Source of the DNA: Pedobacter frigiditerrae
Lineage (GTDB): Bacteria > Bacteroidota > Bacteroidia > Sphingobacteriales > Sphingobacteriaceae
Assembly (NCBI RefSeq): GCF_032678705.1
Contig: NZ_JAVTSS010000002.1
Coordinates: forward strand, 1,674,001 to 1,738,000
DNA length: 64,000 nt
Reading direction: 5' to 3'
The position numbers and the translations under genes are program-made. Below the pieces are notes generated by a model. That model saw only the letters and a program-made list of their open reading frames with translations, did no database searches and was not told where the DNA came from. Shown here piece after piece: positions 1 through 64,000 of the stretch; within the stretch, counting starts at the first letter, position 1, and each line of letters opens with the position of its first letter.

Positions 1-100
1 TAATCGCTTTGCCAGCAGTACAAAAGATTTCAGATTTTTGTGCTTTAACCATAGATACGGTAATCAGCAGCATTGCAGTAATTGTGAATAATTTTTTCAT
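1..100 (-). CDS. Secreted protein, N-terminal fragment, probably YHS-domain (partial)
   Basis: A minus-strand reading frame starts at the ATG complementary to 98-100 and runs open off the left edge, so only about 33 residues are seen. It begins MKKLFTITAMLLITVSMVKA, a clear signal peptide, followed by QKSEIFCTAGKAI. That last stretch lines up with NIDKSALAIEGYDP in the next gene, where the YHS fold begins, so I infer a paralogue of that protein. Only 13 bases separate its start from the stop of the gene at 114-572, and both read leftward, so they are likely co-transcribed. The presence of the gene is fairly secure; its family rests on a short match. Confidence 0.6.
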   Translation of the reverse strand, partial: MKKLFTITAMLLITVSMVKAQKSEIFCTAGKAI

Positions 101-113
101 GTTTTTTTATTGA

Positions 114-572
114 TTAGTTGAGTTTTGACCAGTTTTGTTCTGCTTTTTGTTTAAGTATAGTTTCATTTTGGTTCCAATCTTTCAAAGTGTTATTGAAAAA
201 TTTATTATAGAAAAGATAGAGTTTGCCATCTAATACTTTAAAAGTTTCGGGATCTACAGTTACCTTTTCGCCGGTTTTACCCATTGCATAAGCGCACCAA
301 CCACCAAACTGAGGTTCATATTTTAAAGGGTTGGCTTTGAAAAGTTCACGGTTTTGAGTTGTAGCAAAATGGTAGGTAATACCCTCGTTGGTTAAGCTTA
401 TTTCCTTTTTGCCTTCTATTGCTTTTTTGGAAGAAAAATAAGCTACTGGATCATAACCTTCAATTGCAAGTGCACTTTTGTCTATATTAAAGTTTTTTTT
501 GCGTTGTGCCGTTTGGGCAGATGCTGATGTTAGTGAGAAAACTAGCAATAGCATTGTAATTATTATTCTCAT
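114..572 (-). CDS. Secreted YHS-domain protein
   Basis: A 152-residue protein with a signal peptide (residues 1-19, ending ASA). The body matches the small YHS-domain family of exported proteins: GYDPVAYF at about 39-46, then a region where ELFKANPLKYEPQFGGWCAYA gives the typical F..NP.KY.PQ.GG.C core, and DGKLYLFYN near 115-123. YHS domains in this family are thought to bind metal, but the function of these stand-alone proteins is not settled. The next gene on the same strand (1-100) appears to be a paralogue. The start is the first ATG and gives a clean signal peptide. Family call is firm, role is unknown. Confidence 0.8.
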   Translation of the reverse strand: MRIIITMLLLVFSLTSASAQTAQRKKNFNIDKSALAIEGYDPVAYFSSKKAIEGKKEISLTNEGITYHFATTQNRELFKANPLKYEPQFGGWCAYAMGKTGEKVTVDPETFKVLDGKLYLFYNKFFNNTLKDWNQNETILKQKAEQNWSKLN

Positions 573-747
573 AATTTATTTCATGTTGTTTGCCAATTGG
601 TCGTCTATGTTTTAAAATCCTTACAACTTTCCTTAAATTTTTTCTCGGTTAAAAAATTTATATTTCATTTTAAAAAAATTGTAAGGATGTATTTTGTTTT
701 CCGACTAATAGAAAATGAATTATATTTATAAGCTATGACGTCAAGCT

Positions 748-1347
748 ATGCCAACTGAGAATGAAGATAAAACCTTAACTGAGCAATCATTATTGCTAGA
801 CCCCAAAAAATGGGTTGGGGAGTATGCCGATTATCTTTTTAAATATGCTTTCTTACGTGTTCGTAATGACGATTTAGCGAGAGATTTGGTTCAGGAAACT
901 TTTTTGGCAGCACTTAAAGGATTAACTGGTTTTGATGGAAGAAGTAGTGAACGTACTTGGCTAACTGCTATTTTAAAATTTAAAATAATCGATGTATACC
1001 GAAAGGAATCTTCAGGGCTAAATAACATCAAAAAGCTTACAGAGGAAGAATCGCTTCAAGACGATTTTTTTAATACTGATGATGGCCATTGGAAAAAGGA
1101 ACACGCACCAAAACCATTTGAAACAGGGCAAGACCCACTTCAAGCAAAAGAATTTAATAAGGTTCTAAAGGTGTGTATGCAGAAACTTCCAGTTTTATGG
1201 GCATCGGTATTTGCAATGAAACACCTAGATGAAGAAAAAACGGAAGTAATCCTTTCAGAACTTCGACTAACATCTGCAAATTTTTGGGTAATTATTCACC
1301 GGACAAAGCTTAGCCTAAGAGCTTGCCTTCAAAAAAATTGGTTATGA
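748..1347 (+). CDS. RNA polymerase sigma-70 factor, ECF type
   Basis: A 199-residue extracytoplasmic-function sigma factor. Region 2 covers about residues 26-90: DDLARDLVQETFLAALKG (core-binding and -10 reading helix), then FDGRSSERTWLTAILKFKIIDVYRK. Region 4 lies at about 145-195, with a helix-turn-helix around EEKTEVILSELRLTSANFWVIIHRTK. The residues 95-140 form a linker longer than in most ECF factors. The stop codon overlaps the ATG of a zinc-finger protein (ATGA, 1344-1347), the usual sign of a sigma/anti-sigma pair. Promoter targets cannot be read from the sequence. Confidence 0.85.
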   Translation: MPTENEDKTLTEQSLLLDPKKWVGEYADYLFKYAFLRVRNDDLARDLVQETFLAALKGLTGFDGRSSERTWLTAILKFKIIDVYRKESSGLNNIKKLTEEESLQDDFFNTDDGHWKKEHAPKPFETGQDPLQAKEFNKVLKVCMQKLPVLWASVFAMKHLDEEKTEVILSELRLTSANFWVIIHRTKLSLRACLQKNWL

Positions 1348-1619
1348 ACCCACTAAAGAAAATTTCCTACAACTGTCGCCAAGCAACTTTTTTGATTGAA
1401 AAAAAGAGCATAACTAGGATTTCAATAAAGGAACAGTTCGAACTTAAATTTCATCTGGCTGGCTGCTCTGTTTGTCAGCTGTTTGAGCAACAAAGCTTAA
1501 TGATTGATAGAATGGTAAAAAGACATTTTTTTACCGATACGAACGAAAACCCAAAGCTAGATGATGATTTTAAGAAAGCATTAACGAAGCGTATCGAAAA
1601 TGAAATGGATAAGCAATAA
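1344..1619 (+). CDS. Small zinc-finger anti-sigma factor-like protein
   Basis: The ATG at 1344 overlaps the sigma-factor stop as ATGA, and I prefer it to the TTG at 1323. It gives a 91-residue soluble protein, MNPLKKISYNCRQATFLIEKK and on. It carries the zf-HC2 pattern of ZAS-type anti-sigma factors: a Cys and Ala-Thr start (NCRQATFL), then HLAGCSVC (His-x3-Cys-x2-Cys). No membrane segment follows, so it would act in the cytoplasm. By position and motif it should hold the upstream sigma factor inactive, perhaps in response to redox state or metal through the zinc site. That role is inferred. Confidence 0.75.
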   Translation: MNPLKKISYNCRQATFLIEKKSITRISIKEQFELKFHLAGCSVCQLFEQQSLMIDRMVKRHFFTDTNENPKLDDDFKKALTKRIENEMDKQ

Positions 1620-1657
1620 GACAAAGGAATTTTTTTAATGTTCTCATACAGCAAACG

Positions 1658-1685
1658 AAGCCTTATAATGAAAATTATAAGGCTT
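1658..1685 (+). terminator. Rho-independent terminator after the sigma/anti-sigma pair
   Basis: A perfect 12-bp stem (AAGCCTTATAAT paired with ATTATAAGGCTT) closes a GAAA tetraloop and is followed by TTGGCTTTTATC. It starts 39 bp after the stop of the zinc-finger gene. Confidence 0.75.
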
Positions 1686-1860
1686 TGGCTTTTATCGCTT
1701 GTTTTGAAATTTGAGGATAACCTTCTGAGCTATATCTACAATCATTTTCAGCTTAAACACATAAATTTTAATATACATTAATCATTTATGAATGATTGGG
1801 GCCTCAGCTATTGTAGATGTATTCCCTATTCGTGTGTTATTCGTATGTGGGTCCTATCTA

Positions 1861-1947
1861 ATCCGCAATGAGTGCAAAACTAATCCGCGTCTAGTCCGCC
1901 TCCAATGCGGACTAGACGCGGACTCAATGCGGACTAGATGCGGATTC
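1861..1947. repeat. Inverted repeat plus 22-bp tandem repeat built on GCGGACTAG
   Basis: A perfect 16-bp inverted repeat occupies 1884-1899 and 1907-1922 with a 7-base loop (arm TCCGCGTCTAGTCCGC). The right arm is also the first copy of a 22-bp direct repeat, 1903-1924 and 1925-1946, with only two C/T changes. A shorter reversed copy (ATCCGCAATGAG) lies at 1861-1872. This block is clearly more GC-rich than its surroundings. Confidence 0.8.
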
Positions 1948-2167
1948 ACTAGGGAGAAAACAGCAATGGGACTGCAATGATAATTAAAGGATGATGCGGT
2001 GTCTTATACTTGATTAACCTTACAAAAAAGGATACTTAAACGGTTATATACTTACAGTGATAAAAAGATAAACGGATATAGCCTTACACTAGGTCTGATA
2101 TGGGTTTCGTTTTACAGCTCAGATGTGGCCTTTTATCATTCAATTTTTTTCTTATCTTAAATTTTAA

Positions 2168-2175
2168 TACTTTCG
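2168..2175 (+). promoter_or_regulatory. Promoter -7 word before the Hsp70 gene
   Basis: TACTTTCG fits the Bacteroidota -7 pattern TAnnTTTG with one change and lies 39 bp before the ATG at 2214. Transcription from here would exclude the earlier in-frame start at 2100, so it supports the start I chose. No clear -33 word was seen. Confidence 0.35.
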
Positions 2176-2213
2176 CCGCCCCCACTAAATTTTTATTTGC
2201 TAGCTCCCTCCAG

Positions 2214-3479
2214 ATGAAGAGATTTTTATACGGAATTGACTTTGGTACTACCAATTCGGCATTGGCTATTTATAACGAAGATTCAAAAGAAATCCATAGC
2301 ACAATCATTATTCCTTCATTGATCTATTTTTATCATCAGCTAGATGCTGGTAAGGATAAAAACTATGTGGTAGGTGAAGAAGCTATTGAGGCTTATTTAA
2401 ATGATGGGATGAAGGGTCGTTTTATTAAATCTATTAAGCAAATTTTATCAAGAAGTAGTTTTACTGAAACTCGAATTCATAACAGAAAGTACAATGCATC
2501 AGACTTGGTGTCTATTATTTTGAAAGAATTAAAAGGCAGGGCCGATGAATTGATTGGTCAAGATTGTAAAAAGGCAGTTATTGGTAGACCTGTGTTTTTT
2601 AATGATGATAATGTACAAAAAGACACTTTGGCGCAAAGCAGGCTGGATAAGGCTGCGACACTTGCTGGCTTTACCGAAGTTCGCTTTCAATTTGAACCTA
2701 TTGGAGCAGCTTTTGCCTACGAGAAAACATTATCGAAAAAAGAAAAAGTGCTAGTGGCAGATTTAGGTGGCGGTACAACAGACTTTACCTACTTGGTACT
2801 TGATCCCGAAAAAGTGGGCAGTAAGGATAGAAAGAATGACATGATGGCCACTGGAGGGATTTATATTGGTGGGGATAGTTTCGATTCGTCGTTCATGTGG
2901 GAAAAAGGAACACCTTATTTCGGTAAATACACAACTTATGAAGCAACTAGGGGTAAGGTATTAACCGTTCCCAAATCCCTTTTTGTAAATATTTGCTCTT
3001 GGGAACAGATGAATTTCTTTAACGGGCAACGGATTAAAAAAGATATTGAAGACTACTATTATTATTCTGGGAACGACCCTAAGTTTAAAAATCTAATTAC
3101 GCTGATTGAGAATAATTTAGGCTATTCGGTTTTTCAAGCTATTGAAAAAACTAAGATTGAATTATCAAACACAACTACCTCTAAATTTAGTTATCATAAT
3201 ATGGATATCAATATTGATGAAGAAATTCCTTTGTCAAGCTACCAGCAAATCATTAAAAAAGATGTAGATAGAATTTCAACCTATTTGAATGAATTCATGT
3301 TGCAAAATAATATAGAGGGAAAAGATATTGATAGCCTTTTTTTAACAGGTGGAACTTCTATGGTAGGGAGTATTCAGCAACTGTTTAAAGAAAAATTCCC
3401 TCATCTTAAACTAAACTCTGGAGACAATTTCAAAAGTGTTGCCAAGGGCTTAGCCTATAGTGGTTATCTTTTTGATTAA
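2214..3479 (+). CDS. Hsp70-family ATPase, YegD-like
   Basis: A 421-residue protein starting MKRFLYGIDFGTTNSALAIYN. An upstream in-frame start exists at 2100, but it would add 38 residues that break the rule that the phosphate-1 loop lies at the N-terminus. Actin-type ATPase motifs are intact: phosphate 1 (GIDFGTTNSA), phosphate 2 (VADLGGGTTDFT) and adenosine (LFLTGGTSMVGSI, near the C-terminus). Length and layout match E. coli YegD rather than DnaK: the protein ends just after the nucleotide-binding domain, with no substrate-binding domain and no C-terminal EEVD-like tail. It has no DnaJ or GrpE neighbour. Client and role are unknown. Confidence 0.85.
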   Translation: MKRFLYGIDFGTTNSALAIYNEDSKEIHSTIIIPSLIYFYHQLDAGKDKNYVVGEEAIEAYLNDGMKGRFIKSIKQILSRSSFTETRIHNRKYNASDLVSIILKELKGRADELIGQDCKKAVIGRPVFFNDDNVQKDTLAQSRLDKAATLAGFTEVRFQFEPIGAAFAYEKTLSKKEKVLVADLGGGTTDFTYLVLDPEKVGSKDRKNDMMATGGIYIGGDSFDSSFMWEKGTPYFGKYTTYEATRGKVLTVPKSLFVNICSWEQMNFFNGQRIKKDIEDYYYYSGNDPKFKNLITLIENNLGYSVFQAIEKTKIELSNTTTSKFSYHNMDINIDEEIPLSSYQQIIKKDVDRISTYLNEFMLQNNIEGKDIDSLFLTGGTSMVGSIQQLFKEKFPHLKLNSGDNFKSVAKGLAYSGYLFD

Positions 3480-3492
3480 GCAGTTTAGATAT

Positions 3493-4239
3493 CTACTTTT
3501 TCATCCAATGCCATGAACCAAATTTATCTGGATTAAAGAAATCAGGGTTAAGTTCTACGTTTATTTTAAAATCTGAATATTCTTCTGTTTGAACGAGTTT
3601 GTTTTGTACATAAATTTTAACATTTCCTTCGTGCCACATCTTCCCAATTTGTTGGTGATTTTCAAACTGACATTCTAAGCGAGACTTTGGTCTTTGTTGG
3701 ATCATCCTTACTAAATAATGATTTTTAGAATCGTACCAAAGCTGACTAATTGTTGTATCCGCAACTGAAGTTCCAATAATGTCAATTGCCCGTCCTTTCC
3801 ATTTGCTTTTATGAGCTTTTGTTAAGTCGAAACCTTGGTCAGTAAGTTTTTTGTTTACTTGTTCTAACGTCTCAAAATACATCCCCCCTAATAAATACAC
3901 CAATATATTTGGATCTATAACAGCTTGCACTTTTTTAAATTTCCTAATATTATAAGTCGAATCTCCTCTGTAAATAATGGCATTGCCGTCTTTAATATCG
4001 CCTAAATCTATTCTAAAAAGATTAGGGAAAATACCTGCTTCATACCAAGTTTGAGTTCTAAATACGGTGTCGGCCCTAAGCATACTTGTCTTCTGCACAA
4101 AAGTGATGGTCTTTGGCCATTTTCCGTAAAACTGTTGGTGTATTTCCTTTAGTTTTGTATTGGTTTGTGCAATGGCTGATACGGCTAACATCAATAATAA
4201 GAGGGCAAAGCAGCTTTCTATTTTTAGGTTAAACTTCAT
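3493..4239 (-). CDS. Periplasmic protein of unknown function (LolA-fold-like)
   Basis: A 248-residue exported protein with a signal peptide (to about residue 24, ...AVSAIAQ). The body is rich in beta-strand-like alternation: YEAGIFPNLFRIDLG, AIIYRGDSTYNIRK, SQLWYDSKNHYLVRM, KIYVQNKLVQTEEYSDFK. This layout, with a product that measures a substrate twice along an antiparallel sheet, recalls outer-membrane lipoprotein-sorting (LolA/LolB-like) proteins, but no defining motif was found and I leave the function open. It converges on the Hsp70 gene with 13 bp between stops, and reads the same way as the metallophosphoesterase upstream. Confidence 0.6.
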   Translation of the reverse strand: MKFNLKIESCFALLLLMLAVSAIAQTNTKLKEIHQQFYGKWPKTITFVQKTSMLRADTVFRTQTWYEAGIFPNLFRIDLGDIKDGNAIIYRGDSTYNIRKFKKVQAVIDPNILVYLLGGMYFETLEQVNKKLTDQGFDLTKAHKSKWKGRAIDIIGTSVADTTISQLWYDSKNHYLVRMIQQRPKSRLECQFENHQQIGKMWHEGNVKIYVQNKLVQTEEYSDFKINVELNPDFFNPDKFGSWHWMKK

Positions 4240-4331
4240 GGTTTAAATATTTAATACAAGATAAGCTTGTGATGTTGATGAAAATCAAAAATCATATAAA
4301 ATATTAGTTACAAGCTGTTTGCTACTCTTGT

Positions 4332-5261
4332 TTAAACCTCATATTTTATCATTTCTCTCTTCACTGTTCCATCATCAAAAAAATCGAAAACAGCATAAGC
4401 AGGATCAAATTCTTGAAAAGCTCCACCCCACCAATTCCCAGAAATTGCACCGTTACAGTAATAATCAATATTGTGGTAATTAATTTCATCCTGTAAATGG
4501 ATATGACCACTTAAGCAAGTTTTGATGTTTGGGTATTTATTGAACAATGTTTTAAGTGCAAAAAAGTCGGTATGCATTAAGTTTCTCTTGATCATCAAAT
4601 CGCCATTGGCTTCGGTTTTATTAAAAAATAAGCCAGCACAAATAGATAGGATTGGGATATGTGAAACAATGCAAATTTGTTGGTTAGCAGGAATTTCAGC
4701 AAGCTTGTTCTTGAGCCACTCTAATTGTACTTCATCAACTTTTGCAATATAGCCTCCTGCTAGATTAAGTTGAGTACTATCTAAGACAATAAAATTCCAG
4801 TTTTCTTTTTTAAAATGATAATAACGCTCTGTCATTTTAAGTTCTTTTACCGCATAACTTTTCCCGTACAAAGGATCGGTAGTATCAGGTGTTTTTTGGA
4901 ACCAGCCATAAATATCATGGTTCCCAATGCAAGGGTATACAGGTAAACTGTTCTCCTTTTGCATGATTTGATGATAAAGTGTCCATTGCGTTTGTGTTGA
5001 TTCTTTAGTTGCAGCTAATGCATCCATGATACAATCTCCGCCATTGATGATGAAATCAACTTTAGGTTTTAATTGATTGACATGCTTTAAGGCTTTTGCC
5101 ATTCCAGCTTCAGGGACCGCACCAGTTTTAACGTGTATGTCAGATATAAAGGCAAATCTGAAGGATTTTTTCGGAGCTTGTTCTTTTGCACTAATTGCTG
5201 CGGGAAGTACGGATAGCCCTGCGGCAATAAAGCCAGATTGAAGAAATTCTTTTCTTTTCAT
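4332..5261 (-). CDS. Exported calcineurin-like metallophosphoesterase
   Basis: A 309-residue protein with a leader resembling a Tat-like or Sec signal (MKRKEFLQSGFIAAGLSVLPAA). All metal-binding blocks of the calcineurin-like superfamily are present in order: SDIHVKTG (Asp41, His43), GGDCIMD, GNHDIYG, VSHIPI and SGHIHLQDE. It should hydrolyse a phosphomonoester or phosphodiester in the periplasm with two bound metal ions; the substrate is not predictable. It diverges from the sulfatase gene with 135 bp between starts. Confidence 0.85.
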   Translation of the reverse strand: MKRKEFLQSGFIAAGLSVLPAAISAKEQAPKKSFRFAFISDIHVKTGAVPEAGMAKALKHVNQLKPKVDFIINGGDCIMDALAATKESTQTQWTLYHQIMQKENSLPVYPCIGNHDIYGWFQKTPDTTDPLYGKSYAVKELKMTERYYHFKKENWNFIVLDSTQLNLAGGYIAKVDEVQLEWLKNKLAEIPANQQICIVSHIPILSICAGLFFNKTEANGDLMIKRNLMHTDFFALKTLFNKYPNIKTCLSGHIHLQDEINYHNIDYYCNGAISGNWWGGAFQEFDPAYAVFDFFDDGTVKREMIKYEV

Positions 5262-5396
5262 TGTTCAAACATATTTAATACAATATACATTAGATTTATT
5301 TTTTATCCTTAAAAAATAAGGCGTAATCCCATTTAACGCTCATAAATTTAGTCAATAATCAATATATTTAACTCATCAGTTTTAATCAACTAACTC

Positions 5397-6929
5397 ATGA
5401 AAGGGATATATTTTCTAATCATAATTTTATTTACCACCTCCCTTTATGGACAGGTAAAAAAGACACCAAACATCATCATCATTATTTCAGATGATCATGC
5501 GCTATCAACCATCGGTGCTTATGGCGCTAAATATGGTGCTACCCCAAATATAGATCGCTTGGCTAAAGAAGGTGCGGTTTTTACAAATGCTTTTGTAAAT
5601 AATTCAATCTGTGCGCCAAGCAGAGCTACTTTGTTGACTGGGAAATATAGTCACATGAATGGCTTAAGAGATAATATGGATGAGTTTGATGCCTCGCAAG
5701 ATGTTTTTCCAAGGCGAATGCAGCAAGCTGGTTTTCAAACGGCTTGGGTGGGCAAGTGGCATTTGAAGACTTATCCTCAAGGATTTGATTTTTGGAATAT
5801 CGTTCCTGGTCAAGGACAGTATTACAATCCGTCATTTATTAGCATGAATGGAGATACAAGCAAGCTCAATGGATATTGTACTGATGTAACTACAGATATT
5901 GCTTTAGATTGGTTAAATAAACGTGATAAAGAGAAGCCATTCTGCATTGTAATTGGTCAAAAAGCACCTCACAGAACTTGGATGCCAGATATTCAGGATT
6001 TGGGTAAGTATGATCAAACTAAATTCCCACTGCCTAAAAACTTTTATGATCAATACGAGAATAGGCTAGCTGCGGGCAAACAGGATATGAACATTGTAAA
6101 TACAATGAAATTGGGTTACGACTTGAAAATGAAGAGCGATACGTCAGATAAAGTAAATTCTGCTACTGCATTTACCACAAGGATGACCGCAACTCAACGC
6201 AAAGCTTGGAATGCATATTACGATCCAATAGAAGCCGATTTTTTAAAACAAAACCCAAAAGGGAAGGAGTTAGTAGAATGGAAATTTCAAAGATACATGC
6301 GAGATTATTTAAGTACTACTTTGTCTTTAGATAGAAATATTGGTAGAGTTTTAGATTATTTAGATAAAAACAACTTAACTGAAAATACAATCGTAATTTA
6401 TACTTCTGATCAAGGGTTTTATATGGGTGAACACGGTTGGTTTGATAAACGTTTCATGTACGAGGAATCGATGCATGCGCCATTTATTGTGCGTTATCCT
6501 GAAGTGGTTAAAGCTGGAACTATTATGCCGCAGTTAGTTTCTAATGTAGATTTTGCCCCAACCTTTTTAAAGTTGGCCAATGTCCCTATTCCTGCCGAAA
6601 TTCAAGGTAAATCATTTGACAATTTACTAAAAAATCCAAAAGCGAAGTTCCGAGAATCTGTTTATTATCATTATTATGAGTTCCCTGGAGAGCACAGTGT
6701 GATGAGGCATTTCGGCATCAGAACAGATCGTTATAAACTTATACGTTTTTATGGTGCGGCTAATTTTTGGGAGTTGTATGATTTAAAAACAGATCCAAAT
6801 GAAATGAACAATATTTATGGGCAGCAAGCAAGTGCTAGCTTAACAGGCGAATTAAAGCAAAAATTAAAAGCTTTGGTAACAGAGAATAAAGATGACGTTG
6901 CTTTAAAGGTGTTGGCAGAAAATAATTAA
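5397..6929 (+). CDS. Periplasmic sulfatase (S1 family)
   Basis: A 510-residue sulfatase with a signal peptide (to about residue 19). Metal ligands SDDH lie at 31-34. The formylglycine signature is NSICAPSRATLLTG, with Cys72 in CxPSR, so it is a Cys-type enzyme that needs a maturase; none is in the window. Other blocks are VGKWHLK, GQKAPHRTW, YTSDQGFYMGEHGWFDKR and a C-terminal subdomain (ELYDLKTDPNEMNN) typical of polysaccharide sulfatases. Likely substrate is a sulfated glycan, but position of the sulfate cannot be told. Its last 4 bp overlap the end of the convergent MFS gene. Confidence 0.9.
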   Translation: MKGIYFLIIILFTTSLYGQVKKTPNIIIIISDDHALSTIGAYGAKYGATPNIDRLAKEGAVFTNAFVNNSICAPSRATLLTGKYSHMNGLRDNMDEFDASQDVFPRRMQQAGFQTAWVGKWHLKTYPQGFDFWNIVPGQGQYYNPSFISMNGDTSKLNGYCTDVTTDIALDWLNKRDKEKPFCIVIGQKAPHRTWMPDIQDLGKYDQTKFPLPKNFYDQYENRLAAGKQDMNIVNTMKLGYDLKMKSDTSDKVNSATAFTTRMTATQRKAWNAYYDPIEADFLKQNPKGKELVEWKFQRYMRDYLSTTLSLDRNIGRVLDYLDKNNLTENTIVIYTSDQGFYMGEHGWFDKRFMYEESMHAPFIVRYPEVVKAGTIMPQLVSNVDFAPTFLKLANVPIPAEIQGKSFDNLLKNPKAKFRESVYYHYYEFPGEHSVMRHFGIRTDRYKLIRFYGAANFWELYDLKTDPNEMNNIYGQQASASLTGELKQKLKALVTENKDDVALKVLAENN

Positions 6930-8104
6930 TCGTTTTTTCGCAGGGCGATTAACCCTAAAATTGGACCTATCGCTAGCAGCATATAAATGTATTGTTCGTT
7001 GGCTTCAGTTTTTAAAGCGCCAATTAACTGTATGCTGATGATGGTGATGGAAAAGCCTATGCAGTTTACAATGGTTAAGGAAGAACCTTTATATTCAGCA
7101 ACGGCATTTTGAGCCACTAGGGTTGAAAACAAAGGAGAATCTGCAACTACCGCCATTCCCCAAACAAACAGAAACGTGATGAAAATTATTGCAGGACTGT
7201 TTAATATAAATAAGGGTGAGGTTAGGCAACAAGCACAAGATAAACCTAAAGAAAGTGTCGCGATTTTTTTTACGCCAAATCGCTTCGAAATTATTCCACC
7301 AATTACGCAAGCAATACTTCCTGCGGCAATTATTAAAAAAGAAAAAAGCGGAATATTAAATGCTTCATTCGGGTGCTGATTGTTGTAGGTTAATAAAATA
7401 ACAGGAACAAAGACCCAAAAAGCATAAAGCTCCCACATGTGCCCAAAATAACCAAAAGCAAAGCTTCTGAATTTCTTGTTGCTAAAGCCTTTTATAAAAG
7501 CTTTTAAACTTAATTGCTGACCTACTTTTCTATAGGGGCCATCTGGAACAAAGCTGAATACAATTAACCCCCCAATTAAGGAAAGCAATGAAGTAGAAAG
7601 TACAATATAATGCCAAGGTATTCCATTTATGCTTTTTAAAAAGTGAGGGAAAGCGGTTCCAAAAACTAGGGCGCCTACTAAAAACCCTAACGATTTACCT
7701 AAACCTTCTTGAAAATGGTCTGCCACAATTTTCATCCCCACTGGGTAAATGCCAGCTAAAAAGAAGCCTGTGGTGAATCTAATAAGCAATAAAAGAACAA
7801 CATTTAGGTTGTTAATATTTACACAAAGATTTGTTAATGCAGCAATAACGGCACAAATAAAGAAAATTTTAGAAGGAGAAAAACGATCAGAAATACTTAA
7901 TAAGGCAAATACTAAAGTGCCAATGATAAAGCCAAATTGAACTGCACTGGTAAGGTGAGCTAAATAAGAAGAAGGAAAATGTAGTTCCTTAACCAAGTCA
8001 CTGATAATGGCATTTCCTGCAAACCATAATGAAGTGCAGAAAAATTGTGCCACTACAATAATGGGTAGAATCAATTTCTTTGGTTGCGAGATGCTCGATG
8101 TCAT
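6926..8104 (-). CDS. MFS transporter
   Basis: A 392-residue inner-membrane protein with about 12 hydrophobic segments in two groups of six, fitting the major facilitator superfamily. Segments 2-3 carry FSPSKIFF in the usual loop, and the third segment has the R-F-x-TGFFLAGIYPVG pattern. ADHFQEGLGKSLGFLVGALVFGTAFPH in segments 4-5 is typical of a branch that includes nitrate/cyanate-type and uncharacterised exporters. The substrate is unknown. It is convergent with the sulfatase (4-bp overlap), so it is not co-transcribed with it. The ATG at 8104 is the first one possible. Confidence 0.85.
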   Translation of the reverse strand: MTSSISQPKKLILPIIVVAQFFCTSLWFAGNAIISDLVKELHFPSSYLAHLTSAVQFGFIIGTLVFALLSISDRFSPSKIFFICAVIAALTNLCVNINNLNVVLLLLIRFTTGFFLAGIYPVGMKIVADHFQEGLGKSLGFLVGALVFGTAFPHFLKSINGIPWHYIVLSTSLLSLIGGLIVFSFVPDGPYRKVGQQLSLKAFIKGFSNKKFRSFAFGYFGHMWELYAFWVFVPVILLTYNNQHPNEAFNIPLFSFLIIAAGSIACVIGGIISKRFGVKKIATLSLGLSCACCLTSPLFILNSPAIIFITFLFVWGMAVVADSPLFSTLVAQNAVAEYKGSSLTIVNCIGFSITIISIQLIGALKTEANEQYIYMLLAIGPILGLIALRKND

Positions 8105-8156
8105 TACACGATAAAGATATTATTTTAATACACCTATATAAAGCTGTAAAACAAAA

Positions 8157-8187
8157 AAAGTCCCCCAATTTTATATCGGGGGACTTT
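8157..8187 (-). terminator. Terminator of the sodium/sugar symporter gene
   Basis: A perfect 10-bp stem (AAAGTCCCCC / GGGGGACTTT) with an 11-base loop. On the minus strand it is followed by CTTTTTTTGTTTT, and it lies 21 bp after the symporter stop, so it ends that leftward transcript before the MFS gene. Confidence 0.85.
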
Positions 8188-8208
8188 AAAAAAAAATATT
8201 TCTAATTG

Positions 8209-9891
8209 TTACCAGAAATAAGCATAAAGTGCAGTTAAAATAACTACGATAGCTGCAGTACCTAAGGCGAAGCTATTGTTTACTTTAAACATGCTGCTAT
8301 CTATTTCTAAACCTTTAGATTCTTTTCCTCGTTTCGAATCGATTAAGCTAATAATTACCATACCAATAACAGCAATTATAAATACAAATCCCATTCTATC
8401 TAAGAAAGGAATTTCATATAATGATGTTCCGTCTTCTTGAACTACTAAAGATGAGAAACCAGCTGAACTTAAGAATTGTAAGTCCATCAACCTTGGTAAG
8501 AATTTAAATAATACCGATAGGGCGAAACCTCCAACTGTGGCAAACATAGCTGCATTTGAGCTGGTTTTCTTCCAGAAAAAACCTAAAATAAACATTGCAA
8601 AAATACCCGGACTAACAAAACCGGTATATTCTTGAATAAACTCAAAGCCACCTTTTTTGTCGATACCTAGGAAAGGAGCAAGGATTACTGCTGCAATCAT
8701 GGCAACAACCACTACAATTTTACCAACGCTTACTAATTTTTGCTCACTAGCATCTTTGTCTATTTTTTTCTTGAAAATATCTAATGTAAAAATGGTTGCA
8801 ATACTGTTTACTTTTCCCGCTAATGACGCTACAATAGCTGCTGTAAGGGCAGCAAATGAAAGTCCTTTTAATCCGGCAGGTAAAAGATTTAATAATACAG
8901 GATAAGCTTTATCTGGATTCAACTCTCCATTTTGCAACATTTCGGTTTGTAAACCACCTTTCATGTGTATCACATAAGCAGCAATACCAGGCAATACAAC
9001 AATTACAGGCATTAATAACTTTAAAAATGCAGCGAATAAAATACCGCTACGAGCAGTTTTTAAATCAGCACCTAAGGCTCTTTGGGTAATGTATTGATTA
9101 CAGCCCCAATAGTTTAAGTTCACGATCCACATACCGCCAAGTAATACAGTTAAACCTGGTAAACTTGGGAAGTTGGTGTTCTCTTTCTTCAAGATCATGT
9201 GGAAGTGGTCGTCTGATTGGCTCATCATGTAATTAAAGCCATTCATTACGCCTTCTTGTCCGTTAAGTTCAGCAACTCTATCCAAAGCAAGATAAGTGGT
9301 AACTAAACCTCCTAAAATCAGGAATAATACTTGGATAACGTCTGTGTAGCCAATTACCTTCATTCCGCCTAATGCGATAATGATAGCAAAAACAGCTAAG
9401 GCATACATACATAAATTAGTATCGATACCAGAAATACCATTAATGGCTAATGCACCTAGGTATAAGATTGATGTTAAGTTAACTACTACATAAAGCAATA
9501 ACCAGAAAACAGCCATGATCATGGCTACAGTTTCATTGTAACGTTGCTGCAAAAATTGCGGCATGGTATATATCTTGTTTTTAAGATATACAGGGATAAA
9601 AAATACCGCTACAATAATTAATGTAGCTGCCGCCATCCACTCATAGGTAGCGATAGCTAAACCCATTTTAAATCCATTACCACTCATGGCAATAAATTGT
9701 TCTGAAGAAATGTTGGATGCGATTAATGATGTTCCAATTGCCCACCAGGTTAACGAACCCTCGGCTAAGAAGTAATCATGGGATGCAGAAACTGATTTCT
9801 TCTTTTTTCTATATATCCAGAAGCCATAAACGGCTACGATAACGAAGTAAACAAGAAATACAATGTAATCTTTAATGTCTAAACTATTCAT
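8209..9891 (-). CDS. Sodium/solute symporter (SGLT-like), probable xylose importer
   Basis: A 560-residue sodium:solute symporter (SSS) family protein with about 14 transmembrane segments. The N-terminal part reads FLAEGSLTWWAIGTSLIASNISSEQFIAMSG, a close match to the substrate and sodium site of SGLT-type sugar symporters, and it has the YTDVIQVLFLILGG and GGMWIVNLNYWGCNQYITQRALGA blocks of the vSGLT branch. Length is near that of vSGLT. Following xylA and xylB on the same strand, it most likely brings xylose across the inner membrane. Specificity is inferred from context only. The upstream gap carries three 17-bp repeats and a stem-loop repeat, so it may have its own promoter. Confidence 0.85.
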   Translation of the reverse strand: MNSLDIKDYIVFLVYFVIVAVYGFWIYRKKKKSVSASHDYFLAEGSLTWWAIGTSLIASNISSEQFIAMSGNGFKMGLAIATYEWMAAATLIIVAVFFIPVYLKNKIYTMPQFLQQRYNETVAMIMAVFWLLLYVVVNLTSILYLGALAINGISGIDTNLCMYALAVFAIIIALGGMKVIGYTDVIQVLFLILGGLVTTYLALDRVAELNGQEGVMNGFNYMMSQSDDHFHMILKKENTNFPSLPGLTVLLGGMWIVNLNYWGCNQYITQRALGADLKTARSGILFAAFLKLLMPVIVVLPGIAAYVIHMKGGLQTEMLQNGELNPDKAYPVLLNLLPAGLKGLSFAALTAAIVASLAGKVNSIATIFTLDIFKKKIDKDASEQKLVSVGKIVVVVAMIAAVILAPFLGIDKKGGFEFIQEYTGFVSPGIFAMFILGFFWKKTSSNAAMFATVGGFALSVLFKFLPRLMDLQFLSSAGFSSLVVQEDGTSLYEIPFLDRMGFVFIIAVIGMVIISLIDSKRGKESKGLEIDSSMFKVNNSFALGTAAIVVILTALYAYFW

Positions 9892-9939
9892 TTTATGTGT
9901 TTGTTTGGTTAGAGTTCTAAATGTAGTAATTTTTGGCTA

Positions 9940-9990
9940 AATCGGTTAATCGTTACAACCGGTTAATTGTTGAAACTGGTTAACTGTTAG
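9940..9990. repeat. Three tandem 17-bp repeats upstream of the symporter gene
   Basis: Three adjoining 17-bp units at 9940-9956, 9957-9973 and 9974-9990: AATCGGTTAATCGTTAC, AACCGGTTAATTGTTGA and AACTGGTTAACTGTTAG. The core GGTTAA-TGTT is constant. The array begins 48 bp before the symporter start codon on the minus strand. Confidence 0.75.
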
Positions 9991-10068
9991 TGTCAGTCTG
10001 AGCGTAGTCGAAGACTCAGAAAACCAAGAAAATCAAAAAATGCTCCTCCGACTACGCTCAGGATGACA
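9991..10068. repeat. Dispersed stem-loop repeat (GTCAGTCTGAGCGTAGTCGA type)
   Basis: The arm TGTCAGTCTGAGCGTAGTCG pairs with CGACTACGCTCAGGATGACA across an AT-rich loop of about 37 bases. The same arms occur at 39070-39132. It lies between the xylA stop and the symporter start and could act as a processing or termination point between the two. Confidence 0.75.
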
Positions 10069-10096
10069 TTTTTTGATTTTACAATTAACCTAATAA

Positions 10097-11428
10097 CTAG
10101 ATATGTCTATTAATGATGTTTTCTAAGTATTCTTGTCTGCCGCTTAAAGTAGCTGGTTCACCATTTTCTGCAGCATAGTTTCTCAAATCTTCTAAGGTTA
10201 ATTTACCTTGTTCAAATTCTGCACCTTTACCACTATCAAAAGAAGCATAGCGGTCTGCACGAACTTTTTTGTAGTCTGATTTTTGCAAAATAGAATCAGC
10301 AGTTACCAAAGCACGAGCAAATAAGTCCATTCCGCCTACGTGAGCATAGAATAAATCTTTTTGGTCTGTAGAATTACGACGAATTTTAGCATCGAAGTTT
10401 ACACCGCCACCTTGTAAGCCACCACCTTCTAATATGATTAACATGGCTTCTGTTAATTCATTGATATCATTGGGAAACTGGTCAGTATCCCAACCATTTT
10501 GGTAATCTCCACGGTTAGCATCAATAGAACCTAATAAACCATTGTCTACTGCAACTTGTAGTTCGTGTTGGAAAGTATGACCAGCTAAAGTGGCGTGGTT
10601 AACTTCTAAATTCAATTTAAAATCAGCCAATAAATCATGCTCTTGCAAGAAACTTTTTACAGTTGCTGCATCATAATCATATTGGTGTTTAGATGGTTCA
10701 CAAGGTTTTGGTTCGATGAAGAATGTTCCTTTGAAACCTTGTTTACGAGCATAGTCTTTAGCCGTATGTAAGAATTTAGCCAAATGCTCTTGCTCACGTT
10801 TCATGTTGGTATTTAGCAAGCTCATGTAACCTTCTCTTCCTCCCCAAAACACGTAATTTTCTCCGCCAAGGGCGATGGTTGCGTCTAATGCAGCCTTAAC
10901 CTGCGCTCCACCATGTGCTAATACATGAAAATCTGGATTAGTAGAAGCACCATTCATGTAACGTCTGTGGCTGAATAGGTTAGCTGTTCCCCAAAGTAAT
11001 TTTACACCGCTATCTGCTTGTTTTTGTTTAGCATATTCTACTAAAGCCTGTAACCTGCGTTCGTTATCTGCAACATCATCTGTATAATCAACAACATCCA
11101 CATCGTGGAAACAGTAGTAAGGTAATTGCATTTTGGTAATGAATTCAAATGCTGCATCCATTTTATCTTTTGCACGTTCAACTGCATCTTTCTTTTCATC
11201 CCATGGGAAAATATGTGTTGCTCCACCAAATGGGTCTGCGCCATTTCCATTAAATGAATGCCAATAAGCACATGCAAATTTAAAGTGCTCGTTCATGGTT
11301 TTTCCAGCAACTACTTTGTTTGCATCGTACCATCTAAATGCTAGTGGATTATCGCTTTGCAAACCTTCAAATTGTATTTGCTCAATACCTTTAAAAAATT
11401 CTTTTGCTCCTGTTACTACTTTTGTCAT
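10097..11428 (-). CDS. xylA: Xylose isomerase
   Basis: A 443-residue class II xylose isomerase that converts D-xylose to D-xylulose in the cytoplasm. The catalytic His lies in [11 protein letters not shown] (His108, with Asp111). Metal-site blocks follow: [63 protein letters not shown] and [13 protein letters not shown]. Length matches the family norm. It lies 100 bp downstream of xylB on the same strand and upstream of the symporter. No local copy of the LacI-type operator was found before it, so it is probably read through from the xylB promoter. Confidence 0.97.
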
Positions 11429-11528
11429 CGTTTCTTTGTTAATTTTTTTGGATAAATTTTGGTTAATGGTCTATGGTTGATAGTCAATTGTCTGGGCGGT
11501 TAGGCCATTAACAATTTACTATTGTCTA

Positions 11529-13010
11529 TTAACCAGCTAACTCTTGTTCTAATATTTCTTTCCAATCTTGATAAATTGGTTCGTATGCTTGTGAGTTTTT
11601 AGGCTCTATTAATTTTAATATGTCGTGTTGCGAAAATGCATCTGCTGCATCAGTAAAAATGCCTGCGCCAATTCCTGAACCTAAAGCTGCTCCAACACTA
11701 CCGTCGTTTTCATATAGTTCTACAGGCACACCCGTTACATCTACAAAAGTTTGAGCAAATACATCACTTAAAAATAAGTTTGCCTTACCCGCTCTAATTA
11801 CTTTTGGTTGCATTCCGTTTGTTCTCATGATATCTAATCCATACCTAAATGAGAAGGCAATGCTTTCTTGAACGGCTCTAAAAATATCTGATTGGTTATG
11901 CGTATTTAAATCAATACCTGATAATTGTGCGCCTGTAAACTTATTGTTCAACATCCGCTCTGCGCCATTGCCAAAAGGTAAAACCTTTAAGCCTTTGCTG
12001 CCAATTGGCGATTGAGCCGAGATATGATTTAATTCTGGATAAGAAAGGTAAGGAGCGAAATTGTGTTTTGCCCAACGATACATACTTCCAGTTCCGTTAA
12101 TACATAGTAAAACGCCAGTGTGTTTTAATTCTGGCGTATAGGTTACGTGTGCAAAGGTATTTACCCTCGATTGTTTGTCGTATGTTAATTCATCGCTAAC
12201 GCCATAAATTACACCTGATGTTCCGGCAGTTGCGGCAACTTCACCAGGTTTTAACACATTTAATGATAAAGCATTGTTGGGTTGGTCGCCAGCTTTATAA
12301 GAAACAGGTATACCTTCAGTTAGGCCTAAAAGTTTAGCAATGCCTTCTTTTAGATAACCATGTTCTGAGAATAGAGCTTGAATTTTAGGGATGTGATTTT
12401 CATTTAATCCGTAATGATTCATTACATCTTTAGAGATTTCATCTTTCTTGAAATCCCAAAAAATACCTTCAGATAAAGCAGGAATACTAGTTGTAATTTG
12501 CCCTGTAAGTTTCATTGCAATGAAATCGCCCGGCAACATCACCTTGTCTATTTTTTCATAAATTGCAGGCTCGTTGTTTTTTACCCAAGCTAATTTTGAA
12601 GCTGTGAAATTACCTGGAGAGTTTAAAAGGTTTTCGAGTGATTTTTCGTGGCCAATTGCATCAAAGGCTTTTTCGCCTAATGCTACAGCTCGGCTATCAC
12701 ACCAAATAATGCTATCCCTTAAAACTTCTTGTTCTTTATCTACTGCAACTAATCCGTGCATTTGGTAGGCAATGCCGATTGCCTTTATTGATTTTGGGTC
12801 AAATAAATCTAAAGCATTTACTTTTAAAATAGCTTGTTGCGCATTATGCCACCAATCCATTGGGCTTTGTTCTGCCCAGCCGGGTTGAATTGATTTAATG
12901 GCTGTCTCTTCTTCTGGGTACTGTACAGTAGCCACACTCTTTTGAGTTTGAATATCAACAACTGCAACTTTTATAGACGATGTGCCTACGTCAATACCTA
13001 GTAAATACAT
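11529..13010 (-). CDS. xylB: Xylulokinase
   Basis: A 493-residue FGGY-family sugar kinase that phosphorylates D-xylulose to xylulose 5-phosphate. The N-terminal ATPase loop reads GIDVGTSSIKVAVVD. MDWWHNAQQAI, GWAEQSP and QMHGLVAVD follow, then the C-terminal FGGY half with KAGDQPNNALSLN, GTSGVIYGV and the adenosine region VIRAGKANLFLSDVFAQTF. The pairing with xylA makes xylulose the clear substrate among FGGY options. A 16-bp operator (13039-13054) lies 29 bp before the start codon, in a position where a LacI-type repressor would block transcription. Confidence 0.95.
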   Translation of the reverse strand: MYLLGIDVGTSSIKVAVVDIQTQKSVATVQYPEEETAIKSIQPGWAEQSPMDWWHNAQQAILKVNALDLFDPKSIKAIGIAYQMHGLVAVDKEQEVLRDSIIWCDSRAVALGEKAFDAIGHEKSLENLLNSPGNFTASKLAWVKNNEPAIYEKIDKVMLPGDFIAMKLTGQITTSIPALSEGIFWDFKKDEISKDVMNHYGLNENHIPKIQALFSEHGYLKEGIAKLLGLTEGIPVSYKAGDQPNNALSLNVLKPGEVAATAGTSGVIYGVSDELTYDKQSRVNTFAHVTYTPELKHTGVLLCINGTGSMYRWAKHNFAPYLSYPELNHISAQSPIGSKGLKVLPFGNGAERMLNNKFTGAQLSGIDLNTHNQSDIFRAVQESIAFSFRYGLDIMRTNGMQPKVIRAGKANLFLSDVFAQTFVDVTGVPVELYENDGSVGAALGSGIGAGIFTDAADAFSQHDILKLIEPKNSQAYEPIYQDWKEILEQELAG

Positions 13011-13038
13011 TCAGTTTGTAATTTATAAATTTGGTTCT

Positions 13039-13054
13039 ATGCAAACGGTTGCAT
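13039..13054. promoter_or_regulatory. LacI-type operator before xylB
   Basis: ATGCAAACGGTTGCAT has perfect 6-bp arms (ATGCAA/TTGCAT) around a central nCGn. It matches the sites before the GH115 operon (14284-14299) and susC (29183-29198). Confidence 0.75.
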
Positions 13055-13172
13055 AAAGATAGACGTAAATTTATAAAAGTCAAATATTTTGAAAGTTTTT
13101 TTCGATTTTTTTAAATAAGGTTATGCAACTTGTTGTTTTGAGTTGCTTTCCATCAGGATAAAGAAGAATGTC

Positions 13173-14192
13173 TTAAATAGAATTCCCTGTCGATTGCCTT
13201 TCGACCAACGTTGGGTCTAATACAATATGTTGAATGTCTTGATATGGATTCTCTTGTTGAATCATTTTAAGAAACATTTTAGCGCATTCACTACCCATTT
13301 GGTTGGGGTGTTGGTCTATTGTGGATAGGTTTGGGGTAATGTATGCCGAAAAACCTTCGTTTGCAAATCCAATTACGCCAATTTTAGGAGGAGTTTCATC
13401 AATTTCCTTTAGTTTTTTAATTACCCCAAGCGCCGTAAAATCGTCTCCAGCAATAATTGCGTCAGGTCTATTTTCTAATCGCATTAATTTACTAGCTCCA
13501 AATCTACCGTCCTTAATAGATAGTCCACCGAGGATGATGTTCTCTTCCGAAACGGGTAAGTTGTTGTCTTTTAATGCTTTTTTGTAGCCTTCTAGCCTGT
13601 CGCTAAAAATCTTTATTTGATGGATGGTGGTGATGAAAGCAATGTTCTTGTATCCTTTTTGAATTAAATATTCAGTAGCCATGTAACCAGCTTTAAAGTC
13701 ATCTAGTGTTACCGTTGGTACATTTAAGTTACTGTTCACCCTATCAAAAATAACAAGTGGTTTGTTTTGTTTAATGATTTCAGTAAAGTGAGAAACGTCT
13801 TCAGTTTCTAAAGACATGGAGGCAATTATTCCATCAACTTGTGCTTCTAGCAATGTTTTAACCCCGTTTATTTCGTTCTCAACAGACTCGTTAGATTGAT
13901 AAAGGATAACTCTATAGCCACTATCTTTTAAACCTTCTTCTATACTATGTATAATAGAAGCAAAAAAATGTGCTTGTACGCTTGGTACAATTACACCAAT
14001 AATGTATGTTTTGCCTGATTTTAATGCAGAAGCTAGCCGGTTTGGACTATAATTTAATTTTTTAGCTGTGGCGATTACTGCTTCTCTCGTAGCTTCACTA
14101 ATAGCTGGAAAACCACTTAATGCCCTAGAAACCGTTGATACGGTGATGTTCAGCTCCTTGGCAATGTCGTATATGGTGGTTTTCTTTTTCAA
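13173..14192 (-). CDS. LacI-family transcriptional regulator of the xylan locus
   Basis: A 339-residue regulator. Residues 4-50 form the LacI helix-turn-helix and hinge: TIYDIAKELNITVSTVSRALSG then LNYSPNRLASALKSG. Residues 60-335 are a periplasmic-binding-protein-like effector domain (IIGVIVPSVQAHFFASIIHSIEEGL, PTVTLDDFKAGYMATEYLIQKG, PDAIIAGDDFTALGVIKKLKE). The gene lies between xylB and the GH115 operon and diverges from the latter. Three matching near-palindromes in front of xylB, GH115 and susC make it the likely controller of all three. The effector is probably xylose or a xylo-oligomer, by inference. Sign of control (repressor or activator) is not settled. Confidence 0.92.
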   Translation of the reverse strand: MKKKTTIYDIAKELNITVSTVSRALSGFPAISEATREAVIATAKKLNYSPNRLASALKSGKTYIIGVIVPSVQAHFFASIIHSIEEGLKDSGYRVILYQSNESVENEINGVKTLLEAQVDGIIASMSLETEDVSHFTEIIKQNKPLVIFDRVNSNLNVPTVTLDDFKAGYMATEYLIQKGYKNIAFITTIHQIKIFSDRLEGYKKALKDNNLPVSEENIILGGLSIKDGRFGASKLMRLENRPDAIIAGDDFTALGVIKKLKEIDETPPKIGVIGFANEGFSAYITPNLSTIDQHPNQMGSECAKMFLKMIQQENPYQDIQHIVLDPTLVERQSTGNSI

Positions 14193-14283
14193 TTATTGTT
14201 ATATGTTAAAACTCCAATTCGGCTGCAAACTAAGAAAAAATAAATCATTCTAAAAATCTTGACCGATAGTTTAAATAAAAATA

Positions 14284-14299
14284 GTGCAACCGATTGCAT
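14284..14299. promoter_or_regulatory. LacI-type operator before the GH115 operon
   Basis: GTGCAACCGATTGCAT: arms TGCAA/TTGCA around CCGA. It sits in the divergent gap between the LacI gene and the GH115 gene, 70 bp before the chosen GH115 start, so it could also control the regulator itself. Confidence 0.75.
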
Positions 14300-14368
14300 T
14301 TTTATAAAAATAAAGTTAATTTAGGCGTACCAAATATTTGTGGGAATAATATTCAATTATTAAAGAGT

Positions 14369-17248
14369 ATGAGCGTTATGAAAAAATTGCTAATTGTAGT
14401 TGTTTTGGTTTTACTGCGAGGATTTGTCTTTGCGGCTGGAACAAATCCATTTATTATCAAGTCTTACGTTCCTGGAAGTTTTGTAATTGCCAATAAAGGA
14501 AAGGTTAGCTCTATTTTATTGAGTGATAATGAGTTTGCCGGTGTAACCAGAGCTGCTAAAAACCTGCAAAGCGACTTACAAAAAGTAACAGGTTTAAATC
14601 CTTCACTTTCTACAGAAAAAGCAACTGGATTAACAATCATCATCGGAACCATTGGCAATAGTAAAATCATCGACCAGTTGGTGAAAAACAATAAAATTAA
14701 CGTTGCAGGTATTGCTGGGAAATGGGAAAGCACATTAATTGAAGTGGTTAAAAACCCATTGCCTGGTATAGACAGTGCTATGGTTATTGCTGGAAGCGAT
14801 AAACGAGGAACGATTTACGGTGTTTATGAATTATCATATCAAATAGGCGTTTCGCCGTGGTATTATTGGGCAGATGTTCCTGTTAAAAAAAGTGAAAGTT
14901 TATTTGTTAAATCAGGAAGGTACGTTGTTTCATCGCCTGCGGTAAAGTACAGAGGCATTTTTTTAAATGATGAAGCGCCTGCCTTATCAGGATGGACACA
15001 TAAGGAGTTTGGAGGTTTCAATTCTAAATTATACGAAAAGGTATTCGAATTGATTTTGCGCTTAAAAGGCAACTATTTATGGCCTGCAATGTGGGGCAAT
15101 GCGTTTAACGACGACGATAAAATGAACCCGATTTTGGCTGATGAATATGGGGTGGTGATTGGTACATCGCACCATGAACCTTTAACTAGAGCCCATGATG
15201 AATGGAAAAGATATAAAGGCGGTAAATGGAATTATGATCAAAATCCACAGCAATTAAGAGAATTTTGGGAGAGTGGTTTACAGCGTGTAGCAGATAAGGA
15301 GCAAATCATCACTATTGGTATGCGAGGCGATGGAGATGAACCGATGTCTACCGGAACAGCCACTGCGTTGTTAGAAAAAATTGTTAAAGATCAACGAGAA
15401 ATAATTGAGAAAGTAACCAAAAAACCTGCATCAGAAACTCCTCAAATTTGGGCTTTATATAAAGAAGTACAGGATTATTATGATAAGGGAATGCGTGTGC
15501 CAGATGATGTGACTTTGCTATTGGCCGATGATAATTGGGGTAATATCAGAAAGCTGCCTAAATTAAATGAAGCGCCAAGAAGCGGAGGATATGGTATTTA
15601 TTATCACTTTGATTATGTGGGCGATCCGAGAAATTATAAATGGGTAAATACCAATCCAATTCAGAAGGTTTGGGAGCAAATGAACTTGGCTTATGAGTAT
15701 AACGCGAATCAGATTTGGATTGTTAATGTAGGCGATTTAAAGCCAATGGAGTTTCCGATAGAATTCTTTTTAGATTACGCTTGGGCGCCTGATGCCATTC
15801 CTGCCGAAAAATTGAAAGACTATATTATTAATTGGTCTAACAAACAATTTGGACAAGAGTATGCTGCTGACATCGCTGATATTTTAGATTTATACAGCAA
15901 GTACAATGGGCGAATTAAGCCAGAATTATTGAATGATAAAACTTATAGTTTAGCTAATTATAACGAATTTGAAAATGTTGTGGCCGATTATAATTCGTTA
16001 AAAGATCGCAGCAAATTTATTTACGATAGAATTCCTGCTAATCAGAAAGACGCTTTTTATCAACTGGTTTTACATCCTGTAGAAGCAAGTGCCAATTTAA
16101 ATGAGTTATATCTGTCAGTTGCCAAAAATAAATTATACGCTAGACAGGGCCGTTTTTCTGCAAATGCAATGGCAGATAAAGCAGCGGAATTATATAAAAA
16201 GGATGAAGAAATTACCAATTACTATAATAAAGTAATGGCAAATGGTAAATGGGATCACATGATGGATCAAACTCATATTGGTTATACTTATTGGCAACAA
16301 CCTGATAAAAATTCGATGCCTGAAACTGTTATGCTTGCGTTTACAGGTGATTTATCTAAAGCTCAACTCGGACTTGCAATCGAAAGCAGTGATTCATCCT
16401 GGACAGGTAAAACAAAGGTTGATGTAGCTTTTCCAACATTTGATTATTACAGCAACAAAACACATTACTTAGAGCTATTTAATGGCAGAAAAGGGTCGTT
16501 TAAGTATGAAATTAAAGCCCCAGGTTTCGTAAATGTAAATGCTCCAACGGGTGAAGTAAAAACCGAACAAAGAATTTATTTAAGTATAGATTGGGAAAAA
16601 GCACCTGCTGGAAAAACGGAATCTGTAATTACAATTTCTGCAAACGATGGTTCTAAAATTACCTTGCCAATTAAAATAGACAACAGAAGGTTTTTGGATA
16701 AAAATATTAATGCCTTTGTTCCAAAAGATGCATACATCTCAATGGAAGCGCCAAGCTACAGTAGAGCCGTAAACAGCCGACCAATTTTTTGGAAAACAAT
16801 ACCTAATTATGGTAAAACGGCAGGAGGTGTGATGCCAGTTCCGGTTACTTCGCCAGTTCAAAAATTAGATGCTAATACTCCGCATTTGGAATATGATTTC
16901 TATTCAAACGAAACAGGAACCTACAATTTGCACAGTTATATCTCTCCAACCATAGATTTTACAAATACTGATGGATTAAAATTTGCAATTTCTGTAGACG
17001 AGCAACCACCTGTTATTGTTAACATTAGCGCCGATTATAGAACTGAAGCAGCTTGGAGAAAATCAGTTGCAGATAACATCAAGATTTTTAAAACGGCACT
17101 GAAAATTGATGCTGTAGGCAAACACACCTTAAAATATTGGATGGTAACTCCTGGTGTAGTATTGCAAAAACTAGTAATAGATTTAGGTGGATTAAAGCCA
17201 AGTTACTTAGGTCCGCCGGAAACTTTTGTAAGTAAACAAGAAAAATAA
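14369..17248 (+). CDS. GH115 alpha-glucuronidase
   Basis: A 959-residue exported glycoside hydrolase of family 115, which removes (4-O-methyl)-glucuronic acid from xylan side chains. The start at 14369 (or 14378, also in frame) opens a signal peptide (MKKLLIVVVLVLLRGFVFA). An earlier frame start lies inside the operator and is rejected. Residues 30-170 are a GH20-like N-terminal domain (AAKNLQSDLQKVTG, IIIGTIG), then the barrel with KYRGIFLNDEAPALSGW, LKGNYLWPAMWGNAF, GMRGDGDEPM and LADDNWGNIRKLP, then a C-terminal beta-sandwich from about 800. First gene of a four-gene operon; 21 bp to the GH43 gene. Confidence 0.9.
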   Translation: MSVMKKLLIVVVLVLLRGFVFAAGTNPFIIKSYVPGSFVIANKGKVSSILLSDNEFAGVTRAAKNLQSDLQKVTGLNPSLSTEKATGLTIIIGTIGNSKIIDQLVKNNKINVAGIAGKWESTLIEVVKNPLPGIDSAMVIAGSDKRGTIYGVYELSYQIGVSPWYYWADVPVKKSESLFVKSGRYVVSSPAVKYRGIFLNDEAPALSGWTHKEFGGFNSKLYEKVFELILRLKGNYLWPAMWGNAFNDDDKMNPILADEYGVVIGTSHHEPLTRAHDEWKRYKGGKWNYDQNPQQLREFWESGLQRVADKEQIITIGMRGDGDEPMSTGTATALLEKIVKDQREIIEKVTKKPASETPQIWALYKEVQDYYDKGMRVPDDVTLLLADDNWGNIRKLPKLNEAPRSGGYGIYYHFDYVGDPRNYKWVNTNPIQKVWEQMNLAYEYNANQIWIVNVGDLKPMEFPIEFFLDYAWAPDAIPAEKLKDYIINWSNKQFGQEYAADIADILDLYSKYNGRIKPELLNDKTYSLANYNEFENVVADYNSLKDRSKFIYDRIPANQKDAFYQLVLHPVEASANLNELYLSVAKNKLYARQGRFSANAMADKAAELYKKDEEITNYYNKVMANGKWDHMMDQTHIGYTYWQQPDKNSMPETVMLAFTGDLSKAQLGLAIESSDSSWTGKTKVDVAFPTFDYYSNKTHYLELFNGRKGSFKYEIKAPGFVNVNAPTGEVKTEQRIYLSIDWEKAPAGKTESVITISANDGSKITLPIKIDNRRFLDKNINAFVPKDAYISMEAPSYSRAVNSRPIFWKTIPNYGKTAGGVMPVPVTSPVQKLDANTPHLEYDFYSNETGTYNLHSYISPTIDFTNTDGLKFAISVDEQPPVIVNISADYRTEAAWRKSVADNIKIFKTALKIDAVGKHTLKYWMVTPGVVLQKLVIDLGGLKPSYLGPPETFVSKQEK

Positions 17249-17269
17249 AACCATTTATAAATTGAAAAT

Positions 17270-18364
17270 ATGAGCAATAATTTAAAACTTTCTGGCTTAT
17301 TTGTAATGATGGCCTTAACTGCAAGCGCCTGTCAGCAGAACCAAAAAACGGCAAATAATGAAACTGCAGATACGACTAAAAAATCTAAATATCTATCTCC
17401 GCCATTAATTAAAGAAATTTATACTGCTGATCCTTCTGCGCATCTTTTTGAAGGCAAAATTTATATTTATCCATCTCATGATATAGAAGCTGGAACTCCA
17501 GAAAATGACATGGGTGACCACTTTGATATGCGTGATTACCATATTTTAAGTATGGACAGTGTTACAGGAAAAGTAACTGATAATGGCGTAGCCTTAAGTG
17601 TAAAGGATATTCCTTGGGCAGGTAGACAGCTTTGGGCACCAGATGCAGCGTTTAAAAACGGGACTTACTATTTATATTTTCCTGTTAAGGATAAAAACGA
17701 TGTGTTTAGGATAGGTGTGGCTACGGCTAAAAATCCTGCTGGTCCGTTTAAAGCAGAACCTAAACCAATGGAAGGTAGTTTTAGTATAGATCCAGCTGTT
17801 TTTACAGATACTGACGGTAATTCTTACATGTATTTCGGTGGAATTTGGGGTGGTCAATTGCAAAGATGGAACAACGGAAAATACGATGCCAATGGGTCAA
17901 AAACAGATTCTGGCAAAGAAAATGAACCTGCTATTTCTGCAAAAGTTGCCAAGTTGAGTAAAGATATGTTAAGCTTTGATGGAGCTGTTCAGGATGTGAA
18001 AATCTTGGATAAAAACGGAAAAGAATTACTAACTAAAGACCATGATAGAAGATTTTTTGAAGGTTCTTGGATGCATAAATTTAATGGTAAATATTATTTT
18101 ACTTACTCAACTGGCGATACGCACTTTTTAGCTTCAGCGATTAGCGATAGTCCGATGGGTCCATTTACTTATCAAGGTACTTTCATGAATCCTGTTCAAG
18201 GCTGGACAACCCACCATTCAATCCTTGAGATAAAAGGTAAATGGTATATTTTTTACCATGATACAGAGTTATCTAATAAAACTCATTTAAGAAATATCAA
18301 GGTAACGGAATTAAAACACAATGCAGATGGAACTATCGCTTTGATAGAACCAATGAATAAATAA
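17270..18364 (+). CDS. GH43 lipoprotein, xylosidase/arabinofuranosidase
   Basis: A 364-residue lipoprotein (signal peptide with lipid Cys21 in TASAC). The five-bladed GH43 fold is marked by the catalytic base Asp54 in YTADPSAHLF, the pKa-tuning Asp in GSFSIDPAVF and the general acid Glu264 in RRFFEGSWMHK. Typical members of this branch are beta-1,4-xylosidases or alpha-L-arabinofuranosidases, and either fits a xylan locus. It follows the GH115 gene closely and precedes the GH35-like gene by 20 bp, so all are likely one transcript under the operator at 14284. Confidence 0.88.
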   Translation: MSNNLKLSGLFVMMALTASACQQNQKTANNETADTTKKSKYLSPPLIKEIYTADPSAHLFEGKIYIYPSHDIEAGTPENDMGDHFDMRDYHILSMDSVTGKVTDNGVALSVKDIPWAGRQLWAPDAAFKNGTYYLYFPVKDKNDVFRIGVATAKNPAGPFKAEPKPMEGSFSIDPAVFTDTDGNSYMYFGGIWGGQLQRWNNGKYDANGSKTDSGKENEPAISAKVAKLSKDMLSFDGAVQDVKILDKNGKELLTKDHDRRFFEGSWMHKFNGKYYFTYSTGDTHFLASAISDSPMGPFTYQGTFMNPVQGWTTHHSILEIKGKWYIFYHDTELSNKTHLRNIKVTELKHNADGTIALIEPMNK

Positions 18365-18384
18365 CATATTTGATTAGTGATATC

Positions 18385-20001
18385 ATGATAAAGAGTTTCT
18401 TTTTTGGTTGTATGTTTCTTCTAGTTTTTGCGAACTTATCCAATGCACAAACCTATTTAAAACAACAAGGGACGGTTAAGCAGTTATTCGTTAAAGACAA
18501 ACCTTATTTAATTTTAGGTGGAGAATTGGGTAATTCAAGTGCTTCTGATAATGAGTATATGAAAAACATTTGGCCAAAAATGACGGCAATGAATGTAAAT
18601 ACCATTCTTGCTCCCGTATATTGGGATTTGATAGAGCCAGAAGAGGGAAAGTTAAACTTTACATTAGTTGATAGCTTAATCGCAAATGCAAAGAGGAATG
18701 ATATAAAACTTGTGTTTTTATGGTTTGGCGTTTGGAAAAACAGCATGTCATGTTATGCGCCATATTGGGTTAAAAAAGACCAACAAAGATTTCAAAGAGC
18801 AACGGATAAAAATGGTATTGGTCAAGAAATACTTAGCCCTTTTTACGAGAATAATCTCAATGCAGATGTTAAAGTTTTCAAGGAATTAATGAAACACATT
18901 AAAACAGTTGACAGTAAAGACCAAACTGTGGTAATGATTCAGGTAGAAAATGAAATTGGAATGTTGCCAGAAGCTAGAGACCACAGCCCTTTGGCAACAG
19001 CGGCATTTAAAAAGCCAATTCCAGCGGCATTTTTTAATTACTTAAAAAAGAATAAAGATAGCTTAATGCCAGAATTTAAAGCGGTTTGGGAAAGGAATGG
19101 TTTTAAAACTGCTGGTAATTGGGAAGAAGTTTTTGGTAAAAGTTTGGCAACTGATGAAATTTTTATGGCTTGGTATTATGCCGATTTCATTAACAAATTA
19201 ACGGATGCTGGAAAGTCTGAATATAATTTACCGATGTTTTTAAATACTGCCTTAAACTATAAAAAAGAAGCTAAGCCAGGCGAATATCCAAGTGCAGGAC
19301 CATTGCCTCATGTAATGGATGTTTGGAAATCGGCAGCGCCAAGAATAGATTTATTATCGCCCGACTTTTATAATCCAGATTTTAAGTATTGGAATGATTT
19401 ATATGTGAGAGGAGGAAATACACTCTTCATCCCAGAAATTCGTTTCGAACAAGGAGTTGGAGGAAAGGCGTTTTATGCAATAGGGCATCATAGCGCTATG
19501 GGATTTTCGCCTTTTTCTATAGAAAATGGTTCAAAAGAAGAGACTGCTGAAGTAACAGCGACTTATAAATTACTGGATCAATTAAAACCTATTGTTCTTC
19601 AGCATCAAGGTAAGGGAACAATTAATGGGGTTTTATTTGATAAAATAGATGCCAAAAAAGAAATCAAAATGGGCGATTATATTTTAACTTTCTCTCACGA
19701 CTTAAGTTTAGGTTGGTCGGCAAAAGCAAAAGACGAAAAATGGCCAATTACAGGTGCATTGGTTATTCAGCTTGCTGCGGATGAATTTATTGTAGCTGGA
19801 ACAGGAGTTGTAGTCACTTTTAAACCAATAGCAACCAACACACGGGCTGGAATTGGATACATTGACGAAGGTGTTTTTAAGGATGGTATATTTGTTCCAG
19901 GTTTAAGAATGAATGGCGACCAAAGTCATCAGGGTAGGCATTTAAGAATTCCAGAGGGAGATTATAGCATCCAAAAAATCAAGTTATATACTTACAAATA
20001 A
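18385..20001 (+). CDS. GH35-like glycosidase with DUF5597-type C-terminus
   Basis: A 538-residue exported enzyme. The start is the ATG at 18385, which opens a signal peptide (MIKSFFFGCMFLLVFANLSNA); the upstream TTG only adds five residues. A TIM barrel of the GH35/GH42 type is seen: FLILGGELGNSSAS-like opening, ILAPVYWDLIEPEEG, LVFLWFGVWKN, proton donor Glu190 in QVENEIGM and nucleophile Glu351 in FIPEIRF. The C-terminal 130 residues match the DUF5597 kind of tail. Family members are often called beta-galactosidases, but the xylan setting suggests trimming of galactose or another side chain. Substrate unproven. Confidence 0.82.
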   Translation: MIKSFFFGCMFLLVFANLSNAQTYLKQQGTVKQLFVKDKPYLILGGELGNSSASDNEYMKNIWPKMTAMNVNTILAPVYWDLIEPEEGKLNFTLVDSLIANAKRNDIKLVFLWFGVWKNSMSCYAPYWVKKDQQRFQRATDKNGIGQEILSPFYENNLNADVKVFKELMKHIKTVDSKDQTVVMIQVENEIGMLPEARDHSPLATAAFKKPIPAAFFNYLKKNKDSLMPEFKAVWERNGFKTAGNWEEVFGKSLATDEIFMAWYYADFINKLTDAGKSEYNLPMFLNTALNYKKEAKPGEYPSAGPLPHVMDVWKSAAPRIDLLSPDFYNPDFKYWNDLYVRGGNTLFIPEIRFEQGVGGKAFYAIGHHSAMGFSPFSIENGSKEETAEVTATYKLLDQLKPIVLQHQGKGTINGVLFDKIDAKKEIKMGDYILTFSHDLSLGWSAKAKDEKWPITGALVIQLAADEFIVAGTGVVVTFKPIATNTRAGIGYIDEGVFKDGIFVPGLRMNGDQSHQGRHLRIPEGDYSIQKIKLYTYK

Positions 20002-20010
20002 TTAATTCTA

Positions 20011-21930
20011 ATGAGGAAGATATCATTATATGTCATTTTAATTTTAGCAAGTCTAAGCAGCTCTGCCCAAATAAAATTGCCTAGGTTAATTAGCGATGGA
20101 ATGGTTTTGCAAAGGTCAATTCCGATTAAGTTATGGGGTTGGGCTACTCCAAATGAAAGCGTTAAGCTGAATTTTAATAAAGCAGAATATACTGCTAAAG
20201 CCAATGAAAAAGGCGAATGGCAAATAAAATTGCCTGCTCAAAAAGCTGGTGGACCTTACCAAATGGTTTTTACGGCAAGCAACAAAATTATACTTAAGGA
20301 TATTCTATTTGGTGATGTTTGGGTGTGTAGTGGACAATCAAATATGGAATTGCCAATGAGTAGATTGAGTGATAAATACCCAGATGTAATTGCAAATGCC
20401 AATAACAATCAGATTAGACAGTTTCAAGTTCCTGATGAATTTGATTTTAAGCAGGAACGCAAAGATTTTTCAAATGGTTCATGGGTAAGTGCTAGTCCTA
20501 AAAATGTATTAGATTTTTCTGGTGTAGCTTACTTTTTTGCTTTAGAGATCTATAAGAGAAATCATATCCCCATTGGTTTCATCAACAGCGCTTTAGGAGG
20601 TTCTCCAGCACAAGATTGGATAAGCGAAAGTGCCATTAAAAAATTTCCTGGCTACTATGAAGAGCTACAAAAATTTAAAGATGATAATTTAATTAAAAAC
20701 ATTGAAAAAGCAGACCAGCAAGCATCAATTAACTGGTATAAAAAGCTAAATGCCGCTGATGAAGGTTTAATTAATAACTGGAAAAAAACAGATGCTAAAG
20801 GATGGGCGGAAATGAATATTCCTGGTTATTGGGCCGATGGTGCTTTAGGTTTTGTAAACGGAGTGGTGTGGTTTAAAAAAGATATCAATGTCACTAAAGA
20901 TATGGTTGGTAAACCAGCCAAATTAATGTTAGGCAGAATTATAGATGCAGATTCAGTTTTCATTAATGGACAATTTGCAGGCACAACAAGCTATCAATAT
21001 CCACCAAGGAGGTATGTTTTGCCGAGCAATCTTTTAAAAGAAGGAAAAAACACAATAGTGGTAAGGGTAGTAAGTAATTCTGGCAAGGGAGGTTTTGCCC
21101 CAGATAAACCTTATGAGTTAATTGTTGGCGATGAAACAATTGATTTAAAAGGAGCGTGGAATTATAAGCTAGGTGCCAAGATGGAACCGACTCCTTCTCA
21201 AACTTTTGTAAGATGGAAACCTGTTGGTTTGTATAATGCAATGATCAGTCCGCTAACCAATTATGCCATCAAAGGTGCTTTATGGTATCAAGGAGAAGCG
21301 AATACGAATAAAGCAGAAGAGTATAAAAGTTTAATGCAAACTTTAATCGAAGACTGGAGAAGTAAATGGAATCAAGGTAATTTCCCATTTTTATATGTGC
21401 AATTGCCAGGTTTTATGGAAACTAAAACAACGCCTACAGAAAGTAGTTGGGCTAAGTTAAGGCAACAGCAACTAGACTTATTAACTGTGCCTAATACAGC
21501 TATGGCAGTTGCCATTGATTTAGGCGAATGGAATGATATTCACCCGTTAAACAAACAAGATGTAGGAAAACGTTTGGCTTTACAAGCCCAGCATTTAGTT
21601 TATGGAGATACTAAAAGTGTAAATTCTGGACCAATGTTTAAGGAAGCCAAGCTGAATAAAAATAAAATTACCATCAGCTTTAATAACGTTGGTGGCGGTT
21701 TAATCGCAAAAGGAGCAAAAGAGTTAAAATACTTCGCGGTTGCTGGGGCAGACAAAAAATATTACTGGGCAAATGCTCAAATTATTAACAATAAAGTTGT
21801 GGTGTGGAGCAAGGAAGTGCAAAATCCAGTTTCTGTTCGTTATGCTTGGGCAGATAATCCAGAAGGTGCTAATTTGTACAATAAAGCAAACTTGCCAGCC
21901 TCGCCATTTGAAGCAAAGGTTGGATTGTAA
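20011..21930 (+). CDS. Sialate O-acetylesterase-like esterase, probable acetyl-xylan esterase
   Basis: A 639-residue exported esterase with a signal peptide (to Gln20). It has the SGNH-type blocks of the SASA family: the Ser110 nucleophile in VWVCSGQSNMELPMS, LWYQGEANTNKAEEY, and the Asp509/His511 pair in WNDIHPLNKQDVGKR. Residues about 255-400 form an inserted beta-sandwich domain (WFKKDINVTKDMVGKPA, NTIVVRVVSNSG) resembling a galactose-binding-like fold. In this operon it most likely removes acetyl groups from xylan or its oligomers rather than from sialic acid. It starts 9 bp after the GH35-like gene and ends the operon. Confidence 0.87.
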   Translation: MRKISLYVILILASLSSSAQIKLPRLISDGMVLQRSIPIKLWGWATPNESVKLNFNKAEYTAKANEKGEWQIKLPAQKAGGPYQMVFTASNKIILKDILFGDVWVCSGQSNMELPMSRLSDKYPDVIANANNNQIRQFQVPDEFDFKQERKDFSNGSWVSASPKNVLDFSGVAYFFALEIYKRNHIPIGFINSALGGSPAQDWISESAIKKFPGYYEELQKFKDDNLIKNIEKADQQASINWYKKLNAADEGLINNWKKTDAKGWAEMNIPGYWADGALGFVNGVVWFKKDINVTKDMVGKPAKLMLGRIIDADSVFINGQFAGTTSYQYPPRRYVLPSNLLKEGKNTIVVRVVSNSGKGGFAPDKPYELIVGDETIDLKGAWNYKLGAKMEPTPSQTFVRWKPVGLYNAMISPLTNYAIKGALWYQGEANTNKAEEYKSLMQTLIEDWRSKWNQGNFPFLYVQLPGFMETKTTPTESSWAKLRQQQLDLLTVPNTAMAVAIDLGEWNDIHPLNKQDVGKRLALQAQHLVYGDTKSVNSGPMFKEAKLNKNKITISFNNVGGGLIAKGAKELKYFAVAGADKKYYWANAQIINNKVVVWSKEVQNPVSVRYAWADNPEGANLYNKANLPASPFEAKVGL

Positions 21931-21943
21931 AATCTAATCGCCA

Positions 21944-22042
21944 CGTCATTGCGAGGATCGATTCTTCATCGTCCGAAGCAATCTCATTCATAGACTGGTT
22001 AATGTGAATCTCTTTGAGATTGCCTCATTCCTCGCAATGACG
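21944..22042. repeat. Dispersed stem-loop repeat (CGTCATTGCGAGGA type)
   Basis: CGTCATTGCGAGGA at the left end pairs with TCCTCGCAATGACG at the right end, and inner segments pair further (GAAGCAATCTC with GAGATTGCCTC). It directly follows the esterase stop and probably folds as a long RNA hairpin at the end of that operon. Confidence 0.75.
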
Positions 22043-22123
22043 AATCTGTGCTCTAGCATAATTTCATTGAGATTAATTTGAAAACGAATGCCAGTAATCC
22101 TTGGCTAATGTTGTCCTGCTATA

Positions 22124-22157
22124 CGCTACTCCCGAAGAAAAATCGGGATTCGCTACT
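22124..22157. repeat. Small palindrome TCCCGA-TCGGGA with 7-bp flanking direct repeats
   Basis: A 6-bp stem (TCCCGA 22130-22135, TCGGGA 22143-22148) is bounded by two copies of CGCTACT (22124-22130 and 22151-22157). The layout resembles a tiny insertion with a target duplication. A related palindrome, CCCGAAGAAGTCGGG, is inside the repeat at 41536-41582. Confidence 0.6.
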
Positions 22158-22400
22158 ATCAGGTTTATTTAACAAAGGTGGTGGTGCTTGGCTGGGTTTG
22201 CAACATGCAACCTTAAATAGCTGTATGGCCTAATTTTAATAAACCTTATTGCAGCGAGCACGAACCCAATCTCTTCATTGGGTGAAGTAAAGCGGAAAGA
22301 AGGGCAGAACCCATCCTATTATTTGCTGAACTTGCTTTTCAAATTATTTCTAAAGAACTCTTTTTAACCTCGATTGCTTAGCGATTTGAGCATAAAAAAA

Positions 22401-22425
22401 GCGGCAAGTTATAAAAACCTGCCGC
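22401..22425 (-). terminator. Terminator of the SusC-SusD-GH10 operon
   Basis: GCGGCAAGTT pairs with AACCTGCCGC (one mismatch). On the minus strand it is followed by TTTTTTTATG. It begins 22 bp after the GH10 stop. Confidence 0.8.
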
Positions 22426-22447
22426 CATAAAACCAAATTTATCTTAA

Positions 22448-24112
22448 TTAATTGCCTTTTAATCCTTGTAAAATTCCAGCGAATGCTGGTTTTTTAACAT
22501 AGTTTTTATCGAACAATAAAGGTGCATCATTTTTGCCTAAGCTTGTGCTGATCCAGCTATCTGAATCGCTAACGCCCCATACTAAAACACCACCTCTTTG
22601 TGCTGTGGGAACGTGTTTTATGTAAGATTGAATTACATATTTATACATTGCAGCTTGTAGGTTTTGTAAGGCCATTGAAGCACCAACATCGCCCACTTTT
22701 TCAGAAGGATTTAACCTTACATCTAATTCAGAAATTCTAACTTTTAATCCTGTTGCAGCTAATTTAATAAACATTTGGTCTATTGAATTATAAGAGGTGT
22801 TGATGTTGCAATGCATCTGTGTTCCTACTCCAGTAATACCAGTGTTTGCCGCTTTTAACTCATTAGCTAAGGTTACAAAAGCATCTAGTTTTGCAGTGCT
22901 CGATTCCAAGTTGTAATCGTTCATGTACAAATCTGCAGTCGCGTCTGATGCTCTTGCATAGGTAAAAGCTTTTGCGGCATAATCCCTACCTAAGTAGTTT
23001 TGCCAAACAAATACATCTGTTCTGCCTGAAGGTGTTGGCGTATTAACATTATTTCTAATTTCGCCACCATCAGTAAATGGTTCATTGATCACATCCCAAG
23101 CAGTAATTTTACCAGCATATCGTGCTACAACAGTTTGTATGTGTTTTTTCATTGCATTGTCAACAATAGCAACTAAGGCTGGACCTGTTGGTGGCGGTAC
23201 AATTGAAGCGTCAGCAACTACAATGTCATCAAAATAATAGGTGTTTGCTTTTGCTCCAAGGTCTAGAAGGATTCTAGTTTGTGCGTCTTTTGCTGCAAAT
23301 GTAAATTCCTTCATTGTATATGCGGTACTTACATCCTGATTACCTTGATAGGAAGCATTTGCTCCTGCGCTATTCTGGGTAGAAAATCTAATTGCTGCAC
23401 TACCTGGTGTCGATGCCTTAACCCAATAAGTTATTTTATAGTTTTTACCTACTTCAGTTGGAAATAATACGCTGGCAAGCTGCACCCTCCATTCGCCACC
23501 AGGATTGTCTGTTGCCACTGTAACTTTTAGTGCTCTAGCGCCTGTGCGTGCATCAGCAGCTGCGCCAGCTGTAAATGATGCGGCACCATTAAATGTAGCC
23601 CAGTTTGTAAAAGCATTTCCTGTGCCGTCTTCAAAGCCAGGGTTTCCGTTTACTGAGCCCGATTGTAGAAGATTTGTAGGGCCTGTTGGATTGCCTGTAG
23701 CTCCAATTAAGGTGTTATAATAGGTGGCTCTTTGTTGCGTGTGCCAAACTAAAGTATGTCCGAAAACTTTTATACCTGCATTAGTTGCAAGGCTATAGAA
23801 ATTATCGGCTGTTGTGAAATCGTAAGTTCCATCTGTTTTTACCAAGGAGCTGTTTTTAAGTTCGTTACCAAATGTAACCCATGCAGCTTCTCTTTTAACG
23901 ATAGACCAATATTTACCGTTACTGGTAGTTGATAGTGGGTACTCTACAGCCAAACCGATAGGGAAAGAAGCCGAACCTTTTAATGTACCTATGCTATCTG
24001 TAAATTGAGCCTCAGCTAAGCTATCTGCACCGTTATATATTTCTTTTTTACAAGAATACATTCCTGTTACTGCAAGTAACAATAAGCCAGGAATAATTAA
24101 TTTATGTTTCAT
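22448..24112 (-). CDS. GH10 endo-xylanase lipoprotein with inserted CBM
   Basis: A 554-residue lipoprotein (lipid Cys21) that cleaves the xylan backbone, probably at the cell surface. The GH10 barrel is split: HTLVWHTQQ (about 119-127) lies before, and HIQTVVARYAGKITAWDVINEP after, an insert of about 155 residues (148-303). The insert looks like a CBM4/9/22-type beta-sandwich (NPGFEDGTGNAFTNWATFNG, GKNYKITYWVKAS, YYFDDIVV). Catalytic residues are present: acid/base Glu344 in DVINEPF and nucleophile Glu462 in VRISELDVRL. This split layout is known in xylanases of gut Bacteroidota such as Prevotella Xyn10C. Last gene of the SusCD operon, 22 bp after SusD. Confidence 0.92.
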   Translation of the reverse strand: MKHKLIIPGLLLLAVTGMYSCKKEIYNGADSLAEAQFTDSIGTLKGSASFPIGLAVEYPLSTTSNGKYWSIVKREAAWVTFGNELKNSSLVKTDGTYDFTTADNFYSLATNAGIKVFGHTLVWHTQQRATYYNTLIGATGNPTGPTNLLQSGSVNGNPGFEDGTGNAFTNWATFNGAASFTAGAAADARTGARALKVTVATDNPGGEWRVQLASVLFPTEVGKNYKITYWVKASTPGSAAIRFSTQNSAGANASYQGNQDVSTAYTMKEFTFAAKDAQTRILLDLGAKANTYYFDDIVVADASIVPPPTGPALVAIVDNAMKKHIQTVVARYAGKITAWDVINEPFTDGGEIRNNVNTPTPSGRTDVFVWQNYLGRDYAAKAFTYARASDATADLYMNDYNLESSTAKLDAFVTLANELKAANTGITGVGTQMHCNINTSYNSIDQMFIKLAATGLKVRISELDVRLNPSEKVGDVGASMALQNLQAAMYKYVIQSYIKHVPTAQRGGVLVWGVSDSDSWISTSLGKNDAPLLFDKNYVKKPAFAGILQGLKGN

Positions 24113-24134
24113 TTTTAATTTCTTTAATTATAGA

Positions 24135-25943
24135 TTAATAATAACCTGGATTTTGATATTTGTTTCTGTTAGGGTCGCCAGCAGGATCTACTACAGCTTG
24201 AATTTGGGCCTGAGGGATAGGTCTTAAATTATGAAAATCCTTAACATTAGGCGCTCCATCAGGATTATAGAGTTTTACTCTCTCAACCAATTTTTTACGA
24301 ACTGCTAAATCTGCCCATCTTAAACTTTCTCCACAAAGCTCTCTTGAACGTTCATCTAAGATAAAATCTAAGTTAATGTCTGATACACTGATACGCATTA
24401 ATGCTTTTCTTGCGGCTAGGTCTGTAGCATTAAGTCCTGAACGGAAAGCAGCTCTTTCTCTCAAAGTATTGATCAATGGCACAGCATCTGCTGGACGACC
24501 ATCTTGTAAAGCTGCTTCTGCTGCCATCAAATAAACCTCAGATAATTTAGCTACAATAAATGGTCTTCCTGACGCATCTTGGAAAGTATTTCTGATGCTA
24601 TCATTATATTTCTTTAAGCTAGGGTAAATCTGGTTTGTTTTATTTTGGTTAGACCAATATTCTGATGGGCCGATTACTTTGTATTTTTTGCCAGCAGCCT
24701 TTAATTGAGCAGCTCTTGCATCAGTTGGTGCTAAATAAATAGCTGTGTCGCCAAGTGCAACGCCTACTCCAGCTAACCTTGTTTTAAAAGTTTCTAAATC
24801 TGCACCTGTGCGTAAGGTAGCTACTGTCCATAATGTTCTAAAGCTTCCATCATATCTAGCATCATTTATTTTGTCGGCAAATACTTTATTGAAAACATAA
24901 GGTGTTGGTGCTAATTGTCTTAATGGGCGGTTATATTGGAATGGCCTGTCATCAATTAATGAAACGCCACCTACTGTAGCTGAATTTTGGTAATTACAAG
25001 TAAACAAGTTAGCAGCAATGTTTGCCTTATTAGCAAATTCTGTATCTGGATTAGGAACTTCATTGTTTGCATTATTTAAAGGTAAACGCTCTACAGAATA
25101 TAAAATTTCTTGGTTATAATCATTTCCTTGTTTATGGATCAAGCTATAATCTTGCAATAAATCTGTTCCGTATTTTGCCTTATTGTTGATCAATTCCATC
25201 GCGGTTTTGTAGGCGTTATTAAAATCCGTAGATTCTTTAGCATCAGAGTAACCACGATATAAATAAATTTTTGCTAACAAATGTAATGCAGCTGATTGAG
25301 AAAGTTTAAATGCGTTTGTTGGTCTTGTAACTGGTAGATTTTGACTTGCAAAAATCAAATCGTTAATCATGGCTTGATAGTTCTTTTTCAATATGTCATT
25401 GAATGGAAGACGATTGAAGCCAAAGTACGCAACATCGGTAAATACCAAATCTCCAGATCCTAAATCTAAAGGTACGGCACCAAATTGTTCTACTAATAAC
25501 ATGTAGTAGTGTGCCCTTAGGTATCTAGCTTCACCCATGATTGCATTTCTTGCAGCATCGCTCATCTTAACTTCTGGAGCGAATTTTAAAATGGCATTAC
25601 AAAGGTTGATGTTAGAATAATTCCTATTCCAAGGTGTTAATATTGACCCATTGGTAGGAGGGATTTGATAGGTTCCCAGTTCTAAGGTTTGTCCTGAGTT
25701 ACCTTGATCACCAAAAGTAAATTCATCAGTTCCCATATTAGCCAATAGCACAGCTCCAATGGGACCGTAATCATACCTCATACCAGAGTATGCAGAATTA
25801 ATTGCGGCTTGTATTCCGTCTGCTGTTTTAAAATAATCCGTTGTAAAAGCTGTATATGGTTGCTCTTCTAAGGCTTTCTTGCAACTTCCAAGCATGATTA
25901 ATGCTGAAAGTACCATTGCTTTGATAAAATATCTTGTTTTCAT
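24135..25943 (-). CDS. SusD-like glycan-binding lipoprotein (xylan locus)
   Basis: A 602-residue RagB/SusD family lipoprotein (lipid Cys near residue 21 in LGSCKK). N-terminal features include QPYTAFTTDYFKTADGIQAAINSAYSGMR and YLRAHYYMLLVEQFGAVPL, the usual TPR-like helices; the C-terminal part has LSEVYLMAAEAALQDGRPADAVPLINTLRERA and ERSRELCGESLRWADL, which are diagnostic. It should sit on the outer surface over the SusC pore and bind xylo-oligosaccharides. It lies 24 bp after susC. Confidence 0.93.
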   Translation of the reverse strand: MKTRYFIKAMVLSALIMLGSCKKALEEQPYTAFTTDYFKTADGIQAAINSAYSGMRYDYGPIGAVLLANMGTDEFTFGDQGNSGQTLELGTYQIPPTNGSILTPWNRNYSNINLCNAILKFAPEVKMSDAARNAIMGEARYLRAHYYMLLVEQFGAVPLDLGSGDLVFTDVAYFGFNRLPFNDILKKNYQAMINDLIFASQNLPVTRPTNAFKLSQSAALHLLAKIYLYRGYSDAKESTDFNNAYKTAMELINNKAKYGTDLLQDYSLIHKQGNDYNQEILYSVERLPLNNANNEVPNPDTEFANKANIAANLFTCNYQNSATVGGVSLIDDRPFQYNRPLRQLAPTPYVFNKVFADKINDARYDGSFRTLWTVATLRTGADLETFKTRLAGVGVALGDTAIYLAPTDARAAQLKAAGKKYKVIGPSEYWSNQNKTNQIYPSLKKYNDSIRNTFQDASGRPFIVAKLSEVYLMAAEAALQDGRPADAVPLINTLRERAAFRSGLNATDLAARKALMRISVSDINLDFILDERSRELCGESLRWADLAVRKKLVERVKLYNPDGAPNVKDFHNLRPIPQAQIQAVVDPAGDPNRNKYQNPGYY

Positions 25944-25967
25944 TTTCTTAAAATTAAATTCTAGCGA

Positions 25968-28900
25968 TTAAAAAGTAACATTTAAACCGGCAAGGAAAGA
26001 TCTTATTGGTGGCGTTGTTGCCCCAATGGTAAGTGCTCTTGAAGAAATATTCCCTGGATTTTGAACCCCTTGATTTCCTGTTCCAGTTGGTTCTGGGTCC
26101 AGGCCGCCTGCTTTTACGTAAGGTGAATAGAGAATGAAAGGGTTTTGTGCAGTTACATAGATTTTAAGTTTTTGCGCACCTAATTTTTTAGCAAGTTTGC
26201 TATCAAATGAGTACCCTACGTTGATACTTCTTACCTTTACAAAACTTGCGTCATAATAACCAAGTGTAGTAGCTGCATCGCTAGTTAATGGTGAACTTAA
26301 TAAACCACCAGCAACATTTGGCGAAGGGAATGCGTTTGTTGGGTTTGTTGGTGTCCAATAATCAACAGCTAACTGGTTTCTTCTGCCATCATTGATAGTT
26401 AAATATCCTGCTAATGGTTGGTGAACTTGACTTATCAGTGTTCCTCCAAAACGAGCATATAAAACAAAAGATAAATCAAAGCCCTTATAGCTAAAACGGT
26501 TAGTCATACCACCTTGAATATCTGCTTGTCCGTTACCAATTACATATTTATCATCGACTGTTAATTTTCCGTCACCATTGTGGTCTTCTAATTTTAATTG
26601 TCCAGGAACAAAGCCATATTTTGCAGCCTCTGCAGCCTCGCTTGTTTGCCAAATGCCTAGTTTTTTATAGTCATAGATTGCCGTTAAAGGTTGACCAACA
26701 AATAGCTGAGCATTAATAACTTGTGTTGTGCTTTGGTTTAAAGCCACTAATTTATTTCTATTAAATGAAAAGTTTAAATCGGTGCTCCAAGAGAAACCTC
26801 CATCTGTTTTAATATTCTGGCTTGATAATGCTACCTCTAAACCTTTATTGGTAATATTGCCAATGTTGGTTAAGTAATTTTCTGATATACCAGAGGTTGG
26901 AGGCAATGGAATTCCATATAGCAATTTATCTGTTTTAGCAGTGTACCAATCAATGCTACCCGTAATGCGATTGTTAAGAATTCCAAAATCTAATCCAATG
27001 TTTGTTGTTTTAGTATATTCCCAATCTAATTTTGGATCAACAATTCTATTTACGTAGTAACCAGTTTGTGAGATATTTCCATAATTGTAACGTACGCCGT
27101 TAGAGGCTACGCCACCTAAAGTACTATAAGCATCAATTGATTGATTTGCTGTAACACCATAACCTGCTCTTAATTTTAAATTTGAGAAAACTTTTACCTC
27201 TTTCATGAACTCTTCATTGGTAATGCTCCATCCTGCGGAAACAGCTGGATATTGTTTCCATTTGTTACCAGCACCTAAACGAGATGAACCATCCCTACGT
27301 CCAGTTAGCGTAATCATGTATTTGTCATTGTAGACATAATTAGCTCTTAACATCATGGAGATTAGCGTAGAGGAAGCTTCACTTCCACCTAAGACAGCAG
27401 CAGGCTCTACAGCAGATAGGCCTAAGTTATAGAATTGAACAAAATCTGCAGTAATTGCTTCCTTGCTTACCGATGTATTGTGGAATTGTTCTTCTTCTAT
27501 GCCAAATAACGCAGTTACAGATACACGGTGTTTTTGTGCAAATGTTTTATCATAAGTAATTAGATTGTCAATAGAATATTTTGTTCCAATTCCATTATTA
27601 ACAGCGGCAATATTACTCATTCCTGGTCTAAAATAACTGTCGGTACCTCTAAACTGATTGCCTTCTTGTTGGTTAAAATCTAAACCAGCATTTAAGCGAT
27701 ATTTTAAGCCATCATAAATGTTTACCTCTCCAAAAAAGCTGGTAAAGGTTCTAAATCTTCTAACTCTATCAACCCATTGATTGTCATTGGTTAAAAGCAT
27801 TAAAGGGTTGTAGGTTGTGTTTTGATCATCCAGGTTTCCTGCAGGTTTTTTATTTACGCTACCATCTAGATTATAAGGTGATGATAGAGGGCTTAATGTT
27901 AGCAATGGGAATACATTCAGGCCAAATTGTGAGCCATTTGTTATACTGTAGTTCGATAAGTTATTAAATCCAATTTTAACACGTTTTCCAATTTTGAAAT
28001 CGCCAGTTGCCTTAAATGATGCACGAGCGAAGTTTTGACTTGGCAAAACAGATGTTTGTTTAAAATATCCACCTCCAACAGAAAATTGGCTTTGTTCGCT
28101 ACCTCCCGAAATGCTTAAATTATTATCGGTGATTAAACCATCTTTATACATCAAATCCTGCCAATCGGTATTTCTACCTGCGGTAATTCCTTGCTTTTCA
28201 TCAGCCAAGTAATCTTGTGTGTAAATAGAATAGTCACGCAAAGCCCTATATTGATTAGCGTCGTACACATTATACTTATCTGTAATTTTAGTTACACCAT
28301 AATAAGAGTTAAAAGAAACTCTGGTGTCGCCTGCTACGCCACGTTTTGTGGTAATTAAAATTACACCGTTTGCGCCACGAGATCCATAAATTGCAGTTGC
28401 AGATGCGTCTTTTAGCACATCTAAACTGGCAATGTCATCTGGGTTGATGTCATTTAATGTTCCATTGTAAGGTATATTGTCGACAACAAATAAAGGATTG
28501 TTGGAAGCATTGATAGAGCGTTCGCCACGAATTCTGATTTGTGCGCCTGCTCCTGGAGCGGTACCAACAGATTGAACTTCTACCCCTGCTAATCTTCCTT
28601 GTAATGCTTGTTGAATGTTTGCTACTGGAACTTCCTTAATAGCTGCCCCGCTCATCGAGACAATAGATCCAGTTACATCTCGGCGTTTTTGAGTTCCGTA
28701 TCCAATAACAACGATCTCATTTAAATTCTTCGAGTCGGGTGTTAAGGTAACATTGTAACTGGTTACGCCACTCTTAATTTCAATTTCTTGAGCTGGATAG
28801 CCAATGTAAGAAATAATTAATGTTTTTTCATCTGGATTTGCACTGATGGTAAAATCGCCATTGGCGTCAGTTACCGTCGCTTTTCCAGAAAGTTTAAGTT

Positions 28901-29051
28901 TAACACCTGCTCCAGGCATCGGCTGATTTTTCTCATCTAATACTTTTCCCTTTAAAACGGTTTGGGCAAAAAGCAAAGATGGTGTTAGGCCTATTAAAAG
29001 TAGTAGCATAGCTAAACTCTTAAACAGCATTTTTTGTCTAGGTTTTTTCAT
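25968..29051 (-). CDS. SusC-like TonB-dependent outer-membrane transporter (xylan locus)
   Basis: A 1027-residue SusC/RagA family porin. Signal peptide 1-29, a carboxypeptidase-regulatory-like domain (about 33-110, KGKVLDEKNQPMPGAGVKL), the SusC signature NEIVVIGYGTQKRRDVTGSI, then the plug (LQGRLAGVEV, LFVVDNIPY, DASATAIYGSRGANGVILITT) and a long beta-barrel ending in ...LAGLNVTF with a terminal Phe. It imports oligosaccharides with energy from TonB. No N-terminal STN domain is seen, so it is not tied to an anti-sigma system. The best operator copy (29183-29198) lies 132 bp before the ATG. Confidence 0.95.
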   Translation of the reverse strand: MKKPRQKMLFKSLAMLLLLIGLTPSLLFAQTVLKGKVLDEKNQPMPGAGVKLKLSGKATVTDANGDFTISANPDEKTLIISYIGYPAQEIEIKSGVTSYNVTLTPDSKNLNEIVVIGYGTQKRRDVTGSIVSMSGAAIKEVPVANIQQALQGRLAGVEVQSVGTAPGAGAQIRIRGERSINASNNPLFVVDNIPYNGTLNDINPDDIASLDVLKDASATAIYGSRGANGVILITTKRGVAGDTRVSFNSYYGVTKITDKYNVYDANQYRALRDYSIYTQDYLADEKQGITAGRNTDWQDLMYKDGLITDNNLSISGGSEQSQFSVGGGYFKQTSVLPSQNFARASFKATGDFKIGKRVKIGFNNLSNYSITNGSQFGLNVFPLLTLSPLSSPYNLDGSVNKKPAGNLDDQNTTYNPLMLLTNDNQWVDRVRRFRTFTSFFGEVNIYDGLKYRLNAGLDFNQQEGNQFRGTDSYFRPGMSNIAAVNNGIGTKYSIDNLITYDKTFAQKHRVSVTALFGIEEEQFHNTSVSKEAITADFVQFYNLGLSAVEPAAVLGGSEASSTLISMMLRANYVYNDKYMITLTGRRDGSSRLGAGNKWKQYPAVSAGWSITNEEFMKEVKVFSNLKLRAGYGVTANQSIDAYSTLGGVASNGVRYNYGNISQTGYYVNRIVDPKLDWEYTKTTNIGLDFGILNNRITGSIDWYTAKTDKLLYGIPLPPTSGISENYLTNIGNITNKGLEVALSSQNIKTDGGFSWSTDLNFSFNRNKLVALNQSTTQVINAQLFVGQPLTAIYDYKKLGIWQTSEAAEAAKYGFVPGQLKLEDHNGDGKLTVDDKYVIGNGQADIQGGMTNRFSYKGFDLSFVLYARFGGTLISQVHQPLAGYLTINDGRRNQLAVDYWTPTNPTNAFPSPNVAGGLLSSPLTSDAATTLGYYDASFVKVRSINVGYSFDSKLAKKLGAQKLKIYVTAQNPFILYSPYVKAGGLDPEPTGTGNQGVQNPGNISSRALTIGATTPPIRSFLAGLNVTF

Positions 29052-29182
29052 ACAAGGTTTAATTTAATACGCAATGTTTCTTTAACTGCCTTTAAATAAC
29101 CTTAAGTTTTATTCTCCTGATTAAGAAGGAGATTAGCTTAAGTATATTTGGTTAGGATAAAAGTAGATATTAAAAAATTAAA

Positions 29183-29198
29183 TTGCAACCGATTGCAT
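29183..29198. promoter_or_regulatory. LacI-type operator before susC
   Basis: TTGCAACCGATTGCAT, differing from the GH115 site only in its first base. Confidence 0.75.
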
Positions 29199-29258
29199 AA
29201 AATATTTTTAATATATTTAATAATGCCTTTAATTTCACTAAAAATGCCGTTTAATTGT

Positions 29259-29296
29259 TGTGTACCGATTGCATCTAGTATTGAAACCGATTGCTT
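29259..29296. promoter_or_regulatory. Two weaker copies of the LacI-type operator
   Basis: 29281-29296 (TTGAAACCGATTGCTT) matches the susC site at 14 of 16 positions. 29259-29274 (TGTGTACCGATTGCAT) keeps only the right half. Spaced 22 bp apart, they could help cooperative binding. Confidence 0.5.
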
Positions 29297-29521
29297 TTTG
29301 AGCTAAATAACTCAATTGCTGCATGAAGAATTATTTATAAACTTGCCATTTCGTCTGGCTATTCCATCTATTAATATAATGAAATGCCATTAGGTTTACT
29401 TAATAAAAATACCCAATAATAGGTATTTATTAAACCTATTTAAAAGGTTACCTTGTAGTATCTTTTCGGGTTCTTAAATGCTTGCTATTTAGATAACTAA
29501 CTCATTTCAATCCTCAATAAA

Positions 29522-32500
29522 ATGACTCTCAAACTAAATAAGGCTTTCTTGCTATTTTTTTACTCGCTTTTTATTTGCTCGCTAAGTTTCGGAAGCAAAA
29601 AGAATAGCATAGACAATGAAAAAAAAATATTCGGCACAGCTTTAATCAGAAGTAATTACCTCCCTATACCCATAAAATTCTTGCCAAGTGATCTTAACGC
29701 TTATACCCCCGATTCATGCGTTTTGTTTACGCAGCAAAATTTATCTGTAGCTACCGACTCAGTCAGTAAAAAAAAGTATTATTATTTCACAATCAATAAA
29801 AAAGTAATCAGATTAAATGGTTCTTTAGCAAGTGTTGCAGAGGTTCAAACCCTTTTGGAATCCATTCAAAAGCTAGGTTATTTTAAGGAAATTAACCTTT
29901 TATATTTTGATAATAAGCGAAAAATTAATAGGTCTATAACAGTTAATTATCTTGCCAAAAAATTAAAAGAATTAAGATTGGTTTCTCGCAATGATAACTT
30001 GGTAGATGTATTGCTTTATTCGCAGCAAGGCACATTGCTTTCAAAAACATTAAATAGGGTAGATACTGTCTACTCAAAATGGTATAATCTATACAATGTA
30101 AAAAAGATAGGCCAAAGCCTTTATCATCAAAACGGAAGTCAAAAAGCAAGTATTAATTATGAGGATGGCTTAATTAGTGACACACTCACATTTTTTAATA
30201 TGGATGGTGTGGTATCAAGACAATATATTTATAGCAAAGGTAATGTTGTTAAAACATTGGTTGAGCCAATTAGAACCCCAAATTCAACGGCTTCGAATTA
30301 CAAAAAGGCTCTATTAATTGGTATCAATCAATACACCAGACCAGTAGAATATACAGCAAAAGAAATTAATGATAAATTTATAGAAGTGTATAATATCGCT
30401 GGCTCTGTAAACGATGTTAACCTCATTAAGAGTAAACTTATTTCTGGTCAAGGTTTTAATAAGGAGAATGTAAGCTTATTAACCGATGGGCAAGCTACAA
30501 AAGCAGGTATATTACAGGCATTAAACAATTTTGCTGCAAAGCTTTTGCCATCTGATATTGCATTTTTGCATTTTAGTGCTTTGAGCTATGATGCTACTAA
30601 AGTAAAAGATGGTAATGAAGTATTTATTTTAGCTAGTGATTATTATAAGGGTAAAAGTGATACAGTTAATACTTATTGGATAACAAAAAAGGAAATTGAA
30701 CAGGTGTTTGATGCCATTAAAAAGAAAATTGGTAGTAAGGGACAGCTAATAGTTTCTTACGATGCTTGTGGTCAGTCTGCAGATAACGCAAAAGACGAAA
30801 AAAAGAACGAGGTCCAATTTAGGGGTGAGCAAGGTAGCCTATTGTTTTCCTCTAAAAAATACACAGATGTGCCATTTGTTATCTTATCAGGTACCAGTGG
30901 TGATGAATTGAGTATGGAAGCTTCTAAGAATGGAGTTACCTATGGGATTTATTCTTATGCGCTTGCAAACGCACTTGCTTTGCCTTATTCAATAACAGAT
31001 GAGGATTTAATCAACGAAGTTAGATTGAATGTAACTAAACAAAATCCCAACTATTATTCAAATTTCCCGCAATATCTTTTCGAACAAAATCAATCCTCAA
31101 CAGAACAAGGTGTAACACTGGCAGAAATTAAACCTAAGGGCAATGCGCATATCATTTCTGTAGGCATCAGTAAATACCCAAAAACAGGTAAGCTTTCTTT
31201 TCTAAATTGCGTGGCTGATGCAACTTCTTATAATCAATATTTTACTGATCAGTATAAATCTGTATCTGAGACAGGAAATGTTAGCTCTTATTTGCTAACA
31301 GATTCTTTAGCCACCAAAAAAAATATATTAGATGCCATTAACAAAACAATGACATCAAAACCTGAAGATTATTTCGTGTTCAATTTTTCTGGTTACACGG
31401 TTCCTTTAAAAGATTCATTAGGTAAACAACTTACTTATTTCATCCCCTATGGGTTAAAAACCTTAACTGATACAGCTGAGATTAAGAAAAATGGAATATC
31501 ATTAGTGCAATTGAAAGATTTATTACAAATGATACCCGCTAATAATCAACTGTTTATAACAGAGGCTGGAAGTACAACTAATTTTCAAAAAGAATTTATC
31601 AAAAATTTGATAGAAAATAGCCCAACATTAGCGGCGATATCTAATAAAAATAGGGTGTTCATTGTTCCAAAAGGTGCAGGTATGGATAATATGGTTTGTA
31701 ATAATAGAGATATAAAGCATGGACCTTTAAATTATTATATCACCAACTTAACAAGCGATTTAAATATTTATGGTTTGTTTGAAAACGATTTATACATTAA
31801 TGCTTTAAAGTATGCAATTGGAAAAGCGGAAGCCGATTGTGATTACATAAGAAGCGGTTATTTTGATGTGTTCTTTGAAAAGAACTTTATTAGTGATCTG
31901 CAATATTTTATGCCCGAACAAGCCATGCAAATGCGTGGGGCTAAGATTAGAAATCAAACCAAAGAGAAATTAACTAGAGAGAACTCAAAACGTTATGCTT
32001 TGGTTATTGGCACAAATACTTATAAAGCAAGTGCACAGTGGGGTAATTTAAGCAATCCAACTCTCGATGCAAAAGCAATAGCAGATGAATTAGAAAACAA
32101 CTACAATTATAAGGTAACACGTTTAATTGATAAGCCGTTAGATACCATTTATAACAAGGTGCTAATGTTGTCTAAATTGTTAAAGGAGAGTGACCAGTTA
32201 GTGATTTTTGTTGCCGGACATGGAGATTTTGATGATAACTTATTGGATGATGGATTGATTGTGGTTAATGATTCGAAACCTTCCAGCGATGATCCGTTTA
32301 GAAATTCATATATACAATATTCTAAACTATCTAGAATGATAAACAACTTGCCTCCTAACCAGATTTTATTATTGCTTGATGTTTGTTTTGGAGGCACGTT
32401 TGATGACCGTGTAGCTAACAATGTATCAAGAGGTGCAGATAATATGTTCGATATGAATGCTCTTGCTTATGACGAAACCGTATTAACAAATGCTACTAAA

Positions 32501-32839
32501 AGCGGGGAAGGGAAGTACGCAGATTTAAATGCAAATACCTATATCGAAGGTAAACTTGGGAAAAAGACTAGGGTTTATATCACCTCCGGTGGTAAAAAAG
32601 AAGTGCCAGATGGTTATGCAGGCAAACATTCTCCTTTTGCACAAAGATTAATTATGGCACTGCAAGGCAAAGGTGGAGCCAATAATTTACTAACGGCTAA
32701 AAATTTATATCAATTTGTAGAAAAATTGCCATCTGGTCCGCTTTTAGGTAGTTTTGGAGATGACAAGCCAGGGAGTGAGTTTTTATTAATTCCGAATATC
32801 ACGCCACCAGCAAAACCTACAACTGTAGCTAAAAATTAA
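29522..32839 (+). CDS. Secreted triple caspase-like (peptidase C14) protein
   Basis: A 1105-residue exported protein (signal peptide to about 24). Residues 160-250 look like a YwqK/MORN-type beta repeat (LYHQNGSQKASINYEDG). Three caspase-like units follow. Unit 1 (about 258-525) has KKALLIGINQY and Cys416 in SYDACGQS, but Leu354 where the catalytic His is expected. Unit 2 (541-770) has HIISVGISKYP but Tyr625 and Gly683 at the two catalytic places. Unit 3 (822-1090) has YALVIGTNTY, His900 in FVAGHGDFDD and Cys955 in LLLDVCFGGTF, a complete dyad. Cleavage after a basic residue would be expected for the family. Lone gene; partners and substrate unknown. Confidence 0.85.
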   Translation: MTLKLNKAFLLFFYSLFICSLSFGSKKNSIDNEKKIFGTALIRSNYLPIPIKFLPSDLNAYTPDSCVLFTQQNLSVATDSVSKKKYYYFTINKKVIRLNGSLASVAEVQTLLESIQKLGYFKEINLLYFDNKRKINRSITVNYLAKKLKELRLVSRNDNLVDVLLYSQQGTLLSKTLNRVDTVYSKWYNLYNVKKIGQSLYHQNGSQKASINYEDGLISDTLTFFNMDGVVSRQYIYSKGNVVKTLVEPIRTPNSTASNYKKALLIGINQYTRPVEYTAKEINDKFIEVYNIAGSVNDVNLIKSKLISGQGFNKENVSLLTDGQATKAGILQALNNFAAKLLPSDIAFLHFSALSYDATKVKDGNEVFILASDYYKGKSDTVNTYWITKKEIEQVFDAIKKKIGSKGQLIVSYDACGQSADNAKDEKKNEVQFRGEQGSLLFSSKKYTDVPFVILSGTSGDELSMEASKNGVTYGIYSYALANALALPYSITDEDLINEVRLNVTKQNPNYYSNFPQYLFEQNQSSTEQGVTLAEIKPKGNAHIISVGISKYPKTGKLSFLNCVADATSYNQYFTDQYKSVSETGNVSSYLLTDSLATKKNILDAINKTMTSKPEDYFVFNFSGYTVPLKDSLGKQLTYFIPYGLKTLTDTAEIKKNGISLVQLKDLLQMIPANNQLFITEAGSTTNFQKEFIKNLIENSPTLAAISNKNRVFIVPKGAGMDNMVCNNRDIKHGPLNYYITNLTSDLNIYGLFENDLYINALKYAIGKAEADCDYIRSGYFDVFFEKNFISDLQYFMPEQAMQMRGAKIRNQTKEKLTRENSKRYALVIGTNTYKASAQWGNLSNPTLDAKAIADELENNYNYKVTRLIDKPLDTIYNKVLMLSKLLKESDQLVIFVAGHGDFDDNLLDDGLIVVNDSKPSSDDPFRNSYIQYSKLSRMINNLPPNQILLLLDVCFGGTFDDRVANNVSRGADNMFDMNALAYDETVLTNATKSGEGKYADLNANTYIEGKLGKKTRVYITSGGKKEVPDGYAGKHSPFAQRLIMALQGKGGANNLLTAKNLYQFVEKLPSGPLLGSFGDDKPGSEFLLIPNITPPAKPTTVAKN

Positions 32840-32969
32840 TGGTTATGATGAATTGAAATTATCTTTTGTTTCTTCTTTCGGTAAGACCGATTTGACTTTT
32901 AGAAGCTTAGCTAAATGAGATTTCGATAAATCTTTATTATCTTCATTGTCGTAAAATTTATAGACTCAG

Positions 32970-33617
32970 ATGAAGAAATTAAGTTTAATCATTTTATTTT
33001 TACTTGCTTTTGTTAGCTTAAAAGCTCAAGAAGTACCTTTTTCAAAGGATATACAGAATTTTAAAAAGAAGGATAGCATAGCTTTTCCGCCGAAAAAAGC
33101 AGTGTTGTTTATTGGTAGTTCAACCTTTACCAAATGGACAGATGTACAAACCTATTTTCCAAATCATACCATCATCAATAGAGGATTTGGTGGTTCATCA
33201 TTGCCTAATCTAATTTATTTTGTAAAGGATATCGTTTATCCATACAAGCCAAAACAGGTGGTTATTTATTGTGGAGAGAATGATTTTACAGGAGGAGCTA
33301 CTGCAGATGTTGTAGTGGATAGAGTTAAGCAATTGTTTACGCTAATTAGAGAGAAATATCCAAAAGTTCATTTAACATTTATATCCATTAAGCCAAGCCC
33401 TTCAAGAGAAAAATACTGGCCATTAATGGTTGATGCTAACAAAAAGATAATGGAGCTCATTTCTAAAACAAAAAGAGCGACTTATATTAATACTTATGAT
33501 GCAATGTTTAATGCAGATGGAACAATCATGAAAGATATTTTCCTGTCGGACAACCTGCACATGAACGCAAAAGGTTATGCGATTTGGGCACCTATTATGG
33601 AGTCTTATTTGAAGTAA
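32970..33617 (+). CDS. Exported SGNH/GDSL-family hydrolase
   Basis: A 215-residue exported esterase-like protein with a signal peptide (to about 20). SGNH blocks are present: Ser51 in LFIGSSTF (block I, GSS in place of GDS), Gly in NRGFGGS (II), Asn in YCGENDF (III) and Asp194/His197 in SDNLHMNAKGY (V). Such enzymes remove acyl or acetyl groups from lipids or glycans. The gene stands alone, 130 bp after the caspase-like gene, and ends just before a stem-loop repeat. Substrate unknown. Confidence 0.85.
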   Translation: MKKLSLIILFLLAFVSLKAQEVPFSKDIQNFKKKDSIAFPPKKAVLFIGSSTFTKWTDVQTYFPNHTIINRGFGGSSLPNLIYFVKDIVYPYKPKQVVIYCGENDFTGGATADVVVDRVKQLFTLIREKYPKVHLTFISIKPSPSREKYWPLMVDANKKIMELISKTKRATYINTYDAMFNADGTIMKDIFLSDNLHMNAKGYAIWAPIMESYLK

Positions 33618-33623
33618 TACCAT

Positions 33624-33686
33624 TTGTCATTCAGAGCGAAGCGAAGAATCTGTTTAGTAGATCCTTCACTGCGTTCTGGTTGACAA
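33624..33686. repeat. Dispersed stem-loop repeat between convergent genes
   Basis: Arms of about 28 bases (TTGTCATTCAGAGCGAAGCG... and ...CTGGTTGACAA) pair with several mismatches around a 7-base loop. It lies between the convergent SGNH hydrolase and LytTR genes and may terminate both. Confidence 0.7.
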
Positions 33687-33691
33687 AACCA

Positions 33692-34435
33692 TTAAATCCC
33701 AAATCTTAACCTCAAAGCTTCGCTATTTGAACGGCTAGAAGTAACCCTTGTTTCATCAGCATTGTTGAGTACAAAAATGAGTGCGCCATTAAAGCCTTTT
33801 CTAATCTCTTTGATGTATTCGGTATTGATGATTTCGCTGCGATGAATCCTTAAAAATTCTTCAGGTAATTTCTCTTCAAGTGTAGATAAAGTAAAATCTG
33901 TTAGGTGTTTTTTGCCATCCACTGTGTGTAAAAAAACATATTTGTCTTCTGCTTGGATGTGAACAATATCATCCAGCTTGATTAATAAAATCTTATCTCC
34001 AAGTTTAACAGTTAAGGTTTTAATAGATTTTTTACCTTGTATCTGTCGGATTAATTCTTCGATTGGAACTTGAGCAGGAGCAAGGTTGGTTTGCTTTAAT
34101 TTTTTAATGGTCTTGTCCAGCCTTTCAATCTCAATCGGCTTTAATAAATAATCAATTGAGCCTTCTTCAAAAGCTTTAATGGCATATTGGTCGTATGCCG
34201 TTGTAAAAACAACTTTAGGATGATGTTTCAATTTCGCCAGCATTTCAAAACCATTTAATACTGGCATTTCAATATCCAAAAAAACTAAATCAGGTTTTAA
34301 ACTTTCAATTATTTCCAATCCTTCAGCTCCATTTTCAGCTTCGGCAATTATTTCTATTTCATCGTACTGCGTTAACAAGCGTTTAATTCGTTGGCGAGCC
34401 AATTGTTCGTCATCAATAATTATGGTCTTCCACAT
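33692..34435 (-). CDS. LytTR-type response regulator
   Basis: A 247-residue regulator. The receiver domain (1-120) has the acidic pair DD at 8-9, the phosphate acceptor Asp54 in LVFLDIEMP and the Lys in YLLKPIE. The LytTR DNA-binding domain (about 140-245) has VHIQAEDKYVFLHTVDG and FLRIHRSEIIN, the standard core. It lies 5 bp after the histidine kinase gene and is its partner. A pair of 15-bp direct repeats at 35579-35614, in the gap before the kinase gene, has the spacing expected of a LytTR site. Confidence 0.93.
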   Translation of the reverse strand: MWKTIIIDDEQLARQRIKRLLTQYDEIEIIAEAENGAEGLEIIESLKPDLVFLDIEMPVLNGFEMLAKLKHHPKVVFTTAYDQYAIKAFEEGSIDYLLKPIEIERLDKTIKKLKQTNLAPAQVPIEELIRQIQGKKSIKTLTVKLGDKILLIKLDDIVHIQAEDKYVFLHTVDGKKHLTDFTLSTLEEKLPEEFLRIHRSEIINTEYIKEIRKGFNGALIFVLNNADETRVTSSRSNSEALRLRFGI

Positions 34436-34440
34436 AGTAA

Positions 34441-35505
34441 TTAAATAAATGGTATTGAAATTTTAATGTGTTTTTCGGGTGTATTGTTAATTTGTATGTC
34501 GTGGTCATCTTTGTACAATAACTGCAGTTTGTCAAACGTACTTTGCAATCCATATCCAGCAATTAACTCTTCTGGAAAAGGAGTGCCGTTATCGTAAATA
34601 AAAATATCAATTCTGTTTCCAATCTTTGTAATATTAACTTTCATTTCGCCATCGTCGGGAACATCTTTTAGTCCGTGTTTTAAAGCATTTTCTACCAAAG
34701 GTTGTAATAAAAAGCGAGGTATTAATTTGTCTCTTAGTTCTGGCGAAACGTCAATTTTAAAGTTGATACGATTGCCGAAGCGTACTTTTTCAATGTCTAA
34801 ATAGGTGTTTAAAATCTCTATTTCCTCCCTTATGGCGACATGATTTTCTTGCAAGGTGTTTATGCTATACCTAAAAAGCTTAGACAGTTTCATAGTCATG
34901 TCTTCAGCTTTATCTGCATCTTCATGAATTAAGCTCGCAATGGAATTTAAGGCATTATATAAAAAGTGTGGATTGATTTTAGATTGTAATGCTTGCAATT
35001 CTGCTGCTGTTTTTAATTGATTTAACTTCACTAAATCCATTTCTTTAGACTTTAGCATGGTCTCTGCATTTATTCTTTGGAAATGGTATAGTAAAATTAG
35101 TGTGCCCACAATTACTGTTATCAACACATTAAATTTGTAATCATTAATATGACCTATAAAATTATATTTAATGTCAAATGCGATAGAAACAATGAAGTAT
35201 GATAGCTCCACGCCTATAAAGAGGCCTACTAAATTGCAGATGTAATAAATCCAAACAAAATTCCAGAAACCAATTTTAGCAGGTGTACAATAGCGTTGCA
35301 CAAACGCTATAACATTAGCGATGCTAAGGGTTATGAATAAACTAAAAAGAATGTTGAATAACACATTTTTAGTTTGCATATCTTGTGGATTAAAGATATA
35401 AATGAAAGTGCTCATTAAAAGGCCTACCGAAATTCCGATTATGGCATATTTGATATTGGTTTTTAGCCAACCACCTTCTTTAAACGATAATCTTTTTTCT
35501 ATCAT
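34441..35505 (-). CDS. LytS-type sensor histidine kinase
   Basis: A 354-residue membrane kinase. About four hydrophobic segments fill residues 15-145, with only short loops outside, so the signal may be sensed in the membrane. The kinase core is the His_kinase (LytS) type: KINPHFLYNALNSIASLI with His180 as phospho-acceptor, then an HATPase domain with FLLQPLVENALKHG, IDIFIYDNG and GYGLQSTFDKL. It forms an operon with the LytTR regulator and diverges from the small Cys-rich protein gene at 35647. Confidence 0.92.
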   Translation of the reverse strand: MIEKRLSFKEGGWLKTNIKYAIIGISVGLLMSTFIYIFNPQDMQTKNVLFNILFSLFITLSIANVIAFVQRYCTPAKIGFWNFVWIYYICNLVGLFIGVELSYFIVSIAFDIKYNFIGHINDYKFNVLITVIVGTLILLYHFQRINAETMLKSKEMDLVKLNQLKTAAELQALQSKINPHFLYNALNSIASLIHEDADKAEDMTMKLSKLFRYSINTLQENHVAIREEIEILNTYLDIEKVRFGNRINFKIDVSPELRDKLIPRFLLQPLVENALKHGLKDVPDDGEMKVNITKIGNRIDIFIYDNGTPFPEELIAGYGLQSTFDKLQLLYKDDHDIQINNTPEKHIKISIPFI

Positions 35506-35578
35506 GATATTTTAACAGGCATAATTTAGTGATTTTAGCAGTTCAAAGTTGCAAAATACTAGTGCATTAGTAAAGTTA

Positions 35579-35614
35579 TTAAAGATGAGTGGTAGAAAAT
35601 TAAAGATGAGTGGT
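35579..35614. promoter_or_regulatory. Pair of 15-bp direct repeats, probable LytTR site
   Basis: TTAAAGATGAGTGGT occurs at 35579-35593 and again at 35600-35614, 21 bp apart start to start, that is, two helical turns. LytTR regulators bind paired direct repeats at about this spacing. The pair lies between the lytS-like gene and the Cys-rich/TonB receptor genes. Confidence 0.55.
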
Positions 35615-35646
35615 TAATTTTTGTTCTATTTCTATACATTTGCGAA

Positions 35647-35958
35647 GTGAAAAATCTAGGCATCATTTATTTAATTTTTATGGTATTGCTTGGTGCTTTG
35701 CCATGTAATGATGAAATTGAAAATCTGGATGCTGCCTTTTCTCAAATATCAACAATAGAACAAAAAAAATCTCTAGAAACAGAAAGCTGCTCGCCAATCT
35801 GTTTATGTTCTTGCTGCGGTCAAAATGTTATTGAACCTCAATTTATCACCTTTGAAATAAAGGTTCCGGTTTTAATCTTGGAAAATCAAATAGCTAACTA
35901 TCATTTCTCTTTAGAACAAAGAGCACAAAATATTTGGCAACCACCAAAGTTGGTTTAG
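35647..35958 (+). CDS. Small exported Cys-rich protein (DUF6660-like)
   Basis: A 103-residue protein starting at a GTG, with a hydrophobic leader (KNLGIIYLIFMVLLGALPC). A cluster CSPICLCSCCG at about 48-58 holds five cysteines. This pattern and its place just before a TonB-dependent receptor resemble the DUF6660 family, which I recall only from context in Bacteroidota. The Cys cluster suggests metal binding, and the partner receptor suggests metal or chelate uptake. An exact TAnnTTTG word (TACATTTG, 35635) is only 5 bp before the GTG, so either the message is almost leaderless or the true promoter is elsewhere. Confidence 0.6.
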   Translation: MKNLGIIYLIFMVLLGALPCNDEIENLDAAFSQISTIEQKKSLETESCSPICLCSCCGQNVIEPQFITFEIKVPVLILENQIANYHFSLEQRAQNIWQPPKLV

Positions 35959-36002
35959 TTTAGTCTTATTGTTTTATTATCTCACGTAATTCCCTAACCC
36001 CA

Positions 36003-36116
36003 CGTCATTTCGAACGAGGAACGAGGAGAAATCTGTAACGGTCTTAGCATTTTCTTAAGAATCAAGGCTGCGGTTTTAGGAAACAGATATCTCGTCGCTG
36101 CGCTCACTCGATATGA
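36003..36116. repeat. Dispersed long stem-loop repeat (GTCATTTCGAACGAGGA type)
   Basis: The left arm starting GTCATTTCGAACGAGG pairs imperfectly with the right arm ending CTCACTCGATATGA; GAAATCTGT pairs with ACAGATATC inside. It fills most of the gap between the Cys-rich gene and the TonB receptor gene. Confidence 0.6.
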
Positions 36117-36133
36117 AGATAAATCATTAAAAA

Positions 36134-38299
36134 ATGAAGAAAATCATATTGTCGTTATTGACTTTATTTATAACTACACTAACTTTTGCCCAAAATACTT
36201 GGAAAGCAAAAGTAACAGATACAGAATCAAAAACACCTTTAACCGAAGCTTATGCTTTATTAAAAGGAACGAATATCAACGCAAAGGCCAATGAAAAAGG
36301 AATCATAACTTTAAGTAATATTCCAAATGGAGCTCAAACTATCATCATTAAATTGGTTGGATACGAGCAGAAAGAAGTTGTGTTAACTTTTCCAATAACT
36401 CAAACAGAACCTCAAGAAGTTTTCTTAATGGAGTCTGAAGACGAGTTGGATGAGATTACAATTTCATCTACAAGAAGTTCGAGAAGCATAAAGGATATTG
36501 CAACTCGTGTAGAATTTATTGCTGGAGAAGAATTGGAAGAAAAAGCCAATATGAAGCCTGGGGATATCAGGATGATGCTAAGCGAAAGTACAGGAATTCA
36601 GACACAGCAAACTTCTGCAACATCAGCCAATTCAGCCATCAGAATTCAAGGTTTAGATGGTCGGTACACTCAAATTTTAAAAGATGGTTTTCCTTTATAC
36701 GCTGGCGCATCTAGCGGATTAGGTTTATTGCAAATTGCCCCATTAGATTTAAAACAAGTGGAAGTAATTAAAGGTTCAGCATCAACTTTATATGGAGGTG
36801 GCGCTATCGCAGGTCTAGTTAATCTTATCTCGAAAATTCCTGTTGAAGAAAGAGAATTAAATTTCCACTTTGATGGAACTGATGCTTTGGGTTTAACCTT
36901 AAATGGTTTTTACAGCAAAAGAAATGAGAAAATCGGAACCACCTTGTTTGCATCCTATCAAAATAATTCTGCTTACGACCCAGCTCACATAGATTTATCT
37001 GCCATTCCGAAATCTGAGCGATTTACTTTTAATCCGAAGATATTCGTTTACCCAAGCGATAAAACAACGATTGTTTTTGGGGTAAATTCTACTTTTGAAG
37101 ACCGCATTGGCGGAGATATGCATTACATTAAAGGCGAAGCCGATGCTACTCACAGTTATTTTGAGCAAAATAAAACGCAAAGGATAAGTTCTCAATTTTC
37201 ATTAGACCATAAATTAGGTAAGTGCGGGCATTTTACGGTTAAAAATAGTGTGAGTTATTTTAATAGGATTTTAAACACACCAGGTTATGAGTTTGATGGT
37301 ACACAATATTCAACTTTTTCTGAAGCAAATTATGCCAATCACGGAGAAGTATTAGAATGGATTGCTGGTGTAAATTTATGGACAGATAATTTTAAGGAGC
37401 CAAGTTCAAATCTTAGGAATTATAAACAAACCACAACAGGTGTTTTTATTCAGAATACTTGGAAAGCTAATGAATGGCTACATATTGAAACTGGATTAAG
37501 AGGTGATTATGTAAACGATTATGGTTTCGCATTTTTGCCAAGAATTTCAACTTTGTTTAAAATTACACCAAAGCTAACTTCTCGTTTGGGAGGCGGATTA
37601 GGCTATAAAGCACCAACTATTTTTACAGAAGATAGCGAACGAATTCAATATAGAAATGTGTTGGCAATTAATTCAAATATTAATCATCTAGAGAAAAGTT
37701 ATGGAGCAAATTGGGATATTAATTATCGTACTGCACTATTTAACGACCAAGTTTCCTTTACCATTAACCATTTATTTTTCTTCACTCATTTGAAAAACCC
37801 TTTGCAATTAATTCCTGTTGCTGGTAGTAATTATCAGTTTATAAATGTGAATGGAAATGTAGAAAGTAAAGGAACAGAAACTAATGTGAAGTTAGGTTAT
37901 GAAGACTTCAAACTATTCTTAGGTTACACTTATACCGATGCTCATCAGCATCAAAATGGAGTTCAATCGCCAAACCCATTAACTGCAAAGCATCGTGTTA
38001 ACGCAGTTTTAATGTACGAAGTGGAAGATAAATGGAAACTGGGCTTGGAAGCTTATTCATTCAGCAAACAATTGTTAAATGATGGTTCAATAGGTAAGAA
38101 TTACATTATCACTGGTTTTATGGCAGAGAAACTTTGGAAACGTTTTTCAATTTATATCAACTTTGAAAACTTTACCGATACTCGCCAAACCAGATTTGAT
38201 TCTATTTACACAGGTACTTTAAATAATCCGCAGTTTAGAGATATTTATGCGCCATTAGATGGTTTTGTGATGAATGGTGGAATAAAGTTTAGGTTGTAA
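36134..38299 (+). CDS. TonB-dependent outer-membrane receptor
   Basis: A 721-residue receptor. Signal peptide 1-19, a carboxypeptidase-regulatory-like domain (about 22-105), plug domain (IRIQGLDGRYTQILKDG, GLLQIAPLDLKQVEVIKGSASTLYGGGAIAGLVNLI) and a barrel ending NGGIKFRL. Size and plug match metal-chelate or siderophore receptors rather than the larger SusC type, and no SusD follows. With the Cys-rich protein upstream, uptake of a metal complex is a fair guess. A stem-loop repeat follows its stop. Confidence 0.88.
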   Translation: MKKIILSLLTLFITTLTFAQNTWKAKVTDTESKTPLTEAYALLKGTNINAKANEKGIITLSNIPNGAQTIIIKLVGYEQKEVVLTFPITQTEPQEVFLMESEDELDEITISSTRSSRSIKDIATRVEFIAGEELEEKANMKPGDIRMMLSESTGIQTQQTSATSANSAIRIQGLDGRYTQILKDGFPLYAGASSGLGLLQIAPLDLKQVEVIKGSASTLYGGGAIAGLVNLISKIPVEERELNFHFDGTDALGLTLNGFYSKRNEKIGTTLFASYQNNSAYDPAHIDLSAIPKSERFTFNPKIFVYPSDKTTIVFGVNSTFEDRIGGDMHYIKGEADATHSYFEQNKTQRISSQFSLDHKLGKCGHFTVKNSVSYFNRILNTPGYEFDGTQYSTFSEANYANHGEVLEWIAGVNLWTDNFKEPSSNLRNYKQTTTGVFIQNTWKANEWLHIETGLRGDYVNDYGFAFLPRISTLFKITPKLTSRLGGGLGYKAPTIFTEDSERIQYRNVLAINSNINHLEKSYGANWDINYRTALFNDQVSFTINHLFFFTHLKNPLQLIPVAGSNYQFINVNGNVESKGTETNVKLGYEDFKLFLGYTYTDAHQHQNGVQSPNPLTAKHRVNAVLMYEVEDKWKLGLEAYSFSKQLLNDGSIGKNYIITGFMAEKLWKRFSIYINFENFTDTRQTRFDSIYTGTLNNPQFRDIYAPLDGFVMNGGIKFRL

Positions 38300-38307
38300 T
38301 AAAATAA

Positions 38308-38365
38308 TTGTCACGTTGAGCTTGTCGAAACGCACAAATGTCATTCGACAAGCTCAGGATGACAA
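38308..38365. repeat. Dispersed stem-loop repeat (GTTGAGCTTGTCGAA type)
   Basis: TTGTCACGTTGAGCTTGTCG pairs with CGACAAGCTCAGGATGACAA. The right arm, read as protein, gives MSFDKLRMT and falsely lengthens the TetR frame that follows. Confidence 0.75.
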
Positions 38366-38412
38366 TGCTATTGTCTTCCCAAAATCATCTTCTGAAAATA
38401 ATTTGCAAAATA

Positions 38413-38426
38413 ATACCAATCGGTAT
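38413..38426. promoter_or_regulatory. TetR operator, upstream of tetR
   Basis: ATACCAATCGGTAT: arms ATACC/GGTAT. It lies 29 bp before the TetR start and is the exact reverse complement of the site at 39168-39181. Confidence 0.7.
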
Positions 38427-38454
38427 ATGTTTGTCCTGTCAAATAATTACAACA

Positions 38455-39042
38455 ATGTCTAAGGCAGAAAGAACTAAAGCATTTATCATCGAAAAAACGG
38501 CACCTATCTTTAACAAGAAAGGTTTTACTGGTACTTCATTAAATGATATGACTGAAGCTACTGGTTTAACGAAAGGCAGTATTTATGGTAATTTCGCTAA
38601 TAAAGACGAAGTTGCCTTGGCGGTTTTTGACTATAACCTAGATAAGCTGAATGCTTGCGTGGCGGCTCAATTTTCAAAACAAAAAACAGCCAAGGACAAA
38701 TTATTGGTTTATGTAAATAATTACGAGCAGATATTTAATTCATCTTGTGATGATGGGGGTTGTCCAATCTTAAATACTGCAATAGAAGCTGATGATACAC
38801 ATCCGCAGTTGCGCAGTCAGGTTGCAAAAGCTGTGCTTTCTTGGAAGGGAAAATTGATGCAGATTTTAGAACAAGGAAAAGCAGACGGAGAATTTAATGC
38901 AAACATTAATACCGAACAAATTGCCTTAACAATGATATCAATGATTGAAGGTTCAGTTATGATTTCAAAATTACTGGGAAGTTCAGCATATATCGGGACC
39001 GTAATGCAATCCCTAAAAAAAATGATTAACGATTTAAAATAA
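38455..39042 (+). CDS. TetR-family regulator
   Basis: A 195-residue regulator starting MSKAERTKAFIIEKTAPIF at the ATG at 38455. The frame extends upstream to 38338, but that part is encoded by the stem-loop repeat and an operator, so I reject it. The helix-turn-helix is GTSLNDMTEATGLTKGSIYGNFANKDE at about 26-52. The effector domain has the family pattern CDDGGCPILNTAIEADDTHP (Cys98, Cys103), in which the cysteines could sense electrophiles or redox change, by analogy only. Mirrored 14-bp operators before this gene and before the SDR operon suggest it represses both. Confidence 0.88.
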   Translation: MSKAERTKAFIIEKTAPIFNKKGFTGTSLNDMTEATGLTKGSIYGNFANKDEVALAVFDYNLDKLNACVAAQFSKQKTAKDKLLVYVNNYEQIFNSSCDDGGCPILNTAIEADDTHPQLRSQVAKAVLSWKGKLMQILEQGKADGEFNANINTEQIALTMISMIEGSVMISKLLGSSAYIGTVMQSLKKMINDLK

Positions 39043-39069
39043 AATTAAAGATGAATTATAATATGATGA

Positions 39070-39132
39070 GTCAGTCTGAGCGTAGTCGAAGACATTCTTA
39101 TGTAAATCCTTCGACTACGCTTAGGATGACAT
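39070..39132. repeat. Dispersed stem-loop repeat (GTCAGTCTGAGCGTAGTCGA type)
   Basis: GTCAGTCTGAGCGTAGTCGAA pairs with TTCGACTACGCTTAGGATGAC around a loop of about 20 bases. The arms are nearly the same as at 9991-10068. It lies between the TetR stop and the SDR promoter region and could end the TetR transcript. Confidence 0.75.
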
Positions 39133-39167
39133 TCTCTCGTTAAAATAAAATTTTTTTAACCTAAAAT

Positions 39168-39181
39168 ATACCGATTGGTAT
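39168..39181. promoter_or_regulatory. TetR operator, upstream of the SDR operon
   Basis: ATACCGATTGGTAT, with arms that extend to ATATACC/GGTATAT (39166-39183). It is the exact reverse complement of the site before tetR and lies 99 bp before the SDR start. Confidence 0.75.
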
Positions 39182-39279
39182 ATAATATAAACAATATAGA
39201 AAATGAAACCTGCAGAAGTGGCCAATACATAAAAATACTTCTGCAAGCTTCATCACCATTAAAAAACAATAAATAAAAG

Positions 39280-40050
39280 ATGAAAACTACAAAAAACACT
39301 ATACTAATTACTGGCGGAAGTGCTGGCATTGGTTTCGAGACTGCAAAATTATTAAGCGAACAAGGAAACAACGTTATCATTATTGGTAGAGACCAAAACA
39401 GATTAGATGATGCAAAAGCCAAGTTAAATAATGTAACTGCCATCAAGGCTGATGTTAGCAAAGCAGAAGATGTAAAAGAATTGGTTGCTACTATTTCTAG
39501 ATTATATCCAGAATTGAATATTGTTATCAATAATGCTGGTAGGGCATTGCTTTACAATTTAGCAGATGGAAATCAGGATGCTTTTGGAAATGCTGAAGAT
39601 GAAATGTTGACTAATTATTTGTCAATCATAAGACTAAACCAACAATTGTTGCCATTGTTAAAACAACAAGGTGAAGCAGCAATTGTTAATGTTTCTTCGG
39701 TTGTTGCATACGTTCCGGGAATTACTTTGCCAACTTATGCGGCAAGTAAAGCTGCAGTTCATTCATACACCACTTCATTAAGATTAAGTTTAGAAAATAC
39801 TTCGGTTAAAGTTTTCGAATTGTTTCCACCATTGGTGAATACAGAATTTTCAAAAGAAATTGGTGGTCATAATGGCATAGAACCTTTACAAGTTGCAGAA
39901 GAACTATTGGAGGGCTTAAAAAATGATGAATTCGAAATCCGTGTTGGAGATACAGCTAAAATCTATGATTTATTTCTTTCATCGCCGGCAGATGCTTTAA
40001 ATGTAATTAATGCAAATAGAGCAGCTTGGATAGAATCTGTTCAGCCATAA
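39280..40050 (+). CDS. Short-chain dehydrogenase/reductase
   Basis: A 256-residue SDR. The cofactor loop is LITGGSAGIGFETA (TGxxxGIG), followed by ADVSKAED, NNAG (93-96) and the catalytic Ser with Tyr-x3-Lys in VNVSSVVAYVPGITLPTYAASKAAV. It belongs to the DltE-like group of classical SDRs; Arg in IIIGRDQNRL after strand 2 would favour NADPH. First gene of a tight three-gene operon (1 bp to the next start) behind a TetR operator. Its substrate is unknown; the FabF paralogue suggests an acyl chain or a reactive carbonyl. Confidence 0.9.
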   Translation: MKTTKNTILITGGSAGIGFETAKLLSEQGNNVIIIGRDQNRLDDAKAKLNNVTAIKADVSKAEDVKELVATISRLYPELNIVINNAGRALLYNLADGNQDAFGNAEDEMLTNYLSIIRLNQQLLPLLKQQGEAAIVNVSSVVAYVPGITLPTYAASKAAVHSYTTSLRLSLENTSVKVFELFPPLVNTEFSKEIGGHNGIEPLQVAEELLEGLKNDEFEIRVGDTAKIYDLFLSSPADALNVINANRAAWIESVQP

Positions 40051-40051
40051 A

Positions 40052-40270
40052 ATGAAAAAGAAAATAACCTTTGCTTTGCTAATGAGTGCAGTAACAACTG
40101 GATTGGTAACCTTTACCGTTGTTGCTGTAAACGTTGGTTTTGTTAGTCAGTTTTTAACAATATGGATAAAATCGTGGCCAATTGCTTATCTTGTGGCCGT
40201 TCCTGCCATATTAATCATCGCACCGCGAATAGAAAAATTGGTAGATTATTTGATAAGGGAGAAGTCTTAA
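40052..40270 (+). CDS. DUF2798-family small membrane protein
   Basis: A 72-residue protein with two hydrophobic segments (about 7-30 and 43-60): FALLMSAVTTGLVTFTVVAVNVGF and WPIAYLVAVPAILIIAPRI, the pattern of DUF2798. It sits between the SDR and FabF genes with 1-bp and 9-bp gaps, so it is surely co-transcribed. Role unknown. Confidence 0.8.
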   Translation: MKKKITFALLMSAVTTGLVTFTVVAVNVGFVSQFLTIWIKSWPIAYLVAVPAILIIAPRIEKLVDYLIREKS

Positions 40271-40279
40271 ACAATAAAT

Positions 40280-41533
40280 ATGATGAAAAGAGTAGTTGTT
40301 ACTGGGATGGGTGCTATTACACCATTAGGTAATTCTGTAAATGAACTTTGGGAAAACATATTAGCTGGCAAAAGTGCTGCTGGCCCAATAACAAAGTTTG
40401 ATGCTAGTAAATTCAAAACCCGTTTTGCTTGTGAAGTAAAGGATTTCAATATCGAAGAATACATCGATAAAAAGGAAGTAAAAAAGTACGATTTGTTTAC
40501 GCAATATGCAATTGCAGCGGCCGACCAAGCCATTAAAGATTCAGGCTTAGATTTTGACCAAATGGGTGAGATTGGTAGATACGATGTAGGTGTAATTTGG
40601 GCTAGCGGAAACGGCGGAATTGCTAGTTTCGAGCAACAATTAAAAGAATATAATGGCGGAGATGGTACACCAAGATTTAGTCCGTTTTTTATCCCAAGAT
40701 TAATTGTCGACATAGCGGCGGGAGCAATTTCTATTAAACATCAATTACACGGACCAAACTATTGTACTGTTTCTGCATGTGCATCATCAAACACAGCTAT
40801 AATTAGCGCTTTTGATACCATTAGACTAGGTAAAGCAAAGGTTATGATTGCAGGTGGTTCTGAAGCCGCAGTTACCGAAGGTTCTGTAGGTGGATTTAGT
40901 TCTGCTCAAGCACTTTCAAAAAATAATGAAAATCCATTGGAAGCATCAAGACCGTTTGACGTAGCCCGTGATGGATTTGTGATGGGAGAGGGTGCAGGTG
41001 CTTTAGTTTTAGAGGATTTAGAATATGCTTTAGAAAGAGGAGCAACTATTTATGCTGAGCTAGTTGGAACAGGAATGGCTGCAGATGCTTATCACTTAAC
41101 TGGAACTCATCCAGAAGGTTTAGGCGCAGTTTTAGGAATGAAAAGAGCGTTAGAAGAAGCAGGGATTGAGGCAAAAGATGTTGAGTACATCAATGCTCAT
41201 GCAACTTCTACTGGTATTGGTGATATAAGCGAATTAAAGGCAATAAAAAGGGTTTTTGGAGATTTGCCGGTGGCGATAAGTGGAACAAAATCTATGACTG
41301 GTCACTTATTAGGTGCAGCAGGGGCGATTGAAAGTATTATTTCAGTTTTATCGGTTAAAAACGATGTAATTCCAGGAACTATAAATACAACTGAATTAGA
41401 TTCTGCTATTCCAGAAGGATTGAATATCATTGTAGGAAAACCAGTTTATCAAACCGTAAACTATTGCTTAAATAATACTTTTGGTTTTGGTGGTCACACC
41501 GCGACTAGTTTGTTTAAGAAATATTCGTCATAA
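40280..41533 (+). CDS. fabF: Beta-ketoacyl-ACP synthase II-like (FabF paralogue)
   Basis: A 417-residue condensing enzyme. The Cys-His-His triad is Cys167 in TVSACASSN, His307 in INAHATSTGIGD and His342 in SMTGHLLGAAG, with the C-terminal FGFGGH loop. It should condense malonyl-ACP with an acyl-ACP. No acyl carrier protein or other fab gene is near, and it lies in a TetR-controlled operon with an SDR and a DUF2798 protein, so it is more likely an accessory copy than the housekeeping enzyme. The residues ATSTGIGD differ from the more common GTSTPVGD. The start could be either of two adjacent ATGs. Confidence 0.9.
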   Translation: MMKRVVVTGMGAITPLGNSVNELWENILAGKSAAGPITKFDASKFKTRFACEVKDFNIEEYIDKKEVKKYDLFTQYAIAAADQAIKDSGLDFDQMGEIGRYDVGVIWASGNGGIASFEQQLKEYNGGDGTPRFSPFFIPRLIVDIAAGAISIKHQLHGPNYCTVSACASSNTAIISAFDTIRLGKAKVMIAGGSEAAVTEGSVGGFSSAQALSKNNENPLEASRPFDVARDGFVMGEGAGALVLEDLEYALERGATIYAELVGTGMAADAYHLTGTHPEGLGAVLGMKRALEEAGIEAKDVEYINAHATSTGIGDISELKAIKRVFGDLPVAISGTKSMTGHLLGAAGAIESIISVLSVKNDVIPGTINTTELDSAIPEGLNIIVGKPVYQTVNYCLNNTFGFGGHTATSLFKKYSS

Positions 41534-41535
41534 AA

Positions 41536-41582
41536 GTCTTCGACTCCCGAAGAAGTCGGGACAGGTTCGCTCAGACTGACAG
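41536..41582. repeat. Stem-loop repeat variant with inner CCCGA palindrome
   Basis: Outer ends GTCTTCGAC and GCTCAGACTGAC come from the same repeat family as 9991 and 39070. In the middle lies TCCCGAAGAAGTCGGGA, a palindrome like the one at 22130-22148. It reads as a composite. Confidence 0.6.
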
Positions 41583-41590
41583 TTATACTG

Positions 41591-41623
41591 AAAAAGCCTT
41601 ACATAATTAATGTAAGGCTTTTT
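41591..41623. terminator. Bidirectional terminator between fabF and the response-regulator gene
   Basis: A perfect 14-bp stem (AAAAAGCCTTACAT / ATGTAAGGCTTTTT) with loop AATTA. T-runs exist on both strands. The stop codon of the minus-strand gene lies in the loop and its last four codons form the right arm. Confidence 0.85.
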
Positions 41624-41969
41624 CTATTTTAGCTAATAACATATCAATCTCAAAAGGCTTTGCTAAAAAATCATCAGCGCCAGCAAATTCTGCAGAACGT
41701 TTTAAGTCGTTACTAGCTGAAATTAAAATGACTGGAATGTCCTTTGTCCTTTCTTCAATTTTTAATTTTTTGCATAATTCTCTACCATCAGAGCCAGACA
41801 TCCAAATGTCTAAAACATAAATATCTGGCAAATCGTTTTCAAGATTAAGAACCGTATTGCCATTTAAAGTTGCACTAACTTCATAACCTTCCATTTCTAA
41901 CATCATACCAACTGCATCCAAAATTCCAGGGTCATCATCTGCTAAGGTTATTCTTTTTGGCTTATTCAT
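41607..41969 (-). CDS. Single-domain response regulator
   Basis: A 120-residue receiver with no output domain. Acidic residues DDD at 11-13, phospho-acceptor Asp54 in IYVLDIWMSGSDG, the Ser/Thr in VILISAS and Lys in FLAKPFE. It lies 43 bp after the PAS kinase gene and is probably its partner, passing phosphate on or acting by protein contact. Its last codons are part of a terminator stem. Confidence 0.9.
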   Translation of the reverse strand: MNKPKRITLADDDPGILDAVGMMLEMEGYEVSATLNGNTVLNLENDLPDIYVLDIWMSGSDGRELCKKLKIEERTKDIPVILISASNDLKRSAEFAGADDFLAKPFEIDMLLAKIEKALH

Positions 41970-42012
41970 TATCTAATCGTTCTAAAAACAGTTTTTGTTA
42001 TCAATATTTATA

Positions 42013-44715
42013 TTAGTCTGGTTTTTGTAGAGGAATGGAGAAACAGAATTTTGAACCCTTTCCCTCAGTGCTATTTACCCATATTTTGCCACCTTCTCTT
42101 TTAATAATTTCTGAAGAGATATAAAGGCCTAATCCAAGCCCTGGAAAAGTATGTTGCATGCTCCCACTTACTCGATAGAACTGTTCAAAAACTTTATTCA
42201 ATTTATCTTCTGCAATGCCAATTCCAAAATCTTCAACACAAACAACAACATCTTTATTATCAATATAAGTATGAACAATAATTTGTTCAGCATTTGGGGA
42301 ATACTTGATGGCATTGGTAATTAAATTGGTTACCACTTGGCTAACCCTTTCTTTATCTGTAAAAACTAATCCTACATATTTTAAATCGGCAATAATTTGA
42401 TGATTTTCAGTTGTTCTTTGTAAATCCTCAATTACAAACTCAACCATTTCATTAAAGTCAAAACGAGTGTGATTATACTGTATCTTGCCAGAATTTACCT
42501 TTGTAACATCTAATAAATCTCCAATTAAACTAGTCAAACGATTCAATTGGGCATCCATTTTTTTCATCAGCCCTGCTTCCATTACATCACCTTTTTTTGT
42601 TAATATTTTCTCCAATACCTGGGCGTAAGCTTTTATGCTAGTAACCGGTGTTTTTAATTCATGGCTGGCAATGCCGATAAAATCATCTTTTTGCTGTTGT
42701 AATTGTTTAATATCAGTAATATCATAAGATACGCCAATAAAACTTACAGGGTTGCCTTTATCATCATATTGCGCTTTACCAGATTCTTTTATCCAATGGA
42801 TAGAGTTGTCTCTCCATCGAATTTTGTACTCTGCTTGATAAATTGTTGTATTTAAAATAGCTGAGTTTACAGCTGCAATTACATTTTCCTTAAATTCTGG
42901 TTCAATAAAATCTAGTAAGTCATCATAGCTTAAATTTGCCTTAGGCGATAAACCATAGTTTTTGTTGAACTGTTCTGAGAAGGTAATTTTACGAGTAAAA
43001 ACATTCATCTCATAAGAACCTAAACTGGCCGTTTCTAAAGCAATCTCTAACCTTTGATTGATTCGAATTAGTTCTTCCTTTGCTTTACGTTGTGGGGTAA
43101 TATCCATCAATGTACCCAACATTCTCATTGGCTTATTATCAGCATCATAGTAAATTTTTCCTTCGGCCCTTACCCAATGAATAGAATTGTCGTGAGGCCA
43201 AATCACCCTAACTTCATAATATAAATGACCATTAAGCAGTGCCCTTTTATGCGCTTTTAACCTAACATCATGGTCGTCTGGATGAATAACTGAAATATAA
43301 TTAGACCTAGCTACTTTTTTGTCAAATCCAAAAATTTGATCAAATCTTCCAGAAGTTTTTAGGTCTCCATTACGCAAATCGAGCGCAAAAATGCCTAAAC
43401 CAGTAGATTCAGTTGCCAATCGAGCACGTTCTTCTGCATCTTGTATTTTAAGCTTGCTTTCAGTTATTTCGGTTACATCTATGGCGACAACCATGATTCT
43501 GTTTATTGTCCCATCAATATCTTTTAATGGCTCATAAACATAGTTCACATAAACAGTTTCTTTTTTTCCATCTACAACTAGGTTTAATTGTTGTTCGTTT
43601 CCATGGTAAGAGATGCCTGTTTGCATAACCTTTTTAAGAATTTTGTCAAAACCTAAAGTTTTTGCTTCTGGTAAGGCATCCCAGAGTGGTTTTTCTTCAA
43701 AATATTTTCTTTGTTTCCCAGCTAGTTTTAAATAAGCATCGTTTACTAGCTCTACAAATAAACTTTCGCCTTTGAGAATAATCATCCCAATTGGTGCTTG
43801 CAAAATAAGTTTTCTGAAATTTTCTTCGCTCTCTTTAAAAGCATTTTGTGCTTCAATTTCATCAGTTACGTCTTGTAAAGTTCCATTTAAGCGATAGGCA
43901 ATATGATTGAAATCGAATAGTGCTTTTCCTTTAGCTTTTACTATTCTTTCCTTTCCGTTTTTTGCATTTACTATAGTGTATTGGATGGTATAATTGCCTC
44001 CAGAGTTAAAATCCAAAGCGTCGGAAATTGCAGAACTCACCTTTTCCCTATCTTTTTCAATAATTGAATTTAATGCTAAGTTCAGGTCTATTTCTGCAGT
44101 AGAAGGAAGTCCAAACCATTTCTTTAACCTCTTATTGGCAGTAAATTTATTAGTAAGTGGATTATAGTCCCAAGTTCCAAGCTCTGCTGCATTAAGCGCA
44201 AATTCTAACTCTTCTTTATAATCATTTAAGGAATTTAAAGTCATAACCTTACTAGTAGTCTCGCTACAAGTAACAAAAACACCAGCTGGTTTGCCCGTTT
44301 CATCGTAAGCCGGACTATAACTAAAAGTCCAATAAACGTCTTCTATTTTGCCATTACGGTAAATTGGTAAAAGTTGGTCTTCATTCCAAGTGGCTTCTCC
44401 ACCATCAAGAACTTGGTCAATTAATGGTTTAATGAAGTCCCAAATCTCTGGCCATGTTTCAGCACCTCTCTGGCCCATCGCTTGAGGATGTTTGCCGTCA
44501 TTACCCAAACTTGGTCTATAGGCATCATTGTAGAAACAGATTAATTCTGTTCCCCAGAACAAAAACATAGGGAATTTTGAATTTAAGATAATGCTCAAAG
44601 TTGTACGCAAGCTTTGAGGCCATTGTTCAATTGGCCCAAGGGGATTTTTACTCCAATCAATAGAGCGGATAAGAGCGCCACTTTCGCCTCCTCCGCTAAT
44701 GAATCCGAAACTCAT
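42013..44715 (-). CDS. Multi-PAS sensor histidine kinase
   Basis: A 900-residue kinase with no signal peptide or membrane segment, so it is cytoplasmic. The N-terminus (LGPIEQWPQSLRTTLSIILNS...FWGTELICFYNDAY) is a PAS-like sensor common in Bacteroidota, followed by about four more PAS units with PAC tails (GNPVSFIGVSYDITD, KPMRMLGTLMDITP). HisKA has His685 in DDFIGIASHELKTPVTSI. The HATPase domain has NLITNAIKYS, VEDFGIGI and GLGLGLYISSEI. The signal (light, redox, small molecule) cannot be read from the sequence. Operon with the receiver gene downstream. Confidence 0.92.
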   Translation of the reverse strand: MSFGFISGGGESGALIRSIDWSKNPLGPIEQWPQSLRTTLSIILNSKFPMFLFWGTELICFYNDAYRPSLGNDGKHPQAMGQRGAETWPEIWDFIKPLIDQVLDGGEATWNEDQLLPIYRNGKIEDVYWTFSYSPAYDETGKPAGVFVTCSETTSKVMTLNSLNDYKEELEFALNAAELGTWDYNPLTNKFTANKRLKKWFGLPSTAEIDLNLALNSIIEKDREKVSSAISDALDFNSGGNYTIQYTIVNAKNGKERIVKAKGKALFDFNHIAYRLNGTLQDVTDEIEAQNAFKESEENFRKLILQAPIGMIILKGESLFVELVNDAYLKLAGKQRKYFEEKPLWDALPEAKTLGFDKILKKVMQTGISYHGNEQQLNLVVDGKKETVYVNYVYEPLKDIDGTINRIMVVAIDVTEITESKLKIQDAEERARLATESTGLGIFALDLRNGDLKTSGRFDQIFGFDKKVARSNYISVIHPDDHDVRLKAHKRALLNGHLYYEVRVIWPHDNSIHWVRAEGKIYYDADNKPMRMLGTLMDITPQRKAKEELIRINQRLEIALETASLGSYEMNVFTRKITFSEQFNKNYGLSPKANLSYDDLLDFIEPEFKENVIAAVNSAILNTTIYQAEYKIRWRDNSIHWIKESGKAQYDDKGNPVSFIGVSYDITDIKQLQQQKDDFIGIASHELKTPVTSIKAYAQVLEKILTKKGDVMEAGLMKKMDAQLNRLTSLIGDLLDVTKVNSGKIQYNHTRFDFNEMVEFVIEDLQRTTENHQIIADLKYVGLVFTDKERVSQVVTNLITNAIKYSPNAEQIIVHTYIDNKDVVVCVEDFGIGIAEDKLNKVFEQFYRVSGSMQHTFPGLGLGLYISSEIIKREGGKIWVNSTEGKGSKFCFSIPLQKPD

Positions 44716-44821
44716 AAAGCGCTAATTTGTTTTTATTTTCAAGGGCAAAATATATCCTCTACTAACAAACAATTTATTTATTTGTTCGCAATAAACAAAA
44801 GAAAATTTACAGTTTTTTTAA

Positions 44822-45973
44822 CTACAAAGGTTGGGTAATTTTTATGGAAGCCGTTAGTAAACAAGGGATTGGAGCCTCGGTTTGCTTAGCTGTATATGCT
44901 TCCTTGCCCAATTTACGCAACATGCGATAGTGAGAACCCAATGCGTGTAAAAATGTTGGACTTTCTATATAAGGCAAGTTAAATTCTAAGGCTGTTTCTT
45001 TTACAATTTTTCCGATGGCTGGATAATGGATGTGACAAATTTTTGGAAATAAATGATGTTCTACCTGTCTGTTTAAACCGCCACATAAAAAGCCAGCAAT
45101 TTTACTATTTACAGCAAAGTTGGCAGTTGTCATCATTTGATGTGCAGCCCAAGCCTCTTCGATATTTCCATCAACATTTGGATGAGGAAAACTTGTTCCC
45201 TCCACAACATGGGCCAATTGAAATACTAATCCCAATACTAAACCTTGCGCAAATTGCATGGCTAAAAAGCCAATTAAAAATTGCCACCAAGTCACATCTA
45301 TCAATATTAAGGGAAGAATGATGAATAAGAAATAGTATAAAAATTTGAAGAAAAATAGATTGAAATATTCTATTCTTGGATGGTTAGCAACTTGACAGCC
45401 AATTTTAGTTTGGAAGAATTTCTTGTAATCTTTTCTAAAAACCCATGAAAGCATGGCTAAACTATACAAACCAAAAGCATAAATGTGTTGGTAGCGTTGT
45501 ATCTTATTTACAGGCTCATTTTGGCAAAAGCGGATTAAGCCTGGTGCTACATCAATATCTTCATCGTGACCAGAGATATTGGTATAAGTGTGGTGAACAA
45601 TATTGTGGCAAATGCTCCAAACATAAGCGCTTGCGCCAATTAAGCTAAATAAAAAGCTGAATGCTTTATTGACAGTTTGGTTAGCCGAAAATGCTTTGTG
45701 AATGGCATCGTGGCAAATGTTAAAACCTACAAATGCACCAAACATCCCTAAAGCAATTGCCATTCCTAATTTTATAAGCGGACTGATATCACCCAATAAT
45801 ATTGAAAGATACAATGCAATAAAAGTTCCCAAAAAGAAAACTGCTTTAAACCACATAGCTCCATTGGCATGAACACTTAAATTTTGGTCGTCAAAATGCG
45901 CATCAACTCGCTTTCTTAAGGTAGCATAAAACGTAGATTTATTGATGTTTGTAAACTTGACTTTTTGTGTCAT
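44822..45973 (-). CDS. Membrane fatty-acid desaturase
   Basis: A 383-residue integral membrane protein of the front-end (delta-6-like) acyl desaturase type. All three histidine boxes are present: HDAIH at 88-92, HNIVHH at 123-128 and QVEHH at 303-307. Hydrophobic segments cover about 45-85, 105-125, 205-255. It introduces a double bond into membrane or CoA-bound acyl chains with a di-iron centre and an external electron donor; there is no fused cytochrome b5. It follows a NarL-type kinase/regulator pair on the same strand (152-bp gap), which recalls the cold-responsive DesK-DesR-Des arrangement. Confidence 0.9.
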   Translation of the reverse strand: MTQKVKFTNINKSTFYATLRKRVDAHFDDQNLSVHANGAMWFKAVFFLGTFIALYLSILLGDISPLIKLGMAIALGMFGAFVGFNICHDAIHKAFSANQTVNKAFSFLFSLIGASAYVWSICHNIVHHTYTNISGHDEDIDVAPGLIRFCQNEPVNKIQRYQHIYAFGLYSLAMLSWVFRKDYKKFFQTKIGCQVANHPRIEYFNLFFFKFLYYFLFIILPLILIDVTWWQFLIGFLAMQFAQGLVLGLVFQLAHVVEGTSFPHPNVDGNIEEAWAAHQMMTTANFAVNSKIAGFLCGGLNRQVEHHLFPKICHIHYPAIGKIVKETALEFNLPYIESPTFLHALGSHYRMLRKLGKEAYTAKQTEAPIPCLLTASIKITQPL

Positions 45974-46125
45974 ATTTTGTGTAAAGTAGTATATGGACAG
46001 TTTTTATAATTTAGCTAATGTAGTTTAATTAATGGCGGATAAGGTACGATTGTCATTTTAATTTCATAAACCACAATTGTACTTACGCAATTAGCTTATT
46101 GTTAGATGTATAGAATTTGCTTTTT

Positions 46126-46761
46126 TTAAGCTATTCCATTCTGTTTGGCAAAATTGATAAGCGCTGGTGTATTTTTTAAACCCAATTTGCTTAAGATATT
46201 GCGTCTGTGTGTCGTTACCGTAAACTCAGCAATAAACAACTTGTCGCCAATTTCCTTACTACTTAGTTCTTCGCAAACCAATCTAATAATCTCTACTTCT
46301 CTTTTAGTGAGCTGATGTTTTTTCATGAACTCATCGGTGAAAACAAGCTGTGTATCTAAATTCACTTCTTCAGCCTCTGGGAAATACAGTTTTCCACTTT
46401 GTGCAGTTTCTATTGCAGTTAATAAATCACTTTTAGAACCATTTTTTAATATATATCCACTCGCTCCCAAAGACTTTGTTTCCTTAATTAATTGAGATTG
46501 ATGGTAATTTGATAGAATGATAACCTTAATATTTGGATAATTTTCTTTAAGTTTTTTTAAGGTTGATATTCCATCGAGTTTAGGCATATTTAAATCTAAT
46601 AAAATGATATCTGGAGTTTTTACGGCAATATCTCTCAATAGATTTATTCCATCATTGGCATAACCGATAACTTCAAAACCTTCCAATTCGTTAAAAAAAG
46701 AGATAATCCCATCAATTAATATTTGGTGGTCATCTGCGATGAATATTTTTAAATCTGCCAT
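46126..46761 (-). CDS. NarL/LuxR-family response regulator
   Basis: A 211-residue regulator. Receiver with DD at 10-11, Asp56 in IILLDLNMPKLDG and Lys in GYILKNGS. The C-terminal LuxR helix-turn-helix is LTKREVEIIRLVCEELSSKEIGDKLF...TVTTHRRNILSKLGLKN. It pairs with the HisKA_3 kinase upstream (gap of 111 bp with a heptamer array). Possible targets include the desaturase gene immediately downstream. Confidence 0.93.
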   Translation of the reverse strand: MADLKIFIADDHQILIDGIISFFNELEGFEVIGYANDGINLLRDIAVKTPDIILLDLNMPKLDGISTLKKLKENYPNIKVIILSNYHQSQLIKETKSLGASGYILKNGSKSDLLTAIETAQSGKLYFPEAEEVNLDTQLVFTDEFMKKHQLTKREVEIIRLVCEELSSKEIGDKLFIAEFTVTTHRRNILSKLGLKNTPALINFAKQNGIA

Positions 46762-46797
46762 TTTTCGTTTTCCGTCTATCGTTGTTCGTTTTGCTTT

Positions 46798-46881
46798 AGT
46801 CTTTAGTCTTTCAGCTTCGGTCTTTGGTCTTTCAGCTTTGGTCTTTGGTCTTTCAGCTTTGGTCTTTCAGCTTTAGTCTTT
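46798..46881. repeat. Array of twelve 7-bp units between kinase and regulator genes
   Basis: Twelve contiguous heptamers of two main kinds, GGTCTTT (or AGTCTTT) and CAGCTTT (one CAGCTTC), in irregular order. A partial unit (GCTTT) precedes at 46793. The array starts 36 bp before the regulator start (minus strand) and runs into the last codons of the kinase gene (stop at 46873-46875). Confidence 0.85.
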
Positions 46882-48801
46882 CTGCTCTCCAACCATATGC
46901 TCAGTTGGTATATCAATTACAATTAAGGTCCCCTTCCCTGGTTGCCCTTCAATGCTTATTTTACCTTCGTAATAATCAATTCTATTGGCCAATAAACCAA
47001 TTCCCTTTCCTGTTTTGTCTACTTTTTCTTTTTCAATTCCCTTACCATTATCCTCAATATAAAGGTTAATAGAATCGGGAAGCTCTACCAACTGAAAAAT
47101 AGCATTTGTTGCTTTTGAGTGTTTAACGATATTCTGGAAAAGCTCTTGAACAATTCTATAAAAGCTAACCTGAAAATCTTCTGGATATTTAGAAAGGTCA
47201 TCAAAACCGTATATTAAATGTTCAATATAAAGCTTGCCAGAAGTGTTAATGTCATTAATGAGTTGTTCAATAGCGTTAATCAAACCATATTGCCTAATCG
47301 CAACAGGCATTAACTCATGGCTCATTTCTCTAACTGTGTTTGCAACATCGGCTAATATTCTATTTGCTGTTTCTAATTTCTCAGGTGTGATTGGTTCTTT
47401 TTTGAGTGGATGTTCAGAAAGATTTAATCGCACTACTGAAATCATAGAGCCAACTTCATCATGTAGCTGGTCGGCGATGCGCCAGCGCTCGGCCTCTTGT
47501 GTTGCAGATAGTTTTTTGATGATGTCAGTTTTATGAACTTGTTTTAAGCGTTCTACTTCTGCCAAATGCAGTAAATTAGCTTGTTTTCGTCGTTGGTATA
47601 AAATGTAGATTGTAGTTCCAGCAACAATCACAAGCAAACACAAACCTCCAATGATTAACACTGAGCGTTGTTTCGCTATATCCCTTTGTCTTTTAAGCAG
47701 TTCGGCCTTTTGTTTATCCTCCTCAATTTTATGCTTGTATTGTAGCTCTTTTGTAACAGCGATTAATTCGTTTTTATAAAGGGAATCTTTGGTGTTTATT
47801 GCCTTATCAATAGCCGTTGAATTAGCCGATTTAAAACGCGTTTGATGGGCATTAAAAAATTTCAAATACCTAATTCCAATGGCAGTAGACTGAAAAGGTT
47901 TAATTATAGCTTTTTCTAAAAGGGCAAAATAATAATTTGCACTATCCTTTTTAAGCTGTTTGCTCACTAATTGTGCAAGCTGTAGCACTCCTTCTAGGTA
48001 AACATTTTCTCGTTTGCCAGCGTTGAAATCCTTTACTAAAAGTTGGTAGGTTTTACTGGCATTTGCATATTGATTTTTCAGCTCAAAATACATCCCTTTT
48101 GCCAATAGGTAATTAGCAGTTATACTTGGTTTTAACTGTTCTAACTCTTGATAATATTTATCAATATATTGTGTTTTTTTAAGTTTTATAGAGTTGATAA
48201 TCAATAAGTTTAAAATTTCTGCTCGTTCATTTTCTGGTAGTGGTGTGTCTGTGTATAATTCATTTAACAAAGTTGATGCTTTTACATTTTCATCAACCCC
48301 AAATAGCCCATTCACATAAGCAATTTTTACAGTTTTTTTCTCGGTTTTTGATGCAGTAGAAATCGCCTTGTCAAAAAGTCTTTTCAACCCTGTTGTATCA
48401 TTAGTTAAAACAAAACTTTGTGCTAAATGATTAAGGTTTTTAATTGAAAGAATAATTGTTTTCCCTCTAGAAACCATAGTTGCTTTCTGTTGAAAGGCAA
48501 TGGCTTTTTTCTTATCGCCGATTCTTGCATAACCTAGTGCCATTTCAGCACAAAATCTGGCTTCGTTTAATGCATTCATCAACATTAATTGATTCTCTGC
48601 TAATAGTAGATAACCTTTTGCTGTCTTTTTGCTATTTAGTTTTAAGGCATCGTTAAAATACCTTATGTACTCGTAAAAACGATTTACATCTTGATCTGAG
48701 TAAGAGGTGTTTTTAGCTGCATTTTGAGATGCGCCATCCTGTGCAAATACGGCAGTATTTACAAAAAACGTTAGAAAAAAAACGAATAGCAGTTTATACA
48801 T
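46873..48801 (-). CDS. TPR-containing sensor histidine kinase (HisKA_3 type)
   Basis: A 642-residue kinase. Signal peptide 1-20, a periplasmic helical region (about 35-345) with TPR-like pairs, a coiled coil (345-378), one transmembrane segment (381-402), then the kinase core with His447 in QLHDEVGSMISVVRLN and an HATPase domain (ELFQNIVKHSKA, IEDNGKGIE, GIGLLANRIDYYEGK). The layout is common for NarX-like kinases in Bacteroidota. It is paired with the NarL-type regulator. The end of the gene is formed by the heptamer array, so the last residues may vary between strains. Confidence 0.92.
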   Translation of the reverse strand: MYKLLFVFFLTFFVNTAVFAQDGASQNAAKNTSYSDQDVNRFYEYIRYFNDALKLNSKKTAKGYLLLAENQLMLMNALNEARFCAEMALGYARIGDKKKAIAFQQKATMVSRGKTIILSIKNLNHLAQSFVLTNDTTGLKRLFDKAISTASKTEKKTVKIAYVNGLFGVDENVKASTLLNELYTDTPLPENERAEILNLLIINSIKLKKTQYIDKYYQELEQLKPSITANYLLAKGMYFELKNQYANASKTYQLLVKDFNAGKRENVYLEGVLQLAQLVSKQLKKDSANYYFALLEKAIIKPFQSTAIGIRYLKFFNAHQTRFKSANSTAIDKAINTKDSLYKNELIAVTKELQYKHKIEEDKQKAELLKRQRDIAKQRSVLIIGGLCLLVIVAGTTIYILYQRRKQANLLHLAEVERLKQVHKTDIIKKLSATQEAERWRIADQLHDEVGSMISVVRLNLSEHPLKKEPITPEKLETANRILADVANTVREMSHELMPVAIRQYGLINAIEQLINDINTSGKLYIEHLIYGFDDLSKYPEDFQVSFYRIVQELFQNIVKHSKATNAIFQLVELPDSINLYIEDNGKGIEKEKVDKTGKGIGLLANRIDYYEGKISIEGQPGKGTLIVIDIPTEHMVGEQKD

Positions 48802-48931
48802 TCTCTAAATTTCCATTTTTCTAGTTTGCTATAAATAGCCCCAATGTTATTGCTATGTATGTTTTTTAGCAAAAAAAGTAAGAAGATGAAAATTACAGTT
48901 AATTTTATAGATGTAAATACCTAATATTAAG

Positions 48932-48939
48932 TATTTTTG
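48932..48939 (+). promoter_or_regulatory. Promoter -7 word before the GH13 gene
   Basis: TATTTTTG is an exact TAnnTTTG match, 20 bp before the ATG at 48959. No clear -33 word was seen at the usual distance. Confidence 0.4.
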
Positions 48940-48958
48940 GAGACCAAATATAGATCAG

Positions 48959-50857
48959 ATGAAAAAAATTCTTTTAGTTTTAATTCTAGCAACAACTCTT
49001 TTTTCTTGCAAAAAATCGGGAACGTTCCCGACGCCAGAGCCAACCCCAGTTACACCAACGCCTAGCGGTTCAAATGCACTACCTTCAAATGCGAAAGACG
49101 GAGTAGTGTTTATCAATGGCGGTACGTCAGCTATTGTTACTTTATATGCACCAGCTAAAACTTCGGTTGCCTTAATAGGCGATTTTAATGATTGGCAAGC
49201 GACTTCAAATTATCAGATGAAATTAGCACCTGATAATAATACTTGGTGGGTTCAAATTGATAACCTAAATCCGAATACCGAATATGCGTACCAGTTTTTG
49301 GTTAATGGAACTTTAAAAGTTGCAGACCCATATTGCGAAAAGGTGTTGGACCCAAATAACGACAGTTATATTTCTGCTGTTGTTTATCCTGGTTTAAAGG
49401 CATATCCGACAGGAAAAACCACTGGAAATGTGAGCACAATGCAAGCCAATAAACCTGTTTATGCTTGGAAAAATGGTTCATTTACCAGGCCAGCAAAAGA
49501 TAATTTAGTGGTTTATGAGTTATTGATTCGCGATTTTACAACAGAACATAGCTACGCTTCTACCTTACAGAAATTAGATTATTTAAAAGATTTAGGCATA
49601 AATGCTATCGAGTTAATGCCAGTAACAGAGTTTGAAGGTAATTTAAGTTGGGGTTATAACATTTCTTATTATTTCGCTCCTGATAAATATTACGGCACAA
49701 AAACAGCATTACAAGGTTTTATCGACGAATGTCATGGAAAGGGCATTGCTGTTATTATGGATATGGTTTTGAACCACTCTTTTGGTCAATCGCCTATGGT
49801 ACAATTGTATTTTGATGGTAGCAAACCAACTTCAAACTCGCCTTGGTTTAATGTTGATGCGAAACACCCATACAATGTAGGGTATGATTTTAACCACGAA
49901 AGTCCTGCAACAAAATATTTTTCGAAAAATGTGATGAAGTTTTGGATGCAACAATATAAAATTGATGGGTTCAGGTTCGATTTATCAAAAGGATTTACAC
50001 AAAATTATACCACAGGTGATGCACCATTTGCAGCTTATGATGCGAGTAGAGTTGCCATTTGGAAAGAGTACAATAACTATATTAAAAGCATCGACCCAAA
50101 TAATTTTTACGTGATTTTAGAGCATTTTGCTGATGCGACTGAAGAAAAAGTATTGGCAGATGAAGGGATGATGCTTTGGAATAACCTAAACTATAACATG
50201 AACGAAGCTACAATGGGTTGGCTTTCTTCATCAGATTTTTCATGGGGATTTTTTAACAAACACAATTTCGCAAAATCTGAAAACTTGGTTAACTACATAG
50301 AGAGTCATGATGAAGAACGTCTGAATTATAAAAACATTAGTTTCGGTAACGCATCTGGCGGATATTCTGTTAAGGATTTAGCTACGGCTTTAAAACGAGA
50401 AGAAATGGCAGCAGCATTTTTGTTCGCCATCCCAGGACCGAAAATGGTTTGGCAATTTGGAGAATTAGGTTACGATATCAGCATAGATTTTAATGGAAGA
50501 ACAGGAGATAAACCTATTAAATGGGAATATTTTAATGATAGTCGTCGTAAAGCTTTGTACGATGCTTATGCTAAATTTATCAAACTTAAAAAGAACAATA
50601 GCATTTTTTCTAGTCCTACATATACTTATAGCACAACAAATGGCATAAAATATATCAAACTAACCAACGGCACAAATACTGTAGTGGTTGTAGGTAATTT
50701 TGACGTAACCAATCAAACGGCAAACATAGATTTTGGTGCAGCTGGAACCTGGATTGATGCAACTGGCGGTGCAAATATTAATTTAGGAAGCGCTACATTT
50801 GGGGCAACGCTTGCGCCTGGTGAATATCATATTTACAGCAAACAAGCCTTAAATTAA
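48959..50857 (+). CDS. GH13 alpha-amylase-family lipoprotein with CBM48-like domain
   Basis: A 632-residue lipoprotein (lipid Cys17 in LFSCKK, then a Pro/Thr-rich linker to about 45). Residues 50-145 form a CBM48-like sandwich (SVALIGDFNDWQ, YAYQFLVNG). The GH13 barrel follows with MDMVLNHSFG, nucleophile Asp341 in GFRFDLSKG, acid/base Glu388 in VILEHFAD and Asp451 in ESHDEER, then a C-terminal sheet. The domain order resembles branching or debranching-type enzymes, so a linked alpha-glucan is the likely substrate, at the cell surface. 4 bp separate it from the phosphodiesterase gene. Confidence 0.9.
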   Translation: MKKILLVLILATTLFSCKKSGTFPTPEPTPVTPTPSGSNALPSNAKDGVVFINGGTSAIVTLYAPAKTSVALIGDFNDWQATSNYQMKLAPDNNTWWVQIDNLNPNTEYAYQFLVNGTLKVADPYCEKVLDPNNDSYISAVVYPGLKAYPTGKTTGNVSTMQANKPVYAWKNGSFTRPAKDNLVVYELLIRDFTTEHSYASTLQKLDYLKDLGINAIELMPVTEFEGNLSWGYNISYYFAPDKYYGTKTALQGFIDECHGKGIAVIMDMVLNHSFGQSPMVQLYFDGSKPTSNSPWFNVDAKHPYNVGYDFNHESPATKYFSKNVMKFWMQQYKIDGFRFDLSKGFTQNYTTGDAPFAAYDASRVAIWKEYNNYIKSIDPNNFYVILEHFADATEEKVLADEGMMLWNNLNYNMNEATMGWLSSSDFSWGFFNKHNFAKSENLVNYIESHDEERLNYKNISFGNASGGYSVKDLATALKREEMAAAFLFAIPGPKMVWQFGELGYDISIDFNGRTGDKPIKWEYFNDSRRKALYDAYAKFIKLKKNNSIFSSPTYTYSTTNGIKYIKLTNGTNTVVVVGNFDVTNQTANIDFGAAGTWIDATGGANINLGSATFGATLAPGEYHIYSKQALN

Positions 50858-50861
50858 ATTT

Positions 50862-52121
50862 ATGCCAATGAGATTGTTATTACTTGCTGTAGTTTTTTCA
50901 TTTTTCTTTTTAAACGTTTGTGGTCAAGACACTACTCAAAAAGTAGTTGCCAATAGGTATAACAGCATTGAGCAACAGAAAAAACCGTATGTAATTTTAA
51001 TTTCGATTGATGCATTTAGATGGGATTTAGCAGATAAATACCAAGCTAAAAACTTGATTAAATTGAGGGAAAGTGGGGTGCAGGCAGATTACTTAAAACC
51101 ATCTTATCCTTCGCTAACTTTCCCAAATCATTATGGTATTGCTACAGGTATGTATCCTTCTCATCATGGAATTGTTGATAATACTTTCTACGACCAGAAG
51201 AGAGGAGTTGTCTACAAAAAATCAGATAAAATAATGGCCGTTGATAGCTCTTGGTACGGAGGTAAGCCACTATGGGTAATAGCAGAACAGCAGAAAATGT
51301 TAAGCGCTGTTTTTTATTGGCCAGGCTCTGAAATTTCGATGGATGGTATAAAACCAACTTATCTTTTTAATTATAGTGAGATTATCCCAATTGATAGAAG
51401 AATTAATGTGGTTAAAGATTGGTTAAAATTGCCAGATGATAAACGCCCACACTTTATAGCATTATATTTTCCACAAGTAGACAAGGCTGCGCACAATTAC
51501 AAACCAGAATCTGAGGAAACAAGAGTTGCAGTTAAAATTGTAGATGATGCCATTGGTAAAATGGTTGACGCTGCAAAAGCAAGTGGATTGGATGTGAATT
51601 TCATTGTGCTTTCAGACCATGGAATGGCAACAATAGATAGAGAGAATACAATCACTTTGCCAAAGGCGATTGATTTAAATCATTTTAAAGTTCCGACAGG
51701 GAATGCGCTCCTGCACATTTATGCGAATGAAAAGCAATACATTAAGCCAACTTATAAAGCATTAAAAGCAGAAGCCAAAGATTATGATGTTTACTTAAGC
51801 AAAAATATTCCCAAAGCTTGGCATTACAATAAAAAAGAAGATAAATATAACCGGATTGGAGACATTTTACTAGTTCCACATTTACCAAAAGTTTTTAATA
51901 TCAATGGTGTAAAACCAGATGTTGGTCAACATGGTTTTGATCCAGCCATTCCTGAAATGCATGCTACATTTTATGCTTGGGGGCCGAACTTTAAATCTGG
52001 TTTAAAAATCCCTGCATTTGAGAATGTAAATGTCTATCCATTAATCACAAAAATACTCGGCTTGTCCTACACTCAAAAAATTGATGGCAAGGAAAAGATA
52101 CTTGCCCCGATTTTGAAATAG
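50862..52121 (+). CDS. Nucleotide pyrophosphatase/phosphodiesterase-type alkaline phosphatase
   Basis: A 419-residue exported enzyme with a signal peptide (to about 21). The alkaline-phosphatase fold of the NPP group is shown by Asp50 in ILISIDAFRWD, the Thr86 nucleophile in PSLTFPNHYGIATG, the PQVDKAAH site, LSDHGM and QHGFDPAIPEMHATF. It should cleave phosphodiester or pyrophosphate bonds in the periplasm. It follows the GH13 gene by 4 bp and is likely co-transcribed. The last 81 bp have a diverged second copy at 55663-55743, beyond the NAD module. Confidence 0.9.
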   Translation: MPMRLLLLAVVFSFFFLNVCGQDTTQKVVANRYNSIEQQKKPYVILISIDAFRWDLADKYQAKNLIKLRESGVQADYLKPSYPSLTFPNHYGIATGMYPSHHGIVDNTFYDQKRGVVYKKSDKIMAVDSSWYGGKPLWVIAEQQKMLSAVFYWPGSEISMDGIKPTYLFNYSEIIPIDRRINVVKDWLKLPDDKRPHFIALYFPQVDKAAHNYKPESEETRVAVKIVDDAIGKMVDAAKASGLDVNFIVLSDHGMATIDRENTITLPKAIDLNHFKVPTGNALLHIYANEKQYIKPTYKALKAEAKDYDVYLSKNIPKAWHYNKKEDKYNRIGDILLVPHLPKVFNINGVKPDVGQHGFDPAIPEMHATFYAWGPNFKSGLKIPAFENVNVYPLITKILGLSYTQKIDGKEKILAPILK

Positions 52122-52130
52122 GTTAATTAG

Positions 52131-52170
52131 AATTAAATCATATTAGAGGTAATTCTAATATGATTTAATT
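52131..52170. terminator. Bidirectional terminator between the phosphodiesterase and nadV
   Basis: A perfect 17-bp stem (AATTAAATCATATTAGA and its complement) with loop GGTAAT. The right arm encodes the last codons and stop of nadV on the minus strand. A T-rich stretch (TTTGTTTTCTT) follows on the plus strand. Confidence 0.8.
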
Positions 52171-53609
52171 TGTTTTCTTATCTGTTCAAGGCTATGATCA
52201 ACTAACAGTTTTCCGTCTCTAAAAACCTCTACTAATTCTCCTTTTTGCTCACTATCCCAATTTACCTGGTCAACAAGTTTATATTTTCCATTTTCTACCT
52301 CAATTTTCATTAATCCTTTTGCCGATTTTTTAGTGCCATCATCTGTAATTGGATCTTTAAAAATTTCTCTACCTTCTCCATTAACCTCTCCATAAGTAGC
52401 TTTCATTGCAAAACCAAAAGTATCTCTTGTATTATATTGATAAGTAAAAGACCCTATGCCTAGTACAACATTTGTTGAAGCAAATCCTTTTTCTTTTAAT
52501 CTTTCGCAGATTTCAGTAGCTCTATCAATGGTTATGCTATCCCCATAAATAGCACCAATTTGAGGGATTAATTCTTTAAATCCTTTTGCATTTGTTGCGC
52601 CTCCAAAACAGTCCCATAACAATTCAATTACTCCCTTTTTTTCTTCTGCTGTTTTACCATTTGGATTACCACAAATAATATCCACAGGATCACCACTATC
52701 TGGTCTAATTACAACTTTCCCATCTCTATTTATTATTTCTTGTTTTAATTGAGGCATATAATCGGTTAATACTTTCCATAAATCCCAAGTGTCTGAAACA
52801 ATAGATAATATTCCTTTTGGATATACCTGACAGATTAGCCTTCTAAAAGTCTCTAATTCGCCTTCAGTTGTACCCATACACATAACAGAATGCTCGGTTG
52901 CTGCAACAGATCCGCCAATTAATTCATTATCTGAGTTTGCGTTATAGTATTTTTCTAAAAAATCAATTGCCGGAATAGTGTCGGTGCCAGTAAAACTTAG
53001 CAAATGTCCGCTAGATGAACAGACACCAGCTTCAATTCCCGCCATACCTCTCATCGAGAAATCGTGCCCTTGCCAATTTACAAATTCAGGTATTGAAGAA
53101 GTTTCAATAGCAAATTTGTCAAGCACCTTTCTGTATTGCTTAGCAATGGTTGCAGAAGTACATGGCATCCAAATTACTGCTGATAACAATGTTTCAAAAT
53201 AATTGGTAAGCCAAAAAAACTCTGGTTTAGTATTATACATAGTGAACATAGGAACTCTCATTGGAACCGAAATTCCTTCTGGTAGTGCTTTAAAAACCAT
53301 TGGTATATAGCCAAGGTCATGTAATGCTGCTATGTGTGCTGTGCCAACTTGGTTTTCTCCTAAGTAGTTATTTATTCTTCTACTGTATTCTTTAATTACT
53401 TTTTCTTTAGGTTGTTTAAAAAAGTAGTTTTCAAAATCTTCTAAAATATATTTTTTAATGAAATATTGTAAGCCAAAAAATACTACTTCCTCAATATCAG
53501 CTATTCTGCTTTTTCTAGGCGTCCAGTTAGAATATACTAACGTTGTTCCTTCTGGGTATTGTCGGCGATGGTCAACTTTATAACCATCTGTTAATAATAA
53601 TGGGTTCAT
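52155..53609 (-). CDS. nadV: Nicotinamide phosphoribosyltransferase
   Basis: A 484-residue NAMPT/NadV-type enzyme that joins nicotinamide to PRPP to make NMN, a one-step entry into NAD salvage. Family blocks include LLTDGYKVDHRRQYPEGTT, NWQGHDFSMRGMAG, GGSVAATEHSVMCMG, IVSDTWDLWKVL, VIRPDSGDPVDII, GAIYGDSITIDRA and VLGIGSFTYQYNTRDTFGFAMKAT, all intact. Length fits NAMPT rather than nicotinate phosphoribosyltransferase. Last gene of the nrtR-prs-HAD-nadV unit; it overlaps the HAD gene by 4 bp. The PRPP synthetase two genes upstream supplies its co-substrate. Confidence 0.93.
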   Translation of the reverse strand: MNPLLLTDGYKVDHRRQYPEGTTLVYSNWTPRKSRIADIEEVVFFGLQYFIKKYILEDFENYFFKQPKEKVIKEYSRRINNYLGENQVGTAHIAALHDLGYIPMVFKALPEGISVPMRVPMFTMYNTKPEFFWLTNYFETLLSAVIWMPCTSATIAKQYRKVLDKFAIETSSIPEFVNWQGHDFSMRGMAGIEAGVCSSSGHLLSFTGTDTIPAIDFLEKYYNANSDNELIGGSVAATEHSVMCMGTTEGELETFRRLICQVYPKGILSIVSDTWDLWKVLTDYMPQLKQEIINRDGKVVIRPDSGDPVDIICGNPNGKTAEEKKGVIELLWDCFGGATNAKGFKELIPQIGAIYGDSITIDRATEICERLKEKGFASTNVVLGIGSFTYQYNTRDTFGFAMKATYGEVNGEGREIFKDPITDDGTKKSAKGLMKIEVENGKYKLVDQVNWDSEQKGELVEVFRDGKLLVDHSLEQIRKQIKSY

Positions 53610-54004
53610 ATCGTAGGTGTTTTAAGGTAGTTTGCTAAATCGATTAATTCATTATATACTTGGTTAAGACCAGCTCTATCATCTAGATAGGCATTGGCAT
53701 ATACCTTTCTACTTTCGGATTTGTAAAATGGCGGGTTTTCGTTTATTGTATCAAATGGGATGTTGTTTTCGGCTAGATAGGTTTTAACAAGCTGAATATC
53801 TTCTTGACCAGTCCAACATATTAGAAAACAATTGATAGAGTTAAGTTCTCTTAAAAGGTCAATTACTTGATTATACATTCTTCCTTTTTTATGGAAGTCA
53901 TAAACTGTATCGTCAAAATCGTAAGCGATAACTATTGAACCGTATTTTTGGTATTCATCAATCAGCCTTGCTGAAGAATTGAAAGGATTAAGATAGAAGT
54001 CCAT
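53606..54004 (-). CDS. Small HAD-like protein of the NAD-salvage unit
   Basis: A 132-residue protein with the HAD motif I IAYDFDDTVYD (Asp29, Asp31), a motif II-like ICWTGQED and a late acidic pair in AYLDDRAG. It has no cap domain, so it resembles compact HAD phosphatases. It overlaps the prs gene by 17 bp and nadV by 4 bp, so translation is coupled. Such small HAD genes are commonly seen between prs and nadV. A role in NMN, PRPP or pyrophosphate turnover is possible but unproven. Confidence 0.75.
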   Translation of the reverse strand: MDFYLNPFNSSARLIDEYQKYGSIVIAYDFDDTVYDFHKKGRMYNQVIDLLRELNSINCFLICWTGQEDIQLVKTYLAENNIPFDTINENPPFYKSESRKVYANAYLDDRAGLNQVYNELIDLANYLKTPTI

Positions 54005-54827
54005 TGTCTAGGTTTATTTGATATAGATTAGCATTTTCAAAATCTTTAAACGAATTGGTCGTATAAATTTGTTCAAAGCAATTGTTAAGTTCTGAAAAAC
54101 CTTTACTAAAAATTCCGTGGCTTACGGCCAAGTATAATTTGCCAGCATTTTTATTTTTAAGCTCTTGGGCTAAGCCAATAAATGTTCCTCCACCATCACA
54201 AATATCATCTACAATTAAGCAGTCTTTGTTTTGGAGATCATCAGTATAAACTCTAAATCCAGATAATTTCCCTGTTTTAACATCTCTACTTTTACTACAC
54301 TCTACCACTTCAACACCCCCTAGATATTCTGCAACTTTATAAATTTTTTTTAGAGCTCCGCCATCTGGAGAAATCAATAAAATATCCGTGTTAATTTTAT
54401 CGATAACCTCCTTTATAAATTGATGGTTTGTAATGACCTCACAATTGTTTAGAAGAGCAGGAGTAACTTCAGAATGTGCATCAAAAATGAAAACTTTTTT
54501 AAAATTCAAGTTATTAATGATATCCGCATAAACTTTTACAGATAACGGTTCTCCTGCAATCATAACCCTGTCTTGTCGTGCCGAAGGGAAATATGGAATG
54601 TATAAATCAGTTAAAATTGCTCCCATTCTTTGCAGGGCATCTACAGCTAGGCAAAGCAAGCCTAGATCATTAAACGAATTTAATCGATGAGTAATAGAGA
54701 CTTTTGCATCTAAATCGAAGTCTGTAGATATTTTAATATGTGGCTCACCTCCAGAAAAGGTAAAGCTTTTAAATTGTATTTCTTCACCTTTTAAAGGTTT
54801 GAAATTTGGGTCTAGATTAAGTATCAT
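53988..54827 (-). CDS. prs: Ribose-phosphate pyrophosphokinase-like protein
   Basis: A 279-residue PRPP synthetase-like protein, shorter than housekeeping Prs (about 310). It has LYIPYFPSARQDRVM (ATP/ribose-5-phosphate site), FDAHSEVTPALL, LLISPDGGALKK and the PRPP loop DCLIVDDICDGGGTF. It should make PRPP from ribose 5-phosphate and ATP, feeding NadV. It is a specialised second copy by context, under two palindromic operators (54838-54858 and 54888-54908) in the gap after the nrtR-like gene. The short N-terminus may change the allosteric control of the usual enzyme. Confidence 0.88.
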   Translation of the reverse strand: MILNLDPNFKPLKGEEIQFKSFTFSGGEPHIKISTDFDLDAKVSITHRLNSFNDLGLLCLAVDALQRMGAILTDLYIPYFPSARQDRVMIAGEPLSVKVYADIINNLNFKKVFIFDAHSEVTPALLNNCEVITNHQFIKEVIDKINTDILLISPDGGALKKIYKVAEYLGGVEVVECSKSRDVKTGKLSGFRVYTDDLQNKDCLIVDDICDGGGTFIGLAQELKNKNAGKLYLAVSHGIFSKGFSELNNCFEQIYTTNSFKDFENANLYQINLDNGLLS

Positions 54828-54837
54828 AATCTTTTAA

Positions 54838-54858
54838 TTTGCGTAATTATTACACAAA
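54838..54858. promoter_or_regulatory. NrtR-type operator before prs
   Basis: TTTGCGTAA-TTA-TTACACAAA, one mismatch from a perfect palindrome. It starts 11 bp before the prs ATG on the minus strand. Confidence 0.65.
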
Positions 54859-54887
54859 GTTATAAGGATAATTTTAATCTCCAAATT

Positions 54888-54908
54888 TTTGCGTAAAAAT
54901 TACGCAAA
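54888..54908. promoter_or_regulatory. NrtR-type operator overlapping the nrtR stop
   Basis: TTTGCGTAA-AAA-TTACGCAAA, a perfect palindrome with one more matching base on each side. It covers the last codons of the Nudix gene (stop at 54900-54902). Confidence 0.7.
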
Positions 54909-55592
54909 ATTAATGTCAAACAAGAAGCCCTCTTTGCTTAGTTTGTTGTATTTCAGTTTATTAAACTTAAACAGTTTGGCTGGTCTTCCATTTTTTTTAT
55001 TTCCAAATTTTTCAGTTTCTTCTACAATTCCAAAACTTAATATCTTCTTTCGAAAATTTCTTCTATCTATTTCCTTGTCAAGTATAGTGCAGTAAAGATT
55101 TTCTAATTCAGAAAAAAGAAACTCTTTTGGTAGCAAGTCAAATCCAATTGGTTGATAGGTTAATTTATTTTGAAGCCTTTGGTGGGCAGTTTTTACAATA
55201 ATGTCATGATCAAAAGCTAATTTAGGAAGATCTGCGATTGAGAACCATTTAGCATCTTCAGCATCACTATCAGCTTTTAAAATAAGTCTTTGTGAATTTA
55301 CCAGCGCAAAATAAGCTATTGAAATTACTCTGAACCTAGGATCTCTACCTAAATCATCTCCAAAAGTGTAAAGTTGCTCAAGGTAGTTTACCTTAATCCC
55401 TGTTTCTTCTTTAAGCTCTCTATTTACAGCATTTATTACGGTTTCATTATCTTTAATAAATCCGCCAACTAAAGCCCACTGGTTTTTTAATTCCCCGTAC
55501 TTTTGTTTTATGAGCAGTACATTTAAATCGTTTTCTTGGTAACCAAAAACTATAGCGTCAACAGCAATCTTTATATTTTGTTGAAGTTCCAT
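54900..55592 (-). CDS. nrtR: Nudix-domain transcriptional regulator (NrtR-like)
   Basis: A 230-residue protein with an N-terminal Nudix domain and a C-terminal winged helix (about 140-225, FSELENLYCTILDKEIDRRNFRKKILS then GRPAKLFKF), the layout of NrtR, a repressor of NAD genes that responds to ADP-ribose-type ligands. The Nudix box is complete: Gly44, Glu50, Arg58-Glu59, Glu62-Glu63 and Gly65, so it may also hydrolyse its ligand, unlike some NrtR proteins. Palindromes TTTGCGTAAnnnTTACGCAAA lie 5 bp before its start, over its stop, and before prs. It leads the prs-HAD-nadV unit. Confidence 0.88.
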   Translation of the reverse strand: MELQQNIKIAVDAIVFGYQENDLNVLLIKQKYGELKNQWALVGGFIKDNETVINAVNRELKEETGIKVNYLEQLYTFGDDLGRDPRFRVISIAYFALVNSQRLILKADSDAEDAKWFSIADLPKLAFDHDIIVKTAHQRLQNKLTYQPIGFDLLPKEFLFSELENLYCTILDKEIDRRNFRKKILSFGIVEETEKFGNKKNGRPAKLFKFNKLKYNKLSKEGFLFDINFA

Positions 55593-55597
55593 TTTTA

Positions 55598-55618
55598 TAT
55601 GCGTAAATTTTACGCAAA
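55598..55618. promoter_or_regulatory. NrtR-type operator before nrtR
   Basis: TATGCGTAA-ATT-TTACGCAAA, one mismatch. It lies 5 bp upstream of the nrtR start (minus strand), suggesting autoregulation. Confidence 0.65.
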
Positions 55619-55659
55619 AATAATGATTTACGTAATGGAAATATCATTAGAATATACTT

Positions 55660-55743
55660 TATTTAATCACTAAAATACTGGGTTTAACCTACACTCAAAA
55701 AATTTATGGTAAGAAAAAAGTGTTAATTCCGATTTTGAAGTAA
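55660..55743 (+). pseudogene. Remnant: 3' end of a second phosphodiesterase gene
   Basis: In frame this reads ITKILGLTYTQKIYGKKKVLIPILK and stop, against ITKILGLSYTQKIDGKEKILAPILK at the end of the phosphodiesterase gene at 50862-52121. The DNA matches over 81 bp (55663-55743 with 52041-52121) at about three-quarters identity. No upstream part of the gene remains: a TAG occurs 9 bp earlier in frame. It is the tail of a lost paralogue. Confidence 0.8.
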
Positions 55744-55848
55744 GCATTCTATTTTTACCCACATTTTTAAACTTTAAAGAAATTACTTTTAAGTATTAAG
55801 AAAACCTAAATCCAGGTAGTCTTTCATCTTTCCACATTCTTGGATTAA

Positions 55849-55858
55849 CAAACGTTTG
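55849..55858. promoter_or_regulatory. CAAACGTTTG operator-like palindrome (distal)
   Basis: A perfect 10-bp palindrome within ACAAACGTTTGCG, LacI-family in style. It lies 231 bp before the SusC start. Confidence 0.5.
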
Positions 55859-55987
55859 CGTTGAGTTTGTGACTGAAGTTTATATCGCGATAACGCTTAT
55901 AAATGGGTCATAAATTTTGGTTGCTCAAAAAATGGCTTCATGAACAGTTTTACCTACAAAATACAACGATCGTCTCTTTAATCTCCG

Positions 55988-55997
55988 CAAACGTTTG
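55988..55997. promoter_or_regulatory. CAAACGTTTG operator-like palindrome (proximal)
   Basis: CGCAAACGTTTGT, the reverse complement of the distal site including its flanking bases. It lies 92 bp before the SusC start. Confidence 0.5.
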
Positions 55998-56088
55998 TGC
56001 TTTTTAGCTAGCTCTATTGTTAATAAATTGGGTTGCTGATTAAAATAACTACAGCACAACTAACCAATTTTAACTAAAAAACCTATTT

Positions 56089-59000
56089 ATGAAATGTAAT
56101 TCTACACTCTTTAAGGGCGTATTATGTTTGTTAATTTTAATGTCGCTAGGCATAAATGGTTTTGCAACTACTTTCTCAAAAGTAACGCGAACAAACAAAA
56201 GCATAAAAGCTCCTGTAATAGTACGAGGTACTGTTAAAGACAAACAAGGCCCATTACCAGGCGTTAGCATATCGGTAAAAGGCAAAACTGCTCAAGGTAC
56301 GGTTACGGCTACAGATGGTAGCTTCAGTATTTCGGTAGAACCAACAGACGTTCTTGTGTTTTCGATGATTGGATACACAAAAAAAGAGGTTACTGTGGGT
56401 AACAACACAACATTTAACATTACTTTAAGTGAAGATTTATCAAAACTTGATGAGGTTGTGGTTGTGGGCTATCAAAAACAAAGCTTACGTAAAGCTACTG
56501 GCGCAATTCAAGTTGTTGATGCTGCACAAATCCAGAATTTACCAGCTCCTAGCTTTGAGGGCTTGCTACAAGGCCGCGTGTCTGGTATTAACATCCAGAA
56601 CTTTTCTGGAGAACCAGGCGTTAGAAATACTTTCACCGTAAGGGGGAACTCTACAATCTCCGGCGATTTAAATGCTGAGAACTTAGATTTAGCAAAAACA
56701 CTAAGTACACCCTTATTTATTATAGATGGTATTCCTTTATCTGTAACAGATTTAGAAGGCTCATCAGCAACTGGCTCTAATTTTTTAGCGGGTATAAATA
56801 CCAATGATATAGAAAGTATCGTAGTACAAAAAGATGCTGCGGCTACCGCAGTTTGGGGTTCACGTGGTGCAAATGGTGTAATTATTATAAAAACAAAAAG
56901 AGGTGCAACAGGAAAACCAGTTGTTAGATTATCATATTATACTGGTATAACTGAAAGACCAGAATTACAAACAACTTATGCTGGTGCACAAGAACGTCAA
57001 CAGAAATTAGATTTGATGAGAGCCTATGGAACTTATGATCAAATGGCTAACATTCCTCAAATTTTATCTGACAGTTTAAATACTTCATTTAACAATGCTA
57101 CAGATTGGCAGGATTTATTTTATAAGTCTGGTAGAATAAGCAACTACGATGTTAACGTTTCTGCAGGTAACGATTTATTAAATTACCGACTATCATTAAA
57201 CTATTACGATGAGGATGGGATTGTAAGAAATACAGGTTTCCAAAGATATTCCTTCAGAAGTAATTTCGATTTTAAATTATCGCCATCAGTAAATACAAAC
57301 ATCATTATGGCTGCATCTAGGTCGGCCAGAAAAAGAGGCTTAGGAAGAGGTAGGGATGAAGTTGTTCCAGTTAACGCAACTTCAATGCCATCATCTTTTG
57401 TTAAATTAACATCGCAAGATTATGACTTTTACTATGGACAGTATGATAAATTAAAGGATGTTAATCAAACGGACCAGCTTAGCATTTATAGTCAAACTAA
57501 TGTTGATATAGTTAAAGGATTACAATATTCATTACAAGGCTCATTATCGGGTAATTTTGATAATAGGGATCGCTTCCAGCCAGCAGAATTAGATGCAAAT
57601 GGCGTTTCATTTGCATCAAGTGATAAATCAAGTTACTTTAGCTATTACCTAGCGAACGTTTTAACTTTTTCTAAAATTCTAAACAAAGACCATAGTTTTA
57701 ACTTGGTAGGTGTTCAATCCTTTCAAAGTGACCAACGCCGTAAAACATACGTTCAAGGTTATAATGTGCCAACCGATGATATTAAAGTAGTACAGGGAAT
57801 TCCTCAACAAGATTTATCTGGCTATTCGAATTTTGAAAAGGCAAACTTATTATCTTTTGCTGCACAGTTTTCTTACGATTATAAATCGAAGTATATCTTA
57901 AACGCATCTTACAGGGCAGATGCATCATCAAGATTTGGAAAAGATACTAAATGGGGTTATTTCCCAGCTGCATCATTAGCTTGGGTAGCCTCAGAAGAAG
58001 CATTCCTTAAAAAATTCACTTGGTTAGATTTGTTTAAAATTAGAGGTAGTTATGGTTTATCTGGCACCTTGCCTGATAACTTTTATGCTCCGTTTAACAC
58101 TTGGGATGTTGGTACGCAAAGTTATGATGGTATAATAACAGCATTCCCATCATTCTCAAATCCTTTAACACAACCAAATTTAACATGGAATAAATCAGAT
58201 CAGGCTAACATTGGGGCTGATATTTATATGTTTAAAAACAGGGTTAATTTAACGGTAGATTTTTATCGTAAACAAACTAAAAACCCAATACTTTCTTTCC
58301 CATTCCCGTCGTACACAGGTTATAGCCAAGTATCTTATAACGTTCCTTTAAAGATATTGAATGAAGGTATTGATATCTCGCTACAAACTAGAAATTTACC
58401 TCAAACGAGCAAATTGCAATGGTTAACTAATATCAACTTTAGTTTCAACAAGAACCGTTTAGCTTCATTGCCAAATGGTAACAAAAGTTTTTATGCCGAT
58501 AGCCGTGGATACAATCAACAGTTATATTTCACCGTTGGTGGACCAGTGTATGGTTGGGCTCAAATGATTTATAAGGGCGTGTATAATAATACTGGGCAAA
58601 TACCTGTTAATCCACTTACTGGTAAATACATTACTTATTTTAAAGGAAATTATGTAGTTAAACCGGGCGCTCCAATTTGGGCAGATGTAAATGGCGATTA
58701 CGATGTTTGGAGTGGTGAAGATAAAGGAGCAGCTGACGGAGATTTACGCCGTACCGGAGACCCAAACCCTAAAGTAACAGGAGGTATTTACAATGAATTT
58801 ACCTATAAGAATTTTTCACTTAGTATTTTGGGCACTTTTACCTTAGGTCGAGATATTATTAATACTTACAAAGCCAACCAATATGCTAATATATTTAATT
58901 TCGGTAATTTGTCAGAGCATTTTGCTGGTCAACGATTACCAGATTTAACAGGTGTAAATTATTGGACACCAGGTAAAGCTCAGGATCCTAATTATGTTGC

Positions 59001-59307
59001 GGGTTTTCCATCAATAAGTCCCTTTGGACCAAACTATTATCAGTTTTTGCCTTTTAGTACATTATGGAACGAAAAAGGAGATTACTTTAAAATCAAAACC
59101 ATCACCTTTGGTTACATGCTAAACCCAAAATGGCTTAGTAAAGCAAAAATTAAAAGTGCTCGTATTTATGGTACAATGGATAATGTTTATGGTTTTCAAT
59201 CTGCCACTGTACCAGATGCAGAACTAATTACCCCACAAGGGGAGTATACTGGTGGTGGTTATCCAATACCAAAAAAATACACAATTGGTTTAGAGTTTAC
59301 ATTTTAA
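56089..59307 (+). CDS. SusC-like TonB-dependent transporter (second locus)
   Basis: A 1072-residue SusC/RagA family porin. Signal peptide (to about 27), carboxypeptidase-regulatory-like domain (VRGTVKDKQGPLPGVSISVKG, 45-120), DEVVVVGYQKQSLRKATGAI signature, plug (LLQGRVSGINIQ, LFIIDGIPL, DAAATAVWGSRGANGVIIIKT) and barrel ending in YTIGLEFTF. Imports an unknown oligosaccharide. It starts a four-gene operon: 10 bp to the SusD gene. Two CAAACGTTTG sites lie upstream, different from the xylan operators, so a different LacI-type protein outside the window may control it. Confidence 0.95.
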   Translation: MKCNSTLFKGVLCLLILMSLGINGFATTFSKVTRTNKSIKAPVIVRGTVKDKQGPLPGVSISVKGKTAQGTVTATDGSFSISVEPTDVLVFSMIGYTKKEVTVGNNTTFNITLSEDLSKLDEVVVVGYQKQSLRKATGAIQVVDAAQIQNLPAPSFEGLLQGRVSGINIQNFSGEPGVRNTFTVRGNSTISGDLNAENLDLAKTLSTPLFIIDGIPLSVTDLEGSSATGSNFLAGINTNDIESIVVQKDAAATAVWGSRGANGVIIIKTKRGATGKPVVRLSYYTGITERPELQTTYAGAQERQQKLDLMRAYGTYDQMANIPQILSDSLNTSFNNATDWQDLFYKSGRISNYDVNVSAGNDLLNYRLSLNYYDEDGIVRNTGFQRYSFRSNFDFKLSPSVNTNIIMAASRSARKRGLGRGRDEVVPVNATSMPSSFVKLTSQDYDFYYGQYDKLKDVNQTDQLSIYSQTNVDIVKGLQYSLQGSLSGNFDNRDRFQPAELDANGVSFASSDKSSYFSYYLANVLTFSKILNKDHSFNLVGVQSFQSDQRRKTYVQGYNVPTDDIKVVQGIPQQDLSGYSNFEKANLLSFAAQFSYDYKSKYILNASYRADASSRFGKDTKWGYFPAASLAWVASEEAFLKKFTWLDLFKIRGSYGLSGTLPDNFYAPFNTWDVGTQSYDGIITAFPSFSNPLTQPNLTWNKSDQANIGADIYMFKNRVNLTVDFYRKQTKNPILSFPFPSYTGYSQVSYNVPLKILNEGIDISLQTRNLPQTSKLQWLTNINFSFNKNRLASLPNGNKSFYADSRGYNQQLYFTVGGPVYGWAQMIYKGVYNNTGQIPVNPLTGKYITYFKGNYVVKPGAPIWADVNGDYDVWSGEDKGAADGDLRRTGDPNPKVTGGIYNEFTYKNFSLSILGTFTLGRDIINTYKANQYANIFNFGNLSEHFAGQRLPDLTGVNYWTPGKAQDPNYVAGFPSISPFGPNYYQFLPFSTLWNEKGDYFKIKTITFGYMLNPKWLSKAKIKSARIYGTMDNVYGFQSATVPDAELITPQGEYTGGGYPIPKKYTIGLEFTF

Positions 59308-59317
59308 TTTATAGATC

Positions 59318-60766
59318 ATGAAAAGGAATTTATATATACATATTGCTTTAGTTTTTACACTCCTATCTTCTTTTGGATGTAAGAAAGCAATCAATTTAGA
59401 ACCAGAAAATGCTACATATGACCAAGTTTTTTGGGTTAATGGAGCTAATGTTAACAAGGCTGTTTCAGGGGCATATTCTTTATTAAGAGAGGCGTTAAAA
59501 GCAGATAGAAGCTTTTTTATAGCTGGTGATTTAGCTGCAAATAATTTTGCCTTGGGTGGCGATTATTGGAATTACACAAGCATTATCAGTAGTGGTAAAT
59601 TTAACTTTAATTATGTTCCATATTTGGAAGGAAGCTTGCAAGATTGGAGCAGGTTTTACAAGGTAATTAACCAATGCCATCTAATTATAGAAAATGTAAA
59701 AAACATCCCAGATGCTAAATTTAGTGGTGGTAAAGCAGAAAAAGATAAGCTTGAGGGAGAAGCCCGTTACATAAGAGCTTATACTTATTTTTATATTCAA
59801 CGTGTATGGGGCGATGTAATTTTAACAACAGAATCTTTTAAAGACCCGCTAAACATACCGCCTTTGCCACGTAGCGACGAAGCTAAAACATTGGCGTTTT
59901 GTTTAACTGATTTAAGCAAAGCAACATCACTTTTAGGATATGAAGAACCTAAAACACATGCAAGTAAAGGTAGCGTGTTAGGCTTAACAGCAAACATATA
60001 TGCTTGGAAACATGATTATGTTAAAACTCAACTTTATTGTGATAGTATAATTAATTCAAATAAATACCATCTAGAGGACGTTGCCGATTACAATGATATT
60101 TGGGCTGGAAACAGTCAGGAAAGTATTTTTGAATTAAATATGCTTTATGATGCCATTAGCAAAAACGAATCTAGTGGTAGTTTCTTTAATGTATTCTTAG
60201 CTGCTCCTTTTATTACCGATAAAAGTGTAAGTAGTACTTGGTTTGGTGGCGATACCTTTGATGAGATTTTCGTTGATCCGGAAGATCGTAAGGACAAAGT
60301 AATTCAATTGGCAAGTGATGGCTCTTTATTGCTTACTAAATACACCAATGTAAATTATTACGACCCTAATAATAAAACAGCTTATGTTGTTAGCAACAAT
60401 TTGGTGTTAGAACGTTTAGCAGATATTTATTTATTGAGAGCAGAAGCTAGATTTAAAAATGGAAATGAACCAGGGTGTTTAACCGACTTAAATTTCGTTA
60501 GGCAACGTGCAGGTTTAATTGATTACGCTGGTTCTGGCACAAATTTATTTAATGAGCTGGTAGACGAACGTAGAAGAGAATTGATTGGCGAAGGATACAA
60601 TGCCTTTGATTTAATTAGAATGGAGCAACTGCAGCGTTTATATCCTGATTCTTATTCTCCACAAAGAATTGCCCAAAAAGGATATTATTGGCCTTTGAAC
60701 ATGAGGGTTTTGGGTAAACAAAACTCATTGCTAACCCAAAACGAATGGTGGAAAGGTCATTTTTAA
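59318..60766 (+). CDS. SusD-like lipoprotein (second locus)
   Basis: A 482-residue RagB/SusD lipoprotein (lipid Cys in SSFGCKKAINLEPEN). Diagnostic parts: EGEARYIRAYTYFYIQRVWGDVILTTE, LERLADIYLLRAEARFKNGNEPGCLTDLNFVRQRAGL and DERRRELIGEGYNAFDLIRME. It is shorter than the xylan SusD (602), mainly in the middle. Surface partner of the SusC protein just upstream. Confidence 0.93.
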   Translation: MKRNLYIHIALVFTLLSSFGCKKAINLEPENATYDQVFWVNGANVNKAVSGAYSLLREALKADRSFFIAGDLAANNFALGGDYWNYTSIISSGKFNFNYVPYLEGSLQDWSRFYKVINQCHLIIENVKNIPDAKFSGGKAEKDKLEGEARYIRAYTYFYIQRVWGDVILTTESFKDPLNIPPLPRSDEAKTLAFCLTDLSKATSLLGYEEPKTHASKGSVLGLTANIYAWKHDYVKTQLYCDSIINSNKYHLEDVADYNDIWAGNSQESIFELNMLYDAISKNESSGSFFNVFLAAPFITDKSVSSTWFGGDTFDEIFVDPEDRKDKVIQLASDGSLLLTKYTNVNYYDPNNKTAYVVSNNLVLERLADIYLLRAEARFKNGNEPGCLTDLNFVRQRAGLIDYAGSGTNLFNELVDERRRELIGEGYNAFDLIRMEQLQRLYPDSYSPQRIAQKGYYWPLNMRVLGKQNSLLTQNEWWKGHF

Positions 60767-60784
60767 CAGCTAAAAAATCAAGAA

Positions 60785-61498
60785 ATGAAAAAAATTAAAA
60801 TATTATTAGCCTTTGTTGTATTGGCATCGGTTATAGCTTCATGTAAGCATGATGATTATTTTGTGGGTGGTACATTGCACAATGCAAAAGTAAACATGAC
60901 TACCTACGATTATTTAAAAAGCAATAAGGATCAATTGTTTGATACCTTACTTTTAATAGTTGATAAGACAGGTACAAAGGATAAAATAAATCAAACAGGT
61001 GCTACATTTTTTGCGCCTACTGATTATTCTATAAGGGCGTATTTGTTAAATAAAACATTAGAAGCACAAAGAAAGGATCCAGCAAAAAGATACACAATTG
61101 ACACATTGATTAAATATGATTTGTCTCACTTTACAGATTCAGTTAGCGTTTATATTATACCAGGTAAAGTAGAAGCCAAAGCTTTAAACGAAAAGGGCAC
61201 TTTATTTCAAACAGCAAAAGCTAGTGTAAATAGTGTGGTTTCATTTGAGTATACAGACGATGTTAATTTAGGTTACAACCCTAACAGTGCCAATAAACCA
61301 CAAATTATGTACTATACCTTTTTGAAAAAGACACTTACACCTCCAATAGTGGCATCAGAAATAAGCGCTAGTGATGGCGTTCGTACAAGAGTACAAACTT
61401 CGGGCATTGAAACAACTACGGGTATGTTGCATGTACTAGAAAATGGTAAGCCAGATAGAACTGGACACATCCTTTATTTTTCTCAAAAAAGAAATTAA
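60785..61498 (+). CDS. Fasciclin-domain lipoprotein
   Basis: A 237-residue lipoprotein (lipid Cys20 in VIASCKHDD). It shows a fasciclin-like layout: TTYDYLKSNKDQLFDTLLLIVDKTG, GATFFAPTDYSIRAYLL (the FAPTD core), DTLIKYDLSHF and MLHVLENG near the end. Such domains mediate surface adhesion and are found in SusCD operons as extra surface glycan-binding or assembly partners. It lies 18 bp after the SusD gene and 15 bp before the next gene. Function inferred from context. Confidence 0.8.
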   Translation: MKKIKILLAFVVLASVIASCKHDDYFVGGTLHNAKVNMTTYDYLKSNKDQLFDTLLLIVDKTGTKDKINQTGATFFAPTDYSIRAYLLNKTLEAQRKDPAKRYTIDTLIKYDLSHFTDSVSVYIIPGKVEAKALNEKGTLFQTAKASVNSVVSFEYTDDVNLGYNPNSANKPQIMYYTFLKKTLTPPIVASEISASDGVRTRVQTSGIETTTGMLHVLENGKPDRTGHILYFSQKRN

Positions 61499-61513
61499 TT
61501 TAAACCTAATAAA

Positions 61514-62497
61514 ATGAAATTATATAAATATTATGCATTAGGACTATTAAGTTTAATGGTTTTAATTATAGCTTGTAAAAAGCTTCCAGATGGGTTTTTG
61601 AGTGATGGCATTAGATACGAGGAAGATCCTGTTAATATCCCTCAAGGTCGTGCTTTAAATAGTACTGCATTAAATGTTGATGGTTCTACTCAGCCAATGA
61701 AAGTTAAAGTTGTTCATTTTTATGATAAGGCTACTGGCAACATTGTTGATGATATGTTCTTTAAAACTTATAAAATAAAGGTTTGGACTGGAATATACGA
61801 CCCAACAAAAGATACCTCAGAAGAATTGATTGCAAAAAAACAAAAGGATTCATTAGTAAATCCAATTCATATTAATGATGCAAGTGGGCAAGTTCAGGCT
61901 AATTATACGAGCAGCAACATTCCCGTTGGGAGTTATACATTCGATTTAGAAATATCAAATCCGGCAGGTAAAAAAGTATATCCAAAAATTGGGAACTTTA
62001 ATGTTACTCCTTCGGTTGCTTATGAGTTGCCTGGCACTCCTTACAATCAGTTAAGAAGAGTTGGTAATGAAGCTCAATCTCAAAATATTGGAGTGCCAAC
62101 AGTAACTATAGTACGTACACCTAGTACTGAGCTAAAAGTTATTCTTAGAATGTTAGACAAAAATGGTGTAGCATTTAATCCGCTGGCTGGAGAAATTGTA
62201 ACACGCCCATTGGCTGGTTTAACAACAGGTGCATTACAAACCATGAAGGATTATGCTATTAAAACGGTTATGTTTAATGATAGAATGGAATTTACTTTCG
62301 GGACTGTGCCTTTTCCTTTGGTATCACTTGGCAATGGTTTTAATTATTACTATCGTATTCCAACTCAATTCGTAAAGTTTGATAATCCTGCTTTAGGTTT
62401 GGATCAATGGTCTTCTAATCCACGATTTGTTTTTCAGTCGTTTCAAGATGGAATTTATAACATAGATTTAAAGTTCCCAGATATGTCTCATAGATAA
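61514..62497 (+). CDS. Surface lipoprotein of the second locus (DUF5007-like)
   Basis: A 327-residue lipoprotein (lipid Cys21 in LIIACKKLPDGFLSDGIRYEEDP). The N-terminal LPDGFLS...IRYEEDP motif is that of DUF5007-type proteins, which I recall as companions of fasciclin and SusCD genes. The rest is beta-rich, with two sandwich-like parts (VKVVHFYDKATGNIVDD, VTIVRTPSTELKVILRML). Probably a surface glycan-binding protein. A terminator follows, so it ends the operon. Confidence 0.7.
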   Translation: MKLYKYYALGLLSLMVLIIACKKLPDGFLSDGIRYEEDPVNIPQGRALNSTALNVDGSTQPMKVKVVHFYDKATGNIVDDMFFKTYKIKVWTGIYDPTKDTSEELIAKKQKDSLVNPIHINDASGQVQANYTSSNIPVGSYTFDLEISNPAGKKVYPKIGNFNVTPSVAYELPGTPYNQLRRVGNEAQSQNIGVPTVTIVRTPSTELKVILRMLDKNGVAFNPLAGEIVTRPLAGLTTGALQTMKDYAIKTVMFNDRMEFTFGTVPFPLVSLGNGFNYYYRIPTQFVKFDNPALGLDQWSSNPRFVFQSFQDGIYNIDLKFPDMSHR

Positions 62498-62513
62498 TGA
62501 ATAGAACATCGAG

Positions 62514-62538
62514 AGGCCTTCCAGAATTTGGGAGGCCT
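62514..62538 (+). terminator. Terminator after the DUF5007-like gene
   Basis: AGGCCTTCC pairs with GGGAGGCCT (one mismatch), followed by TTTTGTTATTTTTATT. It starts 17 bp after the stop. Confidence 0.8.
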
Positions 62539-62607
62539 TTTGTTATTTTTATTATTAGTTTTAAGTTTACTGTAATTTGTAATGCCATCATCCTTAATTT
62601 CATAAAA

Positions 62608-63930
62608 ATGAAAAAAATACTCCTTACCATCTTACTTTTTGTTTCTGTTGTATCAGCAAATGCACAATCTTATACACCTACAGTAGCAAACCTCGAAGCT
62701 AGAAAATGGTTTAGTGATGCTCGTTTTGGTTTGTTTATTCATTGGGGTCCATTTAGTATTCCAGGTAGTGGAGAATGGGTAATGAACCAGCGTAAAATAA
62801 CAGTTAATAATTATACAAGGTTGAAGGATTTTTTTAACCCTACAGCTTTTGATGCTGCTCAATATGTGAGTATGGCAAAAAATGCAGGGATGAAGTATAT
62901 CACTTTAATTACCCGCCATCATGATGGTTTTAGTATGTGGGATACTAAGTATTCTGATTTTAATATCATGAATACGCCTTACAAAAAGGATATCGTTAAA
63001 ATGATGGCTGATGAATGCCATAAACAAGGCATAAAATTATTTTTATATTATTCATTAGTAGATTGGAGAAGAGACGATTACCCAAGAGAAACTGGTAAAA
63101 CTGGGCAGTCAAGTGGTCGCAAAGGTAAAAGTGATTATGCCAGTTACTTACAATTTATGAAAAACCAATTAACAGAATTGCTAACTAATTATGGCGAAGT
63201 TGCAGGTATTTGGTTCGATGGCCATTGGGATCAAACTGCGCCAGAGGGCGAGAAAGACAGAACCTCTCGAATAGATTGGAAATACGAAGAAATTTATGGA
63301 CTTATTCATAAACTGCAACCTCAATGTTTAATCGGTAATAATCACCACTTATCACCATTTGTTGGCGAAGATTTTCAAATGTTTGAAAAGGACTTGCCAG
63401 GAGAAAATAAATCTGGACTAAGCTTTCAAGAGGCATCAGATAAATTGCCTGTAGAAGTTTGCGAAACCATTAACGGTTCTTGGGGTTTTAACCTAACAGA
63501 CACCACTTATAAAACCAATAAACAATTAATAGATTATTTGGTAAAGGCATCTTCTTTGGGTACAAACTTGCTGCTAAATATCGGGCCAATGCCAAATGGA
63601 CAAGTACAACCAGAATTTATTGAGCGTTTGCAATTTATGGGAGCTTGGCTTAAAACTTATGGCGAAAGCATTTATGGAACAGAAGCCGGTTACCTAAAGC
63701 CACAAGAATGGGGCAGTATTACCAAAAAAGGCAATAAAATGTATATCCACGTTTTAAACAATAAAACAGCACAAGTTAGTCTTGCTAATTTTCCAGCCAA
63801 GAAAATTAAAAAAGCATATTTATTAAAGGATAATACTCAAGTTGTATCTAAAATCAATAATGGTATTGCCAATATTTCAGTGCCAACACTTGATAATGAA
63901 CCTGATCGCGTAATTGTTTTAGAGTTATAG
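62608..63930 (+). CDS. GH29 alpha-L-fucosidase
   Basis: A 440-residue exported glycosidase. The ATG at 62608 opens a signal peptide (MKKILLTILLFVSVVSANA); the longer frame from 62497 would run through the terminator and is rejected. GH29 blocks are clear: WFSDARFGLFIHWGPFS, TLITRHHDGFSMWD, LFLYYSLVDW and the nucleophile Asp in VAGIWFDGHWD. A C-terminal sheet (from about 350) follows. It should release alpha-L-fucose. Although separated by a terminator, its place next to the SusCD operon suggests a fucosylated glycan as the target. Confidence 0.92.
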   Translation: MKKILLTILLFVSVVSANAQSYTPTVANLEARKWFSDARFGLFIHWGPFSIPGSGEWVMNQRKITVNNYTRLKDFFNPTAFDAAQYVSMAKNAGMKYITLITRHHDGFSMWDTKYSDFNIMNTPYKKDIVKMMADECHKQGIKLFLYYSLVDWRRDDYPRETGKTGQSSGRKGKSDYASYLQFMKNQLTELLTNYGEVAGIWFDGHWDQTAPEGEKDRTSRIDWKYEEIYGLIHKLQPQCLIGNNHHLSPFVGEDFQMFEKDLPGENKSGLSFQEASDKLPVEVCETINGSWGFNLTDTTYKTNKQLIDYLVKASSLGTNLLLNIGPMPNGQVQPEFIERLQFMGAWLKTYGESIYGTEAGYLKPQEWGSITKKGNKMYIHVLNNKTAQVSLANFPAKKIKKAYLLKDNTQVVSKINNGIANISVPTLDNEPDRVIVLEL

Positions 63931-64000
63931 AAAAGATTTTTTAACGGAAACAATCTGCGGATCTGCGGCCCTTATTCGAAGTAACAATTTCGTGTTCGTT
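63931..64000. other. Window end, no gene seen
   Basis: The last 70 bases after the fucosidase stop show no start, terminator or recognisable repeat. Confidence 0.4.

Follow-up and report, generated by a model that had tools for sequence, protein, structure and literature searches.

The window (the whole stretch of 64,000 nucleotides of Pedobacter frigiditerrae DNA analysed here) contains an intact caspase gene on the forward strand (29522-32839), the 1105-residue product of which consists of a signal-peptide-like start, an N-terminal domain and three consecutive caspase units, only the last of which is predicted to be active (Table 1).

Table 1. Features of the caspase gene and its product; positions are those of the window.
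Feature	Position	Strand	Basis or remark
Signal-peptide-like N-terminus, residues 1-24	29522..29593	+	Charged start, hydrophobic core, ...SFG; judged by eye
N-terminal domain, residues 25-258	29594..30295	+	Without known family; restricted to Pedobacter members
Caspase unit 1, pseudo, residues 259-537	30296..31132	+	L354 at His place, C416 retained; Pfam C14, HMM, dyad columns
L354 codon (unit 1 His place)	30581..30583	+	
C416 codon (unit 1 Cys place)	30767..30769	+	
Caspase unit 2, pseudo, residues 538-745	31133..31756	+	Y625/G683; HMM, dyad columns, PDB profile
Y625 codon (unit 2 His place)	31394..31396	+	
G683 codon (unit 2 Cys place)	31568..31570	+	Gly invariant, 7/7 aligned relatives
Extension joining unit 2 to unit 3, residues 746-822	31757..31987	+	Alignable in 7/7 family members
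Caspase unit 3, predicted active, residues 823-1092	31988..32797	+	H900/C955, DVCFGG motif; Pfam C14, HMM
H900 codon	32219..32221	+	
C955 codon	32384..32386	+	
Insert of ~23 residues 3' of the C955 codon	32453..32521	+	Window protein only; alignment of three orthologues

The N-terminal domain matched no Pfam or NCBIfam family up to E 10, apart from DUF5626 at 0.11-0.13, and is missing from the relatives L121 and L124. The earlier note had described this region as a YwqK-like sheet, a description that was not borne out: no YwqK-type antitoxin repeat was matched in the Pfam/NCBIfam scan of residues 25-258, with the caveat that short repeats can escape these models. An export-signal-like stretch, recognised by eye, also starts most of the relatives, and from these N-terminal sequences we infer that the window protein is exported. 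It is probably not a lipoprotein, because Cys20 is replaced by Phe in one orthologue, leaving no conserved lipobox Cys. Given the export-signal-like N-terminus and the lack of a recognised T9SS-type C-terminus in the window protein, the periplasm is its likeliest location.

The caspase gene is divergent from a susC gene (25968-29051). Compared with the window gene, susC of L034 (2464-5547) is alike for roughly the first 130 residues; beyond that point it encodes another receptor and has another susD as its neighbour, which looks as though the body of the receptor was exchanged next to a caspase gene that stayed the same. The window has four copies of the motif ACCGATTGCW, against 0.17 expected; three (29188-29197, 29264-29273 and 29286-29295) lie between the divergent susC and caspase genes, and the fourth is at 14289-14298. 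Both orthologous loci share the copies at 29188 and 29264. The first copy, TTGCAACCGATTGCAT, looks like an operator of the LacI family, perhaps one acting on the susC side. Neither an operon partner nor a substrate of the caspase was identified; the downstream SGNH-type esterase gene is common to only two of the three species.

All three units were recovered with an HMM built from 142 single-domain caspases of Bacteroidota, with all multi-unit proteins and their fragments excluded; its seeds, gathered with searches by family or Pfam C14, are a non-random sample, but of different proteins. The matches cover residues 254-521 for unit 1 (E 1.4e-28), 535-745 for unit 2 (4.4e-30) and 815-1068 for unit 3 (2.5e-33; Z = 100,000 in each case), and the His and Cys columns of the model are occupied by L354/C416, Y625/G683 and H900/C955, respectively. 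Thus, the earlier note was right that the chain contains three caspase-like units, that only the third has both His and Cys, and that these six residues lie at the positions it gave; units 1 and 2, decayed in its description, are homologues of caspases by sequence. Scanned alone, units 1 and 3 match Pfam Peptidase_C14 with E-values of 3.8e-16 (59.9 bits) and 2.7e-14 (53.8 bits), against a curated cut-off of 21.4 bits, and unit 2 has no C14 match. The Pfam scan of the full-length chain gave no C14 match at all, probably an effect of the HMMER filters, so that multi-unit caspases may be under-annotated; in the relative L124, three C14 stretches were found in one plain Pfam scan. The PADLOC caspase model matched three stretches of the window protein (E 2.3e-22).

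In the PDB, the profile built from unit 2 and related sequences matched nothing up to E 10 except metacaspases and GSU0716, which is uncharacterised; the matches are weak (best E 0.027, with the place of Y625 falling close to the catalytic His). The corresponding profile of the last unit had the paracaspase MALT1 as its best match (E 2e-6). Models from AlphaFold2 had a pLDDT of 30.7 for the full chain, built with three orthologues only, and 35.5 for unit 2, built with six alignment rows only, both too low for interpretation.

Full-length orthologues were found in only two named genomes, one of P. frigiditerrae (85% identity) and the other a Pedobacter MAG (86-87%), and, counting the genome of the window itself, the full-length gene is present in 3 out of 145 genomes of the genus. 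All six residues at the dyad places are invariant across the three orthologues. The insert in unit 3 of the window protein is absent from both other orthologues; a simple duplication as its origin was rejected, there being no direct repeat. Searches with unit 2 and with the last unit yielded two additional three-unit proteins, L121 (868 aa) and L124 (849 aa), and short two-unit relatives (L122, L123 and L225; 547-567 aa). A second type, represented by L237, L279, L280, L281, L282, L283, L284 and L286, has a pseudo unit followed by an active one; its members are mostly about 1260-1390 aa long (801 aa in L286), with TPR repeats in all three that were scanned. Together with the three Pedobacter proteins, this amounts to 16 intact multi-unit genes in 14 genomes. 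One further two-unit relative, L285 (G895:C3, 3902-5967), is interrupted by a frameshift, either real or an assembly error, that divides it into parts of 434 and 262 aa in different frames.

The order of inactive and active units is fixed. The last unit retains H/C in all 16 intact multi-unit proteins, that is, in every relative checked, whereas none of the 21 upstream units still has a complete dyad; of the 209 further caspase domains in this set, 202 are H/C. The naive 2x2 probability is below 1e-9, with 20 upstream units counted and with the proteins sharing descent; counted as events, there are about four or more upstream dyad losses and none in the last unit. Because the order is fixed and the dyad was lost repeatedly upstream but never in the last unit, chance decay is an unlikely account of the pattern. 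Across relatives, the dyad states of unit 1 are L/C, H/S and H/T, and those of unit 2 are Y/G, F/G and V/G, and no relative, even at 29-35% identity, has an active unit 2. Among TPR-type pseudo units the states are Y/A, Y/V, F/A, K/E, Y/P, S/F and similar. For L225 and L286 the position of the His is not certain, and the Cys is lost. The extension between units 2 and 3 can be aligned in seven members, at 21-23% identity outside Pedobacter. Among distant members, unit 3 is somewhat more similar (37-44% identity) than unit 2 (32-39%), as expected of an enzyme.

The group of last units also has single-unit members (L275, L276, L277 and L278), and in some other relatives TPR or WD40 domains stand ahead of the active unit. 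Because the single-unit members exist, the active unit does not strictly require a partner within its own chain. The window genome encodes several other caspases, all single-unit and with H/C dyads: two adjacent ones with TPR-like repeats (L088, G000:C1:506095-509433), two WD40-like ones (L090 and L091) and one of 679 aa (L089). Another genome from the same family has nine caspase-unit matches on one strand within 20 kb (G288:C96:328924-348438).

In an IQ-TREE phylogeny of 77 units, and likewise with FastTree, the last units fall into a single clade (FastTree 0.999, UFBoot 100) that includes two single-unit caspases. The unit 2 group is likewise a clade (UFBoot 100), and the TPR-type pseudo units are a separate one (UFBoot 99); the union of all pseudo units received 0.88 in one FastTree run but UFBoot 38 and is thus not supported. 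Unit 1 of L121 and L124 groups with single-domain caspases (UFBoot 80), and unit 1 of the Pedobacter proteins lies near the same H/C single-domain caspases, in a position that the tree does not resolve. Internal triplication was rejected, given that units 2 and 3 each group with units of other proteins, in distinct and supported clades, and that unit 1 is near other single-domain caspases. These separate placements indicate that the chain is assembled from different caspase lineages.

Selection was compared across the three Pedobacter species; because dS between them has reached saturation (about 1 to 2), the dN/dS ratios are rough, and the order of dN values is less affected. The N-terminal domain is the least conserved part (dN 0.13-0.19, dN/dS 0.15-0.21). 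Unit 1 has dN 0.04-0.06 and dN/dS 0.05, and unit 3 has dN 0.01-0.08 and dN/dS about 0.04; unit 2 (dN 0.03-0.04, dN/dS about 0.02) is among the most conserved parts, with the extension at residues 746-822 lower still in dN (0.015-0.03; dN/dS about 0.01-0.02). By these estimates, the upstream pseudo units are under strong purifying selection rather than decaying; unit 2, with its low dN and dN/dS, does not appear to be on its way out.

The upstream units also retain acids of the substrate pocket. An Asp matching, by motif, the pocket residue Asp95 of TbMCA2 is present in every upstream and last unit (D298, D566 and D849 in the window protein), an acid two residues ahead of the Cys place is found in all units but one, and another Asp (D345/D616/D891) is likewise retained. 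In unit 3, D849 and D953 match, by motif, the acidic S1 pocket pair. The pocket acids of a metacaspase bind the basic residues of its substrate, and they remain conserved in pseudo-orthocaspases (PMC6426788). A unit that has kept the pocket and lost the dyad could therefore bind without cutting, which favours pseudocaspases acting in cis, although the pocket Asp may be retained for folding, given that D345/D616/D891 is retained as well.

On balance, we consider it somewhat probable that the window gene encodes an exported multi-unit orthocaspase with an active C-terminal unit, in which the pseudocaspase units act in cis by holding a substrate, a partner or part of the chain itself. Unit 3 would be the working cysteine protease and would probably cleave after Arg or Lys; the upstream units would keep a caspase-type peptide groove with an acidic pocket, be unable to cut, and present the bound material to the active unit or restrain it there. 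The suggestion in the earlier note that the degenerate units gate or dock the active one is partly, and indirectly, supported by the fixed pseudo-then-active order, the purifying selection to which units 1 and 2 are subject, and the retained pocket acids. A sharper form of this interpretation, which we regard as rather improbable, is an intramolecular pseudo-heterodimer, with a pseudo unit lying side by side with unit 3 and switching it on, as cFLIP(L) does for caspase-8, but within one chain. Metacaspases act as monomers, which counts against such pairing, as does the existence of close unit 3 relatives without any in-chain partner. Pseudo unit 2 nonetheless always adjoins the active unit across the relatives, and cFLIP(L) itself provides a precedent (PMC11121540).

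An unlikely, yet less remote, alternative is that the upstream units are a scaffold or spacer that distances the active unit from an anchor or binds another protein through surfaces unrelated to the former active site, with no effect on catalysis. Conservation of unit 2 over its whole length, together with the extension, would fit such a role, which the TPR or WD40 domains ahead of the active unit in other relatives could equally fill; but a spacer needs no caspase fold ahead of the same active clade in two architectures, nor does it account for acidic pocket positions being retained while the dyad residues vary freely. That the upstream units are relics of a former chain of three proteases, with the first two decaying, is very improbable: the lineage-dependent loss states of unit 1 are in its favour, but strong purifying selection acts on the inactive units, unit 2 is inactive even in the most distant relatives, and the units are not internal duplicates.

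Unit 3 shares with orthocaspases (Peptidase_C14, PF00656) the p20 core, the His/Cys dyad and the acidic pocket pair and is assigned to them on these sequence features, the difference being that most sampled Bacteroidota caspases have one unit, compared to three in the putatively exported chain of the window. It also aligns with the EACC1-associated caspase family NF047832 (E 9.7e-15), but at 54.6 bits, well under the curated cut-off of 140. Units 1 and 2, with p20 homology and at least one dyad residue replaced, are classified as pseudo-orthocaspases, an established class with YS, YN and YG variants that is rare in Bacteroidetes (10 of 1078; PMC6426788); unit 2 resembles these in being Y/G and in retaining the pocket acids. 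The class is described there as mostly alphaproteobacterial and cyanobacterial, whereas here the pseudo units stand ahead of an active one within a single chain. The paper also notes multiple p20 domains in a few proteins, and no description of the order of these domains was found in the portion consulted. In the open literature, we found no description of bacterial proteins with two caspase domains. Thus, pseudo-orthocaspases themselves are known, and for the fixed pseudo-then-active order in one exported chain no prior description was found.

Active and inactive caspase domains also occur within one system in the VMAP and vWA-MoxR conflict systems, where about 70% of the effector-position caspases of vWA systems are inactive, and inactive caspases in predicted bacterial conflict systems have been proposed as dominant-negative or peptide-binding parts (PMC7159879). 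Those domains reside in separate proteins of NTPase-based systems, unlike the window gene, which has a SusC/D pair and an SGNH-type esterase as neighbours. In caspase-8 and cFLIP(L), too, an inactive homologue is coupled to an active caspase; because these animal, cytosolic proteins are two separate chains rather than a single exported bacterial one, the comparison drawn in the earlier note is an analogy.

We tentatively propose, as a possibility we consider doubtful, that Bacteroidota retain an ancient class of exported chains combining pseudocaspase and caspase in cis, in which the active 'CFGG' clade would have been joined, perhaps repeatedly, to non-duplicate inactive caspases that then became a dedicated regulator or substrate reader, a one-chain counterpart of cFLIP(L)-caspase-8. 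With an inactive unit, its probable client and a single-unit contrast all available, the role of a pseudocaspase would be directly testable in an exported bacterial protein.
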